NCBI RefSeq assembly: GCF_024138125.1
Contig: NZ_CP099993.1
Location: 2,108,001 to 2,172,000, forward strand
Direction of reading: 5' to 3'
DNA length: 64,000 nt
Source: Halorussus salilacus
Lineage (GTDB): Archaea > Halobacteriota > Halobacteria > Halobacteriales > Haladaptataceae
In this document: piece after piece, positions 1-64,000 of the stretch
How the letters are laid out: each line of letters begins with the position of its first letter
Position numbering within the stretch: position 1 is the stretch's first letter
Program-made: the position numbers and the translations under genes
The notes under the pieces: generated by a model
What the model was told of the DNA's origin: nothing
The model's database searches: none
Seen by the model: the letters and a program-made list of their open reading frames with translations, nothing else

Positions 1-23
1 ACTAGCTACTTCCGAGTCGACCG

Positions 24-164
24 AGCTAGCTACTCCCGGTACCTAGGAGAACCGCACCGCCACCGCAGACCTCGACCCTCCCCAGCCTCCTGCGTTTCTC
101 GGTCGTTCCCTTCGGTCACTCCCTGCGATACTCGTCCCTCGCGCGCGTTGCTCGCGCGCGCCGG
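24..164 (+). repeat. Dispersed element family 2, copy a
   Basis: The segment opens with AGCTAGCTACTCCCGGTACC, followed by AGAACCGCACCGCCACCGCA, a CCCTCCCCAGCC block and a GC hairpin near 137-164 (CGCGCGCG arms around a short TTGCT loop). The same order of blocks occurs at 30382-30503 (opposite strand), 37551-37673 and 62192-62347. No gene is visible in bases 1-255. The function is unknown; the hairpin could be a terminator for an upstream gene outside the window. Confidence 0.6.
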
Positions 165-255
165 TGGAAAAATACGAGGCTACAGTTACTTACGAGGGTG
201 CGGTTAGGGGTACGTGGAAGACGTGGAAGATGTGTGGAGGCCGCCCTCGGGTCCG

Positions 256-1617
256 TCACGGGTACCGCTCGTCGGGGTCGGGGTCGGCGTCCGACCGGGT
301 CGCCTCCTCGGCGGCCAGCCTACCGATTCGGAGCGACTCGGGGCCGTGCCGGACCACCACGCCCACGAGGTTCGCCGCGAACACCGCGAAGCCGATGGTC
401 GCGGCGATTCCGCCGACGAGGACCGCGGGGTCGACCCCCGCCAGCTCCCCGCCGACCACGACCGAGAGACCCCCGAGCGCGAGCCAGAAGTCGGCGACCG
501 CGAGCCGGTCGTCGTAGAGGTCGTCGATCATCGGCACCGGTTCGAGCCCCACGCGGTCGCTGTACCGCTGGACCCAGACGATGAACGGGACGACGTGGTA
601 GAGCGTCCCGAGCAGGACGAACCCCACGACGCCCCCGAGCAGGAGGTGGCCCGCGCCGGGCGCGCCCACGGTCGCCGCGGGGTCGGTCGGGTCGGCCAGC
701 CACGCGGGCGCGCTCGCGAGCGCCCACGCCGGGAGCGCGCCCGCGACCACCGCGTATCGGGAGAGCATCGGCGTGCGCTCGACCCGCGTCTCGCGCAGCT
801 TCCGGGCGAGAACCGCCGCGAACGCCAGCAGGCCGACCAGCACGAACGCGGCCCCCGCGAGCGCGATGGGCTCGCTGTCGATTCCGCGCCCGCCAGCGAG
901 CGCGAGGACCCCGGCCGGGTAGGTCCACTCCTCGACGCGCCGGAGCAGGATGTCGGTCCCGCGGAGCTCGGTCTGGGTGAACATCGTCCCGAGCTGGTAG
1001 AGCGCGCCCACGACGGTCGTGAGGACGATTCCGAACACCGCGAGCGTGGCGTGGGCCTCGACGATTCCCGTCCGGGAGAGGCCCGCGTCGGCCAGCACCG
1101 GCCGGGCGAAATCGACCGCGAGGACGAACCCGAGCGCGGTGACCGCGACGAGGGACCCGAGCGCGAGCGCGAAGTGGCGCTCGGTCACGTCCCACCCCTC
1201 GACTCCCGAGAGGGTGCGCCCGACGTTGTAGGCGAACACCCAGAAGCCCGCGAGCATCGCCGCGCCCGCGACCGGAAGCCAGCCGAGTTCGCCCGCCACG
1301 AGCAGGGCGGCGAATCCCGCGACCCCGACCGCGACGAGCCCGAGCTGGACGGCCGCCAGCCGCCGGGAGCGTAGCTCGACGCCCGACCAGACCGGGACGA
1401 ACTGGGTCATCGCGCCCATGATGGTGACACAGACCCACCCGACCAGCAGGAGGTGGACGTGGGCCGCGACCGAGAGCCCTTGCCCGAACCCGGCCGCCTC
1501 TGCCACCCCGAGCGCGCTCCCGGCGAGCAGGAACCCGAACCCGACCACGAAGTGACCCAGCGGTATCGCCATCGGCGGGCCGCGCTCGGCGTCGATACCC
1601 CCGGGAATCGCGCTCAT
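256..1617 (-). CDS. Haem-copper oxidase subunit I-like membrane protein
   Basis: A 453-residue polytopic membrane protein with about 11-12 hydrophobic helices. Histidines typical of haem-copper oxidase/NorB-like subunit I occur in helices: AHVHLLLVGWV near residue 35, EAHATLAVFG near 195 and LYHVVPF near 363. The tail is acidic and cytoplasmic in character. The start at 1617 is chosen because it overlaps the stop of the DUF2249 gene (ATGA), implying translational coupling; earlier in-frame Met codons would run through that gene. The histidine set looks incomplete compared with true oxidases, so it may be a haem-containing relative rather than a proton pump. It sits in a block with halocyanin and heme-synthesis genes, suggesting a role in NO/O2 or heme metabolism; this is inferred. 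Confidence 0.75.
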   Translation of the reverse strand: MSAIPGGIDAERGPPMAIPLGHFVVGFGFLLAGSALGVAEAAGFGQGLSVAAHVHLLLVGWVCVTIMGAMTQFVPVWSGVELRSRRLAAVQLGLVAVGVAGFAALLVAGELGWLPVAGAAMLAGFWVFAYNVGRTLSGVEGWDVTERHFALALGSLVAVTALGFVLAVDFARPVLADAGLSRTGIVEAHATLAVFGIVLTTVVGALYQLGTMFTQTELRGTDILLRRVEEWTYPAGVLALAGGRGIDSEPIALAGAAFVLVGLLAFAAVLARKLRETRVERTPMLSRYAVVAGALPAWALASAPAWLADPTDPAATVGAPGAGHLLLGGVVGFVLLGTLYHVVPFIVWVQRYSDRVGLEPVPMIDDLYDDRLAVADFWLALGGLSVVVGGELAGVDPAVLVGGIAATIGFAVFAANLVGVVVRHGPESLRIGRLAAEEATRSDADPDPDERYP

Positions 1618-1826
1618 CGTCTCGTTATCTCGGCGCGCCACTCGTCGTCCGTGACCCGCTCGGTCTCGTGGTCGAAGCCCCTCCTGTCGAGGACCGCGTA
1701 CAGCGGCTCGGGCTCGAAGCTGTTGACCAGCACCAGCGTATCGTCGTCGCCGAGGTCGCCGAGCGCCGACACGATGTCGGAGAACGGTTCGCCGTCTCTC
1801 TCGCGCACGTCGAGGGTTCGGGGCAT
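1614..1826 (-). CDS. DUF2249 domain protein
   Basis: A 70-residue protein with the compact DUF2249 pattern: an N-terminal LDVRERDGEPFSDIV segment, a central LVLVNSFEPEPLYAVL strand-helix region and the terminal EWRAEITRR. DUF2249 proteins are SirA/TusA-like small alpha/beta folds that commonly neighbour denitrification, hemerythrin or heme genes; their biochemistry is not settled. Its stop overlaps the start of the oxidase-like membrane protein by four bases. A second DUF2249 gene lies at 7883 on the other strand. Confidence 0.75.
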   Translation of the reverse strand: MPRTLDVRERDGEPFSDIVSALGDLGDDDTLVLVNSFEPEPLYAVLDRRGFDHETERVTDDEWRAEITRR

Positions 1827-1927
1827 GTTCCGAAGTCGGTCGGCGATTTCGGTAGCGGTTGCCCCGAAGGTGTTCGGCCCTCAAGAGTGGCGTGAACGAG
1901 TGCTACAAATTCAGCCGAGAACGCCCA

Positions 1928-2058
1928 GAAAGCCCCCGCCCGCTGGCGGTCGCTCTGCGGGATATTCAGGCCTCTCCGCAACGCCCGGCCTGAATAGTCG
2001 CCCGCAGAGACGACCACGGGCCTTCGGCCCGCCAGCGGGCGGCCCCTTTCAGTCCCAC
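1928..2058 (-). repeat. Structured element family 1, copy A (candidate RNA)
   Basis: Read on the minus strand it begins GTGGGACTGAAAGGGG and ends GCGGGCGGGGGCTTTC. GAAAG pairs with CTTTC, then GGG faces GGG, then CCGCCCGCTGGCGG pairs with CCGCCAGCGGGCGG. Inside, CTGCGGG pairs with CCCGCAG and TATTCAGGCC pairs with GGCCTGAATA. Copies at 12441 and 21561 keep these pairings with different bases. It lies in the gap between two minus-strand genes (1827-2088), which holds no other recognisable feature. Confidence 0.75.
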
Positions 2059-2088
2059 CCCGGTGATTTATTCGGGTTCGCGAAACTC

Positions 2089-2706
2089 TCAGAACGGGGT
2101 CGCCGAGCCGTCGTCCTCGTCGTCGCTCTCTGTCGCTCCCCGCGGGTCGCCCTCGCGGAGACTCCCGTCGTCGCGCGAACGCGCTTCGAGGTCTCGGAGC
2201 TTCTCGTTTGTCCTCGTGCTGTCGTGGTGGAGGGGCGCGACCGCGACCGAGACGCGGTCGTACTCGTGGCGCTCGGCGAGTCCGTTCCACGCGCGGAACG
2301 ACCCGACCGTCAGGCTGTCGCTCTGGGGGCAGAACTTCGTGGTCGGGGTGAACTCCGCGAGAAGCACGTCGGGGTCGTCGGGCGCGACCGCGTACCGGAA
2401 CCCCGCGTCGGGGTGGCGGGCGTCGAGGTTCAGGCGCGCGAGGTTGTACCCGAAGGTCGCGTCGTAGACCCCTCGCTCCTCGAATATCTCGCGCGTGAGC
2501 CGGTGGAAGGCGACGTGGTCGTCGCCCTCCAGCACGTCGCCCCCGTCGAGGAACGGCCCCGGCTCCGGGAGGTGGGCCGGGACGAACTCGTCGTACCCGT
2601 CGAAGGTGTCGGTGTCGGCGTCGGCGTTGTGCGACTTCGTCGCACTGCTCGATGAGCGTCGCTCATCGGCGTCCTCGCTGGCGAACGGTCGCGGAAACCC
2701 GGGCAT
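2089..2706 (-). CDS. Conserved haloarchaeal protein of unknown function
   Basis: A 205-residue acidic soluble protein. The body (about residues 38-180) reads as one folded domain with the distinctive TPTTKFCPQSDSLTVGSF and YDRVSVAVAPLHHDS segments; both ends are low-complexity Ser/Asp/Glu. No signal peptide or membrane segment is visible. A single Cys in TKFCPQS may bind metal or iron-sulfur but there is no multi-Cys motif. It is transcribed away from the halocyanin gene and upstream of the DUF2249/oxidase-like pair, so it may belong to the same redox group. I do not assign a function. Confidence 0.6.
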   Translation of the reverse strand: MPGFPRPFASEDADERRSSSSATKSHNADADTDTFDGYDEFVPAHLPEPGPFLDGGDVLEGDDHVAFHRLTREIFEERGVYDATFGYNLARLNLDARHPDAGFRYAVAPDDPDVLLAEFTPTTKFCPQSDSLTVGSFRAWNGLAERHEYDRVSVAVAPLHHDSTRTNEKLRDLEARSRDDGSLREGDPRGATESDDEDDGSATPF

Positions 2707-2793
2707 GGTTCGAAGTCGTGTCGCGCGCCGGGAATCCCCGTCGCCGAACCTGTTCGGGCCGTTTTCACCGACTGAGAATCGGAGCTACTGGTA

Positions 2794-2799
2794 TTTATA
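2794..2799 (+). promoter_or_regulatory. TATA box of halocyanin gene
   Basis: TTTATA lies 21-26 bases before the ATG at 2820, the spacing expected for an archaeal promoter giving a leaderless or nearly leaderless mRNA. Confidence 0.6.
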
Positions 2800-2819
2800 G
2801 CCCCCAACAAGGTGCTCGT

Positions 2820-3356
2820 ATGCGACGAAATGCACTCGACCGACGGACCGTACTCAAGATGACCGCGGCTGGCGTGGCTGGCGTCACGCTCGCTGGCTGT
2901 TCGAGCGACGGCGGCTCCGGCGGTTCCGAGGAGTCCGGGTCCGACGAGTCGGGCGGGGACGAGGAGTCGGGCGGCGACACCGAGGAGTCGGGCGGCGACT
3001 CCGGCGGCTCGGAGGACTTCGGCGGCTGGCTCGACGGCGTGGAGAACTACGACGGCGTGGTCGACGAGACCGGCTCCGACGAGGTGTCGGTCGCGGTCGG
3101 CGCGCAGGGCAACGGCGGCGGGTTCGCCTTCGACCCCGCGGCGGTCCGTGTCGACTCCGGGACGACGGTCGTCTGGGAGTGGACCGGCGACGGCGGCCAG
3201 CACAACGTGGCCCACACCGACGGCGAGTTCGAGAGCGAGACGGTCTCCGAGAAGGGCCACACCTTCGAGCACACCTTCGAGGAGTCGGGCACGTTCGAGT
3301 ACTCCTGTGTCCCCCACGAGACGATGGGGATGAAGGGCGCGATAGTGGTGGAGTAA
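2820..3356 (+). CDS. Halocyanin (Tat-exported blue-copper lipoprotein)
   Basis: A 178-residue type I copper electron carrier. The N-terminus has a twin-arginine signal (LDRRTVLKMTAAG) ending in the lipobox TLAGC, so the mature protein is predicted to be lipid-anchored outside the membrane. A Ser/Gly/Asp/Glu linker follows, then a plastocyanin-like domain with copper ligands visible as His in GQHNVAH, Cys and His in YSCVPHE, and Met in TMGMKG. The start is chosen because it yields the intact Tat signal and sits at the correct distance from a TATA box. Halocyanins pass electrons between membrane oxidoreductases. Ten bases separate it from the radical SAM gene, so the two are likely co-transcribed. 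Confidence 0.92.
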   Translation: MRRNALDRRTVLKMTAAGVAGVTLAGCSSDGGSGGSEESGSDESGGDEESGGDTEESGGDSGGSEDFGGWLDGVENYDGVVDETGSDEVSVAVGAQGNGGGFAFDPAAVRVDSGTTVVWEWTGDGGQHNVAHTDGEFESETVSEKGHTFEHTFEESGTFEYSCVPHETMGMKGAIVVE

Positions 3357-3366
3357 TCCGCCCGCC

Positions 3367-4476
3367 ATGTCGAAGCCAGCGAGTGGGTCGGGCGGGCCGC
3401 CCGCGCGGGTCGACACCGACGAGCGGCCGTTCGTGCTCATCTGGGAGCTGACGCAGGCCTGCGATCTGGCGTGCGAACACTGCCGGGCCGACGCCCAGAC
3501 GACCCGCCACCCCGACGAACTCACGACCGAGGAGGGCAAGGCGTTGCTCGAGGAGGTCCGGGAGTTCGGCGAGGACCAGCTCGTCGTCTTCTCGGGCGGC
3601 GACCCCCTGAAGCGCGACGACGCGGTCGAGCTCGTCGAGTACGGCACCGAAATCGGCCTGAGCGTCACGATGACCCCGAGCGGGACCGCCTCGCTGTCGG
3701 CCGACGCGGTCCGGGACCTCGCCGACGCGGGTCTCCGGCGGATGGCGGTCAGCGTCGACGGCGCGACCGCCGAGCGCCACGACGCCTTCCGCGGCGAGGA
3801 AGGGAGCTACGAGGAGACGATGGCGGCCGCGCAGGCCGCCCGGAACGCCGGGCTCCCCCTGCAGGTCAACACCACCGTCTGCAAGCAGACGATATCCGAC
3901 CTGCCCGACATCGCCGACCTCGTGGCAGACCTCGGCGCGGTGCTCTGGAGCGTCTTCTTCCTCGTCCCGGTCGGCCGGGGCGCGGCGCTCGACGCCGTCT
4001 CGCCCGACCGCGCCGAGCGCGTGATGGAGTGGCTGGTCGAGCAGGGCGAGAAGTGGCCCTTCGGCGTCAAGACGACCGAAGCGCCCCACTACCGCCGGGT
4101 CGCGGTCCAGACCACCGACGAGCCGCCCCGGCGGCAGATGGGCATCACGGCTGGCGACGGCTTCGCGTTCGTGAGCCACCTCGGCGAGGTGTACCCCTCG
4201 GGGTTCCTGCCCGAGTCGGCGGGCAACGTCGGCGACCGGAGCGTGGTGGACATCTACCGGAACGCCGAGCTGTTCGAGTCGCTGCGCGAGAAGGACGGCC
4301 TGAAGGGCAAGTGCGGCGCGTGTCCCTTCCGGAACGTCTGTGGCGGGAGCCGGTCGCGCGCCTACGCTCACACGGGCGACCCCCTCGAAAGCGACCCGCT
4401 CTGCTCGTTCGTTCCCGAGGGGTACGACGGCCCGCTCCCGTGGGACGACGACCCGCTCGCGTGGGAGGCCGAGTGA
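3367..4476 (+). CDS. Radical SAM/SPASM protein, AhbC/AhbD/NirJ-like (heme synthesis)
   Basis: A 369-residue radical SAM enzyme. The first [4Fe-4S] motif is C-x3-C-x2-C at Cys32, Cys36 and Cys39 (CDLACEHC). The SAM-binding GGDPL region is near residue 78. A C-terminal SPASM/twitch segment has clustered cysteines (CGACPFRNVCGG and SDPLC, about residues 315-350) for an auxiliary cluster. This layout is shared by AhbC, AhbD and NirJ, which modify side chains in siroheme-derived heme b or d1 synthesis. The neighbours, a HemG/HemY-type oxidase and a HemA-like fragment, support heme metabolism. The exact reaction cannot be decided from sequence; a peptide-modifying SPASM enzyme is an alternative. 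Confidence 0.8.
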   Translation: MSKPASGSGGPPARVDTDERPFVLIWELTQACDLACEHCRADAQTTRHPDELTTEEGKALLEEVREFGEDQLVVFSGGDPLKRDDAVELVEYGTEIGLSVTMTPSGTASLSADAVRDLADAGLRRMAVSVDGATAERHDAFRGEEGSYEETMAAAQAARNAGLPLQVNTTVCKQTISDLPDIADLVADLGAVLWSVFFLVPVGRGAALDAVSPDRAERVMEWLVEQGEKWPFGVKTTEAPHYRRVAVQTTDEPPRRQMGITAGDGFAFVSHLGEVYPSGFLPESAGNVGDRSVVDIYRNAELFESLREKDGLKGKCGACPFRNVCGGSRSRAYAHTGDPLESDPLCSFVPEGYDGPLPWDDDPLAWEAE

Positions 4477-4477
4477 G

Positions 4478-4893
4478 ATGCCCGCGGGCCGAACGCGTTC
4501 GGGGAAGGCGACTCGGGCGTCGGAGACGAACCACCGCGACGTGACCGGACTCCTCGAACGCGGGCCGGGAGACGCCGAGCGTCTCCCGGCCCGCGAGGGC
4601 GAATCGCGAACTCCCGGACCGACGGCTCGGCGGAGACCGACCGCTCGCCCGAGACCGACCCCGACGCCGCGGTCGCCCGCCTCCGGGCGCGCGGCGAGCG
4701 CGCCCGGAGGCGGGAACTCGACGCCGCGCTGGGAACGCTGGACGCGCGCGGCGAACTCACCCCCGCCGAGCGCGCGCTCGTCGCCCGGCTGTCGGCCCGC
4801 ATCACCGACGCGCTGGTCGAGCGGTGGGTCGCGGCGCTCGACGAGCGCGACGCCGACCCCGAGACCGCGCTCGACCTCCTCACCGAACCATGA
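4478..4893 (+). pseudogene. HemA dimerisation-domain-like protein, frameshifted
   Basis: Coding character runs from ATG 4478 or GTG 4541 (TGLLERGPGDAERL) in one frame and continues in the next frame from about 4600 (DPDAAVARLRARGERARRRE, then ELTPAERALVARLSARITDA) to a stop overlapping the hemG start. The second part resembles the C-terminal dimerisation domain of glutamyl-tRNA reductase (Arg-rich helix followed by a Leu/Ala helix). No start codon exists in that frame after the previous stop. The length is one base short of a whole number of codons, consistent with a single deletion near 4590-4610. It is either a pseudogene or a base error; if intact it would be a stand-alone domain of about 117-138 residues. 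Confidence 0.5.
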
Positions 4894-6155
4894 GGGTCGG
4901 CATCGTCGGCGGCGGCATCACGGGGCTGGCGACCCACCACTACCTCCGCGAGCGCGGCGTCGAGAGCGTCGTCTTCGAGGCCGACGACCGGCCGGGTGGT
5001 GTCATTCGAAGCGACCGAATCGAGGGGAGGGTCCTCGACTTCGGCCCCCAGCGCACTCGGCTCACCCCGAGCGTCGCGGGGCTGGTCGAGGACCTCGGAC
5101 TCGGCGACGAGCTCCGGGAGGCCGCCGACGTTCCGCTGTACGTCTACCACCACGGGAGGCTCCGCCGGGTGCCCCAGACCCCCCGCGAGGCGGTGACGAC
5201 CGACCTGATTTCGTGGCCCGCGAAGCTCCGGGTCCTGCTCGAACCCCTGACCGGCCCGGCCCGGGAGGGCGAGACGGTCGAGGAGTTCCTGACCCGGACG
5301 TTCGGCTCGGAGGTCGCCCGCTACTACTTCGGGCCGCTGTACGGCGGCCTCTACGGCTCGCACCCCGACGAGATGCCGATGGAGCACTCGCTGTCGCGGG
5401 CGCTCGACTCGGCGGGCATCGAGGGGAGCGTCCTCCTGTCGGTGGCGAAGAAGGTCCTTCGGGGTCGGGAGGCCCCGCCCGTCGCCTCGTTCGGCGACGG
5501 CCTCGGGCGGCTTCCCGAGGCGCTCGCCGAGGCGCACGCTCCCCGCGTGCGCCTCGGCGAGCCCGTCCAGTCGGTCGAACGTGACGCCGCGGGATTCGCC
5601 CTCGAAACGTCCGACGACGAGGTCCGGGTCGACCGGCTCGTCGTCACGACCCCGGCCGACGTGACCGCCGACCTGTTCGCCGACCTCGCGCCCGACACCG
5701 CGAGCGCGCTCCGCGAACTGAACTACAACCCCCAAGTGCTGGTCCACCTCTGCGCCGACGCCGACCTGACGGGTGCGGGCTATCAGGTCCAGTACGACGA
5801 GGACTTCCGGACGCTGGGCGCGACGTGGAACGCCAGCCTGCTCGACCGCGACGGCGTCTACACCTGCTACCTCGGCGGGTCGCGGAACCCCGCGATGGTC
5901 GAGTGGAGCGACGACCGACTCGAATCCGTCGCCAGCGAGGAGTTCGAGGCGATTACGGGCCACCCGGCGCGGGCGCTGTCGGTCCACCGACTCCCCCGCG
6001 GGATGCCCGCCTACGACCGCAGCTGGACCGCGCTCGACCGCATCGACGCGCCCGAGGGGGTCGACCTCTGCACCAACTACACCGCCCGGGCCGGGATTCC
6101 GGGGAGGGTGCGGGAGGCGAAGGCGGTGGCCGACCGACTGGCCGACGCCGGGTAG
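4890..6155 (+). CDS. hemG: Protoporphyrinogen/coproporphyrinogen oxidase-like FAD enzyme
   Basis: A 421-residue flavoprotein of the HemG/HemY family. The N-terminal GGGITG dinucleotide-binding loop (residues 7-12) is followed by FEADDRPGGVIRS, the usual FAD adenine-binding region, and the C-terminus has the FAD signature around DLCTNYTARAGIPGRV. The family oxidises porphyrinogens. In archaea using the siroheme route its substrate is uncertain, so it could act on another porphyrin or amine. Its ATG overlaps the preceding reading frame's TGA (ATGA). Location beside the radical SAM enzyme supports tetrapyrrole metabolism. Confidence 0.82.
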   Translation: MRVGIVGGGITGLATHHYLRERGVESVVFEADDRPGGVIRSDRIEGRVLDFGPQRTRLTPSVAGLVEDLGLGDELREAADVPLYVYHHGRLRRVPQTPREAVTTDLISWPAKLRVLLEPLTGPAREGETVEEFLTRTFGSEVARYYFGPLYGGLYGSHPDEMPMEHSLSRALDSAGIEGSVLLSVAKKVLRGREAPPVASFGDGLGRLPEALAEAHAPRVRLGEPVQSVERDAAGFALETSDDEVRVDRLVVTTPADVTADLFADLAPDTASALRELNYNPQVLVHLCADADLTGAGYQVQYDEDFRTLGATWNASLLDRDGVYTCYLGGSRNPAMVEWSDDRLESVASEEFEAITGHPARALSVHRLPRGMPAYDRSWTALDRIDAPEGVDLCTNYTARAGIPGRVREAKAVADRLADAG

Positions 6156-6164
6156 CTCCCGCCC

Positions 6165-6989
6165 TCAGGGTTCCGGACAGCCCTCCTCGTCCTCGACGAT
6201 TTCGGGCAGTTCTATCGAGACGGGGCCGTAGGTCACGTCGTGGGTGATCTCCTCCTCGACCGTGGGACCGAACAGCGACCCGCGCTCGACCTCGGACCGC
6301 ATCCGGACCGGTCGGTCGTCGACCAGCCACTGGGTGAGCGTCACGCTGTCGGGCGACTGGATGTCCTCGTCGTCGACCCCGACCCGGCGCTGGTACTCGT
6401 GGTACTCGTCGGGGGCGGGCGCGAACTCGACGACGCGGGCCTCTCCCTCTGTGCGGGTCTCGGTCCCGCGGTCGTACACCTCCGAGATGTCGAGTAGCTC
6501 GGCCTGCGACCCGAGGAGCGTCGCTTCCCGCCAATCGGCGTCGGTCTCGGCGGGATACCACGCGTCGTCGACGTTGCTGTAGTGCGAGAACCCGCACTGC
6601 TCGTAGACGGTCGCGTCCTCGACGTACAGTTCCTCGCGGTCGTCGTCGGCCTCGACGAGCGCGTGGGCCCGCCGTTCGGTCTCGTCGACTCGCTGTTCGC
6701 CGTCGAGGCTCGCGGTCACGGTCTCGCCGCGGGCGCGGCCCTCGACGCGTCCGCCGATGTCGACGGTGTAGCCATCGACGTCGTCCAGCGCGTCGAGGCT
6801 GGCCTCGACGGCTTCGACCGCCGCGGCGTCGCTGGGTGCGCGGGAGTCGAAACAGCCAGCGAGACTCGATAGCGACCCCAGTGACCCGAACGCGAGGCCC
6901 GTCCGTCGGAGGAAGCCTCGCCGTCCGGGTCGCGGTCGGGACCGACACGACTTCGAATCGGGGGCGCGGGACGCGTCAGGGGAGGGCAT
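6165..6989 (-). CDS. Tat-exported lipoprotein, function unknown
   Basis: A 274-residue predicted lipoprotein. The twin-arginine motif RRGFLRRTG is followed by a hydrophobic stretch and the lipobox LAGC. The mature part (about residues 55-274) resembles LolA/LppX-like lipid-binding folds: a long amphipathic N-terminal helix (VEASLDALDDVDGYTV), many alternating beta strands and LYVEDATVYEQCG. Start 6989 gives the shortest N-region before the Tat motif. It faces hemG tail to tail with nine bases between. The cargo, if any, is unknown. Confidence 0.7.
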   Translation of the reverse strand: MPSPDASRAPDSKSCRSRPRPGRRGFLRRTGLAFGSLGSLSSLAGCFDSRAPSDAAAVEAVEASLDALDDVDGYTVDIGGRVEGRARGETVTASLDGEQRVDETERRAHALVEADDDREELYVEDATVYEQCGFSHYSNVDDAWYPAETDADWREATLLGSQAELLDISEVYDRGTETRTEGEARVVEFAPAPDEYHEYQRRVGVDDEDIQSPDSVTLTQWLVDDRPVRMRSEVERGSLFGPTVEEEITHDVTYGPVSIELPEIVEDEEGCPEP

Positions 6990-7073
6990 CATCGAGGGTT
7001 GCTGACAGGACGCCAAGTACGTTCCGGTCGTGGGTCGGTCCCGCGCGACTCGCCCGCGGGCGAGTCGCGCAGT

Positions 7074-7697
7074 TCAGCCCTCGACGTACTGCTTGATTAT
7101 CTTCTCCTCGACCCGGTGGAGGGTCTCGCTCGCCGTCGACTTCGCGACCCCGGCCTCCTCGGCCAGTTCGGTCAGCGAGCACTCGCGGGGGGTGTCGTAG
7201 TAGCCCCGCTCGACCGCGGCCGAGAGGAGTTCGCGCTGGCGGTCGGTCAGCAGGCTCTCGGAGTCGACCATCTCGCGGACGTACTCGACGTCGAACGACA
7301 TCCCGAACGCGTCGAGCTGGGTGGTGAACGAAGAGAGGCGGTCGCGCGAGGCGGTGACCTCGACGGTCGCCTGACCGTCCCGGATGGTGAACGGGAGTTC
7401 GAGGGGCATCCCCGACTCCTGTACCGTGAACAGCAACAGCGGCGCGGTGGTCTCGAACTCGATCAGCGCGGCGTCCTCGGACGCCTGCTGGAGGTCGAGC
7501 CTGACGATGTCGTCGTGGCGCTCCATCTCGCCGACGACGCGGGGGAGTTCCGGGCCCGAGATTTCGAGGAGGCCGACCCCCGTCTCCTCGGCGGGGAGCG
7601 CCGCCAGCACGCGGAAGTCGACCTCGGGGTTCGCGGTCGACAGCTCGTGAACCCAGACGCGCTCGGGGAGCGTGATGTGGAGTTTCGCGGTGGGCAT
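7074..7697 (-). CDS. HTH_10 (bacterioopsin-activator type) transcription regulator
   Basis: A 207-residue regulator. The C-terminal 55 residues form the HTH_10 domain found in Bat, DmsR and related haloarchaeal regulators (LTDRQRELLSAAVERGYY, then LTELAEEAGVAKSTASETLH). The first 150 residues are an all-beta sensory region without the cysteine motif of NarO-like regulators, so the signal is unknown. Start 7697 is preferred over 7748 because PTAKLHITLPERVW begins the conserved domain and AT-rich TATATAC lies just upstream. The lipoprotein gene lies downstream on the same strand. Confidence 0.82.
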   Translation of the reverse strand: MPTAKLHITLPERVWVHELSTANPEVDFRVLAALPAEETGVGLLEISGPELPRVVGEMERHDDIVRLDLQQASEDAALIEFETTAPLLLFTVQESGMPLELPFTIRDGQATVEVTASRDRLSSFTTQLDAFGMSFDVEYVREMVDSESLLTDRQRELLSAAVERGYYDTPRECSLTELAEEAGVAKSTASETLHRVEEKIIKQYVEG

Positions 7698-7882
7698 AGT
7701 CGTATATGTACGGTCGGACGCCACGGCCCCATAAGTCTCCCCGAACATGTTCGGTCATGTCGCCGCGGATTCGCCCATCACCCTCGAACGTTCGGCTCCC
7801 TCTCACGAACGCGTTCGTCGGAGGACCTCCGGCGAACGCGTTCGGGGCAAACGCCGTGGGAGTCCGGCGCGTGGATTCGACC

Positions 7883-8167
7883 ATGGCTTCGAAGCAGACC
7901 GACTTCGCGGGCCGGACCGTCGAGCGGACCGCCGCCCCGGCCGACCGCCCGCGCTACGCGCTCGACGTGGCCGACGCCGGACCGCCGAAACCGCTGACCG
8001 AGACGCTGGAGACGCTGGCCGACCTCGACGAGGAGACCGTACTGGTCCAGCGCAACGACCGCGCGCCCCAGCACCTCTACCCAACGCTCACCGACAGGGG
8101 GTACGAGTTCGAGACGGTCACCGACGACGACGCCGTCTTCACCGCCGTCTGGCGGCCGGACGGCTGA
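7883..8167 (+). CDS. DUF2249 domain protein
   Basis: A 94-residue protein with the DUF2249 core (TETLETLADLDEETVLVQ, then LYPTLTDRGYEFETVT and AVFTAVWRP). An N-terminal 30-residue extension precedes it. It resembles the shorter protein at 1614 in fold, so the window carries two members flanking the heme block. Upstream (7750-7870) is a stretch with two related GAACGCGTTCG boxes and no gene. The molecular function is not established. Confidence 0.7.
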   Translation: MASKQTDFAGRTVERTAAPADRPRYALDVADAGPPKPLTETLETLADLDEETVLVQRNDRAPQHLYPTLTDRGYEFETVTDDDAVFTAVWRPDG

Positions 8168-8183
8168 AGCGGGAGAACGGAGT

Positions 8184-8432
8184 TCAGCGCATCTCGTCGA
8201 GCGCCACGTACGACCCCTCCTCGGCGGTGATCCACTCGGTCATCAGGGTCTGGTCGTCGGCTTTCCGGGGATAGACGGTACACTCGTCCGGGCCGAGGTC
8301 GTACTCGACCACGACCGCGGTCAGGTCGGCGTCGTCACGTTCGGGGCCCGCAGAGAGTCGGTCGGGACCCTCGGCTCTCGGGTCGGCGTCGGTTCGATTC
8401 CGGTCGGTGGGGGTGGGAGTGGTGTCGGTCAT
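8184..8432 (-). CDS. Small haloarchaeal protein, DUF7511-like
   Basis: An 82-residue acidic protein. The N-terminal 35 residues are disordered and rich in Asp, Thr, Pro and Arg; the conserved part is TAVVVEYDLGPDECTVYP followed by TEWITAEEGSYVALDEMR. This C-terminal signature is common in haloarchaeal small proteins annotated DUF7511. No catalytic motif is visible and the role is unknown. It is convergent with the DUF2249 gene. Confidence 0.7.
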   Translation of the reverse strand: MTDTTPTPTDRNRTDADPRAEGPDRLSAGPERDDADLTAVVVEYDLGPDECTVYPRKADDQTLMTEWITAEEGSYVALDEMR

Positions 8433-8496
8433 GGTTTCGCGGATGGCGGGGTCGGTCGTCGCGCGCTTCTCGTTTCCGAGCGGTTCCCCGGTCGGT

Positions 8497-8934
8497 TCAG
8501 TCCCTCTCCTCGGAGACGTCGACGGTCAACACGGGCACCGACGACCGCGTCACCACCCGCTGGGAGACGCTCCCGAGCATGTCGCGGGTCGGGTCGTCAC
8601 CGTGGGTCCCCATCACCACGAGGTCGGCGTCGGCGTCGGCGGCGTACGCGAGTATCTCGTCGGCGGGGTCGCCCTTCCGCACCGCGGTCGTCGCGTCGAG
8701 TCCCTCGGCCTCGAATGCCTCGGCGACCCCGGCGGTCGCGCGTTCGCCCTCGTCGCGGAGTCGGTCGGTGACCTCGGGCACCCGCTCGTCGTCGAGGGTC
8801 AGGAACGCCCGGTCGTCGACGACGTAGAGGACGTGGACCGCGGCGTCGCGCCGGACCGCCACGTCGCGGGCGTGTTCGACCACCGACTCCGTCGCTTCGC
8901 TCCCGTCCGTCGGGAGCAACACCGTGTCGTACAT
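8497..8934 (-). CDS. Universal stress protein (UspA family)
   Basis: A 145-residue single Usp domain. It opens MYDTVLLPTDGSEATES, with the characteristic Asp of beta strand 1, and carries the ATP-binding signature as VVMGTHGDDPTRDMLGSVSQ followed by SVPVLTV. The domain is full length. The start at 8934 gives the canonical Usp N-terminus. Such proteins bind ATP or other nucleotides and respond to stress; the specific role is unknown. Confidence 0.9.
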   Translation of the reverse strand: MYDTVLLPTDGSEATESVVEHARDVAVRRDAAVHVLYVVDDRAFLTLDDERVPEVTDRLRDEGERATAGVAEAFEAEGLDATTAVRKGDPADEILAYAADADADLVVMGTHGDDPTRDMLGSVSQRVVTRSSVPVLTVDVSEERD

Positions 8935-9106
8935 GGCTACACTCGGCGATTCGAACCCGTCGGACATATAAGGGGTGCGCGATTCTCACGGACTGAAAAC
9001 CGGCTCCGTCGGGCGGTTTCGCCGGGTGTCACACGGGCGGAGCCTCCCGAGATGGGCGCTCGTTCCCCGCCGGTAGCCCGGCGTTCCGCTCGCTCGCCTG
9101 CGGTAA

Positions 9107-9147
9107 TCCGGCGTACCGTTCGCTCGACGAGCGAACGGTACGCCGGA
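9107..9147. repeat. Perfect 20-bp inverted repeat
   Basis: TCCGGCGTACCGTTCGCTCG is followed by one base and then its exact reverse complement. A related direct copy (CCCGGCGTTCCGCTCGCTCG) lies just upstream near 9077. The region 8968-9234 has no gene. It could be a hairpin terminator or a regulator site, 88 bases before the response-regulator start. Confidence 0.6.
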
Positions 9148-9202
9148 CGGAACCCCACTGCGACTGCAACGGTTGCAACGGTCTGCAACCGACGCGTTCT
9201 TG

Positions 9203-9208
9203 TTATAC
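9203..9208 (+). promoter_or_regulatory. TATA-like box of response regulator gene
   Basis: TTATAC lies 27-32 bases before the GTG at 9235. Just upstream (about 9170-9190) is a run of GCAACGG/TGCAACC repeats that could be a regulator site. Confidence 0.45.
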
Positions 9209-9234
9209 GTGCGGTTCTACCTGACAGTCGTTTA

Positions 9235-9615
9235 GTGCCGGGAGAAACGAACACGCCCGACGACTCGACGGTACTGGTAGTCGACGACAACCGCCCGCTC
9301 GCCGACGGGTTCGCTCGAATCCTCTGGGAGGACTTCGAGGTGCTGACGGCGTACAGCGCTGCCGACGCGATGGAACTACTCGACGCGAGCGTGGACGTGG
9401 TGATCTTGGACCGGCGGTTGCCGGACACCACGGGCGACGCCCTGCTCGACCGGATCAGGGACGCCGACTTCGACTGCCGAGTCGCCATGGTCTCGGCCGC
9501 CGACCCGTCGCCGGGTCTCGACTGCGACACCTATCTCACAAAGCCCATCGGGGACTCGGAGGTCCTCCACGAGACGGTGACCGAACTGGCCGACGGCCAC
9601 GAGACCTCCCGATGA
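9235..9615 (+). CDS. Single-domain response regulator (CheY-like receiver)
   Basis: A 126-residue receiver domain. Visible are the acidic pair in VVDDN near residue 17, the phosphoacceptor Asp in VVILDRRLPD, and the conserved Lys in YLTKPIG. The sequence ends soon after the receiver fold, so there is no DNA-binding or HalX output domain. The GTG start is preferred because a TATA-like box lies 27 bases upstream and the receiver begins immediately. A cognate histidine kinase is not in the neighbourhood. Confidence 0.8.
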   Translation: MPGETNTPDDSTVLVVDDNRPLADGFARILWEDFEVLTAYSAADAMELLDASVDVVILDRRLPDTTGDALLDRIRDADFDCRVAMVSAADPSPGLDCDTYLTKPIGDSEVLHETVTELADGHETSR

Positions 9616-9715
9616 CCGCTCGACGTCGCTCTGGTCCGTTCCGTTCTCGGCTCCGGTCCCGCGGTCGGCCGGACCGACGCCAACCCTTTTGTCCTCTCTC
9701 GTGCTACGGGACTCC

Positions 9716-10369
9716 ATGAGGTTTGTTATCGTTGGTGCAGGACGGGTGGGGCTCCGCACCGCCCGAATCCTCCAGCAGGAGGGCCACGACGTGACACTGG
9801 TCGAGAACGACGCCGAGACGGCCGACCGCGCGCGCTCGGAGGGATTCCTCGTTATCGAGGGAGACGGAGCCAGCGAGGAGGTGCTGGCGCAGGCAGACCC
9901 CGAGACCGCCGACGCCGTCGCGGGGCTGACCGGCGACCTCAACGTCAACTTCGCGGCGTGCATGATGGGCAAACACTACGGCTGTCGGACCGTGATGCGC
10001 ATCGACGAGGACTATCGGGGCGACATCTACCACAAGTTCGCCGACGACGTGGACGAAGTGGTCTACCCCGAGCGCCTCGGCGCGGCGGGCGCGAAGACCG
10101 CACTGCTCGGCGGGGACTTCAACGTCATCGCCGACCTGACCGAGGGACTCCAGTTGACCACCCTGACCGTCCCCGAGTCGTCGCCCATCGTCGGCGAGCG
10201 CGTCGCCTCCCTCGAACTCTCGGAGGACGCCCGCGTCTACGCCCACGGGCGGGCCCGCGAGCGGATGACGATTCCGCTCCCCGGGACGACGGTCGAGGCG
10301 GGCGACCGCCTCGCGCTCATCGCCGAGCGCGAGGCGCTCCCGGAGGCGCGAAAGCGCTTGCAGGGCTGA
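9716..10369 (+). CDS. TrkA-type K+ transport regulator (RCK protein)
   Basis: A 217-residue cytoplasmic protein with an N-terminal TrkA-N/RCK Rossmann domain (VIVGAGRVGLRTA, acidic end of beta 2 in LVENDAE, and IEGDGASEEVL) and a C-terminal TrkA-C domain (about residues 140-217). It would bind NAD(H) or ATP and gate a Trk or Ktr K+ channel. The start at 9716 places the glycine loop at the expected distance. No Trk membrane subunit is adjacent, but other RCK/TrkA-C proteins occur at 55-59 kb. Confidence 0.88.
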   Translation: MRFVIVGAGRVGLRTARILQQEGHDVTLVENDAETADRARSEGFLVIEGDGASEEVLAQADPETADAVAGLTGDLNVNFAACMMGKHYGCRTVMRIDEDYRGDIYHKFADDVDEVVYPERLGAAGAKTALLGGDFNVIADLTEGLQLTTLTVPESSPIVGERVASLELSEDARVYAHGRARERMTIPLPGTTVEAGDRLALIAEREALPEARKRLQG

Positions 10370-10481
10370 TAACTTCCTCTAATCGAGGTCGCCGATTGGA
10401 CACGAGCGTCCGGTATCGAAACGCCTTCTGAGCGTAGGCAAAATCGACGGAGTTAGTTGGAGGTGTTCCGTATCCTGACAC

Positions 10482-10589
10482 ATGGAGGCGGAGAGGAGCA
10501 ACGAGAGCGACGGTGACGACCGCGAAAAACCGAGCTTCGAGGGGCAGACCGTGTTCAAAGGCGACTTCGACGAGGACGACGACGAGTAG
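10482..10589 (+). CDS. 35-residue acidic microprotein (FEGQ motif)
   Basis: A short reading frame encoding MEAERSNESDGDDREKPSFE followed by GQTVFKGDFDEDDDE. It shares the pattern KP-x-FEGQ-x4-G-x-x-D with the next gene, which begins one base after this stop. The pairing, matching motif and acidic composition argue that both are real. No known family is recognised. Confidence 0.5.
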   Translation: MEAERSNESDGDDREKPSFEGQTVFKGDFDEDDDE

Positions 10590-10590
10590 A

Positions 10591-10731
10591 ATGGCTGACG
10601 ACGAGCCGACAGAGACGACCGGCGATAGCGGTACCGATGGCGACGGCCGCCCGAAGCCCGAATTCGAAGGCCAAGAGATATTGGCTGGCGAGGGCGACGT
10701 CGACGATAGTTCAACCGAACGCGACGAATAG
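10591..10731 (+). CDS. 46-residue acidic microprotein (FEGQ motif)
   Basis: The protein reads MADDEPTETTGDSG, then RPKPEFEGQEILAGEGDVDD, ending TERDE. The PEFEGQ block matches PSFEGQ of the preceding 35-residue frame, suggesting tandem duplication and divergence. The two are probably co-transcribed. The acidic, likely disordered sequence gives no function; a protein-binding peptide is one possibility. Confidence 0.5.
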   Translation: MADDEPTETTGDSGTDGDGRPKPEFEGQEILAGEGDVDDSSTERDE

Positions 10732-11394
10732 CACCCCGTTTTTAGTCGGTCGGTCGAGCCACTACGGTGGTCCAGTCGCTCCCTTCGAGTGTCGGAACCA
10801 AGGGAAGGCTTCGGTGCAAGCTCCCGAGTAGATAAAATGAGGAGGGCGATTGGGTAGCGCGGGGTTCGAGGTGGACGCCCGAGACGAGAACTTTCGTGGG
10901 AGGGTTGGTGACACTGTGGCGAGAGGCCAGCCCGCCGCCAGAGCCTCCGGCGTCGTCGGGCCGTCCGACCGGGAGACTGCTGCACGCTTGCGCCCGAACC
11001 GTCGGGCGCGTCTCCTTCTTCGGCGAGTTCGGACTTTGTTATGGGGCGTCTGTCGGGGGCGTAGGCGGGGGCTGTCGCCGCAGGCCGATTTCGTCAAACG
11101 CGGCCTACGCCGCGCGTAACCCGGAGTTACTCGGGGGTCGGAGGGCTCCGGAATCGACGATTCGTCGAATGGGGAGAGTGGGGAGAGGGTGTGGGGAGGT
11201 GTGGTGGTGTGCCGGGCGCGCGTGTGGGAGGATGGGGGAGAGAGGCCGTCGATGCGCGCCCGGTCGGGGTTGTGTACGGCATCGACTTAAAAGTGCGTCA
11301 GACGGTTCCGGAGTCGGTCCCCGGGACGCGGCGACGGCGGGGCACGGATTTCCGGGTCGCCCACATTCAAGGTCGGTCGGAACGACGGTGGGGT
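10732..11394. other. Intergenic region without recognisable gene
   Basis: About 660 bases. Reading frames here have no recognisable domain and look like GC-driven chance frames. I see no tRNA-like cloverleaf. There is an inverted GCGGCCTACGCCGCGC motif near 11100. Upstream control sequence of the aldolase gene presumably lies in the last 100 bases. Confidence 0.5.
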
Positions 11395-12261
11395 ATGCGC
11401 GGAACTGGCGTCCCTCTCATCACGCCCTTCGACGAGAACGACGACCTCGACACCGACCGCCTGCGCGACCTCGCGGAGTGGGTCGTCGAGCGCGGCGTCG
11501 ACTTCGTCGTTCCCTGCGGGTCGAACAGCGAATCCGAGCTCATGAGCGTCGAGGAGCGGGCTCGCGTCACCGAGGTCGTGGCCGAGACCGTCGACGTGCC
11601 GGTGGTGGCCGGGACGGGCCATCCCGGAATCCGGGAGACGCTGCGCCAGACCGACCTCGCGGCCGAGGCGGGTGCCGACGCCGCGCTGGTCGTGACGCCG
11701 TTCTACTACCCCCACGACGACGAGGCGCTCGAAGCCTACTACCGCGAGGTGGCCGACGAGAGCCCGATTCCGGTCTACCTCTACAGCGTGCCGCCCTACA
11801 CCGACGTGAAGCTGAACCCCGAGGTGGTGGGTCGGCTGGCGAGCCACGACAACGTCGCCGGGATGAAGGATTCGAGCGGCGACCTCGAAGCGTTCCAGCG
11901 CGAGCGCGCGCTCACGGCCGACGAGGAGTTCGACCTGCTGGTCGGCAGCGGGAGCGTCTACGCCCACGCGCTCGAAGCGGGCGGAGACGGCGGCATCCTC
12001 GGGCTAGCGAACGTCGCGCCCGAGCGCGCGAACGAGGTATATCAGCTCCACCTCGGCGGCGACGACGCGGCGGCCCGCCAGCTCAACGCCAGCCTCGTGG
12101 ACCTCAACCGCGCGGTCACCTCGCGGTTCGGCGTCCCGGGCGCGAAGGCCGCGATGCGCGAGCGGGGCGCGCCCGCGGGCTACGCCCGGACGCCCCACCG
12201 AGAAGTCGACGACGAGACGCGGGCCGAGATCGCCGAGCTAGTCGAGGACGCGGTGGTCTGA
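11395..12261 (+). CDS. DapA/NAL-superfamily aldolase-like protein
   Basis: A 288-residue TIM-barrel protein of the dihydrodipicolinate synthase/N-acetylneuraminate lyase family. The Schiff-base Lys158 is in VAGMKDSSG and the catalytic Tyr130 in VYLYSVPP. The usual GTTGE carbonyl-binding loop reads CGSNSESE here, so the substrate may differ from the pyruvate condensation of DapA. The start at 11395 gives the canonical MRGTGVPLITPF N-terminus. The specific reaction (DapA, KDG-type aldolase or another) is undecided. The gene is followed immediately by a hairpin and by repeat arrays. Confidence 0.8.
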   Translation: MRGTGVPLITPFDENDDLDTDRLRDLAEWVVERGVDFVVPCGSNSESELMSVEERARVTEVVAETVDVPVVAGTGHPGIRETLRQTDLAAEAGADAALVVTPFYYPHDDEALEAYYREVADESPIPVYLYSVPPYTDVKLNPEVVGRLASHDNVAGMKDSSGDLEAFQRERALTADEEFDLLVGSGSVYAHALEAGGDGGILGLANVAPERANEVYQLHLGGDDAAARQLNASLVDLNRAVTSRFGVPGAKAAMRERGAPAGYARTPHREVDDETRAEIAELVEDAVV

Positions 12262-12293
12262 CCGACGCGATTTCCGACGGAAATCGCGTCGGT
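12261..12293 (+). terminator. Perfect 16-bp hairpin at the aldolase stop codon
   Basis: ACCGACGCGATTTCCG, one base, then its exact reverse complement; it begins on the last base of the TGA. There is no T-run downstream, so it may stabilise the 3' end rather than terminate. An equivalent stop-codon hairpin occurs at 21363-21401. Confidence 0.45.
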
Positions 12294-12300
12294 CGGCCTT

Positions 12301-12386
12301 CGGTCGGGACACTCGCCCGAGCAGTCCATCCGCGGTCGCTCGCCCGAGCAGTCCATCCGCGGTCGCTCGCCCGAGCAGTCCATCCG
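12301..12386. repeat. Tandem repeat, 27-bp unit (upstream array)
   Basis: The unit CGGTCGCTCGCCCGAGCAGT plus CCATCCG occurs twice exactly at 12333-12359 and 12360-12386, preceded by a slightly longer variant. It lies directly upstream of the family 1 core copy B; a 26-bp array holds the same position before copy C. Confidence 0.85.
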
Positions 12387-12440
12387 AACCGCCCGGTGAC
12401 ACAATCTACCGGAAACGGCCGGTGAGACGACCCGCCGAGG

Positions 12441-12582
12441 GCGGGACTGAAAGGGGCCGCCCGCTCGCGGGCCGCAGGCCCGTGGTCGTCTCTGCGGGCC
12501 ACTATTTCCGCGCCGGTGCTGTGCGTTGCGGGGGAGGCGCGGAAATATCCCGCAGAGCGACCGCGAGCGGGCGGGGGCTTTC
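12441..12582 (+). repeat. Structured element family 1, copy B (candidate RNA)
   Basis: Starts GCGGGACTGAAAGGGG and ends GCGGGCGGGGGCTTTC. The outer stem GAAAG/CTTTC, GGG/GGG internal loop and 14-bp CCGCCCGCTCGCGG stem are all present. The inner stem TATTTCCGCGCC pairs with GGCGCGGAAATA, replacing TATTCAGGCC/GGCCTGAATA of copy A. The GGCCGCAGGCC side hairpin corresponds to GGCCGAAGGCC in copy A. Confidence 0.8.
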
Positions 12583-12876
12583 GAGGCCTTCACGGCTCCG
12601 AACGCGTTCGCGGTTCAGATGTAGAGCGAGCGGGCGGGGCTTTCGGGGCGTTCCCGGTTTTGGAAGCTGTCGTGGGTAGCGAGCGGGCGGGGGCTTTCGA
12701 GGCCTTCACGGCTCCGAACGCGTTCGCGGTTCAGATGTAGAGCGAGCGGGCGGGGCTTTCGGGCGTTCCCGGTTTTGGAAGCTGTCGTGGGTAGCGAGCG
12801 GGCGGGGGCTTTCGAGGCCTTCACGACTCCGAACGCGTTCGCGGTTCAGATGTAGAGCGAGCGGGCGGGGGCTTTC
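12563..12876. repeat. Alternating tandem repeats carrying the core 3' strand (downstream array)
   Basis: Two units alternate X-Y-X-Y-X. Both begin GCGAGCGGGCGGGG(G)CTTTCG, the 3' strand of the element's outer stem. X continues with AGGCCTTCACGGCTCCGAAC and a tail to GATGTAG; Y continues GGGCGTTCCCGGTTTTGGAA and a tail to GTGGGT. The composite period is about 114-115 bases. Bases 12877-13004 hold no gene. Confidence 0.8.
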
Positions 12877-13004
12877 GGGAAGTCCGTCCCAACGGAGATG
12901 TCGACTTCACACTCGAACCTGACCTCGGAATCTCATTTCACCCACCGAACACCACCCGATTCAGAGGCCAACCATTAAGTCGGGGCTGTGAGAACTGAGA
13001 CCGA

Positions 13005-13910
13005 ATGGCTGGCGAAGATGTCAGCGGGACGCCGCTCGGGGGCGGCTCGCTGGAGGGGTGGCTCGAAGCGAAGGCCGAGGAGATGGGCGTGAGCCGCGAG
13101 GAACTGCTCGCCCGCCTCCGGCCGGACGCCGACGCGGCCGAGGCGTCGGGCGAGGAGCTGGTGGCGCTCCGCCGGGAGTTCGCCGAGCGCCTCGCGGCGT
13201 CTCACGACGACCTCCAGACCGAGGTCGAGGAGGCCCGCGGGGAGTTCGACGAGACGGTCGAGGAGGTCCGCGAGGAGTTCGACGAGAAGATAGAGGACGT
13301 TCGCGAACGGGTGATACAGGTCAAGCGCGAGACCGACGGGAAGGCACCCGCCGACCACGACCACCCCGAACTCGCGCCCGCGGAGGCGGCCGACCGCGCC
13401 GACGAACTCGCGGCCGAGGTGGAGTCGCTCTCGGAGGAGCTCGCGGCGCTGGACGAGACGGTCGAGACCGGCTTCGACAACTACGAGGACGTGCTGGAGT
13501 ACCTGACCGACGCGACCGACGACCTCGAATCCAAGCTGACCACGCTCGCGGAGGCGACCGTGGACCTGCGCGAGCAGACCCGGACGCTGGCGGCCCGCCA
13601 CGCCACCCGAGCGGCGGCCGACGAACTCGCCCACCTCGCCAACCGCCGCGGGGTCGAGTCCGCCGCGTGCGGCCACTGCGGGAAGACGGTCCACATCGGC
13701 CTGCTGGCCGCGCCGAAGTGCCCCCACTGTGCCAGCACCTTCAACGACGTCGAGCCAAAGCAGGGCTTCTTCGGCTCGCACACCCTCGTCATCGGTGACG
13801 CGCCCGCGCTCGAAGGCGAGCGGGCCGACTGGGACGTGGAGAACGTGATGGACGAGGAGTCGGCCGACCACGACGAGGCGCTCGAAGAACTGCTGGAGGA
13901 CGACGAATGA
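13005..13910 (+). CDS. Coiled-coil protein with C-terminal zinc ribbon
   Basis: A 301-residue protein. An N-terminal helix (SLEGWLEAKAEEMGVSREE) precedes long coiled coils at about residues 60-110 and 125-215. A zinc ribbon follows: CGHCGKTVH and CPHCASTF (two CxxC pairs). The C-terminus is acidic. The architecture suggests a scaffold or nucleic-acid-associated protein, but no family function is known to me. The stop overlaps the next start by four bases (ATGA), so both are co-translated. Confidence 0.75.
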   Translation: MAGEDVSGTPLGGGSLEGWLEAKAEEMGVSREELLARLRPDADAAEASGEELVALRREFAERLAASHDDLQTEVEEARGEFDETVEEVREEFDEKIEDVRERVIQVKRETDGKAPADHDHPELAPAEAADRADELAAEVESLSEELAALDETVETGFDNYEDVLEYLTDATDDLESKLTTLAEATVDLREQTRTLAARHATRAAADELAHLANRRGVESAACGHCGKTVHIGLLAAPKCPHCASTFNDVEPKQGFFGSHTLVIGDAPALEGERADWDVENVMDEESADHDEALEELLEDDE

Positions 13911-14446
13911 CCGACGAGCGCGACCCCGACTCCGCTTCCACCTCCGACGAACCGCTGGGCGACCTCGCGTCGGCAGTCCGGGACCGCACCGGCGAGACCG
14001 ACGCGCGCGCGGAGTCGCCGCGGCGCGACGGCCCGCTCGCCGACGTCGCCGCCGAGGTCGACGAGCGAAAGCGGCGACGCCGCGCGAGCGACGACCCCTT
14101 CGAGTCGGTCGACGTTGGCGAGATCGACGGCGAGAAGCTCTGGGAACGGCTGGCCGAGGGCGACGACGAGGGGATGGGCGTCTCGGTGCCCCCCGAGGCG
14201 GTCGACGACGCCGAGGGCTTCGACGGCCGGGACGTGCGGACCATCCCGAAGGACACCTGTCACGGCTGTCCGCACCTCGCCGACCCGCCGGAACTCGCCT
14301 GCAGCCACGAGGGGACCGCGATTCTGGAGATGGTCGACTCCGAGCACTTCCGGGTCGCCGACTGCCCCATGGTGGTCGACGAGGAGTCGTTCGACCCGCT
14401 CGGGGCCGACGCCGAGGACGCCGAGGACGCCGATGACGCCGAGTAG
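13907..14446 (+). CDS. Cys-rich conserved haloarchaeal protein
   Basis: A 179-residue protein. The N-terminal half is charged and likely disordered; the conserved part is about residues 100-165 with KDTCHGCPHLADPPELACSH and FRVADCPMV. The four cysteines (CxxC, C, C) plus His could bind zinc or an iron-sulfur cluster. The tail is Asp/Glu/Ala rich. Overlap with the zinc-ribbon protein upstream suggests the two work together. Confidence 0.65.
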   Translation: MTDERDPDSASTSDEPLGDLASAVRDRTGETDARAESPRRDGPLADVAAEVDERKRRRRASDDPFESVDVGEIDGEKLWERLAEGDDEGMGVSVPPEAVDDAEGFDGRDVRTIPKDTCHGCPHLADPPELACSHEGTAILEMVDSEHFRVADCPMVVDEESFDPLGADAEDAEDADDAE

Positions 14447-14551
14447 GTCCTCCCGGCGGTGGGCGTCGTCGGCGTTCGGGCCGTCGAACCTCGGGTGCGA
14501 CGTGGCCGCCCGAGCGAGGCGCTTTTAGGCGCTGCGCGACTACCGACGCCC

Positions 14552-14881
14552 ATGCAATTCTGCGACGAATGCGGCTCCATGATGAAGTCGATGGGGTCGA
14601 AGATGGTCTGCACGAACGACGACTGCCAGCACACCGTCGCCAAGGACGAGGAGAAGGCCGCCGAGTTCGTCTCGACCGAGGAGCAGGGCGACTCGGCGGT
14701 CATCGAGACCTCCGAGGACGCCAACTTCGAGGGCAAGCCGACCGCCAAGGACGTGACCTGCGAGGAGTGCGGTCACGGCGAGGCGTGGTACACCATCAAG
14801 CAGACCGGCGCGGCCGACGAACCGCCGACGCGCTTCTTCAAGTGTCAGGAGTGCGGGCACCGCTGGCGGGAGTACAGCTAA
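14552..14881 (+). CDS. tfs: Transcription factor S (TFIIS/RPB9-like)
   Basis: A 109-residue archaeal transcript-cleavage factor. The N-terminal zinc ribbon uses Cys4, Cys7, Cys20 and Cys25 (MQFCDECGSMM). The C-terminal ribbon has CEECGH and CQECGHRW, characteristic of TFS/TFIIS; the catalytic acidic tip is probably the ADEPPTRF loop, where TFS normally has an Asp-Glu pair, seen here as DE. TFS stimulates RNA polymerase to cleave backtracked RNA. The family usually has about 100-110 residues, matching this one. Confidence 0.92.
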   Translation: MQFCDECGSMMKSMGSKMVCTNDDCQHTVAKDEEKAAEFVSTEEQGDSAVIETSEDANFEGKPTAKDVTCEECGHGEAWYTIKQTGAADEPPTRFFKCQECGHRWREYS

Positions 14882-14953
14882 TTTACTCGGTTTCGAGTGG
14901 CAATTTTCACGGCGGCCCGGCCCCTTTACTCTCCCGAGGATGAACACCGTGCC

Positions 14954-17641
14954 ATGGACTTGCATGCCAGAGACGCGCGCAGAGACGTCCGCGAGCTGGG
15001 AGAACTGCTGGGGAGGGTCCTCGAAGAACAGGTCTCCGCCGAGGCGTTCGACCTCGTGGAGTCGGTCCGGACCGCGGCCATCGACTACCGCCGAGGCGAG
15101 GCCGACTCCCGGGAGGCCCTGCGGTCGGCGCTCGACGACCTCCCGACCGAACTGGAGGGCGCGGTCGCCCGGGCCTTTACGACCTACTTCGAACTCGTCA
15201 ACCTCGCCGAGGAGCGCGAGCGCGTCCGGGCGGTCCGGACGGGGACGCAGGAGGGAACGCTCTCGGACGGTATCGCCGAGACCGCAGAGACCCTCTCCGA
15301 GGAGGCCGACGCCGAGACCGTGCGGCGGGTGCTCGACGACGTGCTGGTCGAACCCACCTTCACCGCCCACCCGACCGAAGCGCGCCGGAAGACCGTCAAG
15401 GCGAAGCTCCGGTCGGTGGCCGAGGACCTCGAAGCCCTCGACGAGCGCAGGCTGACCGACCGCGAGCGCGGGCGGGTCGAGCGCGACCTCGAATCCGAGG
15501 TGACGGGCCTCTGGCAGACCCCGCAGGTCCGGCGTCGCAGGCCCGAGGTCACCGACGAGGCGCTGAACGTCCAGTGGTACCTCGAACGCGTCCTGTTCGA
15601 CGTGGTGGCGGAGGTGTACGACGAGCTCGAACGCGAGCTGGGCGCGGCGTTCGACGAAATCGAGGTCCCGAAGCTCTTCGAGTTCCGGTCGTGGGCCGGA
15701 AGCGACCGCGACGGCAACCCCTACGTCACGCCCGAGGTGACCGCCGAGACCCTCGCTCGCCAGCGCGAGACCGTCGTCGACCTCTATCGCGAGCAGCTCG
15801 AACGCCTCTCGGGCGTGCTGAGTCAGGGCGAGGACGCCGGAGTCGGCGAGGCGTTCGCCGAACGCCTCGCCGCCGACCGCGAGCGACTCCCGGGGGTCGC
15901 GGCCGACGCCCAAGCGGAGTACCCGGGCGAACCCTACCGACAGAAGCTCCGGCTGATGCGCGAGCGCCTCGACAGGGTCGGCGACGTGCGCCCCGGCGAG
16001 TACGACGACCCCGACGAACTCCTCGCCGACGTGGACGCCATCGCCGAGAGCCTGCGCGAGAACGGCGCGGAGGCGGTCGCGGCGGCCGAGGTCGACCCCC
16101 TCCGCAGGCGGGTCGAGACGTTCGGGCTGTCGCTGGCCAGCCTCGACCTGCGGGACCACCGCGAGAACCACACCGCGGCCGTCGCCGAGGCGCTGGCCCG
16201 CGAGGGAATCGACTACGCCGGGATGGACGAGGGCGAGCGCGTCGAGACCCTGACCGACGCCGTCCTGCAGGACGCCCCCGTCATCGCGGTGAGCGACACC
16301 GACGACCTCTCGGACACCGCGGCCCGGGTCCTCACCCTCTTCGACCGGACCGCCGACTGGCAGGCCGAGTACGGCGCGCAGGCCATCGACACCTACTGCA
16401 TCAGCATGACCGACGAGCCCAGCCACGTCCTCGAAGTCCTCTTTCTGGCCGATCAGGCCGGACTCGTGGACCTGCCCGACCACTCGGGGCTCGACGTGGT
16501 CCCCCTGCTCGAAACCGAGTCGGCCCTCTCGGGCGCGCGCCGAATCATGGGCACCCTCTTCGAGAACGAGGCGTACGCCGCGGCGGTCGAGGCGCGGAAC
16601 GGGGTGCAGGAGATCATGCTGGGCTACTCGGACTCCAACAAGGAGAACGGCTTTCTCGCGGCGAACTGGAGCCTCTACCGCAACCAGAAGCGACTCGCCG
16701 ACATCTGCGACGACCACGACGTGACCCTCAGGCTGTTCCACGGCCGCGGGGGCTCCATCTCGCGGGGCGGCGGGCCGATGAACGACGCCCTGCTCGCGCT
16801 CCCGAACGAGACGGTCACGGGGCAGGTCAAGTTCACCGAGCAGGGCGAGGCCATCGCCGAGAAGTACGCCAACCCCCGCATCGCCGAGCGCAACCTCGAA
16901 CAGATGCTCGACGCCCAGTTGCGCGCCCGCCACGATGCCATCCGGGAACCGATCGAGGACGTGCCCGACGAGTGGTCGGCGGCGATGGAGACCGCCGCCG
17001 ACGCCGCCCGAGCGGCCTACCGCGACCTGCTCGACACCGAGGGGTTCGTCGCCTACTTCGAGCAGGCGACTCCCATCACGGTCATCGAGGAACTCCACCT
17101 CGGGTCCCGGCCCGCCTCGCGGTCGGGCGAGCGGTCGGTCGAGGACCTCCGGGCCATCCCGTGGGTGTTCTCGTGGACCCAGTCGCGGGCCATCCTGCCG
17201 GGATGGTACTCGCTGGCGGCGGGGTTGGACGCCTACCTCCGTTCCGGCGGCGACCTCGCCACTCTCCGAGAGATGTACGCCGAGTGGCCCTTCTTCCGGA
17301 CCACCCTCGACAACGCCGCGCTCGCGCTGGCCCGCACCGACCTCGAAGTCGCGGCCGAGTACGCGACGCTCGCGGACGACGACCTCCGCGGGGAGTTCTT
17401 CCCGCGCATCGAGGCCGAGTACGACCGCGCGGTCGAACTCGTCACCGACATCGCCGAGCGTGACGGCCTGCTCACCCGCGAGTGGCTCGAAGAGAGTCTG
17501 GAGCGCAGAAACCCCTACGTCGACCCGCTGAACCTGCTCCAGACCCGGCTGCTCGCCCGAGACGACCGGTCGCCGGAAGCCGAGCGCACGCTCAGGCTCA
17601 CCGTGAAGGGAATCGCTGGGGGGATGAAGAACACCGGCTAG
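14954..17641 (+). CDS. ppc: Phosphoenolpyruvate carboxylase
   Basis: An 895-residue PEP carboxylase of the bacterial type, converting PEP plus bicarbonate to oxaloacetate. Visible signatures are FTAHPTEARRKTVKAKL with the catalytic His, the active-site WAGSDRDGNP, GYSDSNKENGFLAANW, the glycine-rich loop FHGRGGSISRGGG, and RAIPWVFSWTQSR. The family's C-terminal MKNTG is intact. Start 14954 gives the conserved DLHARDARRDVRELG helix; an upstream in-frame Met is less likely. The stop overlaps the stop of the convergent transducer gene by a CTAG palindrome. Confidence 0.96.
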   Translation: MDLHARDARRDVRELGELLGRVLEEQVSAEAFDLVESVRTAAIDYRRGEADSREALRSALDDLPTELEGAVARAFTTYFELVNLAEERERVRAVRTGTQEGTLSDGIAETAETLSEEADAETVRRVLDDVLVEPTFTAHPTEARRKTVKAKLRSVAEDLEALDERRLTDRERGRVERDLESEVTGLWQTPQVRRRRPEVTDEALNVQWYLERVLFDVVAEVYDELERELGAAFDEIEVPKLFEFRSWAGSDRDGNPYVTPEVTAETLARQRETVVDLYREQLERLSGVLSQGEDAGVGEAFAERLAADRERLPGVAADAQAEYPGEPYRQKLRLMRERLDRVGDVRPGEYDDPDELLADVDAIAESLRENGAEAVAAAEVDPLRRRVETFGLSLASLDLRDHRENHTAAVAEALAREGIDYAGMDEGERVETLTDAVLQDAPVIAVSDTDDLSDTAARVLTLFDRTADWQAEYGAQAIDTYCISMTDEPSHVLEVLFLADQAGLVDLPDHSGLDVVPLLETESALSGARRIMGTLFENEAYAAAVEARNGVQEIMLGYSDSNKENGFLAANWSLYRNQKRLADICDDHDVTLRLFHGRGGSISRGGGPMNDALLALPNETVTGQVKFTEQGEAIAEKYANPRIAERNLEQMLDAQLRARHDAIREPIEDVPDEWSAAMETAADAARAAYRDLLDTEGFVAYFEQATPITVIEELHLGSRPASRSGERSVEDLRAIPWVFSWTQSRAILPGWYSLAAGLDAYLRSGGDLATLREMYAEWPFFRTTLDNAALALARTDLEVAAEYATLADDDLRGEFFPRIEAEYDRAVELVTDIAERDGLLTREWLEESLERRNPYVDPLNLLQTRLLARDDRSPEAERTLRLTVKGIAGGMKNTG

Positions 17642-19326
17642 AGCTTCGAGACGACCTCGTCCAGCTCCGAGACCATCATCGCCTGCTCCTCGGTAGCGGC
17701 CGCGATGGTGTCGACCTCCTCGGAGACCCGATTGGCCTTCTCGGCGGCGTCGTCGATCATGCTCGCGATCTCCTCGGTGCTGGCGGCCTGCTCGTCGGTC
17801 GCGTCGGTGATCTCGCCCATCCCGGTCGCGGTCTCGGTGGCGGCGTCCACGATGAGTTCGAGCTTCTCGCCGGTCTTCTCGACCGACTCGACCGTGTCGG
17901 CGATTGACCGCTCGCTCTCACCGAGGCTGTCGAGGGTGCTCTGGGCGCGGTCCTCGATGCGCTCGACCATCCCCTCGATCTCCGAGGCGCGGGTCTGGGA
18001 CTCCTCGGCGAGGTTCTTGACCTCCTCGGCGACGACCGCGAAGCCGTCGCCCGCCTCGCCCGCGCGGGCGGCCTCGATGGAGGCGTTCAGCGCGAGCAGG
18101 TTGGTCTGGTCGGCCACGTCGTTTATCATCTCGACCGCGTCGCCGATCTCGTCGACCGCGTCCTGTAGCGCCTGGGCGTCCTCGACGATGCTCTCGCGGG
18201 CCTCGTCGGTGTCTCTGGTCGCCTCGATGGCGCGCTCACCGAGTTCCTGGCCCTCCTCGGCGAGCCGCTGGGCCTTCTGGCTCTGCTGGCCGACCTCCTC
18301 GGCGCTCGCGGCGATCTCCTCGACGGTCGCGCTCTGCTTGGACACCTCGCTGGCGATCTGGTCCATCTGGTCGGACTGATCGTCGGTGAGCTGGCTGATC
18401 TCCTGGGAGCTGCGGGTGACCTCGCCCGCCGAGTCGTTGAGGTCGGCGACGTTCGCCTGGGCCTGCTCGCGGATCGCTTCGACCATCTCCAGTCGCTTCT
18501 CCAGTTCGTCGCGCTCCTCGCGGAGTTCCTCGTTCTCGGCCTGCAAGTCCTCGGTCTCGGCCTGCAAGTCCTCGGTCTCGGCCTCCGGTTCCGCGGTCTT
18601 GGCCTCCGGTTCCGCGGCCTCGTCTCCGAGGTCGGCGTCTCCGGCGTCCCCCGCGCCGAAATCGTAGGCGTCGAGGCCCGCGCCCGCGTCGAGCGCGAAC
18701 AGGCGCGCGAGCGACGCCACCTGCTCGAACCGCTCGGAGACGTGGGCGTTGACCTGCTCGACGAGCACTGCGAACTCGTCGCCGTCCCGACGGTCGTCGG
18801 GGTCGGCGACCTCCTCGCTCTCGAACTCGCCCGCGAGGTCGTCGGCCGCGTCGGCGTCCTCCCGAGCGTCGGCAGAAGCCGTGCTGGGCGCGAGGTTCCG
18901 AATCGCCCGCTCGACGTCGTCCTGTAGCGCCTCGGTCAGCGCCGGGAGCGCCGCCTCGAACCACCGGGCGTGTCCGCAGAGGTACGCCGACGGCGCGAGT
19001 CCGAGCTGGTCGTGGGCCGCAGCGAACCGCGCGCGCTCGGCGAAGTACTCCGCGTCGTACGTCTCCGCCCCGGCGTCCGACAGCGACGCGCCGAGGTCGG
19101 CCAGCGCCGCGACGTGCTCGTCGTCGAGGCCCTCTCGGGTAGCGTACGCCTCTCGGAGTCGCTCGGCGACCGACTCGCTCCGACCGTCCAGTAGCGACCC
19201 GACCGCGGCCACGTTCTCGGCGTCGGTGTCGCCGAACCCGACCAGCGCTTTGCGCTCGCCGAGGTCGGCCGGAGATAGCGCCCCTCCGTAGTCATCCTCC
19301 CCAATAATTCCTACTTTTGAAACCAT
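17638..19326 (-). CDS. Globin-coupled (HemAT-type) soluble chemotaxis transducer
   Basis: A 562-residue transducer without membrane helices. Residues about 15-170 form a sensor-globin domain; the pattern FAAAHDQLGLAPSAYLCGH places the proximal heme ligand at His105. A variable acidic linker and short coiled-coil repeats (AETEDLQ twice) lead to a methyl-accepting signalling domain with the hairpin tip DVADQTNLLALNASIEAARA. HemAT proteins sense O2 and control aerotaxis through CheA/CheW. No che genes are nearby. A TATA box at the right distance supports the start. Confidence 0.88.
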   Translation of the reverse strand: MVSKVGIIGEDDYGGALSPADLGERKALVGFGDTDAENVAAVGSLLDGRSESVAERLREAYATREGLDDEHVAALADLGASLSDAGAETYDAEYFAERARFAAAHDQLGLAPSAYLCGHARWFEAALPALTEALQDDVERAIRNLAPSTASADAREDADAADDLAGEFESEEVADPDDRRDGDEFAVLVEQVNAHVSERFEQVASLARLFALDAGAGLDAYDFGAGDAGDADLGDEAAEPEAKTAEPEAETEDLQAETEDLQAENEELREERDELEKRLEMVEAIREQAQANVADLNDSAGEVTRSSQEISQLTDDQSDQMDQIASEVSKQSATVEEIAASAEEVGQQSQKAQRLAEEGQELGERAIEATRDTDEARESIVEDAQALQDAVDEIGDAVEMINDVADQTNLLALNASIEAARAGEAGDGFAVVAEEVKNLAEESQTRASEIEGMVERIEDRAQSTLDSLGESERSIADTVESVEKTGEKLELIVDAATETATGMGEITDATDEQAASTEEIASMIDDAAEKANRVSEEVDTIAAATEEQAMMVSELDEVVSKL

Positions 19327-19348
19327 GCATATAAAAAGTGATTCGGAG

Positions 19349-19355
19349 TATAAAT
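19349..19355 (-). promoter_or_regulatory. TATA box of transducer gene
   Basis: On the minus strand the sequence reads ATTTATA, 23-29 bases before the ATG at 19326, consistent with a leaderless transcript. Confidence 0.6.
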
Positions 19356-19429
19356 TATTACCGCTTCCGAGGGGTACAAGGACGAGGCCTCCGGGGTGAA
19401 CCGGTCCCGGCTTCCCGTATAACCCTCCG

Positions 19430-19646
19430 TCACTCCTCGGGGTCCGCTCGGTCCTCCGTCATCGTGGCGACCGTGTTCCGGACGAACCGCATCGCGGTCG
19501 CGATTTCCATCAGCCCCTCCATCAGCGCCTGCTTGCTCTCGGCGTCGCTCGTCGTCGTCGAGCAGCGCCGCGGTCCGGTCGGTGTCGAAGGCGTTCTTGC
19601 CCACGATTCGGAGCGGCCCCCACGTCTCCTCCTTGGTGGTCCACAT
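19430..19646 (-). pseudogene. Small protein of about 72 residues, frameshifted
   Basis: The first half reads MWTTKEETWGPLRIVGKNAF then DTDRTAALLDDD; the second half continues in another frame as SDAESKQALMEGLMEIATAM then RFVRNTVATMTED and a stop at 19430-19432. Both halves have protein-like composition, and the join falls in a GAC/GAG triplet run near 19555. The length is one base over a codon multiple. The helical second half could mediate dimerisation. It is either a base error or a recent pseudogene; no family is recognised. Confidence 0.5.
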
Positions 19647-19688
19647 GTCGGCGCTACGCCGAGAGACCGGAAACGGATTCTCGCCGAG

Positions 19689-20006
19689 TCAGGACGGTAG
19701 CGGACAGAGGCTCGCGGTCAACACGACCGTCTCGTCGGTGTCGTTTCGCGCGCCGTGGACGACGCCGCGCTCGTGGAGGACCACGCCGGGCGCTTCGACC
19801 TCCTCCTCCTCGTCGCCCTGAATCACGGTCGCGGTGCCGTCGAGGACGTGGAAGACGTTGGTCGCGTCGGCGTGGTCGTGCGGGCTCAGCTCCGCGCCCG
19901 GACCGAGCGCGAACGCCTTCACCAGCACGTCGTCGGTCACGGCCAGTTCCGCGTCGAGGACTTCGCCCGCGTCCGGGTCCAAGTCCGGGTACCTGTCGAG
20001 TCCCAT
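19689..20006 (-). CDS. Cupin domain protein
   Basis: A 105-residue single-domain cupin. Motif 1 appears as LSPHDHADATNVFHVLDG, with His residues for metal, and motif 2 as APGVVLHERGVVHGARN. The N-terminus is MGLDRYPDLDPDAG. Such mini-cupins can be enzymes or sensors; the context gives no clue to substrate. The start at 20006 sits about 25 bases from the AT-rich TTTAAGA (minus strand). Confidence 0.8.
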   Translation of the reverse strand: MGLDRYPDLDPDAGEVLDAELAVTDDVLVKAFALGPGAELSPHDHADATNVFHVLDGTATVIQGDEEEEVEAPGVVLHERGVVHGARNDTDETVVLTASLCPLPS

Positions 20007-20410
20007 ACCTCGATGAACGCGTGGCCGAGTCTTAAAGGTCGGTCCGACGCCGGGCGGGTCGGACCGACCGGAGCGGATGGAATCGGGAGAGCAAAGGGCG
20101 GGTGTGGGTGGGTGCCGGTCGCGTGCCTCTGTGCCGGTCGGATGGAACGACGAGCGAACGGCGAGGCGGTCGGGCGTCGCGTTAGCGGAACCCGGGCCGG
20201 TGGGCGGGTCCGGCCCGGCGTGTTCGTCGTCGCTCGTCGCGCCGGGATGTGTGCGGTCGGTGTCGCACTGCCGGGAGCGGAGCGACAGCGCGTCGGTCGC
20301 GTCGCGACCGCAGATAGTGGTAGGAACGGCTCGCACTTCAACGGGGGCGACCGTCCAAACCGTTTCGGGCCGTTCATCCGGGGATGAACGGTCTTGAACT
20401 GTCCGGGCGG
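20007..20410. other. Intergenic region with a hairpin, no gene seen
   Basis: Contains a 12-bp inverted repeat, GGTCGGTCCGAC at 20037-20048 and its complement at 20058-20069, just upstream of the cupin gene. The remaining 340 bases show no convincing reading frame or RNA gene. Confidence 0.5.
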
Positions 20411-20623
20411 CTACTCGCGGTCGTCGACGAACCCGTTCGAGAACGCGATCCAGGCCAGCGCGCTCACGAACAGGATGGGCGGCAGGATGGCGAACCCCCA
20501 CAGCGGGTCGATGCCCCAGACGAGCAGGAGTGCCAGATCGGCGAGACCCAGCGCGAGGAACGGCAGGACCGCGAGCGTCGCACGCTTGCGGTCGCGCGAA
20601 CCCGACGGGAAGCGGTCTTCCAT
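20411..20623 (-). CDS. Small two-helix membrane protein
   Basis: A 70-residue protein with a charged N-terminus (MEDRFPSGSRDRKRA) and two hydrophobic segments, LAVLPFLALGLADLALLLVW and FAILPPILFVSALAWIAFS, ending in NGFVDDRE. Small double-spanning proteins of this kind are frequent in haloarchaea and mostly uncharacterised. It is divergent from the hydrolase gene, 81 bases apart. Confidence 0.65.
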   Translation of the reverse strand: MEDRFPSGSRDRKRATLAVLPFLALGLADLALLLVWGIDPLWGFAILPPILFVSALAWIAFSNGFVDDRE

Positions 20624-20704
20624 ACTCGAACGAGGGGTCCCCGCAGACAAAAAGCGTCCGTTCGGGGAGTAGGACTTTGTCGACCGGTCACGTACCGCAC
20701 GGAC

Positions 20705-21385
20705 ATGACCACGACCCGACTTCGGGAGGAGGCGCGGGCCGACCTCTGGTGGGTGGACCTCGGCAGCGTCAACTGCTATCTTGTCGAGGACGGCGACGAC
20801 CTGGTCCTCGTCGACGCCGGAACACCCCGGAGTGCCGACGACATCGCGCGGGCGATCCGCGAGGCGGGCCACGCGGTCGACGACGTGGCGCGGATACTCG
20901 TCACCCATTACGACGCCGACCATGTGGGCGCGCTCGGGAAACTCGGCGTCGACGCCCCGGTCTACCTCGGGCGCGAGGACGCGGTCGTGCTGGCGGGCCA
21001 GCAGACCCCTGACTGGCGCAACCACAAGGGCCTGCTCCAGCGACTCGTCCAGCCCCTCGTGGTCGCGCCGGGCGTGCCCATCCGGCCGGTGGACGACGGC
21101 GACGAGGTCGGCGGATTCACGGTCTACCGCGCGCCGGGCCACTCGCCGGGCCACGTCGTCTACCTCGGCGGCGACGTGGCGTTCCTCGGCGACCTCGTTC
21201 GCGAGAAAGATGGGCGGCTCGAACCCTCGCCGTGGCACCTCAGCCACGACACCGACGAGGTCCGCCGGAGCATCCGCGCGCTGGCCGACCGCGTCCCCGA
21301 CTTCGAGGTCGCCGCGATGGGCCACGGCACCCCCATCGTGGCGAACGGCGGCGACCGCTTCCGGGAGTTGGCCGCGCGCCTGTAG
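20705..21385 (+). CDS. Metallo-beta-lactamase-fold hydrolase
   Basis: A 226-residue protein with the MBL metal motif as VTHYDADHVG (usual HxHxDH with Tyr at one position), a further metal-ligand His in APGHSPGH, the bridging Asp in VAFLGDLV, and a late His in AAMGHGTP. N-terminal LVLVDAGTP is the usual opening. The family includes hydrolases of thioesters, lactones and phosphates; the substrate is unknown. The stop codon lies inside a long hairpin. Confidence 0.85.
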   Translation: MTTTRLREEARADLWWVDLGSVNCYLVEDGDDLVLVDAGTPRSADDIARAIREAGHAVDDVARILVTHYDADHVGALGKLGVDAPVYLGREDAVVLAGQQTPDWRNHKGLLQRLVQPLVVAPGVPIRPVDDGDEVGGFTVYRAPGHSPGHVVYLGGDVAFLGDLVREKDGRLEPSPWHLSHDTDEVRRSIRALADRVPDFEVAAMGHGTPIVANGGDRFRELAARL

Positions 21386-21401
21386 CGCGCGGCCAACTCC
21401 C
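21363..21401 (+). terminator. Perfect 17-bp hairpin spanning the hydrolase stop codon
   Basis: GGGAGTTGGCCGCGCGC pairs with GCGCGCGGCCAACTCCC around a five-base CTGTA loop; the TAG at 21383-21385 lies in the loop and first arm base. The 26-bp tandem array begins six bases later. Confidence 0.5.
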
Positions 21402-21406
21402 CGTTA

Positions 21407-21536
21407 CGGCCGGTGAGCCAGTCCACGGGAATCGGCCGGTGAGCCAGTCCACGGGAATCGGCCGATGAGCCAATCCACGGGAATCGGCCGGTGAGCCAAT
21501 CCACGGGAATCGGCCGGTGAGCAAGTCCACGGGAAT
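21407..21536. repeat. Tandem repeat, five 26-bp units (upstream array)
   Basis: Unit CGGCCGGTGAGCCAGTCCAC plus GGGAAT, five consecutive copies with one to three substitutions each. It ends 24 bases before family 1 core copy C. Confidence 0.9.
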
Positions 21537-21560
21537 CGGCTGACGACACGAGCCACGCGG

Positions 21561-21682
21561 GTGGGACTGAAAGGGGCCGCCCGCTCGCGTTCACTTCAGT
21601 CGTCTCGGCGACCCCTATCCGCGCGGGCGGTGCGGAGAGCGCGGATATGTCGCCGAGCGACCGCGAGCGGGCGGGGGCTTTC
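21561..21682 (+). repeat. Structured element family 1, copy C (candidate RNA)
   Basis: Starts GTGGGACTGAAAGGGG and ends GCGGGCGGGGGCTTTC. It keeps the outer stem and GGG/GGG loop. The next inner stem is CTCGGCGAC/GTCGCCGAG in place of CTGCGGG/CCCGCAG, and the apical stem is TATCCGCGC/GCGCGGATA. It lacks the small side hairpin of copies A and B. Confidence 0.8.
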
Positions 21683-21844
21683 GAGGAAAACGTAGTGACA
21701 CCAATTACGATTCAGAGCGAGCGGGCGGGGGCTTTCGAGGAAAACGTAGTGACACCAATTACGATTCAGAGCGAGCGGGCGGGGGCTTTCGAGGAAAACG
21801 TAGTGACACCAATTACGATTCAGAGCGAGCGGGCGGGGGCTTTC
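21663..21844. repeat. Tandem repeat, three 54-bp units carrying the core 3' strand (downstream array)
   Basis: Each unit starts GCGAGCGGGCGGGGGCTTTC and continues GAGGAAAACGTAGTGACACC and a tail to TTCAGA. Three exact copies are followed by a partial one and another GCGGGCGGGGGCTTTCGAGG near 21880. Bases 21845-21959 hold no gene. Confidence 0.9.
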
Positions 21845-21959
21845 TGGGCGGTCTCGGTTCAGTTCTCCTCGATTTCGTAGCGGGCGGGGGCTTTCGAGGT
21901 CGTCACTGCGAGAACCGAACTGCGAGAACAGCAGAGAAGCTACACCCCCGAGAACACCC

Positions 21960-22280
21960 TCAGCCAGCCAGTTCCTCGGCGACCGCCTGCGCCGACAGCA
22001 ACCGGGGGTCGACGATGAAGTCGGCCTGCCCGCGCGCGAAGTCGGGCAGGTCGTCCCCGGCGTACACCACGACCCGAACGTCGTCGTTGAGGTCCTTGGC
22101 GACCGGAATCGCGGTCGCGCCCGCCGCGAGCGTCAGCACGAGCGCGTCGGCGTCGGTGATGCCAGCCTCTTCGAGCGCCGGGCGGGTGCCCAGCTCCTCG
22201 ATTCGCGTGACTTCGACCCCCTCGGCTTCGAGGGCGTCGGTCAGTCCGTCCTCGTCGGGTCCGACGACGATGGCCTTCAT
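21960..22280 (-). CDS. Small Rossmann-like protein next to guaAb (DUF7126-like)
   Basis: A 106-residue protein starting MKAIVVGPDEDGLTDALEAE, with alternating strands and helices like a minimal TrkA-N/Rossmann domain but without a complete GxGxxG motif. Related small proteins are commonly found beside haloarchaeal GMP synthase genes (DUF7126 in my memory). One base separates it from the guaAb stop, so it is the last gene of the pyrG-guaAb operon. A role in nucleotide metabolism is inferred only from position. Confidence 0.7.
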   Translation of the reverse strand: MKAIVVGPDEDGLTDALEAEGVEVTRIEELGTRPALEEAGITDADALVLTLAAGATAIPVAKDLNDDVRVVVYAGDDLPDFARGQADFIVDPRLLSAQAVAEELAG

Positions 22281-22281
22281 C

Positions 22282-23199
22282 TCACTCGTACTCGATGGTC
22301 GCGGGCGGTTTGTGGGTTACGTCGTAGACGACCCGCGCGACGTTCTCGTGGACCCCGGTGATGCGGCTCTGGATGCGCTGGAGGGTCTCCCAGTCGACCT
22401 CCTGGGCGCGGGCGGTCATGCCGTCGCGGCTCTCGACCGAGCGGACCGCGACGACCCAGCCGTGGACCCGGTTGTCGCCCTTGACGCCGGTCGCCTTGCC
22501 GAGGACGGCCGCGAGCGCCTGCCACGGCTCGTGTTCCTCCAGTTCCTCCTCGACTACGTGGTTGGCCTCGCGGGCGACTTCGAGCTTCTCCTCGGTGACC
22601 TCGCCGATGATGCGGACCGCGAGTCCGGGACCGGGGAACGGCATCCGCTCGGCGATTATCTCTTCGAGGTCGAGCGCGCGCGCGACCTCGCGGACCTCGT
22701 CCTTGTAGAGGTCCCGCATCGGTTCGACGATGCCCTCGAAGTCGACGACCTCGGGGAGGCCGCCGACGTTGTGGTGGGACTTGATGGTGCCCTCGCTCTC
22801 GATGCGGTCGGGGTAGATGGTGCCCTGGACGAGATAGTCGGCGTCGACCTCCTCGGCGACCGTCTCGAACTCCCGGATGAACTGCTCGCCGATGACGTGG
22901 CGCTTCTCCTCGGGGTCGGTCACGCCCGCGAGTTCGTCGAGGAAGCGGTCTTTCGCGTCGACGATGCGGAGACTGTCCATGTAGTCGAACGTCTCCCGAA
23001 TCTCGTCGGTCTCGCCCTTGCGCATCAGGCCGGTATCGACGTAGACCGGGGTGAGTTGGTCGCCGAGAGCCTCGTAGGCCAGCGCGGCGGCGGTCGAGGA
23101 GTCGACCCCGCCCGACAGCGCGATGACCGCGTTGGCGTCGCCGACCTCCTCGCGAATCTCGGTGACCTTCTCGTCGATGAACTCCTCGGGGTTCACCAT
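22282..23199 (-). CDS. guaAb: GMP synthase, ATP-pyrophosphatase subunit
   Basis: A 305-residue synthetase subunit, forming GMP from XMP with ammonia supplied by a separate glutaminase subunit. The PP-loop is [34 protein letters not shown] and the C-terminal dimerisation part ending KPPATIEYE are present. There is no glutamine amidotransferase domain, as usual for archaeal two-subunit enzymes, and no guaAa in the window. The ATG overlaps the pyrG stop (ATGA). Confidence 0.95.
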
Positions 23200-24854
23200 C
23201 AGGCCTCCACCTCCTCGGGGGTCGCGTCGGTCTCCGGGCGGTCGAGGACCGCCTCCAGCAGGCCGACGAACGGCGGGCTCGCGCGGGTCGGCCGCGACCG
23301 GAACTCGGGGTGGAACTGGGTCCCGAAGAAGTACGGGTGGCCCTCCAGTTCGAGTATCTCCATCCGGTTGCCCGACTCGCCCGAGAACACCAGCCCGGAC
23401 TCGTCGAACGCGTCGAAGTACTCGGGGTTGACCTCGTAGCGGTGGCGGTGGCGCTCGGTGCAGTAGGTCCCGCCGTACACCCGCTCGGCCAGCGTGCCGG
23501 GTTCGATGGTCGTCTCGTGGGCCCCGAGCCGCATCGTCCCGCCGAGGTCTTCGAGGTCGTACTGCTCGGGCAGGAGGTCGATGACCGGGTGGGGCGTCTC
23601 GGGGTCGATTTCGGCTGAGTGTGCGCCCTCCAGTCCGAGGACGTTCCGGGCGTACTCCACGACCGCGAGCTGGAAGCCGAGACACAGCCCGAGGTACGGC
23701 ACGCCGTTCTCGCGGGCGTACCGGATGGCCTCGATCTTGCCCTCCGTCCCGCGGGACCCGAACCCGCCGGGGACCACGACGCCGTCGGCCTCTCGCAGAC
23801 GCTTCTCGTGGGCGTCGTCCATCTCCTCGCTGTCGACCCAGCGGACGTTCACGTCGACGTTCTTCTCCAGTCCGGCGTGCTTGAGCGCCTCGTTGACCGA
23901 GATGTAGGCGTCTTCGAGGTCGTACTTGCCCACCAGCGCGATGTCGACCTCGCCGTGGGTGTCCTGAGTGACGAGGTCGCGCCACTCGTTGTCACGCTCG
24001 GACTCGGGCAGGGCGTCGTCGGCGAGGCCGAGTCGCTCCATCACGTACTCGTCGAGGCCCTCCTCCTCGACCATCAGCGGGACGTGGTAGATGTCGGCCA
24101 CGTCGGGGTTCGAGAAGACGGCGTCGGTCGGCACGTCGCAGAACAGGGCTATCTTCTCCTTGGTGGAGGGGTCGAGTTCGTCCTCGCAACGCCCGACAAG
24201 AATGTCGGGCTGGAGGCCGATAGAGCGCAGTTCCTTCACCGAGTGCTGGGTCGGCTTGGTCTTCTGCTCGCCGTTCTTCGAGTAGGGGACGAGCGTGACG
24301 TGCGTGAGCAAGAAATCGTCCTCGTCTTCCTCGTGGGCGAACTGCCGGAGGGCTTCGAGAAACGGCATCCCCTCGATGTCACCTACGGTGCCCCCGACCT
24401 CCACGATGCAGACGTCGTGGCCCTCGGCGGCCTCCCGGACCCGGCGCTTGATGTCGTCGGTGACGTGCGGGATGATCTGGACCGTCTTCCCCAGATAATC
24501 GCCCGCCCGCTCCTTCTCGATGACGTGCTGGTAGGTCTTGCCCGTGGTGACGTTGTGGTCGAACGTCATGTCGATGTCGAGGAAGCGCTCGTAGTTCCCC
24601 AAATCGAGGTCGACCTCGCCGCCGTCCTTGAGGACGTACACCTCCCCGTGCTGGAAGGGGTTCATCGTCCCGGCGTCGACGTTGAGGTAGGGGTCTATCT
24701 TGACCGCGGTCACGTCGAACCCGGCGTTGGCGAGCAGTCTCCCCGTGCTCGCGGCCGTGATGCCCTTGCCAAGCCCGGACATCACGCCCCCGGTCACGAA
24801 GATGAACTTGTTCCCGAGAGAAGGGTCGTAATCGGTTTCGGGTTCCGTCGGCAT
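23199..24854 (-). CDS. pyrG: CTP synthase
   Basis: A 551-residue enzyme making CTP from UTP, ATP and glutamine. The synthetase domain begins [16 protein letters not shown] with the P-loop and includes [20 protein letters not shown]. The C-terminal class I glutaminase domain has the nucleophile in [11 protein letters not shown] and the catalytic His and Glu in QFHPEF. It is full length. It is the first gene of an operon with guaAb and the small Rossmann protein, linking CTP and GMP synthesis. Confidence 0.97.
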
Positions 24855-24941
24855 ACCGACTGTCGGCGGGCGTCGTTCAAAACGATTTCGAAGCGCTGGA
24901 ATCGAGGCGACCGAATTGTGGGCCGCAATCGGGGCTGGGAC

Positions 24942-24947
24942 TTATAT
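24942..24947 (+). promoter_or_regulatory. TATA box of nucleotidyltransferase gene
   Basis: TTATAT is 24-29 bases before ATG 24971, giving a leaderless transcript. Confidence 0.55.
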
Positions 24948-24970
24948 CGTGGCGCACGAGATGGAACCGT

Positions 24971-25573
24971 ATGGCCGGAATCGAGTTTCGGGACGGCGAG
25001 CTACTCGTCGAGCGAGCGCCGAGCGAACTCGACACCCTCGCGATCGAATTCAGCTCTCTTCTCGGAAATGCCGGAATACAACACGTCTACGTCGCAGGAT
25101 ACGTTGCGATACTGTCTGGCCGCCCCCGCGCCACACAGGATATAGACGTGCTTATAGAGCGGTGTGGCGAGCCCACCGTCGAAGCTCTCGTCGACGAACT
25201 CCAAGCCGCGGACTTCTGGGGTCCCGCGATGCCGCTTTCGAACGCTTACGAACTGCTGTCGAATGGCGATAACATCTGGGTCGCCCGAGAGGACGAGATG
25301 GCACCGCATCTGGAGTTGAAGTTCGCCGACGATGAGTTCGACCGAGCCTCGCTGGAAAATGCGATAACCGCACGTATCGACGATTCAGAAATCCCGATTG
25401 GCCCGCTTGAACTCCAGATTGCATACAAACTGTATCTTGAAGCCCGCAAAGACTTCGAAGATGCAGTCCATCTATACACGATGTTCGAGGACGGCCTGAA
25501 CATCGAGAAACTCGAATCGTGGGTACGAAAGCTCGGCGTGGAGGAAGAGTATGACCGACTCAAACGCGCGTGA
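24971..25573 (+). CDS. Nucleotidyltransferase-fold protein (DUF6036/AbiEii-like)
   Basis: A 200-residue protein. The nucleotidyltransferase signature is VYVAGYVAILSGRPRATQDI followed by DVLIE, where AbiEii/DUF6036 families have G-x-A, then R-x-T-x-DxD. A third acidic residue lies near LELKFADDEFD, and the C-terminal half is helical (LQIAYKLYLEARKDFEDAVH). Some relatives are toxins that modify tRNA or proteins; others are housekeeping. The base composition is less GC-rich than neighbours, suggesting transfer. The following gene overlaps by 23 bases. Confidence 0.72.
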   Translation: MAGIEFRDGELLVERAPSELDTLAIEFSSLLGNAGIQHVYVAGYVAILSGRPRATQDIDVLIERCGEPTVEALVDELQAADFWGPAMPLSNAYELLSNGDNIWVAREDEMAPHLELKFADDEFDRASLENAITARIDDSEIPIGPLELQIAYKLYLEARKDFEDAVHLYTMFEDGLNIEKLESWVRKLGVEEEYDRLKRA

Positions 25574-25811
25574 CCGACTCGACGAAAAGCACCGAAAAAA
25601 TCGCGAGCAACGGATCGAATCGATCAAGCACTGGGTGCGCTACATCCGGGAGAACCCGCCGGGGAAGTGGGGCGAACAGCAGAATACGGTGATAAACTCG
25701 CAGTTGGAAGCGGCGCGAAAATCGGGCGTTTCCGCCGAGCAGTATCGCAGGGTCGAGCGCGCAGGGGACGCCCGCGAGCGCGACCGCAACGCGGAAGACG
25801 ACGGTGAGTAA
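25551..25811 (+). CDS. Small partner of the nucleotidyltransferase
   Basis: An 86-residue highly charged helical protein (KHRKNREQRIESIKHWVRYI, then NPPGKWGEQQNTVINSQLEA). It begins 23 bases before the end of the nucleotidyltransferase gene, so translation is coupled. No family is recognised. The arrangement is that of a two-gene toxin-antitoxin or enzyme-partner module; which protein would be toxic cannot be told from sequence. Confidence 0.6.
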   Translation: MTDSNARDRLDEKHRKNREQRIESIKHWVRYIRENPPGKWGEQQNTVINSQLEAARKSGVSAEQYRRVERAGDARERDRNAEDDGE

Positions 25812-25856
25812 ACGACCGCGCAAAAACCGATGGCCGGAAATCCCCCGACTGCGAGG

Positions 25857-26039
25857 CTACACGTCGCCCCGCACGAACAGATACACCGCGAGGCCGACGA
25901 CTCCCGTGCAGACGACCAGTAGCGCCCACCCGGCGGCCAGATCGCTCCCGTGCCAGCGCGCGTTCCTGTACACCCAGACCGCGAGGAGGGCGTTGAAGCC
26001 GTAGATGACCGCGAGCGTCCCGAACACTTCAGCCGCCAT
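25857..26039 (-). CDS. 60-residue membrane protein (PLDc_N-like)
   Basis: Two hydrophobic segments, AEVFGTLAVIYGFNALLAVW and WALLVVCTGVVGLAVYLFVR, separated by VYRNARWHGSDLAAG. The layout and the NARWHG motif recall the short PLDc_N/two-helix proteins common in haloarchaea. It is convergent with the preceding pair. No function is known. Confidence 0.65.
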   Translation of the reverse strand: MAAEVFGTLAVIYGFNALLAVWVYRNARWHGSDLAAGWALLVVCTGVVGLAVYLFVRGDV

Positions 26040-26078
26040 GTGCGAACGTTCCGACGACCGGGGGAAAACACTTGTCAA

Positions 26079-26693
26079 CTACTCGTCCGAAATCGCTCCG
26101 ACCAGAAAGCCGCCCACCGCGTCGGCGACCTTCGCGTGCTGGCCCACGAAGAAGTGGTCGCCGCGTATCTCGACCACCTCGTACTCCAATTCCCGCGCGC
26201 GCTCGACCACCGGCTTCCAGTCGACGGTGTCGTCGCGCGTTCCGTAGACGACCTGTACCGGCCCCGCGAGGTCGTCGAGCGCGGCCACCGTGTCCAAATC
26301 GTCGGCGAGTCTCGGGGTGGGCGCGAGAAGCGAGACGGCGTCGGGTCGGGACTCGACGGTCGCCGCCGCGAGCGCGGCGACCGCGGTCCCGAAGCTGAAG
26401 CCGAAGATTCCGACGCGGTCGTAGCGCTCGTCGGCCCACCGGAGGGCGTTGCGCGCGTCCTCGCGCTCGCCGTAGCCCTCGTCCCAGTCGCCGTAGTCGA
26501 ACCGCAGGCACTCGATTCCGCGGTCGGTGAGGTACTCGCTGACCGCGGTCAGGCGCGCGTCGCCGCGGTGGCCCCGGTGCTGTGGGTGGGGTGGACAGGC
26601 GACGACCACCGCGTCCGGGTCGGCGTCCTCGGGCGCGTCGAGGGTCGCGCGAACGTCCCGCGCGCCGGGAATCGGCAGGTCCTCGGAGTTCAT
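26079..26693 (-). CDS. Alpha/beta hydrolase (dienelactone hydrolase-like)
   Basis: A 204-residue hydrolase. The nucleophile elbow is GIFGFSFGTAVAAL, the Asp is in VYGTRDDTVDW and the catalytic His in IRGDHFFVG. The oxyanion region is CPPHPQHRGHRGD. The size and the missing lid domain match small esterase-like members acting on unknown substrates. It is divergent from pspA across a 291-bp gap holding hairpins. Confidence 0.82.
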   Translation of the reverse strand: MNSEDLPIPGARDVRATLDAPEDADPDAVVVACPPHPQHRGHRGDARLTAVSEYLTDRGIECLRFDYGDWDEGYGEREDARNALRWADERYDRVGIFGFSFGTAVAALAAATVESRPDAVSLLAPTPRLADDLDTVAALDDLAGPVQVVYGTRDDTVDWKPVVERARELEYEVVEIRGDHFFVGQHAKVADAVGGFLVGAISDE

Positions 26694-26789
26694 GGTCGGA
26701 CGTTGGGCGAGGGTTCTGATAAGGGTTGCAATCGCGCGTCCGAGCGGTCGGAGGTCGAGAGTGGACGACGGGCTCGACCGAGGGGTCTT

Positions 26790-26893
26790 CGAAATCCCCG
26801 CCCGCTCGCGCCCGACGGGCGCGAGCGGCGGCCCCTTTATCGGACCCGTGGTCGGCTCGGCCGCGCGGTCGCCAGCGCGCTGGCGACCGCGCG
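26790..26893 (-). repeat. Reduced family 1 element plus a second hairpin
   Basis: Minus-strand reading gives TAAAGGGGCCGCCGCTCGCG then CGCGAGCGGGCGGGGATTTC, matching the outer stem of family 1 but with only a short loop inside. Beside it, 26862-26893 is a 32-bp perfect palindrome, CGCGCGGTCGCCAGCG and its complement. Both lie in the divergent gap between the hydrolase and pspA. Confidence 0.55.
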
Positions 26894-26953
26894 ACCCCGA
26901 CCTCGGACCGAACGACTCCGGATTCCGTCAGACGACTGTTGGGGAGGTGAGGA

Positions 26954-26959
26954 TTTTAA
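26954..26959 (+). promoter_or_regulatory. TATA box of pspA
   Basis: TTTTAA lies 26-31 bases before ATG 26985, fitting a leaderless transcript. Confidence 0.5.
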
Positions 26960-26984
26960 GGGTCACGTCACCAAAGACGTGGGT

Positions 26985-27803
26985 ATGGGAGTACTCTCAC
27001 GCATGTCGTACGTCGTCCGGTCGAAGATAAACGCCATCCTCAACCGGGCCGAGGACCCCTCGGAGACCCTCGATTACTCCTACGAGCAGATGCGCGACGA
27101 GCTTCAGGACGTCAAACAGGGCATCGCCGACCTCACCACCCAGAAGAAGCGTCTGGAGATGCAAAAGCGCAAGCTCGAGGAGAACGTCGAGAAGCACAAC
27201 GAGCAGGCCCGGCAGGCCGTTCAGGCCGACCGCGAAGACCTCGCGCGCCAGGCCTTGGAGAAGAAGAAGACCAAGATGAACCAGATCGAGGAGCTGGAGG
27301 GCCAGATCGCCGACCTCCAGAACACGCAGGACAACCTCGTCGAGAAGAAAGACCAGCTCCAGAACCGCATCGAGGAGTTCCGCACCAAGAAAGAGAGCAT
27401 GAAGGCCCGCTACGAGGCCGCCGAGGCCCAGACCCGCGTCTCGGAGGCCATGACCGGCGCTGGCGACGAGATGGAGGACGTGGGACGCGCCATCGAGCGC
27501 GCCGAGGAGCGCACCGAGGACATGGAGGCCCGCTCGCAGGCGATGGACGAACTCCAGGACTCGGGGGTCTTCGAGGACGCTCTCTCGGACAAGGACAGCC
27601 TCGACCGCGAACTCGAAGACGTCCGGACCTCCGGGGAGGTCGACGCCGAACTGGAGACGCTGAAGGCCGAGATGGGCAAGGAGTCGGCCGATTCGGGCGG
27701 CTCCGGTGGCGAGACCGACCTGGAGACCGAGACGGAGACCGAGGTCGCCGACGAGGACATCGAGGCGGAACTCGAAGAGATTCGGGACGACGACGAGAAC
27801 TGA
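26985..27803 (+). CDS. pspA: PspA/IM30 (ESCRT-III-like) membrane-remodelling protein
   Basis: A 272-residue protein, almost all coiled coil (residues about 25-225). The N-terminal amphipathic helix MGVLSRMSYVVRSKINAILN, followed by EDPSETLDYSYEQMRDELQD, is the PspA/Vipp1 hallmark that binds stressed membranes. The C-terminus is acidic and low complexity (TDLETETETEVADEDIEAEL). PspA proteins form rods or rings that protect membrane integrity under salt or envelope stress. There are no PspB/C-like neighbours. Confidence 0.92.
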   Translation: MGVLSRMSYVVRSKINAILNRAEDPSETLDYSYEQMRDELQDVKQGIADLTTQKKRLEMQKRKLEENVEKHNEQARQAVQADREDLARQALEKKKTKMNQIEELEGQIADLQNTQDNLVEKKDQLQNRIEEFRTKKESMKARYEAAEAQTRVSEAMTGAGDEMEDVGRAIERAEERTEDMEARSQAMDELQDSGVFEDALSDKDSLDRELEDVRTSGEVDAELETLKAEMGKESADSGGSGGETDLETETETEVADEDIEAELEEIRDDDEN

Positions 27804-27827
27804 GGGGCGCGAGCCCCCCGACTCGCG

Positions 27828-29135
27828 CTATCTCGCGGCCTCCGAGAGCCGCTCGGCGAGGTCGGCGTTCGGTGCCGCGGTGACCCGGACGAGCGAGCCC
27901 TCGCGCTCGACTACGTAGTAGACGGCTGGCGCGTCGTCGGTCTCGGGAACCACCAGCGTGCCGTTCTCTCCGTCGGTCGCGTTGCGCGCGTCGAGCACCT
28001 CGCGCCACGCGTCGGCGAACTCCTGGGCCTCGGTCTCGTTCTCCCACGCGGTCACCCAGTGGGTCGCGGTCGTCGCCTCCTCGGTGTAGTAGTACATCCG
28101 GTCGTTCGACCAGCCGTCGGCCGCCCGGGCGGCCTCGGCGAACGACAGGCCGTTAATCCTCAGCGCGTGCCGGACGACCAGCTCGCCCACCGTGTCCTCG
28201 TGGTGGCGGGTCAGGGCCTCGAACTCCTGTGAGGACTCGGGCGGGGAGGGAATCGGTGGGCGTTCTATCGTCTCGTCGGGGTGGAGCAGCTCGGCGGTCG
28301 AGTCGGGTGGGTTCCGAATCGCGGCGGTGCGCGCCTCGGGCGAACTCCCCGCTTCGTGGTAGTACTCGTAGCCGTAGTAGTACGGCGTCCCGCCGACGCT
28401 GTGGGGCCACGCCTCCCGGGCGAGCGTCCGGTTGTAGTCGGCGGCCGCGTACTCGCCGTCGGCGTACCGCTCGACGTACCCCTCGGTGGTCCACATGGCG
28501 TCGCCCTCGACCAGCGCGGTGGTGACGAGGCGAGTATCGGTCGTCCAGTCGTCGAACTGCGTCCGGAACGCCTCGCGCGAGGGCGACAGCAGGTCGTGCT
28601 GGAACTGGAGCGCGTGGACGAACTCGTGGGCCAGCACCACCTCCTGGGAGACGCCGTAGCGCTCCACGTCGGTCGCGTTCATCAGGTAGACGTGGACCCC
28701 GTCGTCGCGCTCGACGGTGTAACCCAGCGGGAGGCGACGCTCGGCCGAGGCGTTCGAGTACAGCTGGAGCGCCCGAGCGCCCGCCGGGCGAATCGCGCCG
28801 AACTGGTCCCGGAGGTCGACTTCGGGGCCGTCCTCGTCGTCGTACTCGTGGACCACGACGGGCCCGGTCGCCGACAGGCCGCGCAACTCCTCGACCCGCG
28901 CCAGCGTCGCCTCGGCGTCGTAGTCGGGGTCGATTCCGTCGAGGACCACGGTGTCGTTCGACTCGTTCGCCCCGGTCGTGGTCCCGTCCTGTGGCGGGTC
29001 GGCTCCCGAGACGGCGACCGATACACCCGCGTCCGTTCCCCCCGCTCCCGGCGTCGAGCCGCCGACCGCCGGGGTCGCGCCCGCGAGCGCGAGCAGGACC
29101 GCCAGCGCGACCGCGACTCGGCCTGACCGTGCCAT
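27828..29135 (-). CDS. Secreted zinc metalloprotease-like surface protein
   Basis: A 435-residue protein with a Sec signal (MARSGRVAVALAVLLALAGA). The zincin motif LAHEFVHALQFQHD gives HExxH, and a downstream ALVEGDAMWTTEGYVERY could supply the third ligand Glu. The region around it is rich in Tyr and acidic residues. It matches my recollection of the Hvo_1808-type haloarchaeal surface proteins. Extracellular proteolysis is likely, but activity is not proven from sequence. The start is chosen as the Met directly before the signal peptide. Confidence 0.82.
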   Translation of the reverse strand: MARSGRVAVALAVLLALAGATPAVGGSTPGAGGTDAGVSVAVSGADPPQDGTTTGANESNDTVVLDGIDPDYDAEATLARVEELRGLSATGPVVVHEYDDEDGPEVDLRDQFGAIRPAGARALQLYSNASAERRLPLGYTVERDDGVHVYLMNATDVERYGVSQEVVLAHEFVHALQFQHDLLSPSREAFRTQFDDWTTDTRLVTTALVEGDAMWTTEGYVERYADGEYAAADYNRTLAREAWPHSVGGTPYYYGYEYYHEAGSSPEARTAAIRNPPDSTAELLHPDETIERPPIPSPPESSQEFEALTRHHEDTVGELVVRHALRINGLSFAEAARAADGWSNDRMYYYTEEATTATHWVTAWENETEAQEFADAWREVLDARNATDGENGTLVVPETDDAPAVYYVVEREGSLVRVTAAPNADLAERLSEAAR

Positions 29136-29205
29136 GGACCCACGCACGGTCCGGAGTACCAAAAATGCCCCCGGGTATTTCCGTCGGCCCGTCGTACTCC
29201 GGCGC

Positions 29206-30294
29206 ATGTCCGAGGGCGGGACCGGAGGGGGAGGCGGAGACGGGGGCGGGAACGGAGACGGGGGGAGTGGTTCCCGACCCGGCGACACGATGCGCGGGCG
29301 AATCGACCAGAGCCGGGTGAAGCTGTGGGTGCTGATGGAGGCGAATCGGTGGGTGATCGCGGGGGCGTTGCTCGCCGGGGTGTTCCTCACGCTGGTCGCG
29401 CTCGGGGTCGCCGACCCCTCGCCGCTCCAGCAGGCGGTCGCCCAGTCGGACCCGGTCGAGACCCTCTTTCAGGGGTTCGTGGGGGCCATCATCACCGGGG
29501 TGACGCTGGTGGTGACGCTGAACCAGCTCGTGCTCTCTCAGGAGCTGGGGCCGGTCGGCGACCAGCGCGGGCGGATGCAGGGCGCGATGGAGTTCCGCCG
29601 GGACGTAGAGGACGTACTCGAAACCGACACCAGCCCGCCGGAGCCGTCGTCGTTCCTGAGCGCGCTCGTGGACGTGACGAAGGTCCGGGCCGACGACCTC
29701 CGCGAGACCGTCGAAGCGGCCCGCGACGAGGAACTGAAATCCAAGGTCGACGACTACGTCGAGGACCTGACCCGGAACGCTGAGTCGGTCAGTGACAGGC
29801 TCGACGACGCCCAGTTCGGGACCTTCGGCGTGCTGTCGGCCGCGCTGAACTTCAACTACTCGTGGAAGATATTCTCCGCCCGGCGCATCCGCAACGACCA
29901 CGCCGACGCGCTGACCGACGAGGCCGAGGACGCGTTCGACGACGTGGTGGAGGTGCTGAAGTTCTTCGCCCCGGCGCGCGAGCACTTCAAGACGCTGTAC
30001 TTCCAGTGGGAACTGGTCAACCTCTCGCGGGCGATGCTGTACTCGTCGGTCCCCGCGCTCGTCCTCGCGGCCGCGATGATCCTCTACTACGACGCGCGGG
30101 CGGTGCCGGGCGCGACCCTCGGCGTCAGCAACGACGTTCTCGTCGCCAGTTTCGCGACCACGGTCGCGGTCTCGCCCTTCATGATTCTGCTGTCGTTCGT
30201 CCTCCGCATCGCGACCGTAGCCAAGCGAACGCTCGCGATTGGACCGTTCATCCTCCGGGAGACCGACCGCGAGGAGGACATCGACTGGGAGTGA
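29206..30294 (+). CDS. Four-helix membrane protein, paralog of the protein at 53707
   Basis: A 362-residue protein. After a Gly-rich N-terminus there are two membrane helices (VIAGALLAGVFLTLVALGV and AIITGVTLVVTLNQLVLSQE), a central soluble helical domain of about 170 residues, and two C-terminal helices near residues 275-340. Conserved with the 53707 protein are LSQE/LSEE, DDAQFG or SGAQFG, YSW, and LK-x-FA-x-x-RE-x-F-K-x-LY. The fold and function are unknown; a channel or stress-sensing protein is possible. Confidence 0.7.
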   Translation: MSEGGTGGGGGDGGGNGDGGSGSRPGDTMRGRIDQSRVKLWVLMEANRWVIAGALLAGVFLTLVALGVADPSPLQQAVAQSDPVETLFQGFVGAIITGVTLVVTLNQLVLSQELGPVGDQRGRMQGAMEFRRDVEDVLETDTSPPEPSSFLSALVDVTKVRADDLRETVEAARDEELKSKVDDYVEDLTRNAESVSDRLDDAQFGTFGVLSAALNFNYSWKIFSARRIRNDHADALTDEAEDAFDDVVEVLKFFAPAREHFKTLYFQWELVNLSRAMLYSSVPALVLAAAMILYYDARAVPGATLGVSNDVLVASFATTVAVSPFMILLSFVLRIATVAKRTLAIGPFILRETDREEDIDWE

Positions 30295-30381
30295 GCGGGG
30301 CCGGAACCGGGCGTTTCGCGGTCCTTCGCCGACCGCGGGACGCGCCAGCTTCCACGGATCACCGAGCGCGCCAGCCTTCAC

Positions 30382-30503
30382 GGACCACGGGACGCGCCGC
30401 GTTTGCGCTCGCGATGCGAGCGCAAACGCACGCGGGGAGGAACGGGGGCGCGGTGCGGTGGCGGTGCTGTGCGGTTCTCATCGGTACCGGGAGTAGCTAG
30501 CTT
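30382..30503 (-). repeat. Dispersed element family 2, copy b
   Basis: On the plus strand: ACCACGGGACGCGCCGCG, a hairpin GTTTGCGCTCGC-GAT-GCGAGCGCAAAC (30401-30427), CACGCGGGGAGG, CGGTGCGG-type repeats, then GGTACCGGGAGTAGCTAGCT. It is the reverse complement of the layout at 62192-62347, with the same flanks but different paired arms. Confidence 0.75.
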
Positions 30504-30508
30504 CATCT

Positions 30509-30617
30509 CGACCGACCCGAACACCGCACCTCGACAGAACCGACCTCCCGAATCGACCGACTCGACCCCCGCACCTCGACAGAACCGACCTCCCGAATCG
30601 ACCGACCCGAACACCGC
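30509..30617. repeat. 45-bp tandem duplication
   Basis: The block GCACCTCGACAGAACCGACC plus TCCCGAATCGACCGA occurs twice, flanked by partial GACCCGAACACCG copies. It lies between the family 2 element and the JAMM gene and probably contains its upstream control region. Confidence 0.75.
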
Positions 30618-30670
30618 TCGCGTCGCCGGGGAGCCAGCACTTATCCCCGACGCCCGCCAACCTCGACACC

Positions 30671-31159
30671 GTGACTGCGCCGACCCTCGTCGTCCCGACG
30701 CGAATCCGCGACGCCATCGTCGCCCACGCCCGCGAGGGCGCGCCCGAAGAAGTGTGCGGCGTCCTCGCGGGAACTCGCGACGGGGACGACCACCGCGTCG
30801 AGGCCCGTCTCCCGGCCGCGAACGCCGCCGAGTCGCCCCGGACGCGGTACGAGATCGACCCCCGCGAGCAGCTCGACCTGCTGGAGCGCATCGAGGGCTC
30901 CGACCGGGAGGTGGTGGGGTTCTACCACTCTCACCCCCGGGGTCCCGTCGGGCCGAGCGAGACCGACGCGGCGCAGGCGACGTGGCCCGGCCGGTCGTAC
31001 GCCATCGCCTCGCTCGCGGGCCCCGCGAGCGAGGCGGGCGAGGACGAAGCGAGCGGAGACGCGTCGCTCGGGTCGTGGCGCTGGACCGGCGATGAGTTCG
31101 TCGAGGAGGCGCTCCGAGTGGTGGATTCCGAGACGGGCGGTTCGGATGACCCGGAGTAG
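30671..31159 (+). CDS. JAMM/MPN+ metalloprotease (desampylase-like)
   Basis: A 162-residue protein with a GTG start. The JAMM zinc motif is complete: upstream Glu in PEEVCGVLAG and H-S-H-P...S...D in GFYHSHPRGPVGPSETD. In Haloferax volcanii the homologous HvJAMM1 removes SAMP ubiquitin-like modifiers and releases sulfur-carrier proteins. A candidate SAMP-like substrate is encoded at 55000 in this window. There is an Ala/Glu-rich insertion near the C-terminus. Confidence 0.88.
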   Translation: MTAPTLVVPTRIRDAIVAHAREGAPEEVCGVLAGTRDGDDHRVEARLPAANAAESPRTRYEIDPREQLDLLERIEGSDREVVGFYHSHPRGPVGPSETDAAQATWPGRSYAIASLAGPASEAGEDEASGDASLGSWRWTGDEFVEEALRVVDSETGGSDDPE

Positions 31160-31311
31160 CGCCACGTTCGGTTGGATTTATCGCGAGCAGGCACTCGTTG
31201 TACCGAGTAGCTTCACACTTGCGGTGGTGTAGGTAACCCGTTGATAAAACGTATCTAGATGTTTCTATATCGTATTATGCCACTTGCATAAACGGTTCGC
31301 CCTGTCGACGT

Positions 31312-32031
31312 GTGCAGACGCCAGAATTCAACGAGGCTTGGTTCAATCCGAATGCGAACCTCCCGTATGGAGTGACGGCAGAAGAGGTCAAGACGGCCAT
31401 CAAGGAGTTCTACGATTTCTATGCCGATATGAATCGGTTCTTCCTCGCGGAAGGACACGGACGTATCGAGACCATCTTGCGGGCGAACAACGCGCTCTCG
31501 GATTTCGTCGGCAACGTCGCGACCGAGGAGCTCGCGCAGGCGTCGGACAGCCTCATCGTCAACCAGAAGCAAGACGGCTTCCCCGACATTCTACCCGCAG
31601 ACCACGACGCATACGCCGAGCAGGGTTATGAGGTCCATCACGGTGACCACGGCATCGAAACGAAGTGTTCGAAGTCGAACGGCGGATGGCAGGCTCACAA
31701 CAACGAGGAAGCGTGGTTCGTCGTCTTCCGCTACGAACGCGGCGACCCCGAGAAAGATATCGAGGAGATGGCTCCGATTCGGTTCACACAGGTCCTCGCG
31801 GCCAGTCTGAACGAAGACGATTGGTCACACTCGGGCCGGAGCGAGGATTCGCGTCGGACCATCACCAGTAGCATCATCGCCAGCGGGATGCACAAACTCC
31901 GTAGCAACCCCATCTACGAAGACCCCGAGGCCATCACGGGCCGAGGCGAGAAGCTCGTAGAGTACAAGCAACGGCATGCGACGTTCGACCCAGTGTTCGC
32001 CGACGAGCATCCCGAGTACGTGACCGAGTAG
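31312..32031 (+). CDS. Putative type II restriction endonuclease
   Basis: A 239-residue protein with a GTG start. It has a PD-(D/E)xK-like nuclease signature: FPDILP followed about 28 residues later by GIETKCSK, and then NGGWQAHNNEEAWFVVFRYE. The gene is converging on a DNA methyltransferase, and the whole stretch 31.2-33.6 kb is lower in GC than its surroundings, indicating transfer. No close family is recalled, so the recognition site is unknown. A methyl-directed or other nuclease is an alternative. Confidence 0.72.
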   Translation: MQTPEFNEAWFNPNANLPYGVTAEEVKTAIKEFYDFYADMNRFFLAEGHGRIETILRANNALSDFVGNVATEELAQASDSLIVNQKQDGFPDILPADHDAYAEQGYEVHHGDHGIETKCSKSNGGWQAHNNEEAWFVVFRYERGDPEKDIEEMAPIRFTQVLAASLNEDDWSHSGRSEDSRRTITSSIIASGMHKLRSNPIYEDPEAITGRGEKLVEYKQRHATFDPVFADEHPEYVTE

Positions 32032-32140
32032 ACAGAACGACTGGCCGAGGGAGCTTTCGTGAGGACACGAGCGGATTCACGCCGAGGTCTACCTGAGCCA
32101 CGCGAAGACCCATCCCGAGTCCAACCGGAACTGACTTGAA

Positions 32141-33124
32141 TCAGCTAAAGTCGGAGAGAGACCGCGACTGGGTGCGGTGCTCCTCCACGTCGTCTCGCTT
32201 TTCGATCTCTGTCGGGACTTCGGCGAGCTCGGGGATGGCGTTCTGGGCCATCTCGTAGAACGTCTCGTCCAGTTCGATGCCCACCGCGTCGTATCCGAGT
32301 GCATGCGCCGCCGCGATAGTCGAACCACTCCCCATGAACGGGTCGAGAATCGTTCCGTCGCGAAGCGGGAGTGCGGCGTGGCAGAGTTCCCGCATCAGTT
32401 TCTGGGGTTTCAGGTTCGGATGTGCTTCCTTGTCGCGGTCTTTCCCGGGGTGTGCGTTCTCGACGATTTCCGTCTCTCGTTTCGGTGTCTTTCCGTTTCC
32501 GAGCAGGTCGGTGAACGGCCGTTCGTCGGATTCGCGGCGGAGTCCTCCTGTTTGCCACTCCTCTAGATTCTCCTCCAAGCGTCCATCGAACGGCTTGCGG
32601 TAGAGCAACCACGGCTCCCAGTAGACGCGTGGCATCGACGACACCATCTTGTACTCGGGGTGGTCGTGCGCGCCCTTTGGTCGGTCTCCGCCGCGGAGCG
32701 TCTTGGTCTCGCGGACGAGAACGTCGCGGCGTTCTAATCCGGCTTCGTCCAATTGTTGGGAGACCTCGTGCATCAGCAGTTGAGTGCAAGCGACGAACAC
32801 ATGTCCGCCCGGACGGAGCACACGTTCGATAGCCTCACCGAACTGCTGGAAGAAGGTGCGAAGCTTGTCCTTGTCGTCCTCGGTCAGAACTGTGAACCGT
32901 GGAAGCGGCTTTCGTTTGCTTCCGTCCAGTTCGGGGGGAATTCGCCAGACGCCGCCCGTGCCGTCTCGCATCTTTTCGACGTGTGCGGTTTCGAATTCGA
33001 TAACCGAATACGGCGGGTCCGTCACCACCGCGTGCAGGGAGTCCTCTTCGAACTCCTCCTCTAAGACTTGGAAAGAGTTGCCTTGAAACAGCTCATATCC
33101 CATTGACTGAACACTCTCGCTCAT
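32141..33124 (-). CDS. DNA methyltransferase, beta class (N4-C or N6-A)
   Basis: A 327-residue modification enzyme. Catalytic motif IV is TDPPYSV near residue 36, and the SAM-binding motif I comes later as LDPFMGSGSTIAAAHALGYD, preceded by PNLKPQKLMRELC (motif X). This IV-to-I order marks the beta class. The target-recognition region is the middle (residues about 100-240). It probably protects host DNA against the neighbouring endonuclease. An internal Met at residue 8 could be the true start. Confidence 0.88.
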   Translation of the reverse strand: MSESVQSMGYELFQGNSFQVLEEEFEEDSLHAVVTDPPYSVIEFETAHVEKMRDGTGGVWRIPPELDGSKRKPLPRFTVLTEDDKDKLRTFFQQFGEAIERVLRPGGHVFVACTQLLMHEVSQQLDEAGLERRDVLVRETKTLRGGDRPKGAHDHPEYKMVSSMPRVYWEPWLLYRKPFDGRLEENLEEWQTGGLRRESDERPFTDLLGNGKTPKRETEIVENAHPGKDRDKEAHPNLKPQKLMRELCHAALPLRDGTILDPFMGSGSTIAAAHALGYDAVGIELDETFYEMAQNAIPELAEVPTEIEKRDDVEEHRTQSRSLSDFS

Positions 33125-33187
33125 AGCGTCTTATTTTCTGCCCTTCCCTACGAAGTGGGGGCGTAAGTAATTTGAGCTTAAATGTAG

Positions 33188-33224
33188 GTACTATCATACA
33201 TTGTCGTGAGTAAGCTGATAGTAC
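33188..33224. promoter_or_regulatory. Inverted-repeat operator before the wHTH gene
   Basis: GTACTATCA at 33188-33196 and its exact complement TGATAGTAC at 33216-33224 flank 19 bases; the second arm ends one base before the ATG at 33226. The 101-bp gap is shared with the divergent methyltransferase. The position suggests autoregulation and perhaps control of the restriction-modification genes. Confidence 0.6.
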
Positions 33225-33225
33225 G

Positions 33226-33528
33226 ATGGGTCGGGTCGAAGAGGACGCGGCGTTCGTCGTACGCTCTCCACACCGAACGACGGTTCTCACGCGGTTAGCC
33301 GACGGTGCCGCAATTCCCGCCCAGATACGTGAGGATACCGGGCTGGAATACTCGCGCATCTCAGAAGCCGCGAACACACTCCGCGAGCGAAGTCTCATCG
33401 AACTCCTCGTGGACGACGACACGAAGCGAGGGCGGCTTTACGCTGTCACCGACCGGGGTGAAGAGGCCCTGAAGTTCATGCGAGAGAACGGAATGCTGGA
33501 CGACGTGAACCGATACGAGCGACGATGA
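33226..33528 (+). CDS. Winged-helix regulator of the R-M island
   Basis: A 100-residue winged-helix protein: FVVRSPHRTTVLTRLADGA then IPAQIREDTGLEYSRISEAA as the recognition helix, and LLVDDDTKRGRLYAVTDRGE as the wing. It resembles PhiH1/MarR-type haloarchaeal repressors. Divergent placement from the methyltransferase with a palindrome at its own start makes it a candidate control protein for the R-M genes. The stop overlaps the ATG of a 14-residue frame. Confidence 0.8.
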   Translation: MGRVEEDAAFVVRSPHRTTVLTRLADGAAIPAQIREDTGLEYSRISEAANTLRERSLIELLVDDDTKRGRLYAVTDRGEEALKFMRENGMLDDVNRYERR

Positions 33529-33569
33529 ACTGGTTCGAGAACCGCTGGCAAAACATATCTGAGGAGTGA
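33525..33569 (+). CDS. 14-residue coupled micro-ORF
   Basis: MNWFENRWQNISEE; the ATG overlaps the TGA of the wHTH gene (ATGA). Its composition (Trp, Phe, Asn) is unlike background. Whether it is translated is unknown. Confidence 0.25.
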   Translation: MNWFENRWQNISEE

Positions 33570-33603
33570 GCCCGGTTTTCCCTGCGCTCGGAACGTCCGA
33601 AAC

Positions 33604-33912
33604 TCACCCCGACCGCTGGGCCGACCAGACCGCGGTCGCGCCGAGCAGAATCGCCGGAATCATCGGCAGGACGAGGTACGCGAACCGGAAGGGTTCGACC
33701 GGCGGGAGAGCGAGGATGATGGCCGGAACCACCAGAAAGGAGAGGACGATGACGCCCACGAGCACCCAGCCGCGCCAGTCCCACTCCTCTCGGCCGCGCT
33801 CGACGGGTGCCGCGGGGTCGACGGCCTCCTCGCGGTCGGCGACCGCTCCGTCGGCGTCGGTCTCGTCGCCGTCGACGTTGCCGGGTCGGTGTGTGTAGGT
33901 GTCTTCGGTCAT
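33604..33912 (-). CDS. Two-helix membrane protein
   Basis: A 102-residue protein. The acidic N-terminus (MTEDTYTHRPGNVDGDETDA) is followed by two hydrophobic helices, WVLVGVIVLSFLVVPAIILA and FAYLVLPMIPAILLGATAVW. It is the last gene of an operon with the alcohol dehydrogenase, reached through a chain of three overlapping mini reading frames. The function is unknown. Confidence 0.7.
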   Translation of the reverse strand: MTEDTYTHRPGNVDGDETDADGAVADREEAVDPAAPVERGREEWDWRGWVLVGVIVLSFLVVPAIILALPPVEPFRFAYLVLPMIPAILLGATAVWSAQRSG

Positions 33913-33981
33913 CGGGTGTCGGTCTCCTCGGTCATTCGGTCTCGACGCTCCCGGTCATTCGGTCTCGACGCTCCCGGTCAT
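33909..33981 (-). repeat. 23-bp repeats forming an ATGA-linked mini-ORF chain
   Basis: On the minus strand, ATG codons at 33981, 33958, 33935 and 33912 are spaced exactly 23 bases. Each of the first three opens an 8-codon frame (MTGSVETE, MTGSVETE, MTEETDTR) whose TGA overlaps the next ATG; the fourth is the membrane-protein gene. The dehydrogenase stop overlaps the first ATG. The repeat changes frame each time, yet stop-start overlaps are kept. Confidence 0.75.
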
Positions 33982-35027
33982 GCTCTGTCGTACTCGCTGT
34001 CGGGGACGACCACGACCTTGCCGAAGCCCTCGCGGTCTTCGAGCATCTCGTGGGCGCGGGCTGTCTCGCTCATCGGCAGGACGTCCCGGATTCGGGGCTC
34101 GAACGTGCCGTCCCAGACGAGTTCGAGCACGTCGTCGACCTCGCCGGGGTTCGCCATCGTCGAGCCGATGACCGAAAGCTGGTTCCAGAAGATGCGGTTG
34201 AGGCCCGCGCCGGGGTTCGGGCCGGTGGTCGCCCCGCAGGTCACGACCCGCCCGCCCTTCGCGAGGCTCCTGAGCGAGTCGGGGTAGGTCGCCTCGCCGA
34301 CGTGGTCGACCACCATGTCGACGCCGCGCTTGTCGGTCAGTTCACGGACGCGCTCGGCGAAGTCCTCGGCCTCGTAGTCGACGACGTGGTCGGCCCCGAC
34401 GGCCTCGGCGTACCGGAGCTTCTCCTCGGAGGAGGCGGTGGCGTACACCTCCGCGCCCGCGTAGTCGGCTATCTGGACCGCGGCGTGGCCGACGCCGCCC
34501 GACGCGCCCAGCACGAGCACCTTCTCGCCCGCCTGCAGGTCGCCCCGGTTGAGGAGCATCCGCCACGCGGTCTGGAAGACGAGCGGTGCGGCCGCCGCGG
34601 TCTCCCACTCGACCCCCTGCGGGACCTCGACGAGGTTGTCCTCGGGAATCGCGGCCATCTCGCCGTGGACGCCCGGAACGTGCTCGCCGATGACGTGGTA
34701 GTTCACGCACATCGAGTACTCCCCGTCGCGGCAGAACTCGCACTCGCCGCAGGAGACGCCCGCCGACAGCGCCACCCGGTCGCCGGGGCCGAACCGGGTC
34801 ACGTCCTCGCCGACTTCGAGGACGACTCCCGCGGCGTCGCTCCCGGGGACGTGGGGCATCTCGAGGTCGAGGCCGGGCAGTCCCCGGCGGGTCCACACGT
34901 CGAGGTGGTTGAGCGCGCCCGCCTTCACGTCCACGAGGACCTCGTCGCGGTCGGGCGTCGGGTCCGGGACGTCGCCGTACTCGATGACCTCCCGACCGCC
35001 GTGGCCGGTGAACTGGACGGCTTTCAT
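33978..35027 (-). CDS. Zinc-dependent alcohol dehydrogenase family (MDR)
   Basis: A 349-residue medium-chain dehydrogenase. The catalytic domain opens MKAVQFTGHGGREVIEYGDV; structural zinc cysteines are in CGECEFCRDGEYSMC; the nucleotide loop is VLVLGASGGVGHAAVQIADY. The GASGGVG form and HVVDYEAEDF suggest NADP(H) or NAD(H) binding. The physiological alcohol, aldehyde or quinone substrate is unknown. Its stop overlaps the first mini-ORF of the downstream chain. Confidence 0.9.
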   Translation of the reverse strand: MKAVQFTGHGGREVIEYGDVPDPTPDRDEVLVDVKAGALNHLDVWTRRGLPGLDLEMPHVPGSDAAGVVLEVGEDVTRFGPGDRVALSAGVSCGECEFCRDGEYSMCVNYHVIGEHVPGVHGEMAAIPEDNLVEVPQGVEWETAAAAPLVFQTAWRMLLNRGDLQAGEKVLVLGASGGVGHAAVQIADYAGAEVYATASSEEKLRYAEAVGADHVVDYEAEDFAERVRELTDKRGVDMVVDHVGEATYPDSLRSLAKGGRVVTCGATTGPNPGAGLNRIFWNQLSVIGSTMANPGEVDDVLELVWDGTFEPRIRDVLPMSETARAHEMLEDREGFGKVVVVPDSEYDRA

Positions 35028-35158
35028 GGTCGGAACGTGGGGGGCCGGGCCTAAAACTGTACCTCAAACGCCCCCGCTGTCACGTTGATGGCTCAGTCCT
35101 ATCGAGCGACCGAACCGACGAAGTAGTGACTCCACCGTAGGCTAGTGACTCTCCCGTA

Positions 35159-35204
35159 GAAAGCCCCCGCCCGCTCGCGGTCACGCGAGCGGGCGGGGGC
35201 TTTC
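35159..35204. repeat. Perfect 21-bp inverted repeat made of the family 1 3' strand
   Basis: GAAAGCCCCCGCCCGCTCGC plus G, a GTCA loop, and its exact complement ending GCGGGGGCTTTC. Both arms are the 3' strand of family 1 in opposite orientations, so the GGG/GGG loop is replaced by full pairing. It lies in the divergent gap between the dehydrogenase and moaB. Confidence 0.75.
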
Positions 35205-35208
35205 GGTC

Positions 35209-35298
35209 CCGCCTCGCCAACGCTCCCACCTGCCGAACCCGCCTCGCCAACGCTCCCACCTGCCGAACCCGCCTCGCCAACGCTCCCACCTGCCGAAC
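35209..35298. repeat. Three 30-bp tandem repeats
   Basis: Exact copies of CCGCCTCGCCAACGCTCCCA plus CCTGCCGAAC directly after the inverted repeat, as arrays follow the core in copies B and C. The rest of 35028-35421 shows no gene. Confidence 0.9.
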
Positions 35299-35421
35299 GC
35301 ATCACCGAGCGAAACGCGGTGGATTGGTCGGCCCCCGTACAGCACCGAAAATAGTAACATCTCGAACAGGAACACCGGCTAGCGACCTTGTTTTAAGGTA
35401 CCGTCTCACGAATAGTCGGCC

Positions 35422-36054
35422 ATGGTCGATTTCCAGTCACGGGACACGCGCCGCGGCAACGACGACGAGGAGAGCCAGCGCGAGTCCGAGAGCGCCCCCG
35501 AGACCGAACCGGACCACGAGGAGGGCCACGACCACGGCGGCGAGGGCGACCACGCCGACCACGACCATCACGCCCACGACGTCGAGTCGCTCGGCGCGGC
35601 GGTCGTCACGGTGTCGTCGTCGCGGTCGCTGTCGGACGACCCCTCCGGCGACGCCGTCGTCGCGGGTCTCGAAGCGGCGGGTCACGGCGTCGTCAGCCGC
35701 GACCTCGTCGACGACGACTTCGACGGCGTCCAGGGGTCGGTGAACGCGCTGGCCCGGCGCGACGACGTGGACGTGGTGGTCACGACCGGCGGGACCGGCG
35801 TCACCCCCGACGACGTGACCGTCGAGGCGGTCGAACCGCTGTTCGACAAGGAGCTTCCGGGGTTCGGCGAGCTGTTCCGCCTGCTATCGTTCGACGAGAT
35901 CGGGACTAGAGTCGTCGGCACGCGCGCGACCGCGGGCGTGGCCGAGGGCACGCTGGTCTTCTGCCTGCCGGGAAGCGAGGACGCTGCCCGATTGGGCACC
36001 GAGGAGATAATCGCGGAAGAAGCGGGTCACCTCGCGGGACTGGCCGGGCGCTGA
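35422..36054 (+). CDS. moaB: MoaB/MogA-type molybdenum cofactor protein with His-rich N-terminus
   Basis: A 210-residue protein. Residues about 58-210 form the MoCF domain: [15 protein letters not shown], the phosphate-binding [28 protein letters not shown] and [12 protein letters not shown]. It would adenylylate molybdopterin or insert molybdate. The first 55 residues are an acidic/His-rich extension ([18 protein letters not shown]) that could bind metal. The gene is convergent with idi, leaving two bases between stops. Confidence 0.88.
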
Positions 36055-36056
36055 GG

Positions 36057-36644
36057 CTACTCGAAGTCCCGGCGCATCGCGATCTCGAACCACGGGCAGA
36101 GCCGGAGCTGGCGGTACCACTCGGGGTGCTCGTGGAGTCGCTCGTAGGGCACCCACATCAGGCCCGCGACCTCCTCCTCGTTGGGGTCGAGCGAGGTGTC
36201 GTCGAGCGTGAGCTTCAGGACGGCACAGACCTCGTGCTCGACGCCGGCGTTCTCGAAGTAGCGCTTGTACTCGAAGCGGTCGGTCACCCGGAGGTCGTCG
36301 TACTGGTCGGGCGTGATGCCCAGTTCCTCTTCGAGTCGCTGGCGGGTGGCCTCCTCCTGTGACTGGCCCTGAACCGGGTGGGAGGCCACGGTGCCGTCCC
36401 ACCACGTACACCACAGGCGCTTGTCGGGCGCGCGCTGGGCCAGCAGGATGTTGCCGTCGCCGTCGAACACCAGCGAGGTGAACGCGCGGTGTCGGATGCC
36501 GTCGCCGGTGTGGGCGTCGAGGCGGTTGACGACCTCCTGCTCCTCGTCGTCGGCGTCGACCGCGACGACGTGCTGGCGGGCGTTCTCGTGGCGCTCGTCG
36601 GTGCCGGGCGCGCTGGCGTCGGCGGTCGTGTCGTCCGTGCTCAT
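36057..36644 (-). CDS. idi: Isopentenyl-diphosphate delta-isomerase, type 1
   Basis: A 195-residue Nudix-fold isomerase. Signature segments are LLAQRAPDKRLWCTWWDGTV then ASHPVQGQSQEEATRQRLEE, with the metal-ligand His in ASHP and the Nudix-like EELGI; EHEVCAVLKL and PWFEIAMRRDFE close the domain. It interconverts IPP and DMAPP for archaeal lipid and carotenoid synthesis. The start at 36644 leaves an acidic 30-residue leader. Confidence 0.92.
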   Translation of the reverse strand: MSTDDTTADASAPGTDERHENARQHVVAVDADDEEQEVVNRLDAHTGDGIRHRAFTSLVFDGDGNILLAQRAPDKRLWCTWWDGTVASHPVQGQSQEEATRQRLEEELGITPDQYDDLRVTDRFEYKRYFENAGVEHEVCAVLKLTLDDTSLDPNEEEVAGLMWVPYERLHEHPEWYRQLRLCPWFEIAMRRDFE

Positions 36645-36724
36645 TGGCCGGAAATTGCGGGGGATAGGTAAAACCGTCTTCGATAGTTCGCCGTGGCACG
36701 AGCGCGGGCGTGCGGAACAATACT

Positions 36725-36750
36725 TTTGTGCTTGTGCGCACAAACACAAA
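36725..36750. promoter_or_regulatory. 26-bp palindromic operator of vapBC
   Basis: TTTGTG-C-TTGTGCGCACAA-A-CACAAA: the inner 12 bases are a perfect palindrome and the outer hexamers pair exactly, with one mismatched position per side. It ends two bases before the vapB ATG. VapB antitoxins normally bind such sites with VapC to autorepress. Confidence 0.75.
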
Positions 36751-36752
36751 CC

Positions 36753-37031
36753 ATGGGGACGAAGACAATCGGCCTCCGAGACGACGTGTACGAACGTCTG
36801 AAATCCCGAAAGCGGGAGGGAGAGAGCTTCACCGACCTGATGGACCGACTGATGGACGAGACGACGCCCGATTGGCGCGAAGGGTTCGGGACGCTCTCGG
36901 AGGGAGAGGCCGACGAACTCGAATCGTTCGTCCGCGAATCGCGCGAAGCGACCGCCGAAGGACTGTCGACCCGACAGATCGAGGCGCTCGGAGTGCTGTC
37001 GGAGGTGGACGATGACGACGAAACTGCTTGA
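36753..37031 (+). CDS. vapB: VapB-type antitoxin
   Basis: A 92-residue protein with an N-terminal ribbon-helix-helix (MGTKTIGLRDDVYERLKSRK then SFTDLMDRLMDE), typical of archaeal VapB/DUF217 antitoxins. The C-terminal half is acidic and would wrap VapC. It overlaps vapC by 20 bases and is preceded by a palindromic operator. Confidence 0.9.
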   Translation: MGTKTIGLRDDVYERLKSRKREGESFTDLMDRLMDETTPDWREGFGTLSEGEADELESFVRESREATAEGLSTRQIEALGVLSEVDDDDETA

Positions 37032-37422
37032 CACGACGTTTCTCATCCACTACTGGGCGGGACGAGACGCCGTGGCGGAGTACCTCGAAGCCCGCGAGGA
37101 CACCTGCGAGTTCGCCACGACCGCCATCAATTTGAAAGAGATTGCGGTCGGACGGAAGCTACAGGGCCAGTTCGACCCCCGAGAGATACGTTCGAAGTTC
37201 GAGTGGGTCCGAGTCGTCCCCTTCGGCGTCGAACACGCCTTTTCGGCTGGCGAATTGGAAGCGAGTCTGCGAGAAGACGACGACACCAATCAACAGAAGG
37301 TGAACGCGCTCGCTGGCGACCTCCTTATCGCGTCGGTCGCGGCGGAGTTGGGTGCACCGGTCGTCACCCGAAACGTCGAGGACTTCGAACTGCTCGACGG
37401 TGTCTCTGTGGAAACGTACTGA
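37012..37422 (+). CDS. vapC: VapC-type PIN-domain toxin
   Basis: A 136-residue PIN ribonuclease. The acidic residues are visible as LLDTTFLI (Asp7), NLKEIAVG (Glu), LAGDLLIASVAAELG (Asp) and VTRNVEDFELL (Asp). VapC toxins cleave tRNA or rRNA; the target here is unknown. Coupled translation with vapB supports a functional toxin-antitoxin pair. Confidence 0.92.
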   Translation: MTTKLLDTTFLIHYWAGRDAVAEYLEAREDTCEFATTAINLKEIAVGRKLQGQFDPREIRSKFEWVRVVPFGVEHAFSAGELEASLREDDDTNQQKVNALAGDLLIASVAAELGAPVVTRNVEDFELLDGVSVETY

Positions 37423-37550
37423 GAGTCCGTATTTACGAGATTTGAGATAGTCTCTGCTCGCGCTTTTCCGACCGGAGCGTCCCCCTTGAACGTCACTCTG
37501 TCACCGTGCTAGAAACGTTGAGTTTTCGATTGAAGCGTCCCGCTCGCACG

Positions 37551-37673
37551 TCACCTGTGAGAACCGCACCGCGACCGCAACGGCCACACCCTCCCCAACC
37601 GATTCCGTCGCTCCTTTCAGTCGCTCCGTCATCCCTCGCGCGAAATTGGCGCGGCCACTTGCGGGCCGCGCCG
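37551..37673 (+). repeat. Dispersed element family 2, copy c
   Basis: GTCACCTGTGAGAACCGCAC then CGCGACCGCAACGGCCACAC and CCTCCCCAACCGATTCC match copy a in order. The hairpin zone (CCTCGCGCG to GGGCCGCGCC) is diverged. It lies in the 481-bp gap between vapC and carB, which holds no other recognisable gene. Confidence 0.55.
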
Positions 37674-37903
37674 GAAGACAAACCGCGTCTTCCGAGCAAT
37701 CGCGCCGTCGGCGCGATGACGCCAGCGTGCGCCGAGGCGGATGGTCCGTAGTCCGAAACTCCATTATCTTCGAGTTAGCACGAACCGCCGCTCGCCCACC
37801 CCGCGTGGCACTCCGTCCCAAATACGAATTTCGAAATCTCATTTCGGAAGTCGTAATCTATCGTCGGATTTATTACGATGAGCGAACTCTCCTCTACCAA
37901 CGA

Positions 37904-40900
37904 ATGACCGAGGACACCACGGCTGGCGAGGGACGGACCATCCTGCTCATCGGTAGCGGACCCATCCAGATCGGACAGGCCGCGGAGTTCGACTACTCCG
38001 GCGCGCAGGCCTGCCGCGCCTTACAGGAGGAGGGCGCGCGAGTCGTGCTGGTCAACTCCAACCCCGCGACCATCATGACCGACCCGGAGATGGCCGACGA
38101 GGTGTACGTCGAACCCATCACGACCGAGGCCATCGCGGAGGTCATCCGGAAGGAGAACCCCGACGGCGTCATCGCGGGACTCGGGGGCCAGACCGGGCTG
38201 AACGTCACCGCCGAACTCTCCGAGGAGGGGGTCTTGGAGGAGTACGACGTCGACATCATGGGGACGCCGCTGGACACCATCTACGCGACCGAGGACCGCG
38301 ACCTGTTCCGCCAGCGGATGGAGGACCTCGGCCAGCCGGTCCCGCGCTCGACGACCATCGCGCTCGACGACGACGAGGAGGTCGCCGCCATCACCGAGGA
38401 CGACCTCCGCGAGCGCGTCGAGGACGCGGTCGATGCGGTCGGGGGCCTGCCGGTCATCGCCCGCACCACCTACACCCTCGGCGGGTCGGGGTCGGGCGTC
38501 GTCGACGACATGGACGAACTCCTCGCCCGCGTTCGGAAGGGTCTGCGCCTCTCGCGCAACGGCGAGGTCCTCATCACCGAGTCCATCGCCGGGTGGGTCG
38601 AACTGGAGTACGAGGTGATGCGCGACGCCGGGGACTCGTGTATCATCATCTGCAACATGGAGAACCTCGACCCGATGGGCATCCACACCGGCGAGTCGAC
38701 GGTCGTCACGCCCTCGCAGGTCATCCCCGACGAGGGCCACCAGGAGATGCGCGACGCCGCGCTCGAAGTCATCCGCGAGCTGGGGATTCAGGGCGGCTGT
38801 AACATCCAGTTCGCGTGGCACGACGACGGCACCCCCGGCGGGGAGTACCGCGTCGTCGAGGTCAACCCCCGCGTCTCGCGCTCCTCGGCGCTGGCCTCGA
38901 AGGCCACGGGCTACCCCATCGCCCGCGTGACCGCGAAGGTCGCGCTCGGCAAGCGCCTCCACGAGATAGAGAACGAGATTACGGGCGAGACCACCGCGGC
39001 GTTCGAGCCAGCAATCGACTACGTTGTGACCAAGGTCCCCCGCTGGCCCAAGGACAAGTTCCCGGACGTGGACTTCGAACTCGGCACCGCGATGAAATCG
39101 ACGGGCGAGGCGATGGCCATCGGCCGGACCTTCGAGGAGTCGCTCCTCAAGGCGCTGCGCTCGTCCGAATACGACCCCGACGTGAACTGGGCCGAGGTCG
39201 ACGACGAGGCCCTCGAAACTCACTTTCTCGAACGCCCCTCGCCCGACCGCCCGTACGCCATGTTCGAGGCGTTCGACCGGGGCTACTCGGTCGCGGAGGT
39301 CGTCGACCTCACCGGCATCTACGAGTGGTACGTCGAGCGCTACGAGAACGTCGCCGAGGCCGCGGTCTCGGCACAGGAGGGCGACTTCGAGACGGCCGCC
39401 GAGGCCGGGTTCACCGACCACGAGATAACCGCGATGGCGGGCGGGGAGTTCGAGGACACCCACGCCTCGTGGCTCCCCGCGGGGAGCCACGAGGCGTCCG
39501 CCGAGGACGCCAGCGCCGACGAGGAGACGGCGACCGACGGCGCGGGCGTCGCGGTCGAGTCGGTCGAGGCCGACGCGCCCGCTCGGGACTTCAAGCAGGT
39601 CGACACCTGCGCGGGCGAGTTCGAGGCCTCGACGCCGTACTACTACTCCTCGCGGCGTCCCGGCGTCGGACTCGGCCGCGACGAGGTGCAGGTCGACCGC
39701 GACGTCGAGAGCGTCGTGGTGGTCGGGGGCGGCCCCATCCGCATCGGGCAGGGCGTCGAGTTCGACTACTGCTCGGTCCACGCGGTCCGGGCGCTCCGCG
39801 AGCAGGGCATCGACGCCCACGTCGTTAACAACAACCCCGAGACCGTCTCGACCGACTACGACACCTCCGACGGCCTGTTCTTCGAACCCATAACTGCTGA
39901 AGAGGTCGCCGACGTGATAGCGACCACCGACGCCGACGGCGTGATGGTCCAGTTCGGCGGTCAGACCTCCGTCGACATCGGCGCCCCCCTCGAAGCCGAG
40001 ATAGAGCGCCGGGGACTCGACTGCGAGATTCTGGGCACCTCGGTCGAGGCGATGGACCTCGCGGAGGACCGCGACCGCTTCAATCGCCTGATGGACGACC
40101 TCGGCATCAGCCAGCCCGAGGGCGGGAGCGCCACCAGCGAGGAAGAGGCGCTCGACCTCGCCCACGACATCGGCTACCCGGTCCTCGTCCGGCCCTCCTA
40201 CGTCCTCGGCGGCCGCGCGATGGACGTGGTCCACGACGACGAGGAGCTCAGAGAGTACATCGAGGAGGCGGTCAGGGTCAGCCCCGACAAGCCCATCCTC
40301 GTGGACGAGTTCCTCGCGGATGCGGTCGAACTCGACGTGGACGCCGTGGCAGACGGCGAGGACGTACTCATCGGGGGCATCATGGAACACGTCGAATCGG
40401 CGGGCGTCCACTCGGGCGACTCGGCCTGCATGATTCCCACGCGCTCGCTCGACGAGGAGACCCTCGGGCGGGTCCGGGAAGTGGTCGAGGACATCGCGGT
40501 CGCGCTCGACACCGTGGGCCTGCTGAACGTCCAGTTGGCGGTTCAGGACGGCGAGAGCGAGGCGCAAAGCGCCTCGGATGCGAGCGGTGAAACCGCGAGC
40601 GAGGTCTACGTCCTCGAAGCAAACCCCCGCTCGTCGCGCACGGTCCCGTTCGTCTCGAAGGCGACCGGCGTCCCCATCGCCAAGCTCGCCGCGAAGGTGA
40701 TGGCGGGCGAGTCGCTTGCCGACCTCGACGCCCGAGAGCAGGTCCCCGAGCAGGTCAGCGTCAAGGAGGTCGTCCTGCCGTTCGACCGCCTGCCGGGAAG
40801 CGACCCGCGGCTCGGCCCCGAGATGAAGTCCACCGGCGAGGTGATGGGCACCGCCGACGCCTTCGGCAGGGCCTACGACAAGGCCCAGGACGCCGCGGGG

Positions 40901-41197
40901 TCGTCGCTCCCCGAGGAGGGCACCGCGGTCGTCGACCTCCCGGTCGAGGGCTTCGACGACTACTACGACCTCGCGGCGTTCGACGACCTCGCCGACGCGC
41001 TCCGCGCGGGCGAGGTCGACCTGCTGGTGACCCGCGACCGCGCCGCCCTCGAAACCGCGGTCGAAGAGGAGGTCACCTACTTCTCGACCGAGGCGAGCGC
41101 CCGGGCCGCGCTCGAAGCCCTCGACGCGCGCGACGAACCGCTCGACGTGGCCCCGCTCGCCGACCGGGCGAAGGAGACCCGCGAGTGGGGCAAGTGA
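37904..41197 (+). CDS. carB: Carbamoyl-phosphate synthase large subunit
   Basis: A 1,097-residue enzyme making carbamoyl phosphate for pyrimidine and arginine synthesis. Two homologous ATP-grasp halves are visible: [20 protein letters not shown] near residue 12 and [20 protein letters not shown] near 605, each with ATP-binding loops ([20 protein letters not shown]) and the MKSTGE signature. A disordered insertion rich in Asp/Glu/Ala (near residues 525-560) separates the halves. The start is supported by TTTATTA at 37869-37875. A 9-codon frame from 37878 ends in an ATGA overlap but would begin upstream of the likely transcript start. No carA is present here. Confidence 0.96.
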   Translation: [1097 protein letters not shown]

Positions 41198-41211
41198 GAA
41201 GCGTTCGGCGT

Positions 41212-41568
41212 TCAGGTCCCGACGCCCGGATGACGCGCCTGATACCGGAGTAGCTGGTCGGCGCGGTCGGCCTTCGCCAGCAGGACCTCCTTGAGCGCGG
41301 GCGGATTCCTGATGCGGGTGTCGTCGAGGACCTCCTCGGGGAGCGCGAGCGTCCCCTCGGGAACCTCGTCCTCTCCGTGAACCGCGAGGTGGTGGCTGTC
41401 TACCTTCATCACGAGCGGATTGTCGAGTCGCTCGATGCCCTCGCCGGTGGCGTAGAGCTGTTCGTTGATCTGCTCGTGCTGGTCGCGACGGATGACTGCC
41501 TCGTCGCCGTGGTACGGCTCGACGTACAGCCGTCCGAGGTAGTAGCCGCTGGAGAACTCCTCGAACAT
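41212..41568 (-). CDS. DUF5802-like haloarchaeal protein
   Basis: A 118-residue protein starting MFEEFSSGYYLGRLYVEPYH then GDEAVIRRDQHEQINEQLYA, ending LLAKADRADQLLRYQ. This is the pattern I recall for DUF5802, a widespread haloarchaeal family without known function. It is a single soluble domain. AT-rich TATATAAA and TTTATCA lie 31-56 bases upstream. Confidence 0.78.
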   Translation of the reverse strand: MFEEFSSGYYLGRLYVEPYHGDEAVIRRDQHEQINEQLYATGEGIERLDNPLVMKVDSHHLAVHGEDEVPEGTLALPEEVLDDTRIRNPPALKEVLLAKADRADQLLRYQARHPGVGT

Positions 41569-41720
41569 GTGACGAGCTAACGTATAACACCCTACAGTGA
41601 TAAATCTGTCGGATAGATTTATATAGTAGCGCAAGGACACTATTTAACGGTTGTCGACCTTTCACGCCCGGGACGGGTCGATTCCGACAGACATTCGTCG
41701 CTGGCGACCCCGGTGTCGGT

Positions 41721-42371
41721 ATGGCGATTCCCGAGCGATACGCCCGGGCGTATCTGGAGGACGGGCCGAACCTCGCGTGGCTGCTCGCGGTGAACGTCCT
41801 CGCGATGCTGGTCGGGGTGCGCTTCTACGTCGGGACCCTCCCCGAGGTTCCCATCTACCTCTGGCCGCTGTACGCCGACTCGCCCGCCGCGCTCTTTCTG
41901 GTCACGCTGTCGCTCGCCACGCTCCTGGCGAACCTCGGAAATCGACTCCGGGACGCTCCCCGAAATCGCTATCTCGCGTACCTCCACACCTTCGCGTTCG
42001 CGTGGCTGGTCAAGTACGGCCTCTGGACGGCGGTCGCGCTCAACCTCGGGTTCCCGGCGTACTTCGGGCCGCCGTGGGAGGCCGACGCGCTGTGGTCCTA
42101 CTGGTTCATCGTCCTCACCCACCTCGGGTTCGTGGTCGAGGCGTACCTGCTTCCCGCCTACGGCGCGACGACCCGCGGCGCGCTGGCGGCCGCGCTCGCG
42201 GCCCTGCTCGCGAACGACGCCCTCGATTACCTGCTGGGGTATCATCCGCCGCTCCGGTACGAACCCGGACTCGTCCTCCCGGTGGCGACCGCGGCGCTCT
42301 CGGTGGTCGCGGTCGGCGCGGCGGCCCGCGCGTTCGACCGCCTTCCGAGCCCCGACGGCCGAACCGAGTAG
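41721..42371 (+). CDS. DUF1405 integral membrane protein
   Basis: A 216-residue protein with about six membrane helices and short loops. The FYVGTLPEVPIYLWPLYADS segment and the HTFAFAWLVKYGLWT helix are typical of DUF1405. Its function is unknown. The start is the Met before IPERYARAYLEDGPN. Confidence 0.82.
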   Translation: MAIPERYARAYLEDGPNLAWLLAVNVLAMLVGVRFYVGTLPEVPIYLWPLYADSPAALFLVTLSLATLLANLGNRLRDAPRNRYLAYLHTFAFAWLVKYGLWTAVALNLGFPAYFGPPWEADALWSYWFIVLTHLGFVVEAYLLPAYGATTRGALAAALAALLANDALDYLLGYHPPLRYEPGLVLPVATAALSVVAVGAAARAFDRLPSPDGRTE

Positions 42372-42487
42372 GCGGGCGCTAATCGGCGTTTGAACTCTAA
42401 TACGGCCTCTCGATGGCCGAATGGGGGTGCGTGAACGGAACGAACGAATGCCCTCCTTTTTAAAGAGCGGGCATATATGACCAACCG

Positions 42488-43621
42488 ATGAGTGGCTATC
42501 GAGCCGTCCTGTTGGTGCTGTTCGTGGTCGGTGGTTCGCTGACGGCCGCCCCGGCGGTCGCGACGGACGACGCGACCGCCGTCGGCGAACGGACCCAGCC
42601 CACCGCCCAGACCGACGTCACCGCCCAGAATCAGGCCGCCGGGGAGCGGGCCGGGGCCACCGAGTCGGGAATCCAGCAGTCGGAGGCCGAGAACGAGACT
42701 GTGAACGGATCACTCGGTTCCGACATCTCGTCGTTCATGCAGTCGAACGCCGCGGAGGCCAACGGCGCGGTCGAGACCGGCATGTGGGACGCCTCGTTCA
42801 ACGCGACGGAGAACCGTTCGAACCGGAAGCGACTGGTCGAACGACGGACCGACGAACTCCGCGCGGAGCTGACCGAACTCCAGGAGCGCAAGGAGGAACT
42901 CATGGCCGAGCGCGAGGACGGCAACATCAGCAACGCCGCCTACAAGGCGCGTCTGGGCCAGTTGGTCGGGAGGATCAACGCGCTGAAGTCGTCGATAAAC
43001 GCCACCGAACCGCGCGCCGAGCAGGTCGACACGAACGTCGAGGCGATCCGGACGCTCGAAACCGAGACGAACGATCTCGGCGGCCCCGAGATCGCCGAGC
43101 TCGCGCGGAACACGTCGGGCCTCGGAAACGCCACCGGACCGCCCGGGAACGCCACCGGACCGCCCGGGAACGCCACCGGACCGCCCGGGAACGGCAATGG
43201 ACCTCCCGGCAACGGAACCCCGTTACAGAACGCGAGCAACGCGTCCGACGACGCCGTCGCCGACTCGGCGAACGGGACGCCGGGCGGTCGGCCCGACGGC
43301 GTCGGCAACGCCACCGACGACCGGGCCGACTCGGCCGACGACGGCGTCAGAGAAGCGACGAACGACACCACCGAACGCCGACAGGGCGACGAACGAGAGC
43401 CGTCCGGCGTTACCGACTCCGCGAACCGGTCGGACGACGCCCCCGTCGACCCCGCGAATCGAACCGACAACGGCTCCGCCGACCCCGCGAACCAGTCGAC
43501 CGGGGACCCGGTCCCGAACGCCAGCACGCCCTCGGCCGCCGACGAACTCGGGTACGGGACGCTCGCGACCGCGACGAGCGTGTCGGCGCTCGGCCTGCTC
43601 CGCGCGCCGCCGGTCGCGTAA
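42488..43621 (+). CDS. Secreted coiled-coil protein with GNATGPP repeats (DUF7096-like)
   Basis: A 377-residue exported protein with a Sec signal (SGYRAVLLVLFVVGGSLTAA) and possible C-terminal hydrophobic tail. Residues about 100-180 form a charged coiled coil (RRTDELRAELTELQERKEEL). A Gly/Asn/Pro repeat, GNATGPP three times, follows, then a Ser/Asn/Asp-rich stalk with many NxT/S sites that may be glycosylated. It resembles DUF7096 proteins paired with an HTH regulator, as here. It is likely surface-exposed. Confidence 0.72.
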   Translation: MSGYRAVLLVLFVVGGSLTAAPAVATDDATAVGERTQPTAQTDVTAQNQAAGERAGATESGIQQSEAENETVNGSLGSDISSFMQSNAAEANGAVETGMWDASFNATENRSNRKRLVERRTDELRAELTELQERKEELMAEREDGNISNAAYKARLGQLVGRINALKSSINATEPRAEQVDTNVEAIRTLETETNDLGGPEIAELARNTSGLGNATGPPGNATGPPGNATGPPGNGNGPPGNGTPLQNASNASDDAVADSANGTPGGRPDGVGNATDDRADSADDGVREATNDTTERRQGDEREPSGVTDSANRSDDAPVDPANRTDNGSADPANQSTGDPVPNASTPSAADELGYGTLATATSVSALGLLRAPPVA

Positions 43622-43668
43622 GCCGAGAGACACGCTTTTGGGCGCTCGTTCCCTACGCTCTCCCGGGA

Positions 43669-44451
43669 ATGGACTCCGCCGAGCTACTCGACATCCTCGG
43701 GAACGAGAACCGGAGGCGAATCCTCCGGCTACTGTCACGCAAGCCCTGTTACGTCACCGAGATCAGCGAGTACCTCGGGGTCAGTCCCAAGGCGGTCATC
43801 GACCACCTCCGGAAGCTCGAAGACGCTGGCCTCGTCGAGAGCCGAACCGACGACCAGCGCAGGAAGTACTTCAGCATCTCGCGCAACCTCAGGCTCGAAG
43901 TCAGCGTCTCACCCTACGAGTTCGGAATGAAGAGCGCCTACCCCGCGAGCGCCAACCTCGACGTGAGCCGGTGTCGGTACGTCTCGCTGAACGTGCAGTT
44001 CGACTCGCCGGAATCCGACGGGGACGCCGCCGAGTCCGACGCAGAGGCCGAGGCACTCGACGCCGAGACCGGTAACCCCGACTCCCCGACTCGGCGGGCA
44101 GACGACTCCGGGGCGGGCGACGCCGGGACCGAGAGCGTCGAGCGGGCGACCGGCCTCGCGTCGGAACTCGACGAACTCCAGCAACTCCAGAGCGAACTGT
44201 CGCTCGCCCAGCGGTGGGTCCACGGTCGAATCGCCGACGTACAGGAACGGCTCAGCGACGCCCTCGACGCCGACGGCGCGGAGCGACTCCACGCGGAGGT
44301 CGTGGCGGCCGTCGCTGGCGGCGCGACCACGGTCGGGGAGGTCGCCCGCGCGGTCGACGCGCCCGAACCAGTCGTCGAGGAGTGTCTGGCCGTGCTGGCC
44401 GACCGCGGGTTCCTGGAGCAGCGCGACGGGGAGTGGGCGCTGGCGGGGTAG
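43669..44451 (+). CDS. ArsR-type winged-helix regulator with C-terminal second wHTH
   Basis: A 260-residue protein. The N-terminal ArsR-like domain is LLDILGNENRRRILRLLSRK then EISEYLGVSPKAVIDHLRKL. A middle conserved segment (SVSPYEFGMKSAY, SRCRYVSLNV) follows, then an acidic linker, a coiled coil and another small wHTH (EVARAVDAPEPVVEECLAVL). It is 47 bases downstream of the secreted protein and probably regulates it or related surface genes. The signal is unknown. Confidence 0.82.
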   Translation: MDSAELLDILGNENRRRILRLLSRKPCYVTEISEYLGVSPKAVIDHLRKLEDAGLVESRTDDQRRKYFSISRNLRLEVSVSPYEFGMKSAYPASANLDVSRCRYVSLNVQFDSPESDGDAAESDAEAEALDAETGNPDSPTRRADDSGAGDAGTESVERATGLASELDELQQLQSELSLAQRWVHGRIADVQERLSDALDADGAERLHAEVVAAVAGGATTVGEVARAVDAPEPVVEECLAVLADRGFLEQRDGEWALAG

Positions 44452-44964
44452 TCACAGGTCCTGTGTCAGCCCCTTCCGGAGGTCGCCGCCGAGGTACGCG
44501 CCGAGCGCGCCCGCCAGCAGGCCGGTCCCCATCCCGAACATCGCCAGCTGGGTGCCCGCGTCGCCGAACGCCGCCAGCGCGAAGTGACCGAGGACCGCGG
44601 TGAGTCCGGCCGCGGCCGCCCCGGCGACCCCGGATTCGAGGACGGTGCCGCGCTCGACCGCCAGCCCGAGGACGAACGCGCCCGCGAACACGCCCACCAG
44701 CCCTGCGAGGTTGTCGAGGAAGGGGAGCGGGATGACGGCGTTCCCCGCGATCATCCCCGTCCCGAGGAGCAGGAGGGCGTAAAGGAAGATTCGCGGGGAG
44801 AAGACGCGGGCGACGCGATTCTGGAGGCGTCCGGCGAGCGACGGCGACTCGGCCGACCGCGAGGAGGACGACTCGGAATCGGGAACCGATTCCGAGTCGT
44901 CGAGGAGGTCGGCGTACTCCTCGGCGACGGAGTCGTTGGTGCGCTGGTCGGAGCGCTGGGGCAT
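44452..44964 (-). CDS. DUF456-like membrane protein
   Basis: A 170-residue protein. The first 50 residues are Ser/Asp/Glu-rich and cytoplasmic; then come about four helices (IFLYALLLLGTGMIAGNAVI, LAGLVGVFAGAFVLGLAVER, GVAGAAAAGLTAVLGHFALA, AMFGMGTGLLAGALGAYLGG). The Gly/Ala-rich small-residue helices match the DUF456 style. No function is known. Confidence 0.7.
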   Translation of the reverse strand: MPQRSDQRTNDSVAEEYADLLDDSESVPDSESSSSRSAESPSLAGRLQNRVARVFSPRIFLYALLLLGTGMIAGNAVIPLPFLDNLAGLVGVFAGAFVLGLAVERGTVLESGVAGAAAAGLTAVLGHFALAAFGDAGTQLAMFGMGTGLLAGALGAYLGGDLRKGLTQDL

Positions 44965-44987
44965 GTGTGGGTGTGAGACGGGCGAGG

Positions 44988-45240
44988 TTATGGGTCTTTT
45001 CGTGGGTCGCTGTTCAGTTCGTAGTAGTCCCCACCGACCGGTTCGAGTCGACTAACCCACCGACCTCCTCGCCGTCGTCGAGGCCGTCGCCGTCGGTGTC
45101 GGCGTCGTAGGGGTCGGTGTAGATGCGCTCGCCGTTGCCGATGGGGATGCCCATCCGTTCCAGCGAGTTCGAGAGGCCGTCGCCGTCGCTGTCCCGCACT
45201 ATCTCGACGTCGACCGACTCGACTTGTGCGTTTCTCAAAC
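44988..45240 (-). pseudogene. Orphan duplicated fragment of the giant secreted protein
   Basis: About 215 bp nearly identical to 47943-48167, the second Ca-binding repeat block of the giant protein (VRDSDGDGLSNSLERMGIPI then DTDGDGLDDGEEVGGLVDSN). One base is missing after DSNR; restoring it gives VGGDYYELNSDP and a stop at 44988. Upstream of the homology the sequence diverges. It looks like a remnant left by replacement of the 3' end of the big gene. Confidence 0.75.
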
Positions 45241-45278
45241 TGGCCTAACTAAACAGTGCTGGCGAAAATAGACTATCT

Positions 45279-45515
45279 CTATTTCTCGTACCGGGCCGTG
45301 ATCCATTCGATGATCTCATCATGTCCAACGATGCCGTTAGGCGCAGTCTCCGGTTCGACGAGTACTGGTTCCGAAATCGGAAATTCGAGCGCCTCAATGT
45401 CGGAGTCCTCAGGTGGTAGAAAGTATGCATCATATTCTACCTTATGTTCGTCGAGTTTGTCTCGAACATTCCCGCAACGAGCGCATTTTTCTTGGAGGTA
45501 GATATTGAGTGGCAT
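45279..45515 (-). CDS. Glutaredoxin-like small protein, candidate immunity protein
   Basis: A 78-residue thioredoxin-fold protein. It begins MPLNIYLQEKCARCGNVRDK with a CxxC pair (Cys11, Cys14), and has the cis-Pro region EPVLVEPETAPNGIVGHDEI ending in IIEWITARYEK. It lies directly downstream of the giant secreted protein in an AT-richer patch, the slot where polymorphic-toxin immunity genes sit. Redox function is the sequence-based call; immunity is inferred from position only. Confidence 0.65.
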   Translation of the reverse strand: MPLNIYLQEKCARCGNVRDKLDEHKVEYDAYFLPPEDSDIEALEFPISEPVLVEPETAPNGIVGHDEIIEWITARYEK

Positions 45516-45600
45516 TAATAGAATCTTATTAGCGAGCAGTAATTAGCCCTGTGGGTCCGGAAGTAGCAGATGAGTGTGGCAACGGATTTCACTAAGGCTA

Positions 45601-48600
45601 TTAGTTCTGGCTGAGATACTCCTCAAGCGGCTTGATTCGTTCCCAGCCATCGTCCACGTTTTGTCGTAACATGTATTGGGTTGCTCCGCCAGACTTGAAC
45701 TCACTCGTACCTTTGTTCCTCATCTCACCTGCAGTACTCACTCTCATCTTCACGCTCTGTCCCTCGGAGATTTCGAGCTTGCCTATGTGGTCGTAGTCCG
45801 ATGGCCACGCCTTTTTCAGGAGCGCGAGTCGGTCGTAGACCTCTTCTTTCGAATTCAGATTGTCGATGGTATCTCGTCTGACCAGCCACTTTCCTCCGGG
45901 GTGGTCGTCACTATCGTGAACGCGCATGAAGACGTCCTTCGAGTCGGTCTCGAAATCGACCACGAGGGTTCCTTCTTGGTGAGGCGGTTTATCACCCTGT
46001 TTGCGGTGTTTTTTGTTGAGCTTAGAAGCCGTGTGGAACTCCGTCGTTTCGTGTCCATTACTGTCTATGTCGTCGACTCTCCTCAGCGCCGTTCTGACGT
46101 CAGACGTTTCGATTCCCGACTTACCGACCGCTCGCATCCACGAGACCCCCGCATCGCTGTCCGACAACACGTCCGCGAACTTCGTCTGGTAATCTGAATC
46201 GAGTTCGCCGTACTTACGGGCTGAGGACCCTATGGTATCCGACGAGAGATCGCTCTTCAAGAGCTTTCGCATTGACTCGTCGCTGATGTCACTGAAGAAC
46301 TGGACACCGTCTGAGTCCGTCTCGGCAAGCGCCCGAATCGCCTTATTTCGTTCAGCGGTGTCCAAGGACTGGAGACGGCGAACCACTTCGTCGATATCGG
46401 CCTTCGACACGTCTGGGTCGTTGGTGGCCTTGACGACCGACTCAACAGCATCCTCCTCCGTCTCCTTGTCGAGACAGCTCCGACCGTACGCCTGCGTGCT
46501 GAAGCCCGACCGGCTACACGCCGCTCGCAGGCTGAGTAGGTCTTCGACCGACTCTTTGTCCAGTTTGTTGATCGCTGTGACGCCATCGTCGCCCGTATGC
46601 GCCAGCATCGTCCGCAACCGCGCCTCCTGCGACGGCGACAGGTCCTCGATCTTGTTACCGTCGACCTTCCGCAGATGCCGGTACAGCCGTGCCTGCCCCG
46701 CCGCCGTTTTCGCCCCACTCAAGATGCGCTGGCCGCTCTCTTTCGTCAGCCACACGCTCCCCTCGCCCAACCGCGACCCCAGCTTGTAGCTCCCGCGTTT
46801 GACCGGTTCGGTCGTCCGGCCCTTCGCCGCGTCCAGATAGCGGCTAGCCTGCGTCACCCGGCCGTTGCGGTCCAGCCGGTCGACCGTCTTCGAGAACGTC
46901 TTCGTGCCCTTGACGGCTTTCGTGGCCTGCTCGCCTGCAACCATCGACAGCACGTAGTACGATACGTACCCGAGGTACCAACTCGCCCGGAAGGCTTCGT
47001 AATCCGATTGCTCGTCGGGATTGTCGGGGTCGAACGGATTGTTGAGTTCTTGTTTTTCCTGGACGCCCTCGATCAGCTGGCCGGGCAACGCTTTCAACAT
47101 CTTCTCGACCAGTCCGAGCTTCTGGACGAGGCCCGCCAACTGCTGGAGGGATTCGAGGAATCCGAACGGGTCCTCTGCTATCGCGTTCAGCGTCTCGGCC
47201 GACTCACCGCCACCAACCGTCAGCCCAGACAACAGCCCGGCGTATCCCGACGCAGTCGTCGTATCCACGTCACTCCGGGTGGCGAACTCCTCGGCCATCG
47301 CTCCGTAGACGTTGCTCCGCTCCATCGCCACCTTCGACCGAGTGTTGTCGTGGCGGTCGCTCGCGCGCACCTCCACGGTCGTCCCGGACAGTCCGTCGAG
47401 GACCGTCTCCTTCGACCCGGTGGAGAACTCTACCGACCGACTCACCGACTCGCCGCTGTCCCAGTCCGTCCGGGTCTCGACGTCCTCGTCCTTCAGGACC
47501 GCCGTCTCCTCGACCCCACTCGGGTCGCTCGCCGAGTAACCCAGCTGATAGGTCGTCTTCCAACTCCCCGGTGGCTTGTAGAAGTTCGCGCGGAACACCT
47601 CGATTTCGGGCCCCTCGTAGTCGTGCAACGTCGGGTCAGACCCCGCGTCCAGTTCCGCGTCGTCGTCGATACCATCCCCGTCGGTGTCTGCACGCGCCGG
47701 ATTCGTCCCGAGTTCGAGTTCCTCGCCGTCGTCGAGACCGTCGCCGTCGGTGTCGGCGTCGTAGGGGTCGGTCCGGACGGTATCGTCGGTCGAGAGCGCG
47801 CCACTGGGGTCCTCGCCGCTGTACAGCGCGTTCATGAACGCCTCGGAGTCCGCGGGCGAGTCGGTGTACTGGACCGTCTGAGTGCCGTAGGTCTCCTCGT
47901 AGTCGTCGAGGCCGTCGCCGTCCGAGTCGACCTCCGTCGGGTCGCTGTTCAGTTTGTAGTAGTCCCGGCCGACCCGGTTCGAGTCGACCAACCCACCGAC
48001 CTCCTCGCCGTCGTCGAGGCCGTCGCCGTCGGTGTCGGCGTCGTAGGGGTCGGTGTAGATGCGCTCGCCGTTGCCGATGGGGATGCCCATCCGTTCCAGC
48101 GAGTTCGAGAGGCCGTCGCCGTCGCTGTCCCGCACTATCTCGACGTCGACCGACTCGACCTGCGCGCCCGAGAGGTTCTCGGTCTGCACCCGAATCCGGA
48201 GCGTCTCGCCCGCGGCGTGGTCGAGGTTCTCGGAGACGAGCGCCGAGTCGGTGACGCGCGTGCCGTCCTCACCGACGACCTCGAAGACGGTGCGACTCTC
48301 GGTGTCGGTCACCAGCGACACCTCGGCGCTGGCGTTCGACTCCTCGGCGTACCCCGACACCTGCGCGGTGAGCGTCACCTCGACCGCGTCGTCGGGGATG
48401 TCGACCGAGCGTTCGAGCTCGGACGGCGGGATGGGTTCTGGCTCGGGGTCCGGTTCTTCTTCAGGTGGTTCAGGTGGTTCAGGTGGTTCAGTTTCGGTTG
48501 TGGTTGGGCTATCGGTCTCGGTTGGGCTAGAGGTCTCGGTTGTGGTCGGGTCGTCATCGCATCCATCGCCGCCACCACCCTCTATCGGCGCGGAATTGTC

Positions 48601-51276
48601 GAGCACCCCACTGCTGTCGTAACAATCGTCGTCTTCGCCGTCGTCGGGCGGAACGCAGCCCCCGTCCGGGGTGGGGATGCATTGGGAATCGTACTCGTCT
48701 CCGGATTCGAACGTCCCGAGCGTGTCGTCCGGCGACTCCGCGCCGACCGAGACCCCGTCTCCGGCCTCGCAGTCGCCCTCGCAGTCCCAGTCGTCGAGGT
48801 CCTCGAAGTCCTCGTCGACCGCGTAGTTGGGGTCGGGTTCGACCGGCCCCTGGTCGGTCCACTCCGACTCGTTCATCGCGACGAACGTCGAGAAGTGCGG
48901 GGTGGTCCCGGTCACCGTGTCGTTGTCGGCGTCGACCGACGAGGGGAGTTTGACGTACGTCTGGAGAGACTCGTTGTAGGTGTACATCGCGAGGTCTTCC
49001 TCGTCGTCGACCTGCTCGTCCTCGTAGTCGAGCGAGAGGTTCGCCTCTTCGAACTCGGTCTCCGCCTCGAAGTCAAGCACTTCGGTGGCCGAGGCGTTCG
49101 CGACCGTGTCGGTCTGAATCCGCTCGTCGGACTCGTTCTCGATGGAGATTCCGTCTGCGACGTTGCCCTCGCCCGAGACGTTCACCGCGGCCCCGACCGA
49201 CTCGTTCTCCGTCTCGGTCGAGAACGTCTCGTTGCCGTCGAGAACGCCGTCGTCGTCGGTGTCGGGGTTCGTGGGGTCGGTCCCGAGGTCGAGTTCCGCG
49301 GAGTCGTTCAGACCGTCGTCGTCGGTGTCCTGCTTTCGGGGGTCGGTGCCGTTCGAGAGCTCCGCGGAGTCGTTCAGGCCGTCGCCGTCGGTGTCGGACT
49401 CGACCGGGTTCGTGGTCTCGTTCTGCTCCTCGCGGTTGGTCAGTCCGTCGCCGTCGAGGTCCTCCTCGGCGTCCGAGACGCCGTCGTCGTCGGTGTCGGC
49501 CTCCGCGGGGTCGATGCCGCGGTGGTCCTGCTCGAAGCCGTCGATCAGACCGTCGCCGTCGGTGTCGGAGTCGTGGGGGTCGAGCTCGAAGAGGTACTCG
49601 TAGTAGGTCCGGACGCCGTCGCGGTCGTGGTCCTCCGCGCCGTCGAGGACGCCGTTTCCGGACTCGTTGGCGTCGGTCCGGGTCGAGTTGCTGTCGGGGT
49701 CGAGCGGGTCGGTCCCGGTCACGTTCAGTTCGTAGTGGTCTGGCAGGCCGTCGGCGTCGAGCCGGAGCCTGTCTCGCCCCGTCTCCGGCGGCGGGTCCTC
49801 GCCGTCGGCGTCGGGGTCGTCCTCGGACGCCCACCGGCGGTTGGGGTCGGTCGCCGAGACCTCGACGTCGTTGACGGTCCGGTTCAGCGAGAGGTTCGTC
49901 TCGAACGTGCCGACGGTTCCGGGCGTCGTGTTCACGTCGAGGTCGACCGAGCGGTTCTCGCCGTTCTGCGAGAGCACGAGGGGGTCGAGTTCGTGGCCGC
50001 GAACGTCGAACACCGTCCCGCGGACGGTGTAGGTCGCGTTGCCGTCGTGACGTGGGTCCTCGCGCGTCTCGATGGTCACGTTCGGCTTCGTCGCGAGGTC
50101 CATCGCGTCGAGCGCTCGCTGGGCGTGCTTCCACGCCACCCGGTACTGGCTGACTGCGGCGTGGTCCTGCCCGCGGTCTCGAAGTCGCTGGGCTCGGTCG
50201 CGGGCCTCCCTCGCGTCGGTGACGTTCTCGCCGACCGCCTCGGCGTCGAACGAGACGTTGCGCGAGCGCAACGTCTCGTTCGCGCGCTCGGCGTCCGCGA
50301 TGGCGGTCTCGGCGAGTCGTTCGTCCGAGCGGACGAGCAGTCGCGTCACGTTCGGCGCGAAGTCCGGCGGTGTGCTCGCCTCCTTGTCGAGTTCGAACAG
50401 GCGCGCCGAGTTCGTCCGATTCGCGTCGAGGACGTACGCGAGCGAGTCGTCGAGCGATTCGAGCGCCTTCGTGCGGTGGCGCTCTGCGGACCGCCCCGGC
50501 CCGTCGAACTCGGCGCGCTGGAGCGCGTCGATGGCCGCGAGGCGGTAGTCGGCGGCCGAGGCGTCGTCCTCGACCGTGACGTTCACGTTCGCGTCGGCGA
50601 CCGCCTCGCTTCGATTCCGCATCGCCGAGCGGTTCTCCGCGCCCGGCGGCGTCTTCGAGTCCTCGACCCACTCCGGCGGACCCCGTTCCGGGTTCGAGTC
50701 CTCTATCGAACCGGGCGGGCCGCCACCACGGTCGTCTGGCGGGCCGCCACCGCGGTCTTCTGGCGGGCCGCCACCACGGTCGTCTGGCGGGCCGCTCCTG
50801 TTTTCGGATGGACCGCCATTCCGGTCTTCTGGCGGGCCGCTCCTGTTTTCGGATGGACCGCCATTCCGGTCTTCTGGCGGGCCGCTCCTGTTTTCGGATG
50901 GACCGCCATTCCGGTCTTCTGGCGGGCCGCTCCTGTTCTCGGATGGACCGCCATCCCGGTCCTCCGGCGGGCCGTTTTCGGAGTCGCCATCTTCGCCCGA
51001 TTCGTTCCGGTTCCCCGTCCGAGTCGTCTCGTTGCCGTTCCCCGTCCGAGTCGTCTCGTTCGTGACCGTCGTCGTCTGGGGTGCGTTCCCCGAACTCCTT
51101 TCGTCGTTCGACCTTCCGAAGAGGAGGCCGTCTCCCGGGAAGTCGGGTCCGATATCGACGGTCGGAGACGCCCCGCTGTCATTCGGTTCGAGCGCTGCAG
51201 ACGCCGGAGCGAACGTCGAGGTGACCAGCAGAAACGAGAAGGTGACGGCGAGTATTTTCTGCCTGTCGACATCCAT
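45601..51276 (-). CDS. Giant secreted Ca-repeat protein with toxin-like C-terminus
   Basis: A 1,891-residue exported protein. In order: a Sec signal (residues 1-28); GPPEDRNGGPSENRS repeats (about 92-192); a helical/beta region; a thrombospondin-type-3-like DxDxDG block (515-682); a Cys and Pro/Thr linker with EPPEPPEPPEEEPDPE (825-952); a second DxDxDG block (1045-1212); a beta domain; a hydrophobic segment (ASWYLGYVSYYVLSMVAGEQ, near 1430) like the pre-toxin region of polymorphic toxins; a helical region; and a C-terminal domain of about 140 residues containing GGATQYML near 1865. The last 1 kb is lower in GC than the rest, suggesting an exchanged module. Toxin activity is inferred, not shown. 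An AT-rich promoter precedes it. Confidence 0.75.
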   Translation of the reverse strand: MDVDRQKILAVTFSFLLVTSTFAPASAALEPNDSGASPTVDIGPDFPGDGLLFGRSNDERSSGNAPQTTTVTNETTRTGNGNETTRTGNRNESGEDGDSENGPPEDRDGGPSENRSGPPEDRNGGPSENRSGPPEDRNGGPSENRSGPPEDRNGGPSENRSGPPDDRGGGPPEDRGGGPPDDRGGGPPGSIEDSNPERGPPEWVEDSKTPPGAENRSAMRNRSEAVADANVNVTVEDDASAADYRLAAIDALQRAEFDGPGRSAERHRTKALESLDDSLAYVLDANRTNSARLFELDKEASTPPDFAPNVTRLLVRSDERLAETAIADAERANETLRSRNVSFDAEAVGENVTDAREARDRAQRLRDRGQDHAAVSQYRVAWKHAQRALDAMDLATKPNVTIETREDPRHDGNATYTVRGTVFDVRGHELDPLVLSQNGENRSVDLDVNTTPGTVGTFETNLSLNRTVNDVEVSATDPNRRWASEDDPDADGEDPPPETGRDRLRLDADGLPDHYELNVTGTDPLDPDSNSTRTDANESGNGVLDGAEDHDRDGVRTYYEYLFELDPHDSDTDGDGLIDGFEQDHRGIDPAEADTDDDGVSDAEEDLDGDGLTNREEQNETTNPVESDTDGDGLNDSAELSNGTDPRKQDTDDDGLNDSAELDLGTDPTNPDTDDDGVLDGNETFSTETENESVGAAVNVSGEGNVADGISIENESDERIQTDTVANASATEVLDFEAETEFEEANLSLDYEDEQVDDEEDLAMYTYNESLQTYVKLPSSVDADNDTVTGTTPHFSTFVAMNESEWTDQGPVEPDPNYAVDEDFEDLDDWDCEGDCEAGDGVSVGAESPDDTLGTFESGDEYDSQCIPTPDGGCVPPDDGEDDDCYDSSGVLDNSAPIEGGGGDGCDDDPTTTETSSPTETDSPTTTETEPPEPPEPPEEEPDPEPEPIPPSELERSVDIPDDAVEVTLTAQVSGYAEESNASAEVSLVTDTESRTVFEVVGEDGTRVTDSALVSENLDHAAGETLRIRVQTENLSGAQVESVDVEIVRDSDGDGLSNSLERMGIPIGNGERIYTDPYDADTDGDGLDDGEEVGGLVDSNRVGRDYYKLNSDPTEVDSDGDGLDDYEETYGTQTVQYTDSPADSEAFMNALYSGEDPSGALSTDDTVRTDPYDADTDGDGLDDGEELELGTNPARADTDGDGIDDDAELDAGSDPTLHDYEGPEIEVFRANFYKPPGSWKTTYQLGYSASDPSGVEETAVLKDEDVETRTDWDSGESVSRSVEFSTGSKETVLDGLSGTTVEVRASDRHDNTRSKVAMERSNVYGAMAEEFATRSDVDTTTASGYAGLLSGLTVGGGESAETLNAIAEDPFGFLESLQQLAGLVQKLGLVEKMLKALPGQLIEGVQEKQELNNPFDPDNPDEQSDYEAFRASWYLGYVSYYVLSMVAGEQATKAVKGTKTFSKTVDRLDRNGRVTQASRYLDAAKGRTTEPVKRGSYKLGSRLGEGSVWLTKESGQRILSGAKTAAGQARLYRHLRKVDGNKIEDLSPSQEARLRTMLAHTGDDGVTAINKLDKESVEDLLSLRAACSRSGFSTQAYGRSCLDKETEEDAVESVVKATNDPDVSKADIDEVVRRLQSLDTAERNKAIRALAETDSDGVQFFSDISDESMRKLLKSDLSSDTIGSSARKYGELDSDYQTKFADVLSDSDAGVSWMRAVGKSGIETSDVRTALRRVDDIDSNGHETTEFHTASKLNKKHRKQGDKPPHQEGTLVVDFETDSKDVFMRVHDSDDHPGGKWLVRRDTIDNLNSKEEVYDRLALLKKAWPSDYDHIGKLEISEGQSVKMRVSTAGEMRNKGTSEFKSGGATQYMLRQNVDDGWERIKPLEEYLSQN

Positions 51277-51300
51277 TACGAAATCGTACCGTACTCATAT

Positions 51301-51306
51301 TTTAAA
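51301..51306 (-). promoter_or_regulatory. TATA box of giant secreted protein gene
   Basis: TTTAAA inside ATATTTTAAATATTG lies 25-30 bases before the ATG at 51276; this is one of the most AT-rich spots in the window. Confidence 0.6.
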
Positions 51307-51465
51307 TATTGAACTAATAATATCATATCTGATAATCAGGGGTCGGAATGCGCGATTCGGGGACGGTCCGCGGGTCGGCGGACTCGCTGTCGCCGACGTC
51401 GCCCGGCGAGGAGTCCCGACCGCCGAAAAGATGGTTTCAAGTCGCGCCCGCCGGTACTCCGAGGT

Positions 51466-52758
51466 ATGAATCCCGGCGACCGCGTCCGCGTCGAGCGGGC
51501 CGACCAGACCTACGAGGGCGTACTGCTCCCCTCCTCGACGACCGACCACCTCGTCGTGAAGCTCGAAGGCGGGTACAACGTCGGCGTCGACCGCGAGGAC
51601 GCCGACGTGGACGTGCTCGAAACCGAGGTGTACGACATCGAGACCGGCGAGACGGGCGACTCGTCGGTCGTGGAGTTCGACCCCGACCTCCCCACAATCG
51701 CGCTCATCTCGACCGGCGGCACCATCGCCTCGACGGTCGACTACCGGACCGGCGCGGTCACCGCGCAGTTCGACGCCGAGGACGTGCTCCGGGCGGTTCC
51801 GGACCTCGCGGGCCGGGCGAACTACCGCGGTCGCGTGGTCGCCAACATCCTCAGCGAGAACATGACCCCCGACGTGTGGCAGGACCTCGCTCGCGCGGTG
51901 TACGAGGAGATCGAAGCGGGTGCCGACGGCGTGGTCGTGATGCACGGCACCGACACGATGCAGTTCACCGCGTCTGCGCTCTCGTTCATGCTCGACACGC
52001 CGGTTCCCGTGGTGTTCACGGGGAGCCAGCGCTCCGCGGACAGGCCCTCCTCGGACAACGTGATGAACGCGGTCTGCGCCGTGGAGGCCGCCAAGGCCGA
52101 CGCCGCCGAGGTGATGGTCTGCATGCACGCCACCGAAAGCGACGACGCCTGCGCGCTCCACCGCGGGACGCGAGTCCGGAAGAACCACACCTCCCGCCGG
52201 GACGCCTTCGAGACGGTCGGCGCGAAACCGCTCGGCGAGGTCGAGTACGGCGACGACGAGGTGACGGTCTCGTTCCGTGGCGAGGCGCGAAGCGCCTCGG
52301 AAGATTCGAGCGGGCGGAGCCCGCGAGACTACGCCGAGCGCGGCGAGACCGACCTCGATATCGCGCCCGACCTCGAATCCGACGTGGAACTGTTGAAGTT
52401 CACGCCCGGCATGGACGAGTCGGCCCTCGACGTCGCCGAGGGGAAGGCGGGCCTCGTCCTCGAAGGCACGGGTCTGGGCCACGTCCACTCCGACTGGACC
52501 GACCGCATCGCCGAACTCGTGGACGCGGGCACCACGGTCGTGATGACCAGCCAGTGCATCGAGGGCCGGGTCTGCGACCGCGTCTACGACACGGGCCGGG
52601 ACCTGCTCGACGCGGGCGTCGTCGAGGGCGAGGACATGCTCCCCGGCACCGCCAAGGTGAAACTGATGTGGGCGCTCGCGAACGGCGAGGACCCGGCCAC
52701 CACGGTCCGAGAGCCCATCGCGGGCGAGATAACCGACCGGTCGGTGCCGTGGGAGTGA
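51466..52758 (+). CDS. gatD: Glu-tRNA(Gln) amidotransferase subunit D
   Basis: A 430-residue archaeal GatD, an L-asparaginase-like subunit releasing ammonia for GatE to form Gln-tRNA. An N-terminal small barrel (MNPGDRVRVERADQTYEGVL) precedes the asparaginase domain with ALISTGGTIAST, VVMHGTDTMQFTA, the KNHTSRRDAFE region and VVMTSQCIEGRV. A low-complexity insertion (SEDSSGRSPRDYAERGE) occurs near residue 285. The partner gatE is outside the window. Confidence 0.95.
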   Translation: MNPGDRVRVERADQTYEGVLLPSSTTDHLVVKLEGGYNVGVDREDADVDVLETEVYDIETGETGDSSVVEFDPDLPTIALISTGGTIASTVDYRTGAVTAQFDAEDVLRAVPDLAGRANYRGRVVANILSENMTPDVWQDLARAVYEEIEAGADGVVVMHGTDTMQFTASALSFMLDTPVPVVFTGSQRSADRPSSDNVMNAVCAVEAAKADAAEVMVCMHATESDDACALHRGTRVRKNHTSRRDAFETVGAKPLGEVEYGDDEVTVSFRGEARSASEDSSGRSPRDYAERGETDLDIAPDLESDVELLKFTPGMDESALDVAEGKAGLVLEGTGLGHVHSDWTDRIAELVDAGTTVVMTSQCIEGRVCDRVYDTGRDLLDAGVVEGEDMLPGTAKVKLMWALANGEDPATTVREPIAGEITDRSVPWE

Positions 52759-52768
52759 GGTGAGCGAG

Positions 52769-53710
52769 ATGACCGCGACGAGCATCCACCTCCGGGAGGC
52801 CCGCCACGACGACTACGAGGACGTGGCGGCGTTCACCGAGAACACCTGGCCCGACCGCGAAGGCGGCGACTACATCCCCCGCGTCTATCACGACTGGATC
52901 GACGGCGACGACCGTCGGACGGTTGTCGCCGACGCGGGCGACGACATCGCTGGCATCGTCCAGTGCGTGATGCTCTCGGAGTGGGAGGCGTGGGGACAGG
53001 GCATGCGCGTCAACCCCGCGTTCCGCGGCCGGGGCGTCGCCAACCGGATGACCGAGGACCTCTTCGAGTGGGCCCGAGGTCAGGGCGCGACCGTCCTCCG
53101 GAACATGGTGTTCTCGTGGAACGTCGCGGGCCTCGGCCAGTCGCGGGCGGCGGGCTACGACCCCGCGACCGAGTTCCGGTGGGCGACGCCGGAACCGGAC
53201 CCCGACGCCGTCCCGCGCACCGACGCCGACTTCGAGATCGCGGCCGACCCCGACGCAGCGTGGCGGTTCTGGACCGACAGCCCAGCGCGCGACCACCTCC
53301 GGGGGCTCGCGCTCGACCGCGACGAATCGTGGGCGGTCTCCCAGCTCACCCGCGAGGACCTCCGGACTGCGGCCGACGACGACGGCCTGTTCGTCGTGCA
53401 GGGCGACGGCACCGAGGGGTTCGCCCACCGCGTCCGCGAGTACGAGCGCGAGGGCGACGAGAGCGGCGAGTCGGAGACCGAGACGTGGGTCGAGTACGGC
53501 GTCGGCGCGTGGACCGACGCCGCGAGCGCCGACGCCGTCCTCGCGGCGGTCGCGCGCGACGCCGCCGACCGCGGGGCCGACCGGACTCGCGTCCTGATTC
53601 CCGAGACGGTCCGGGCGGTCAGCGACGTCGCGGCCTGCCGGGTCTCGGTCTCCGCGGAACCCGACTTCGTGATGGCGGCCGACCTGACCGGTGGTCGCGG
53701 GCGGACCTAA
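52769..53710 (+). CDS. GNAT-family N-acetyltransferase
   Basis: A 313-residue protein. The N-terminal GNAT domain has IHLREARHDDYEDVAAF and the acetyl-CoA loop MRVNPAFRGRGVANRMTEDL. The C-terminal half may be a second degenerate GNAT lobe. Start ATG 52769 is chosen because GAGGTGA lies five bases upstream as a Shine-Dalgarno sequence; GTG 52760 is an alternative. It is 10 bases after gatD and likely co-transcribed. The substrate is unknown. Its stop overlaps that of the next, convergent gene. Confidence 0.85.
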   Translation: MTATSIHLREARHDDYEDVAAFTENTWPDREGGDYIPRVYHDWIDGDDRRTVVADAGDDIAGIVQCVMLSEWEAWGQGMRVNPAFRGRGVANRMTEDLFEWARGQGATVLRNMVFSWNVAGLGQSRAAGYDPATEFRWATPEPDPDAVPRTDADFEIAADPDAAWRFWTDSPARDHLRGLALDRDESWAVSQLTREDLRTAADDDGLFVVQGDGTEGFAHRVREYEREGDESGESETETWVEYGVGAWTDAASADAVLAAVARDAADRGADRTRVLIPETVRAVSDVAACRVSVSAEPDFVMAADLTGGRGRT

Positions 53711-54876
53711 TCGTCGTCGGTGGGCTTCTCGTCGGCGGGCTCCTCGTCGGCGGGGGTGGGGATGCGCTGTTTGGACACCCGAATCTCGTTGACGTCGAAC
53801 TCGCTGAGTTCGTTGCTCTGGGGGAGCACGAACGGTCCGGACGCCAGGGTCTGGAGCGTCACCGTCATCGCGCGGATGACGTACGACGTGAGAACCAGAT
53901 ACGGTGCGAGCGCGACGGTGTACGAGAAGGCGACGAACAGCGTCAGCGGCCTCATACTGAACTCCTTCGAGAGTAGCCATAGTTCCTCGGTCGGGATGAA
54001 ACCGGGCGAGTGGAGCGCGAGCATCACGTAGGAGATGTACACGATGGTCGGTAGCGCGATGTAGAGGAGTCGCGCTGACAGTCGTGCGAACTCCCGCTTG
54101 TAGTACAGCGACTTGAAGTACTCACGTCCGGTCGCGAAGACCTTCAGCGTCTCCACGAGACCGTCGATGGACTCCTGTTGCTCGTCGCTCAGGCGTTGCC
54201 CGTACCTCCGCGTGAACCGCCGCGCGACGTGGAGTTGCCACGAGTAGTCGTAGTCGAGTCCGGCGAGCAGTATGTCGGACGACCCGAACTGCGCGCCCGA
54301 GAGGGTCTCGGTCGCCTTCTCGACCTCCTTCGTGACCTCTTCGGAGAACGTTCGGGCCTCCTCGGTGAACGCCTCGTTTTCGCCCGCTTCGGAGATTTCG
54401 GCGATGCCCTCGGCCTGGCGTTTGATGACTTGGAGGATGGCCTGAAGGAACTCCGCGGGCCGGGCCGGACTCACGCCCGATTCGATGAACCCCTCTATCT
54501 GGCTCCGATACTCTATCGATGCGTCGATGCGCTGGCGCTGGCTCTCGATGTCGGTTATCTCCTCGGAGAGGACAATCGAGTTGATGGACACCACGATGGA
54601 GACGAGCAGGATGGAACCGCTCAGCAGCGCGCTGAACAGGAGTTGTACCGTGTTGGTGTTTTCGAGGAGTTCGTCGAGATTCCACGGTTGCAGGAGCGAG
54701 GTCAGCAACAGCGCGCTCAGGACGGCGAGTAGCAACGCGAACGCGACCCACATCCGTTCCCCTCGGAGGAGGACCCAGAGTCGGAGTCGCTCGAAGGGCG
54801 AACTCGACCGACCTCGGTCTCCGGGTATCAGCGAGCGTAGCGAGCGACTCTCTGACTCCCCCTTTCCCCCACTCAT
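53707..54876 (-). CDS. Four-helix membrane protein, paralog of the protein at 29206
   Basis: A 389-residue protein with helices near residues 43-65, 80-105, 265-290 and 310-345 and a central helical domain. It shares with the 29206 protein the LSEE segment, SGAQFG, YSW, ARRFTRR, LKVFATGREYFKSLYY and the LYIALPTIV helix start. The C-terminus is Pro/Glu/Asp rich. No function is known; the pair defines a small paralogous family. Confidence 0.7.
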   Translation of the reverse strand: MSGGKGESESRSLRSLIPGDRGRSSSPFERLRLWVLLRGERMWVAFALLLAVLSALLLTSLLQPWNLDELLENTNTVQLLFSALLSGSILLVSIVVSINSIVLSEEITDIESQRQRIDASIEYRSQIEGFIESGVSPARPAEFLQAILQVIKRQAEGIAEISEAGENEAFTEEARTFSEEVTKEVEKATETLSGAQFGSSDILLAGLDYDYSWQLHVARRFTRRYGQRLSDEQQESIDGLVETLKVFATGREYFKSLYYKREFARLSARLLYIALPTIVYISYVMLALHSPGFIPTEELWLLSKEFSMRPLTLFVAFSYTVALAPYLVLTSYVIRAMTVTLQTLASGPFVLPQSNELSEFDVNEIRVSKQRIPTPADEEPADEKPTDDD

Positions 54877-54999
54877 TCGTCTTCACATTGGTAACACGGC
54901 GTGACGTTAAGCACTTCTGGCTGAGCCGTAAATCCCACCCTAGAGAGTCGTAAGCGGGGGGTATCGTCGCTGGAAACGGTTCCTGAGTCCCTCGACCAC

Positions 55000-55275
55000 C
55001 TACCCGCCGCTGACCGGCGGGAACAGCGCGAGTTCGTCGCCCTCGTCCAGTTCGGTCTCCAGTCCGTCCTCGGTGTGGACGTTCGCGCCGTTCCGGAGGA
55101 CGTTGATGTGCTCGCGCAGGTCGCCCGAGTCGTCGTAGATGCGCTCTCCGAGGCCGGGATGCTCCTCGACCAGCGCCGAGAGCGCCGCGCCGACCGTCTC
55201 GCCCGGTTCAGCGTCCACGTCGACGCGCTTTCCACCCGCGATCTCGGCGAGGTCGGCGAACAGCTTCCACTCCAT
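55000..55275 (-). CDS. SAMP/MoaD-like ubiquitin-fold protein
   Basis: A 91-residue beta-grasp protein starting MEWKLFADLAEIAGGKRVDV and ending DELALFPPVSGG. The C-terminal di-glycine is the site of adenylation for thiocarboxylation or isopeptide linkage. It resembles SAMP1 and MoaD, which supply sulfur for molybdopterin and modify proteins. The window also holds a JAMM desampylase-like gene and moaB. The start at 55275 gives the canonical length. Confidence 0.88.
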   Translation of the reverse strand: MEWKLFADLAEIAGGKRVDVDAEPGETVGAALSALVEEHPGLGERIYDDSGDLREHINVLRNGANVHTEDGLETELDEGDELALFPPVSGG

Positions 55276-55385
55276 GTCGGGACCTGAGGAACAGCAGGGC
55301 AAAGAGGGTTACCCAAGCGAGTCCGGACCGCGAGTGGTCGGCGTTCCGCGACGGACGATCAGACTCGGACACCCACGTCCGGCCG

Positions 55386-56641
55386 TCACGCGCTCGGACG
55401 CTCGTCTTCAGCACTTCGGGCGCTCGGGCTGGCCGACTCGCTCGCGGCGGCCTCGACCCGCCGGAGCCTGTCGGGTCGGGCGATGACGTAGAGACAGTCG
55501 CCCGCCGCGAGGACGCGGTCGGGCGCGGGGAGCGCCTCGACGCCCCCGCCGGTCCGGACCGCGACCACGGCGGCGTCGAGGTCGCCGACGGTCGCGCCCA
55601 CCAGCGAACTCCCGTCTGCGACCTCGACCGCGCCGACCGTCTCGTCGGCCGCCCGGAGGCGCGCGGAGAACTCCCGGTCGGCGCGGGGTTCGGTCGGCAG
55701 GGTCACCAGCCGGTACTCCTCGCCGGGGTCGAGCGCGGCCGCGTCGTCCTCGGCGACCGCGAGGGTCGCGACGTCGCCGACCGCGGCCCGGAGTTCCGCG
55801 GTGGCGACGCGCTCGGGTCGGGGGTGGCGCTCGCGGCCCCGTCGTCGCCCGCGCTCGGCGGCCCGCCGGACCGGGTTCGCCAGACCTGAACGAGGTCGCC
55901 CGCGCTCGCGCCGAACGCGGGGTCGGCCCGGACCGCCACCGCGACCGTCCCCGAGGGGAGCGTCGGCCCGATACCTGCCGTGCGCCCTCCCACGGCGAAG
56001 TACTCGACGTTGCCCTCCTCGTCTACCTCCACGTCGACGTGCCCGATTCCGTAGTCGTCCCGGAGGCGGTCTCTGAGGCGCTCGCGGAGCTCCGCGACCG
56101 TCAGCCCCCGCGGGAACCGGAGGGTCTTGCCCGCCAGCGTCTCCTTCGTCTCGGGGTCGACCGCCTCGTGGCCGTCGATGTCCTCGACGTCCTCGGGGAG
56201 TTCGACCGCGGTGAACCGCCCGACGGTCCGGACCAGTCGGCTGACCTCGCCGTCGAGTTCGGTCGCGCCCGAGAGCGCGACCGCGTCGGCCGCCAGGCGC
56301 TCGCCCGCGCGAGCGCCGACGACCGCCGCGCCCGACCCGAGGACGAACGCCGTGACGTTGACGAGCGCGGTCTCGGGCGAGGGGACCGCGTCACCGCTCC
56401 ACAGGAACTGTTCGAGCGCGGTCCGGGTGTTGAGCCAGATGCCGACCGTCCCGAGACCGACGAGGACCGCCAGCCCCTCGGGGATGGACTGGCGGGCGTA
56501 CGACCGGTAGAGCAGGCCCGCCACCGCGGCGACCGCGCCCGCGAGCAACGCGAGGCCGACCACGCGGGCGACTTGGAACGCCACCAGCGGCACGAGGCCG
56601 GTCGCGGCGGCGAAGCCGGTCGCGGAAACGGGCTCGGTCAC
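55386..56641 (-). pseudogene. TrkA-C/RCK membrane protein, interrupted by one-base deletion
   Basis: The first part (MTEPVSATGFAAATGLVPLV, three N-terminal helices, then a mechanosensitive-channel-like and RCK-C domain to DLVQVWRT) runs into a shifted frame after SATPDP. In the next frame the sequence continues ERVATAELRAAVGDVATLAV then DPGEEYRLVTLPTEPRADRE and a TrkA-C domain to the stop at 55386. Restoring one G near 55812 gives a single protein of about 418 residues. It is either a base error or a pseudogene. Confidence 0.7.
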
Positions 56642-57108
56642 GAGACCACCCCCTCGAACCGGTCGAGCGCGTCACGGGTCCCGACCGCGTACAGTTCGTC
56701 GCCCGCCGCGACCGTGGTCGATTCGTCCGGAACGAACGACCACGACCCGTCGCGACGGACCGCCAGCACCGCGACCTCGGTCTCGCCGTCCCGGCTCCCG
56801 ACGGCCGCGCCGTCGAGTCGCCCGCCCTCCCGGACCCGTATCTGGCGGAGTCGCTTGCCGTTGCGCCGGAGCAGCGAAAGGAGTTCGAACTCCCGGCGGG
56901 TGCCGCGGGCGTGGACCCTGAGCGCCGCACTCTCGGCGTCGAGGAGCGTCCGCGCCCCGCCCGACGGGACCGCCAGCGTCACCCGCCCCTCGCCGCCGGT
57001 CGCGCGCTGTGACGGGGACGCGGCGCGAGCGGTCGGGCACGTAGCGCCCGACCGCTCGGCGTCGGGGTCGGTCTCGCGGTCGTCGGTGGGCGCGGGCGGG
57101 TCGCTCAC
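56638..57108 (-). CDS. TrkA-C domain protein
   Basis: A 156-residue soluble protein. After a Pro/Asp/Arg-rich leader it carries an RCK_C-like domain: FELLSLLRRNGKRLRQIRVR then AVGSRDGETEVAVLAVRRDG and AAGDELYAVGTRDALDRFE. It overlaps both neighbours by four bases and so is translated together with the two membrane proteins, likely as a complex that gates or senses ions. Confidence 0.78.
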   Translation of the reverse strand: MSDPPAPTDDRETDPDAERSGATCPTARAASPSQRATGGEGRVTLAVPSGGARTLLDAESAALRVHARGTRREFELLSLLRRNGKRLRQIRVREGGRLDGAAVGSRDGETEVAVLAVRRDGSWSFVPDESTTVAAGDELYAVGTRDALDRFEGVVS

Positions 57109-57991
57109 GGGCGGGGACCCCGCCGACCCGGTCCCTCGCCGCCCGACCGGGCGCTCAGGACGGTCCCGGCGACGGCGTCGTCGCCGGTCGCGACCGTCAC
57201 CTCGTCGCCGCGGGCGAGGCCGGTCGGGACGAGCGCGTCGGTCGAGACCGCGCGCTCGCCCTCGGCACCCGCCGGGAGAGCGCGCCGACCGGGGGCGCGG
57301 CGCTCAGCGTCGCCCGACCCCGGTCGTCGATGGTCGCGGCGACCTCCGCGAGGTCGTGGTCGGTCCGGAGTCGCTCTTCGAGCCGCGACTCCAGTTCCGA
57401 CAGCGGGAGGTCGGCGGGGAAGGTCCACTCGCCGTCCCGGAGGGTCGCCCGGAGGTCGTCGGGCAGGGGCGGGTAGCCCTCGATGTCGCCCACGTCGCCG
57501 GTCACGCGCACCCGGACCTGCCCGAACGCCCCGACGCGCTCGACCACGTCGCGCGAGAGGCTCCGCTCGCGGAGTTTGCTGAACGTGACCCGGCGGGGCA
57601 ACTCCGCGCCCATCCGGTCGCCCTGCGCGTGGGCGTACAGCGTGACCATCATGACGACGAGCGCCGAGACCAGCGCGGTGGGGGAGTTGACGATGTTGGC
57701 GTCGAGGAGCCCGAGCAGGCCGCCCTGCACCCCCGCGATGGCGACCCCGAGGACGAGGACGCCGAACCCCGGAATCGTGACGCCGGTGAAGTACCTGAAC
57801 GTGAAGCCCAGCGACCACGCCACAAGCGCGGGGACCACCGCGGTGAGCGCGCCCAGATACAGACCGACCACGACCGCGGTCAGCAGGTCGAGCCACGACG
57901 AGACCGCGAGGAGCGCGGGAGCCGCCGCGACCGCGAACTGGGTCGGACCCGCCGCCGCGACCGCGAACTGGCCGGAAAGCGTTGCGTCCAT
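57105..57991 (-). pseudogene. TrkA-C/RCK membrane protein, interrupted by one-base deletion
   Basis: The first frame (MDATLSGQFAVAAAGPTQFA, several helices, an RCK-like cytoplasmic part to PPVGALSRRVP) ends in unlikely Arg/Ser sequence; the neighbouring frame continues EGERAVSTDALVPTGLARGD then TVLSARSGG to a stop at 57105. One missing G near 57272 explains this; the length is one base short of 296 codons. The intact protein would be about 295 residues. A duplicated AAAGPTQFAVAAA is seen at the N-terminus. Confidence 0.7.
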
Positions 57992-58065
57992 CGTCTTGCT
58001 CGCAGGGCCACTGCCCCTAAAGTAGTACCGACACTTTATCTATCGTCCCGGAAACAGGGAGGTGT

Positions 58066-59229
58066 ATGGAGGCCGACTGGCGGGGCTGGGTCAGCATACG
58101 GCTCGCAATCACGCTGACGTTCGCGGTCGCCGTGCTCTCGATAGCCACCGGCGTCTCCAGCATCGGCCTGACGACCGGCACCGACCTGTTCGACGGAACG
58201 ATTCCCGCGTGGGCCCAGGAGACCGCGGGCTTCACCGGCACCCTCACCGGATTCGTGATGCTGGCGAGCGCGTTCGGGATGCGCAGGCGACTCGAAGCCG
58301 CGTGGTACTCGACGGTCCTGCTGTTGCCCCTGACCGCGGTGCAGGGGGTCGTCCAATCGAGCCCGTACTCGGTGCCGTTGGTCGTGGTCTCGCTCGTGGC
58401 GCTCCCAATCGTGGCGACTCGCCGCCGGGAGTTCCGGCGGGAGGTCGACCTCTCGACCTCTCAGATCGCCGCGACCACCGCGCTCGTCGGCGTGCTGGCG
58501 TACGGCACCGTGGGCACGTACGCGCTGGCCGACGAGTTCTCCGGCGTCGAGACGATGTTCGACGCCTTCTACTACACGCTGGTGACCGCGAGCACCGTGG
58601 GCTACGGCGACGTGACCCCCACGACCGGGACCGCCCGCGCGTTCGCCACGTCGGTGGTCGTGCTCGGCACCGCGAGCTTCGCCATCGCGCTCGCGTCGAT
58701 ACTCGGCCCCGCCATCGAGGCACGCCTCACCTCCGCACTCGGAAAAATGACCGAAACACAGCTCGAACTCCTCGAAGACCACGTCATCGTCCTCGGGTAC
58801 GGCGACCTGACCGAACCGATACTGTCCGAACTCGACGGCCGGGCCGACTTCGTCGTCGTCACGCCCGACCCCCAGCGCGCCACCGAGTTGCGCGACCGCG
58901 GGCTGAAGGTGTTGACGGCCGACCCCAGCGACGAGGAACCCCTCGAACGCGTCGGCATCGAGGACGCCCGGGCGGTCCTCGCGGCGACCAACAACGACGC
59001 CGAGGACGCGCTCGCGGTGCTGACCGCCCGCCAGCTCAACCCCGACGTCCGCATCGTCGCGGCGGCGACCGACCGCGAGAACGTCGACAAGCTCAAGCGC
59101 GCCGGAGCCGACACCGTCATCAGTCCGGCGACCATCGGCGGCCACCTGCTGGTCCGGTCGGCGCTGGGGAGCGACGAGATGGAGAGCGTGGCCGACCGCC
59201 TTGCGGGGCAGTCGCCGAAGAGCAAGTAG
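58066..59229 (+). CDS. Potassium channel with RCK (TrkA-N) domain
   Basis: A 387-residue channel. Several N-terminal helices lead to a pore with the selectivity filter TASTVGYGDVTP (near residue 180). After the inner helix, residues about 235-350 form a TrkA-N domain (VIVLGYGDLTEPILSELD, VLTADPSDEEPL). It should form a K+-selective tetramer gated by a cytosolic ligand. It is divergent from the three TrkA-C genes, making this a K+-handling cluster. Confidence 0.92.
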   Translation: MEADWRGWVSIRLAITLTFAVAVLSIATGVSSIGLTTGTDLFDGTIPAWAQETAGFTGTLTGFVMLASAFGMRRRLEAAWYSTVLLLPLTAVQGVVQSSPYSVPLVVVSLVALPIVATRRREFRREVDLSTSQIAATTALVGVLAYGTVGTYALADEFSGVETMFDAFYYTLVTASTVGYGDVTPTTGTARAFATSVVVLGTASFAIALASILGPAIEARLTSALGKMTETQLELLEDHVIVLGYGDLTEPILSELDGRADFVVVTPDPQRATELRDRGLKVLTADPSDEEPLERVGIEDARAVLAATNNDAEDALAVLTARQLNPDVRIVAAATDRENVDKLKRAGADTVISPATIGGHLLVRSALGSDEMESVADRLAGQSPKSK

Positions 59230-59248
59230 CGACCGACCCCGAGACGGT

Positions 59249-59980
59249 TCACTCCACGATATCGACCACCGCGTCGAGCGTGATACGAATCGCGCGCTCG
59301 ACGTTGTTCTTGGCCTTCTCGGGGAGCTCCTCGTCCTCGGTCTCGCCCTTCTGGGTGCCCTCGACGAGGTTGCCGTCGACGGTGCAGATGGCCCCCGCCC
59401 GCATGCCCTTCCGGCGGGCCAGCGAGAACACCGCGGCGGCCTCCATCTCGACCGAGAGGATGTTGGCGGCCTCCCAGTCGGCGACGTACTCGTCGGTCTC
59501 GGCGTAGAACGCGTCGTCGCTCGCGATGGGGCCGACGTGAACGTCCTCGTCGTTGGCCTCCGCCGAGTCCACGAGCGCCGACAGCACGCCGTAATCCGGC
59601 ACCGCGGGGTACTCGACGGCCTCGTAGCGCTTGCTCGTGCCCTCGTTCTTCGCCGCGCCCGTCGCCACGACCATGTCGCCGATCTCGATGCCACTCTGGA
59701 GCGCGCCGGTCGTCCCCACGCGGATGACGGTCTCGACGCCCACCGCGTGGAGTTCCTCGACCGCGATGGCGGCGGAGGGACAGCCGATACCGGTCGAGCA
59801 GACGGTGAGGTCGGTTCCCCCGTATTCGGCGTTGACGACCTTGTACTCGCGGTTCTCCGCGACGACCTCGGAGTCGTCGCAGAGGCCCGCGATGCGGTCC
59901 ACGCGCCCGGGGTCGCCCGGGATGAGCGCGATGTCGTTCACGTCGCCCGCTTCGACGAGGAGGTGGGGTTGCTTCGCCAT
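59249..59980 (-). CDS. udp: Uridine/purine nucleoside phosphorylase
   Basis: A 243-residue enzyme of nucleoside phosphorylase family 1. It has the phosphate loop IPGDPGRVDRIA, VIRVGTTGALQ, and the ribose-binding Met/Glu in LSVEMEAAAVFSLAR. The best fit is uridine phosphorylase, cleaving uridine with phosphate to uracil and ribose 1-phosphate; a purine substrate is possible. It is convergent with the K+ channel gene. Confidence 0.88.
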   Translation of the reverse strand: MAKQPHLLVEAGDVNDIALIPGDPGRVDRIAGLCDDSEVVAENREYKVVNAEYGGTDLTVCSTGIGCPSAAIAVEELHAVGVETVIRVGTTGALQSGIEIGDMVVATGAAKNEGTSKRYEAVEYPAVPDYGVLSALVDSAEANDEDVHVGPIASDDAFYAETDEYVADWEAANILSVEMEAAAVFSLARRKGMRAGAICTVDGNLVEGTQKGETEDEELPEKAKNNVERAIRITLDAVVDIVE

Positions 59981-60066
59981 GCCCGTGGGTTCTCGGGAGC
60001 GAGAGAAAAAGCGTGTGGGTTCGCGGGCGATGGAGGGTGGATAGCCGGTCGGTAGGACAGGAGCGG

Positions 60067-60459
60067 TCAGGAGTAGCGGTCGAGCGACTTCCAGTCGCGC
60101 CGGATGAGTTCCTCGATGCCCTCTTCGAGGAGCGCCTCGCCCATCGCGCTGGCCCTGTAGTAGGAGTAGACGCCGTCTTTCTCGGGTTCGTTCCGGACTC
60201 GGTTCTCCACGAGTCCGACGTTCATCAGTTCGTCCAGATGGTAGTGGAGGGTGTTGCCCGCGACGCCGAGTCCGGTTCGGAGGTCCTTCGCGCTCTTTGG
60301 TCCCTCGTGGTTCAGGGTGTAGAGGACTCGAAAGCGGATCTCGTTCCCCAGAGCGCTCTGCATGTCTAGATAATCCTGCAGATCGAGCAGGCTCTGCTCG
60401 GGAACAATCTGCCGGGGCGACGGTCCCTCCTTGCGGGAGTCGGATTCGGAACGAGCCAT
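60067..60459 (-). CDS. ArsR-type winged-helix regulator
   Basis: A 130-residue regulator. The HTH is ALGNEIRFRVLYTLNHEGPK then AKDLRTGLGVAGNTLHYHLD, followed by the wing RVRNEPEKDGVYSYYRASAM. ATG 60459 is chosen over GTG 60462. It is divergent from the gene at 60552; a 7-bp inverted repeat and TATA box between them are its likely operator. Confidence 0.87.
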   Translation of the reverse strand: MARSESDSRKEGPSPRQIVPEQSLLDLQDYLDMQSALGNEIRFRVLYTLNHEGPKSAKDLRTGLGVAGNTLHYHLDELMNVGLVENRVRNEPEKDGVYSYYRASAMGEALLEEGIEELIRRDWKSLDRYS

Positions 60460-60497
60460 CACTCGATCTTGTTCGCGACCCGACTTAACGATTGCTG

Positions 60498-60526
60498 ACT
60501 CAGTGTTTACTGAGTGGAATTTTAAA
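60498..60526. promoter_or_regulatory. Inverted repeat and TATA box between divergent genes
   Basis: ACTCAGT-GTTT-ACTGAGT (60498-60515) lies directly upstream of TTTAAA (60521-60526), which is 26-31 bases before ATG 60552. The position fits a repressor or activator site of the adjacent wHTH protein. Confidence 0.6.
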
Positions 60527-60551
60527 TCCGAGAGGGCGGCGAACCGGAGCT

Positions 60552-61112
60552 ATGCGAGAACGACTCCTCAACGAACTCGGTGGCGTCGCCCGCCAGCAGT
60601 TCCTCGTTTACCTGATGGGGCCGTACGAGGACTACGGAGAACCGGAGAAGGCCGCCTTCGACCGACTGTTACGGGTACGAGACGCACTTCGAGTCGAACC
60701 CGGAGTGAACGCGTTTCTCGCCATCGACGCGAACGTTCCGCTCGACGAGATGGACGCCGCCACACAGAGCGTCGAATTCGCTCGTGCGAGCAACGCCGTC
60801 GCGTTCGTCGCTCCTCGCGGCGGACGGAATCTCGGGGTCGGCATCGAGGTCGGCGCGATTCTCGAACGCATCCACGAACGAGCGTCGACCGAGGCCGACG
60901 AACGAGTCGTCTTCGCGCACGAGAAGACCGTCCGAAGCGCGATGATAGACTCGCTTTCACAGCGTTGGAACGTGACCGTCTACTCGTACGGCGATACCGA
61001 AGAACTCATCGGGCAGATGCGGGAGTTCGTCTCGAACGTCGTCAGTCGGGAATTGACGGGCGAACTGAGCGACCCGGGTAGCGAGGAGTTTCACTCGAAC
61101 GACGACCCCTAG
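60552..61112 (+). CDS. DUF7509-like protein, nucleoside deoxyribosyltransferase-like fold
   Basis: A 186-residue protein. FLVYLMGPYEDYG near the start and RASNAVAFVAPRGGRNLGVG then IEVGAILE resemble the substrate-binding strands of nucleoside 2-deoxyribosyltransferases and related Rossmann-like folds. I recall such haloarchaeal proteins as DUF7509. Catalytic assignment is not possible. The stop overlaps the convergent kinase stop by two bases. Confidence 0.65.
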   Translation: MRERLLNELGGVARQQFLVYLMGPYEDYGEPEKAAFDRLLRVRDALRVEPGVNAFLAIDANVPLDEMDAATQSVEFARASNAVAFVAPRGGRNLGVGIEVGAILERIHERASTEADERVVFAHEKTVRSAMIDSLSQRWNVTVYSYGDTEELIGQMREFVSNVVSRELTGELSDPGSEEFHSNDDP

Positions 61113-62017
61113 AACTGCCCGTCCAGAAACGCCTCTACGTCCTCGAAACTCGGCGCGGTCCGCGCGCCCTCCTCCATCGCCGCCAAGGCCCCGCACGCGT
61201 TGGCGAACTCCAGCGCGCGCTCGTAGTCGGCCTCGGGCCCGAGCGGGTCGCCCCGGCGGAGGAGCATCGCCAGAAAGCCCGCGGCGAAGGCGTCGCCAGC
61301 GCCCGTGGTGTCGACGGCCTCGGCGTCGAAGCCGGGGTGGTGATACGACCCGTCGGGGGTGTCGACCCGCGCGCCCTCCGCGCCGTGCTTGATGACGACC
61401 ACGCGGCCGTGGAGCTCCGACGAGGGGTTCTCGAGGTCGTCGTCGAGGAGCGTCTTGGCCTCGCGGTCGTTGAGGAAGACAACGTCGGAGTACGCCAGCG
61501 CCTCGCCGAAGTCACGCTCCTCCAGACGGCGACCCGGGTCGAAACTCACGCTCACGCCCGCCTCCGTAGCGGCGCTGGCGAGCGCCGCGGCGGTCTCGGG
61601 GCGCTGGCTAGTCAGGTGGAGGTGGCGGGCGTCGGCGACGTACTCCGAATCGATGTCCCCGGGCGCGACCGCCTCGTTCGCGCCCTCGTTGCCCAGCACC
61701 ATCACCTCGCCGTCGGCGTCCACGATGAGGTACTTCGTGGTCGTCTCGGCGTCCCCGACCTCCAGCAGGTGGGTGCAGTCGACTCCCGCGTTCCGGAGTT
61801 CCCGGCGGGCGAGCAGGCCGGTCTCGTCGTCGCCGACGCTCCCGACGACGCCCGCGTCGAAGTCCATCCCCGAGAGCGCGACCGCGACGTTGGCGGCGCT
61901 CCCGCCGCCCGAGCGCCGCTGGGAGTCGATGCGTGCCTCGCCGTCGGGTTCCGGGAGGGCGTCGACGCGGAGGGTCACGTCCCAGTTGACGTGTCCGGCG
62001 GTGACTACCTCGACCAT
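61109..62017 (-). CDS. PfkB-family carbohydrate kinase
   Basis: A 302-residue sugar or nucleoside kinase. The N-terminal signature is SGGGSAANVAVALSGM, and the C-terminal one is VDTTGAGDAFAAGFLAMLLR, with the catalytic Asp and anion hole. VVVIKHGAEGARV precedes it. Homologs phosphorylate ribose, fructose, KDG or nucleosides; the substrate is unresolved, though the nucleoside phosphorylase nearby is suggestive. The start at 62017 gives the canonical N-terminus. Confidence 0.9.
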   Translation of the reverse strand: MVEVVTAGHVNWDVTLRVDALPEPDGEARIDSQRRSGGGSAANVAVALSGMDFDAGVVGSVGDDETGLLARRELRNAGVDCTHLLEVGDAETTTKYLIVDADGEVMVLGNEGANEAVAPGDIDSEYVADARHLHLTSQRPETAAALASAATEAGVSVSFDPGRRLEERDFGEALAYSDVVFLNDREAKTLLDDDLENPSSELHGRVVVIKHGAEGARVDTPDGSYHHPGFDAEAVDTTGAGDAFAAGFLAMLLRRGDPLGPEADYERALEFANACGALAAMEEGARTAPSFEDVEAFLDGQF

Positions 62018-62191
62018 GGGTGGCGACTGCGGCGGCGATTTGCGAGCGACATACCCCCACGGTATGCACCCGCCCGTCAAAACGATGGTGGGTTCGGAGG
62101 AGTCGGAGACGCTCGTTTTCGTCGGCGTTTCGGGTTTCGGCGTGGGTACTGGTGTGAGTGGTGCTCGGTTCGGGTCGTGGTGGACTCCGCG

Positions 62192-62347
62192 AAGCTAGCT
62201 ACTCCCGTCACCTATGAGACCGCGACCGCACCGCACTGCACCGCATCGCACCGCATCGCATCGCACCGCACCGCACCGCGCCCCCGGCCTCCCCGCGTGC
62301 GAACTCGCTCGCGGTGCGAGCGAGTTCGCGGCGCGTCCCGTGGTCGG
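62192..62347 (+). repeat. Dispersed element family 2, copy d
   Basis: AAGCTAGCTACTCCCGTCAC, CTATGAGACCGCGACCGCAC, then CCGCA/TCGCA short repeats, CCTCCCCGCGTG, a hairpin CGAACTCGCTCGC-GGT-GCGAGCGAGTTCG (62300-62328) and CGGCGCGTCCCGTGGTCGG. Flanks match copy b, but the arms differ while staying perfectly paired. It occupies most of the gap 62018-62420. Confidence 0.78.
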
Positions 62348-62420
62348 TGGAGAATGGCACACCCGGCGGCCGATGAGGCAGGCCGATACCGCGAGGAAAG
62401 CGTCGCTACCGAAACGGTCG

Positions 62421-63227
62421 TCACCCCGCGAGCGCGAACAGCAGGAGGTTGTGCGCGCCCGGACCCAGCCCGACCGCGGCGACCGCGCCCAGCAGGAGGT
62501 AGCCCTCGGCCGGGTCCTCGCGGACGAGGTCGGCGAAGAGCACGACCACGAGCTCGGCGATAGCCAGTTTCACCAGCACGAACAGCCATCCCACGCCGAT
62601 GACCTCCGCCGTCGGTAGCTCCGCGGCGACCTCGAGGACGAGCTGGGAGACGGGCGTGCGCTCGCCGAACCCCAGCACGTCGATGCCGACCGCGGTCGAG
62701 ACGGCGTCGAGCGCGTGGCCGAACAGCGCCAGCACGCCGACCGCGCCGGTCGCGGCGGCCGCGCCGGGGTACACGCGCCGGGTGGCGGCCCAGAGCACCG
62801 CGACGAGCCCGGACGCCACGACGACTCCGACCAGCGGCCAGAACAGCTCCAGTCCGTCTCCCGCCCCGCGAGCCAGCGCGTAGCCGACGACCGCGAGGGC
62901 GGTCGTGAGACCGGTCGCACCCAGCGCGCGCTCGACGTTCGCGCCCGCTCGAATCGCTGCGAGCCACACCGTCCCGGCGACCGCGAAGGTGGTCAGGTAG
63001 ACCGCGGGCGTCCCGAACAGCGGTCGGAGGCCGGTCGGCACCCACCCGACCACGTAGAGGACGTGGAGGCTCGACCCGACGAGCACCCACGGGGCCAGCG
63101 CGAGTACGGTCGGCTCCGAGACCGCGAGCTCCGACCGCCAGAGTGCTCCGGCGACCAGCGCCACCGCCGCGAGCAGGGGGACGAGGTACGGCAACGGCGG
63201 GAGCGCGAACCCCTCGGGAAGTACCAT
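62421..63227 (-). CDS. DUF63 family membrane protein
   Basis: A 268-residue protein with about seven helices. The N-terminus MVLPEGFALPPLPYLVPLLA and the conserved FGHALDAVSTAVGIDVLGFG and GLGPGAHNLLLFALAG segments are typical of archaeal DUF63. Its function is unknown. Met 63227 is chosen as the start before the first helix. Confidence 0.85.
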   Translation of the reverse strand: MVLPEGFALPPLPYLVPLLAAVALVAGALWRSELAVSEPTVLALAPWVLVGSSLHVLYVVGWVPTGLRPLFGTPAVYLTTFAVAGTVWLAAIRAGANVERALGATGLTTALAVVGYALARGAGDGLELFWPLVGVVVASGLVAVLWAATRRVYPGAAAATGAVGVLALFGHALDAVSTAVGIDVLGFGERTPVSQLVLEVAAELPTAEVIGVGWLFVLVKLAIAELVVVLFADLVREDPAEGYLLLGAVAAVGLGPGAHNLLLFALAG

Positions 63228-63413
63228 GCCCGAAACCGCGAAGCGCGGGGCCGAAAGGCTTGCGGTCGCGGCTGTCGGGGGAAGATTCGGCACCCGAGTC
63301 GGCCGCCGCCGACCGCCTGAAACGCCGCGATAGACCGCATTACGGCCGTTTCTCGATTCGGGCCGTTCGACTTAACCCTCTCAACGACCCACTCGTACAC
63401 GGGGGAAATAACG

Positions 63414-63830
63414 ATGAGCGAAACAACGACGACCAGTGATACGAGAGCGACCGACGACAACACCGGCTGGATCTCCGCGGTCATCGCGTTGCTCGGCGGG
63501 TGGCTGGTGGTGTCGGCGTTCCTGTTCGAGCCGCCCGCCGCCAACTTCTGGAACGACATCATCGTGGGGGCCGCCATCGGCATCATCGCGGGCTACAACG
63601 CCATCAGGACCGACGACTACGAGCCCGTCAGCACGGGCGCGGCCTCGCTGGTCGCCCTGCTCGGCCTCTGGATGGTCGTCGCACCGTTCGTATTCGAGGT
63701 GGTGACCGACGCGGCGCTCTGGAGCGACGTCGCGACCGGCGCACTCGTCGCCGCGCTCGGCGCGTACAACGCCTACCAGTCCCGGTCGGCCCCGCGGCGT
63801 AGCGCGACTGCCGAGCCCGAGGGCCGGTGA
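63414..63830 (+). CDS. SPW-repeat membrane protein
   Basis: A 138-residue protein with four helices arranged as two SPW-type repeats: WISAVIALLGGWLVVSAFLF then FWNDIIVGAAIGIIAGYNAI, and SLVALLGLWMVVAPFVFE then LWSDVATGALVAALGAYNAY. SPW proteins are small archaeal/bacterial membrane proteins of unknown function. The termini are charged. Confidence 0.88.
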   Translation: MSETTTTSDTRATDDNTGWISAVIALLGGWLVVSAFLFEPPAANFWNDIIVGAAIGIIAGYNAIRTDDYEPVSTGAASLVALLGLWMVVAPFVFEVVTDAALWSDVATGALVAALGAYNAYQSRSAPRRSATAEPEGR

Positions 63831-64000
63831 ACCGACCGACCCGTGAACCGACCGACCCGCCCGCTTTTACCGAACTCCCGAGTCGACGACCTACGAGCGC
63901 GACGCGAGACTCCCGAACGAAACCGGATTCGATATCCCGGCATTCGATTTATGCTTGCCCGTCCGTCGTAGCGAACGCTCGTCTCGGTGCCTCGGCCACG
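63831..64000. other. Terminal intergenic sequence, nothing recognised
   Basis: A short GTGAACCGACCGACCC direct repeat follows the SPW stop codon (TGAACCGACC twice). No gene, RNA or promoter is convincing before the window ends. Confidence 0.5.

Follow-up and report, generated by a model that had tools for sequence, protein, structure and literature searches.

Copies of a folded element and their anatomy

The window analysed here, a 64-kb stretch of the Halorussus salilacus genome, contains three full copies of a structured element at the places given by the initial annotation, located at 1928-2056 on the minus strand and at 12443-12582 and 21563-21682 on the plus strand, together with a fourth copy in the form of a perfect-palindrome derivative (Table 1). 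Read 5' to 3', the element consists of GGG, one pyrimidine (Y), GGG, ACT, the 5-bp helix P1, GGG, the 13-bp helix P2, an interior, P2', GGG and P1', and it measures approximately 110-140 bp, with several helices in its interior. The ends reported as common to the copies were both recovered: the 5' end GGGACTGAAAGGGG occurs exactly three times in the window, marking the three full copies, and with up to two mismatches it has four matches (the fourth being a 2-mismatch site) compared to 0.44 expected by chance, and the 3' end GCGGGCGGGGGCTTTC is matched exactly at 12 places, most of them within tandem downstream units. Predicted folding assigns the same fold to all three copies, as had been proposed (-76 to -96 kcal/mol, z -4.8 to -6.7), and the inner stems quoted at the time are indeed complementary. 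The GC-rich stem is likewise present, but P2 is one base pair shorter than the 14 bp first counted. In the palindromic copy, CCC takes the place of the 5' GGG and the GGGYGGG lead is absent.

Table 1. Element copies and associated repeats in the window (positions are those of the 64-kb stretch).
Feature	Position	Strand	Description
Full element, copy 1	1928..2060	minus	P1, GGG/GGG, P2, side hairpin GGGCC-GAA-GGCCC, inner helices
Full element, copy 2 (element under study)	12439..12582	plus	GGGC-GGG-ACT, then hairpin
Copy 2, P1	12449-12453 / 12578-12582	plus	GAAAG/CTTTC
Copy 2, internal loop	12454-12456 / 12575-12577	plus	GGG/GGG
Copy 2, P2 and interior		plus	P2 of 13 bp, side hairpin GGGCC-GCA-GGCCC, inner helices
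Copy 2, upstream tandem repeat	12312..12386	plus	27 bp x 2.8
Copy 2, downstream array	12563..12879	plus	P2/P1 3' arm repeats (GCGAGCGGGCGGGGGCTTTC) plus linker; TRF unit 115 bp
Full element, copy 3	21559..21682	plus	without side hairpin
Copy 3, inner helices			CTCGGCGAC/GTCGCCGAG and TATCCGCGC/GCGCGGATA
Copy 3, upstream tandem repeat	21407..21540	plus	26 bp x 5.2, CGGCCGGTGAGCCAGTCCACGGGAAT
Copy 3, downstream array	21663..21895	plus	54-bp units of 3' arm plus 34-nt linker
Perfect-palindrome derivative (fourth copy)	35159..35204	unstranded	GAAAGCCCCCGCCCGCTCGCG-GTCA-CGCGAGCGGGCGGGGGCTTTC

Beyond the window, the GGG/GGG internal loop is unchanged in 260 of 260 distinct copies, and the interior comes in two main types that co-occur within one genome. 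Type A, carried by the majority of Halorussus copies, consists of two stacked helices ending in TATCC...GGATA, to which a side hairpin may be added. Type B, the majority form in other genera, has the conserved core GACGTAAGCACYGCAG ... GAGGAGCGCAGCGAGTC. There is also a minimal form that lacks any interior, for example GGGTGGGACTGAAAGGGGCCGCGGGGGCTTTC.

Abundance and range

The 14-base 5' end GGGACTGAAAGGGG occurs exactly 62 times in the 3.6-Mb genome (0 for the reversed-pattern control), and the 18-base pattern GGGYGGGACTGAAAGGGG with up to two mismatches gives 92 matches (control, 1). The latter pattern is present in 119 of 155 Halobacteriales genomes at 0 to 164 copies each. A screen of 84,980 species genomes for the 5' and 3' ends at the right spacing returned at least 120 stretches, and the named ones among the matches listed are all Halobacteria. 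By our gene calls, made with a codon model trained on the element loci, the copies with the 62 exact ends are nearly all intergenic. The element thus has the high-copy, extragenic and palindromic character of REP and REPIN sequences. One 494-kb chromosomal stretch (G000 C1:1418846-1913115), in which approximately nine full copies would be expected, is devoid of the exact 5' end, and half-units lie inside it near 1513697-1522060.

An exact match to a catalogued RNA family had been named as an outcome that would speak against a new element; the window has no Rfam match at the gathering score, and a permissive search gave sub-threshold matches only. None of the papers searched gives the element sequence in a relevant context, and broader literature searches led only to the catalogue of Haloquadratum mobile genetic elements. 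A viral origin was rejected: 66 exact IMG/VR matches were mostly taken as chance, and no match was found in phage records.

Paired changes maintain the structure

The proposal of a dispersed family with covarying stems, made from three copies, is amply borne out by the larger sets, in which covariation is massive. Double changes occur at 20 of the 38 predicted pairs in the own-genome set of 43 copies. In type B, an alignment of 15 copies without gaps has 97.9% standard pairs, compared to 74.4% after shuffling and 31-45% in slid registers, and both-sided changes number 111 compared to 41 in the shuffled control. Even P1 has changed in a compensatory manner, genus-wide: GAAAG/CTTTC is replaced by CAAAG/CTTTG (G121), CGAAG/CTTCG (G031) or GGAAG/CTTCC (G052). 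Since pairing is preserved through double changes that include P1, the structure of the element is maintained.

Position relative to genes and retention of sites

When both flanking genes point the same way, the element is oriented with transcription at 82 sites and against it at 36 (four sets summed). Divergent gene contexts exceed convergent ones by 66:28, a third of copies lying between divergent genes; given this ratio, the idea that the element terminates the upstream gene was rejected. The earlier view that it is not simply the terminator of one gene is upheld. In the case of codirectional downstream genes, the final CTTTC lies at a median of 113 bp from the ATG (IQR 97-148), with almost no distance below 80 bp, and a TATA peak at -27 to -30 of the downstream gene falls between element and ATG. 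The element thus lies upstream of the promoter, and as transcripts of such genes should be leaderless, it is outside the downstream mRNA. No promoter-like sequence was seen 5' of the element by inspection, and no replication-strand preference was seen by eye in the fully listed genomes, an apparent bias in G121 having arisen as an artefact of an incomplete list of copies.

Sites are conserved between species and between genera. At 13 pairs of sites, some of them across genera, both neighbouring genes are homologous in the same orientation, and shared sites can carry interiors of opposite type (L047 and its counterpart in G010; L041 and L262), indicating that sites persist and interiors are replaced. 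At L151 and L156, entirely different stems adjoin a near-identical promoter. The element at L034 and L257 is better conserved than its flanks, a pattern for which a function in the host is no worse an explanation than mobility.

Such conservation, along with the tight spacing to the ATG, is what one would predict for a regulatory or insulator site in the DNA upstream of promoters that is under selection and whose mobility is incidental. We regard this as unlikely, if conceivable, because 28 classified sites lie between convergent genes, copy number varies from 0 to more than 160 among related genomes, and the neighbours are ordinary, unrelated chromosomal genes.

Evidence favouring structure at the DNA level

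The compensatory changes had been taken as a sign of selection on structure. That the structure is kept holds true; that it is the structure of an RNA does not follow, since the arms change together, G-U pairs are scarce, interiors are swapped and one copy has turned into a complete palindrome. As a yardstick for RNA-type evolution we used the SRP RNA from 30 haloarchaea. G-U pairs make up 0.7-3.1% in the elements but 10.4% in SRP RNA, and the ratio of both-sided to one-sided changes is 11-18:1 in the elements compared to 2:1 (2.0) in SRP RNA. Hence, the G-U-tolerant helices and stepwise compensation expected of a structured RNA were not found.

The hairpin tips also bear on this question. Most triloops are C-GNA-G with any base at N: type B has 60 such loops among 93, and the type A side hairpin 18 among 20. 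The arrangement NNGANN-GNA-nnGAnn is present at 49 of 115 type B tips compared to 0.05 expected in shuffles. GNA loops closed by G-C stems are reported to form extraordinarily stable DNA mini-hairpins (PMC4686876). In addition, the complete palindrome at 35159-35204 is what templated correction of a hairpin would be expected to yield. Taken together, the scarcity of G-U, the paired changes in the arms, the GNA tips and the perfected palindrome lead us to favour a structure at the DNA level, and the joint change of arms, the rare G-U pairs, the wholesale exchange of interiors and the palindrome would be accounted for by copying of DNA hairpins and conversion between them.

A regulatory or small RNA of defined structure, produced together with the downstream gene or close to it, would be in line with the orientation bias relative to that gene and with a strand-specific fold. 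Indeed, G-T mismatches outnumber A-C mismatches 77:17, which points to the G-rich strand as the folding strand and leaves room for a weak contribution of RNA. However, a TATA peak downstream of the element, the copies between divergent genes, the want of a promoter-like sequence before it and of an Rfam match, and a mode of change unlike that of SRP RNA make an RNA quite improbable as the main explanation. Strong covariation can stem from the DNA level, without a structured RNA having to follow from it, and the G-U test against SRP RNA distinguishes the two here.

Flanking repeats and head-to-head pairs

Two of the window copies are flanked on each side by tandem repeats, with units of 26-27 bp upstream and of approximately 54 bp downstream. 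A degenerate form of the 26-mer upstream of copy 3 recurs at many other element copies, and copies elsewhere frequently have degenerate 26-bp repeats upstream and units of 51-57 bp downstream. Each downstream unit is composed of the 3' arm and one among several recurring linkers; the array of copy 3 comprises 3.4 exact 54-bp copies, followed by a final 3' arm at 51-bp spacing. Copies are mainly singlets in the Halorussus salilacus genome, and 15 head-to-head pairs with 28-39 bp between the 5' ends were found in several genera.

Several downstream 54-bp units in genus g7 of family f5 (L372, L374, L377, L385, L392) contain a TATA-like TTTATAA, and such arrays may multiply promoters. An (ACCGC)12 tract at 62219-62279 of the window resembles the complement of the G-rich module GCGGTGCGGTGCGG, which sits upstream of elements in other genera. 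The window holds two more tandem arrays, 45 bp x 4.4 within a large ORF (50777-50974) and 30 bp x 3 just 3' of the palindromic copy (35208-35298). Finally, a second double-hairpin element, GTGGTTCGAGAGAGC..GCTCTCTCGTCATCACGAAAATC..GATTTTCGAACGAC, is inserted into type B hairpin tips (L365, L366, L368, L209, L380), recalling the insertions of SMR-A into palindromes.

Invariant G tracts and a possible quadruplex

Most constant bases of the element belong to four G3 tracts of a single strand, the arrangement by which a G-quadruplex is recognised in sequence. All four are exact in 56 of 61 own copies and 102 of 138 copies from other genera. The first tract, before Y, lies outside the hairpin and was absent from the patterns that fetched the first sets, yet 56 of the 61 own copies and 128 of the 138 other-genus copies have it, compared to a G frequency of 0.08-0.49 at positions -8 to -12 of the same sets. 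Haloarchaea contain molar intracellular K+. The element might possibly form a K+-stabilised quadruplex, in which tracts 1 and 2 would combine with the GGG/GGG loop (tracts 3 and 4) to stack three quartets between P1 and P2. Such a fold would explain why any folding interior suffices. Three copies that lack the hairpin (L224, L390, L393) have only three separate G tracts, which speaks against a quadruplex as indispensable. The invariant tracts make for a specific and cheaply testable prediction in organisms with molar K+.

Recent dispersal and exchange between copies

Close pairs of copies point to recent dispersal: L026 and L039 share 97% identity along 198 bp in unrelated flanks. Similarity in such pairs begins 5-13 bp before GACTG and ends 0-5 bp past CTTTC, with the single exception of one pair in which it extends into a downstream unit. 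Neither a clean empty site nor a target duplication was obtained, two element-less orthologous sites in G010 being too diverged to define a boundary. The analysis turned up no mobilising enzyme.

The hairpin ends, the location between genes, the inverted pairs with their 28-39 bp spacers and the insertion of other palindromes into the element recall non-autonomous IS200/IS605 derivatives (PATEs, which occur in haloarchaea; PMC3119063) or RAYT-driven REPs, but mobilisation by a Y1 HUH transposase is already weakened to the point of being very improbable, since Y1_Tnp is absent from copy-rich G010 and G035, and hence not needed, and present in copy-poor G007 and G015, the element motif was not found near the two Y1 genes of the own genome, and the 5' side has no GTAG/GTGG foot.

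An OB-fold gene next to plasmid copies

On plasmids of Haloarcula, a gene encoding an OB-fold protein that resembles RPA/SOSS-B has the element 490-630 bp upstream, pointing away from the gene, and OB-fold homologues (31-44% identity) flank the element similarly in Haladaptatus and Halopiger. Overall, gene and element lie 400-630 bp apart on plasmids of Haloarculaceae, Haladaptataceae and Natrialbaceae (L295-L299, L430-L438, L441; L442-L450, L452). In a genome-wide sample, the element is 400-557 bp upstream at 10 of 30 OB-fold loci (7 of 7 loci of the Haloarcula type and 3 of the remaining 23). Gene and element possibly constitute a plasmid origin module. The plasmid protein was rejected as mobiliser of the chromosomal copies, being absent (E 1e-10) from the copy-rich genomes G047 (53 copies) and G067 (86 copies).

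Discussion

We lean towards regarding these sequences as a dispersed, extragenic DNA element of the REPIN/SMR kind, distributed across the haloarchaeal class and working as a structure in single-stranded DNA. Its constant part, GGG-Y-GGG-ACT-P1-GGG ... GGG-P1', would embrace any self-folding sequence, be it type A or type B hairpins, the interior being free in sequence because its job would be to join the two ends. Upon strand separation during replication or promoter melting, the G-rich strand would fold and P1 and P2 would pair, and the four same-strand G3 tracts might assemble between the two helices as a quadruplex favoured by molar K+. Spread and turnover would proceed by copying of the folded unit and conversion between copies, as a result of which arms would change jointly, interiors swap and sites persist; a trans-acting enzyme recognising single-stranded DNA could be involved. 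A candidate benefit to the host is insulation of neighbouring transcription units, or protein binding.

A bolder version holds that a dedicated haloarchaeal system recognises a quadruplex-duplex in single-stranded DNA and swaps hairpin 'cassettes' at fixed sites, with the plasmid OB-fold protein belonging either to this machinery or to a plasmid origin employing this structure as well; we consider it speculative and rather doubtful. Should the REPIN/SMR-like reading be correct, a REPIN-like family extends across a whole archaeal class and documents with unusual clarity how structure persists through the replacement of sequence. The spread of copy numbers among genomes, from 0 to 164, makes the search for the mobilising enzyme tractable.

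Several known systems invite comparison. A classical MITE, as a derivative of a DDE transposon, would have terminal inverted repeats and a target-site duplication; the element has inverted ends that are broken by GGG/GGG, and the search for empty sites gave no clean one. The attC sites of integrons are single-stranded DNA hairpins of variable sequence with an unpaired central spacer and a variable terminal structure; the likeness ends at resemblance, as no cassettes or integrase association were seen at the element. The tandem units made of a hairpin arm and one of several recurring linkers are reminiscent of BIMEs, the mosaic REP arrays, although the arrays here repeat the 3' arm only and have no known protein partner. 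Compared by description, SMR-A of Haloquadratum walsbyi is also haloarchaeal, with similar length, inverted ends and a copy number in the tens: it is approximately 110 bp long, occurs in up to 54 copies with no target duplication reported, and its mobilisation is enigmatic (PMC3119063). SMR-A copies are near-identical and target PATE/IS605 palindromes (PMC3119063), whereas the copies described here diverge widely and lie between ordinary genes. The bacterial REPINs, or REPs with their RAYTs (PMC3116915, PMC6006769), likewise have many extragenic copies with conserved ends around a variable folding spacer, common compensatory changes, inverted doublets and a presumed single-stranded working form. 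By contrast to REPINs, no link of the element to Y1/RAYT was found and its 5' foot is GGGYGGGACT instead of GTAG/GTGG; it is also archaeal and larger, with two exchangeable types of interior and an invariant GGG/GGG loop.
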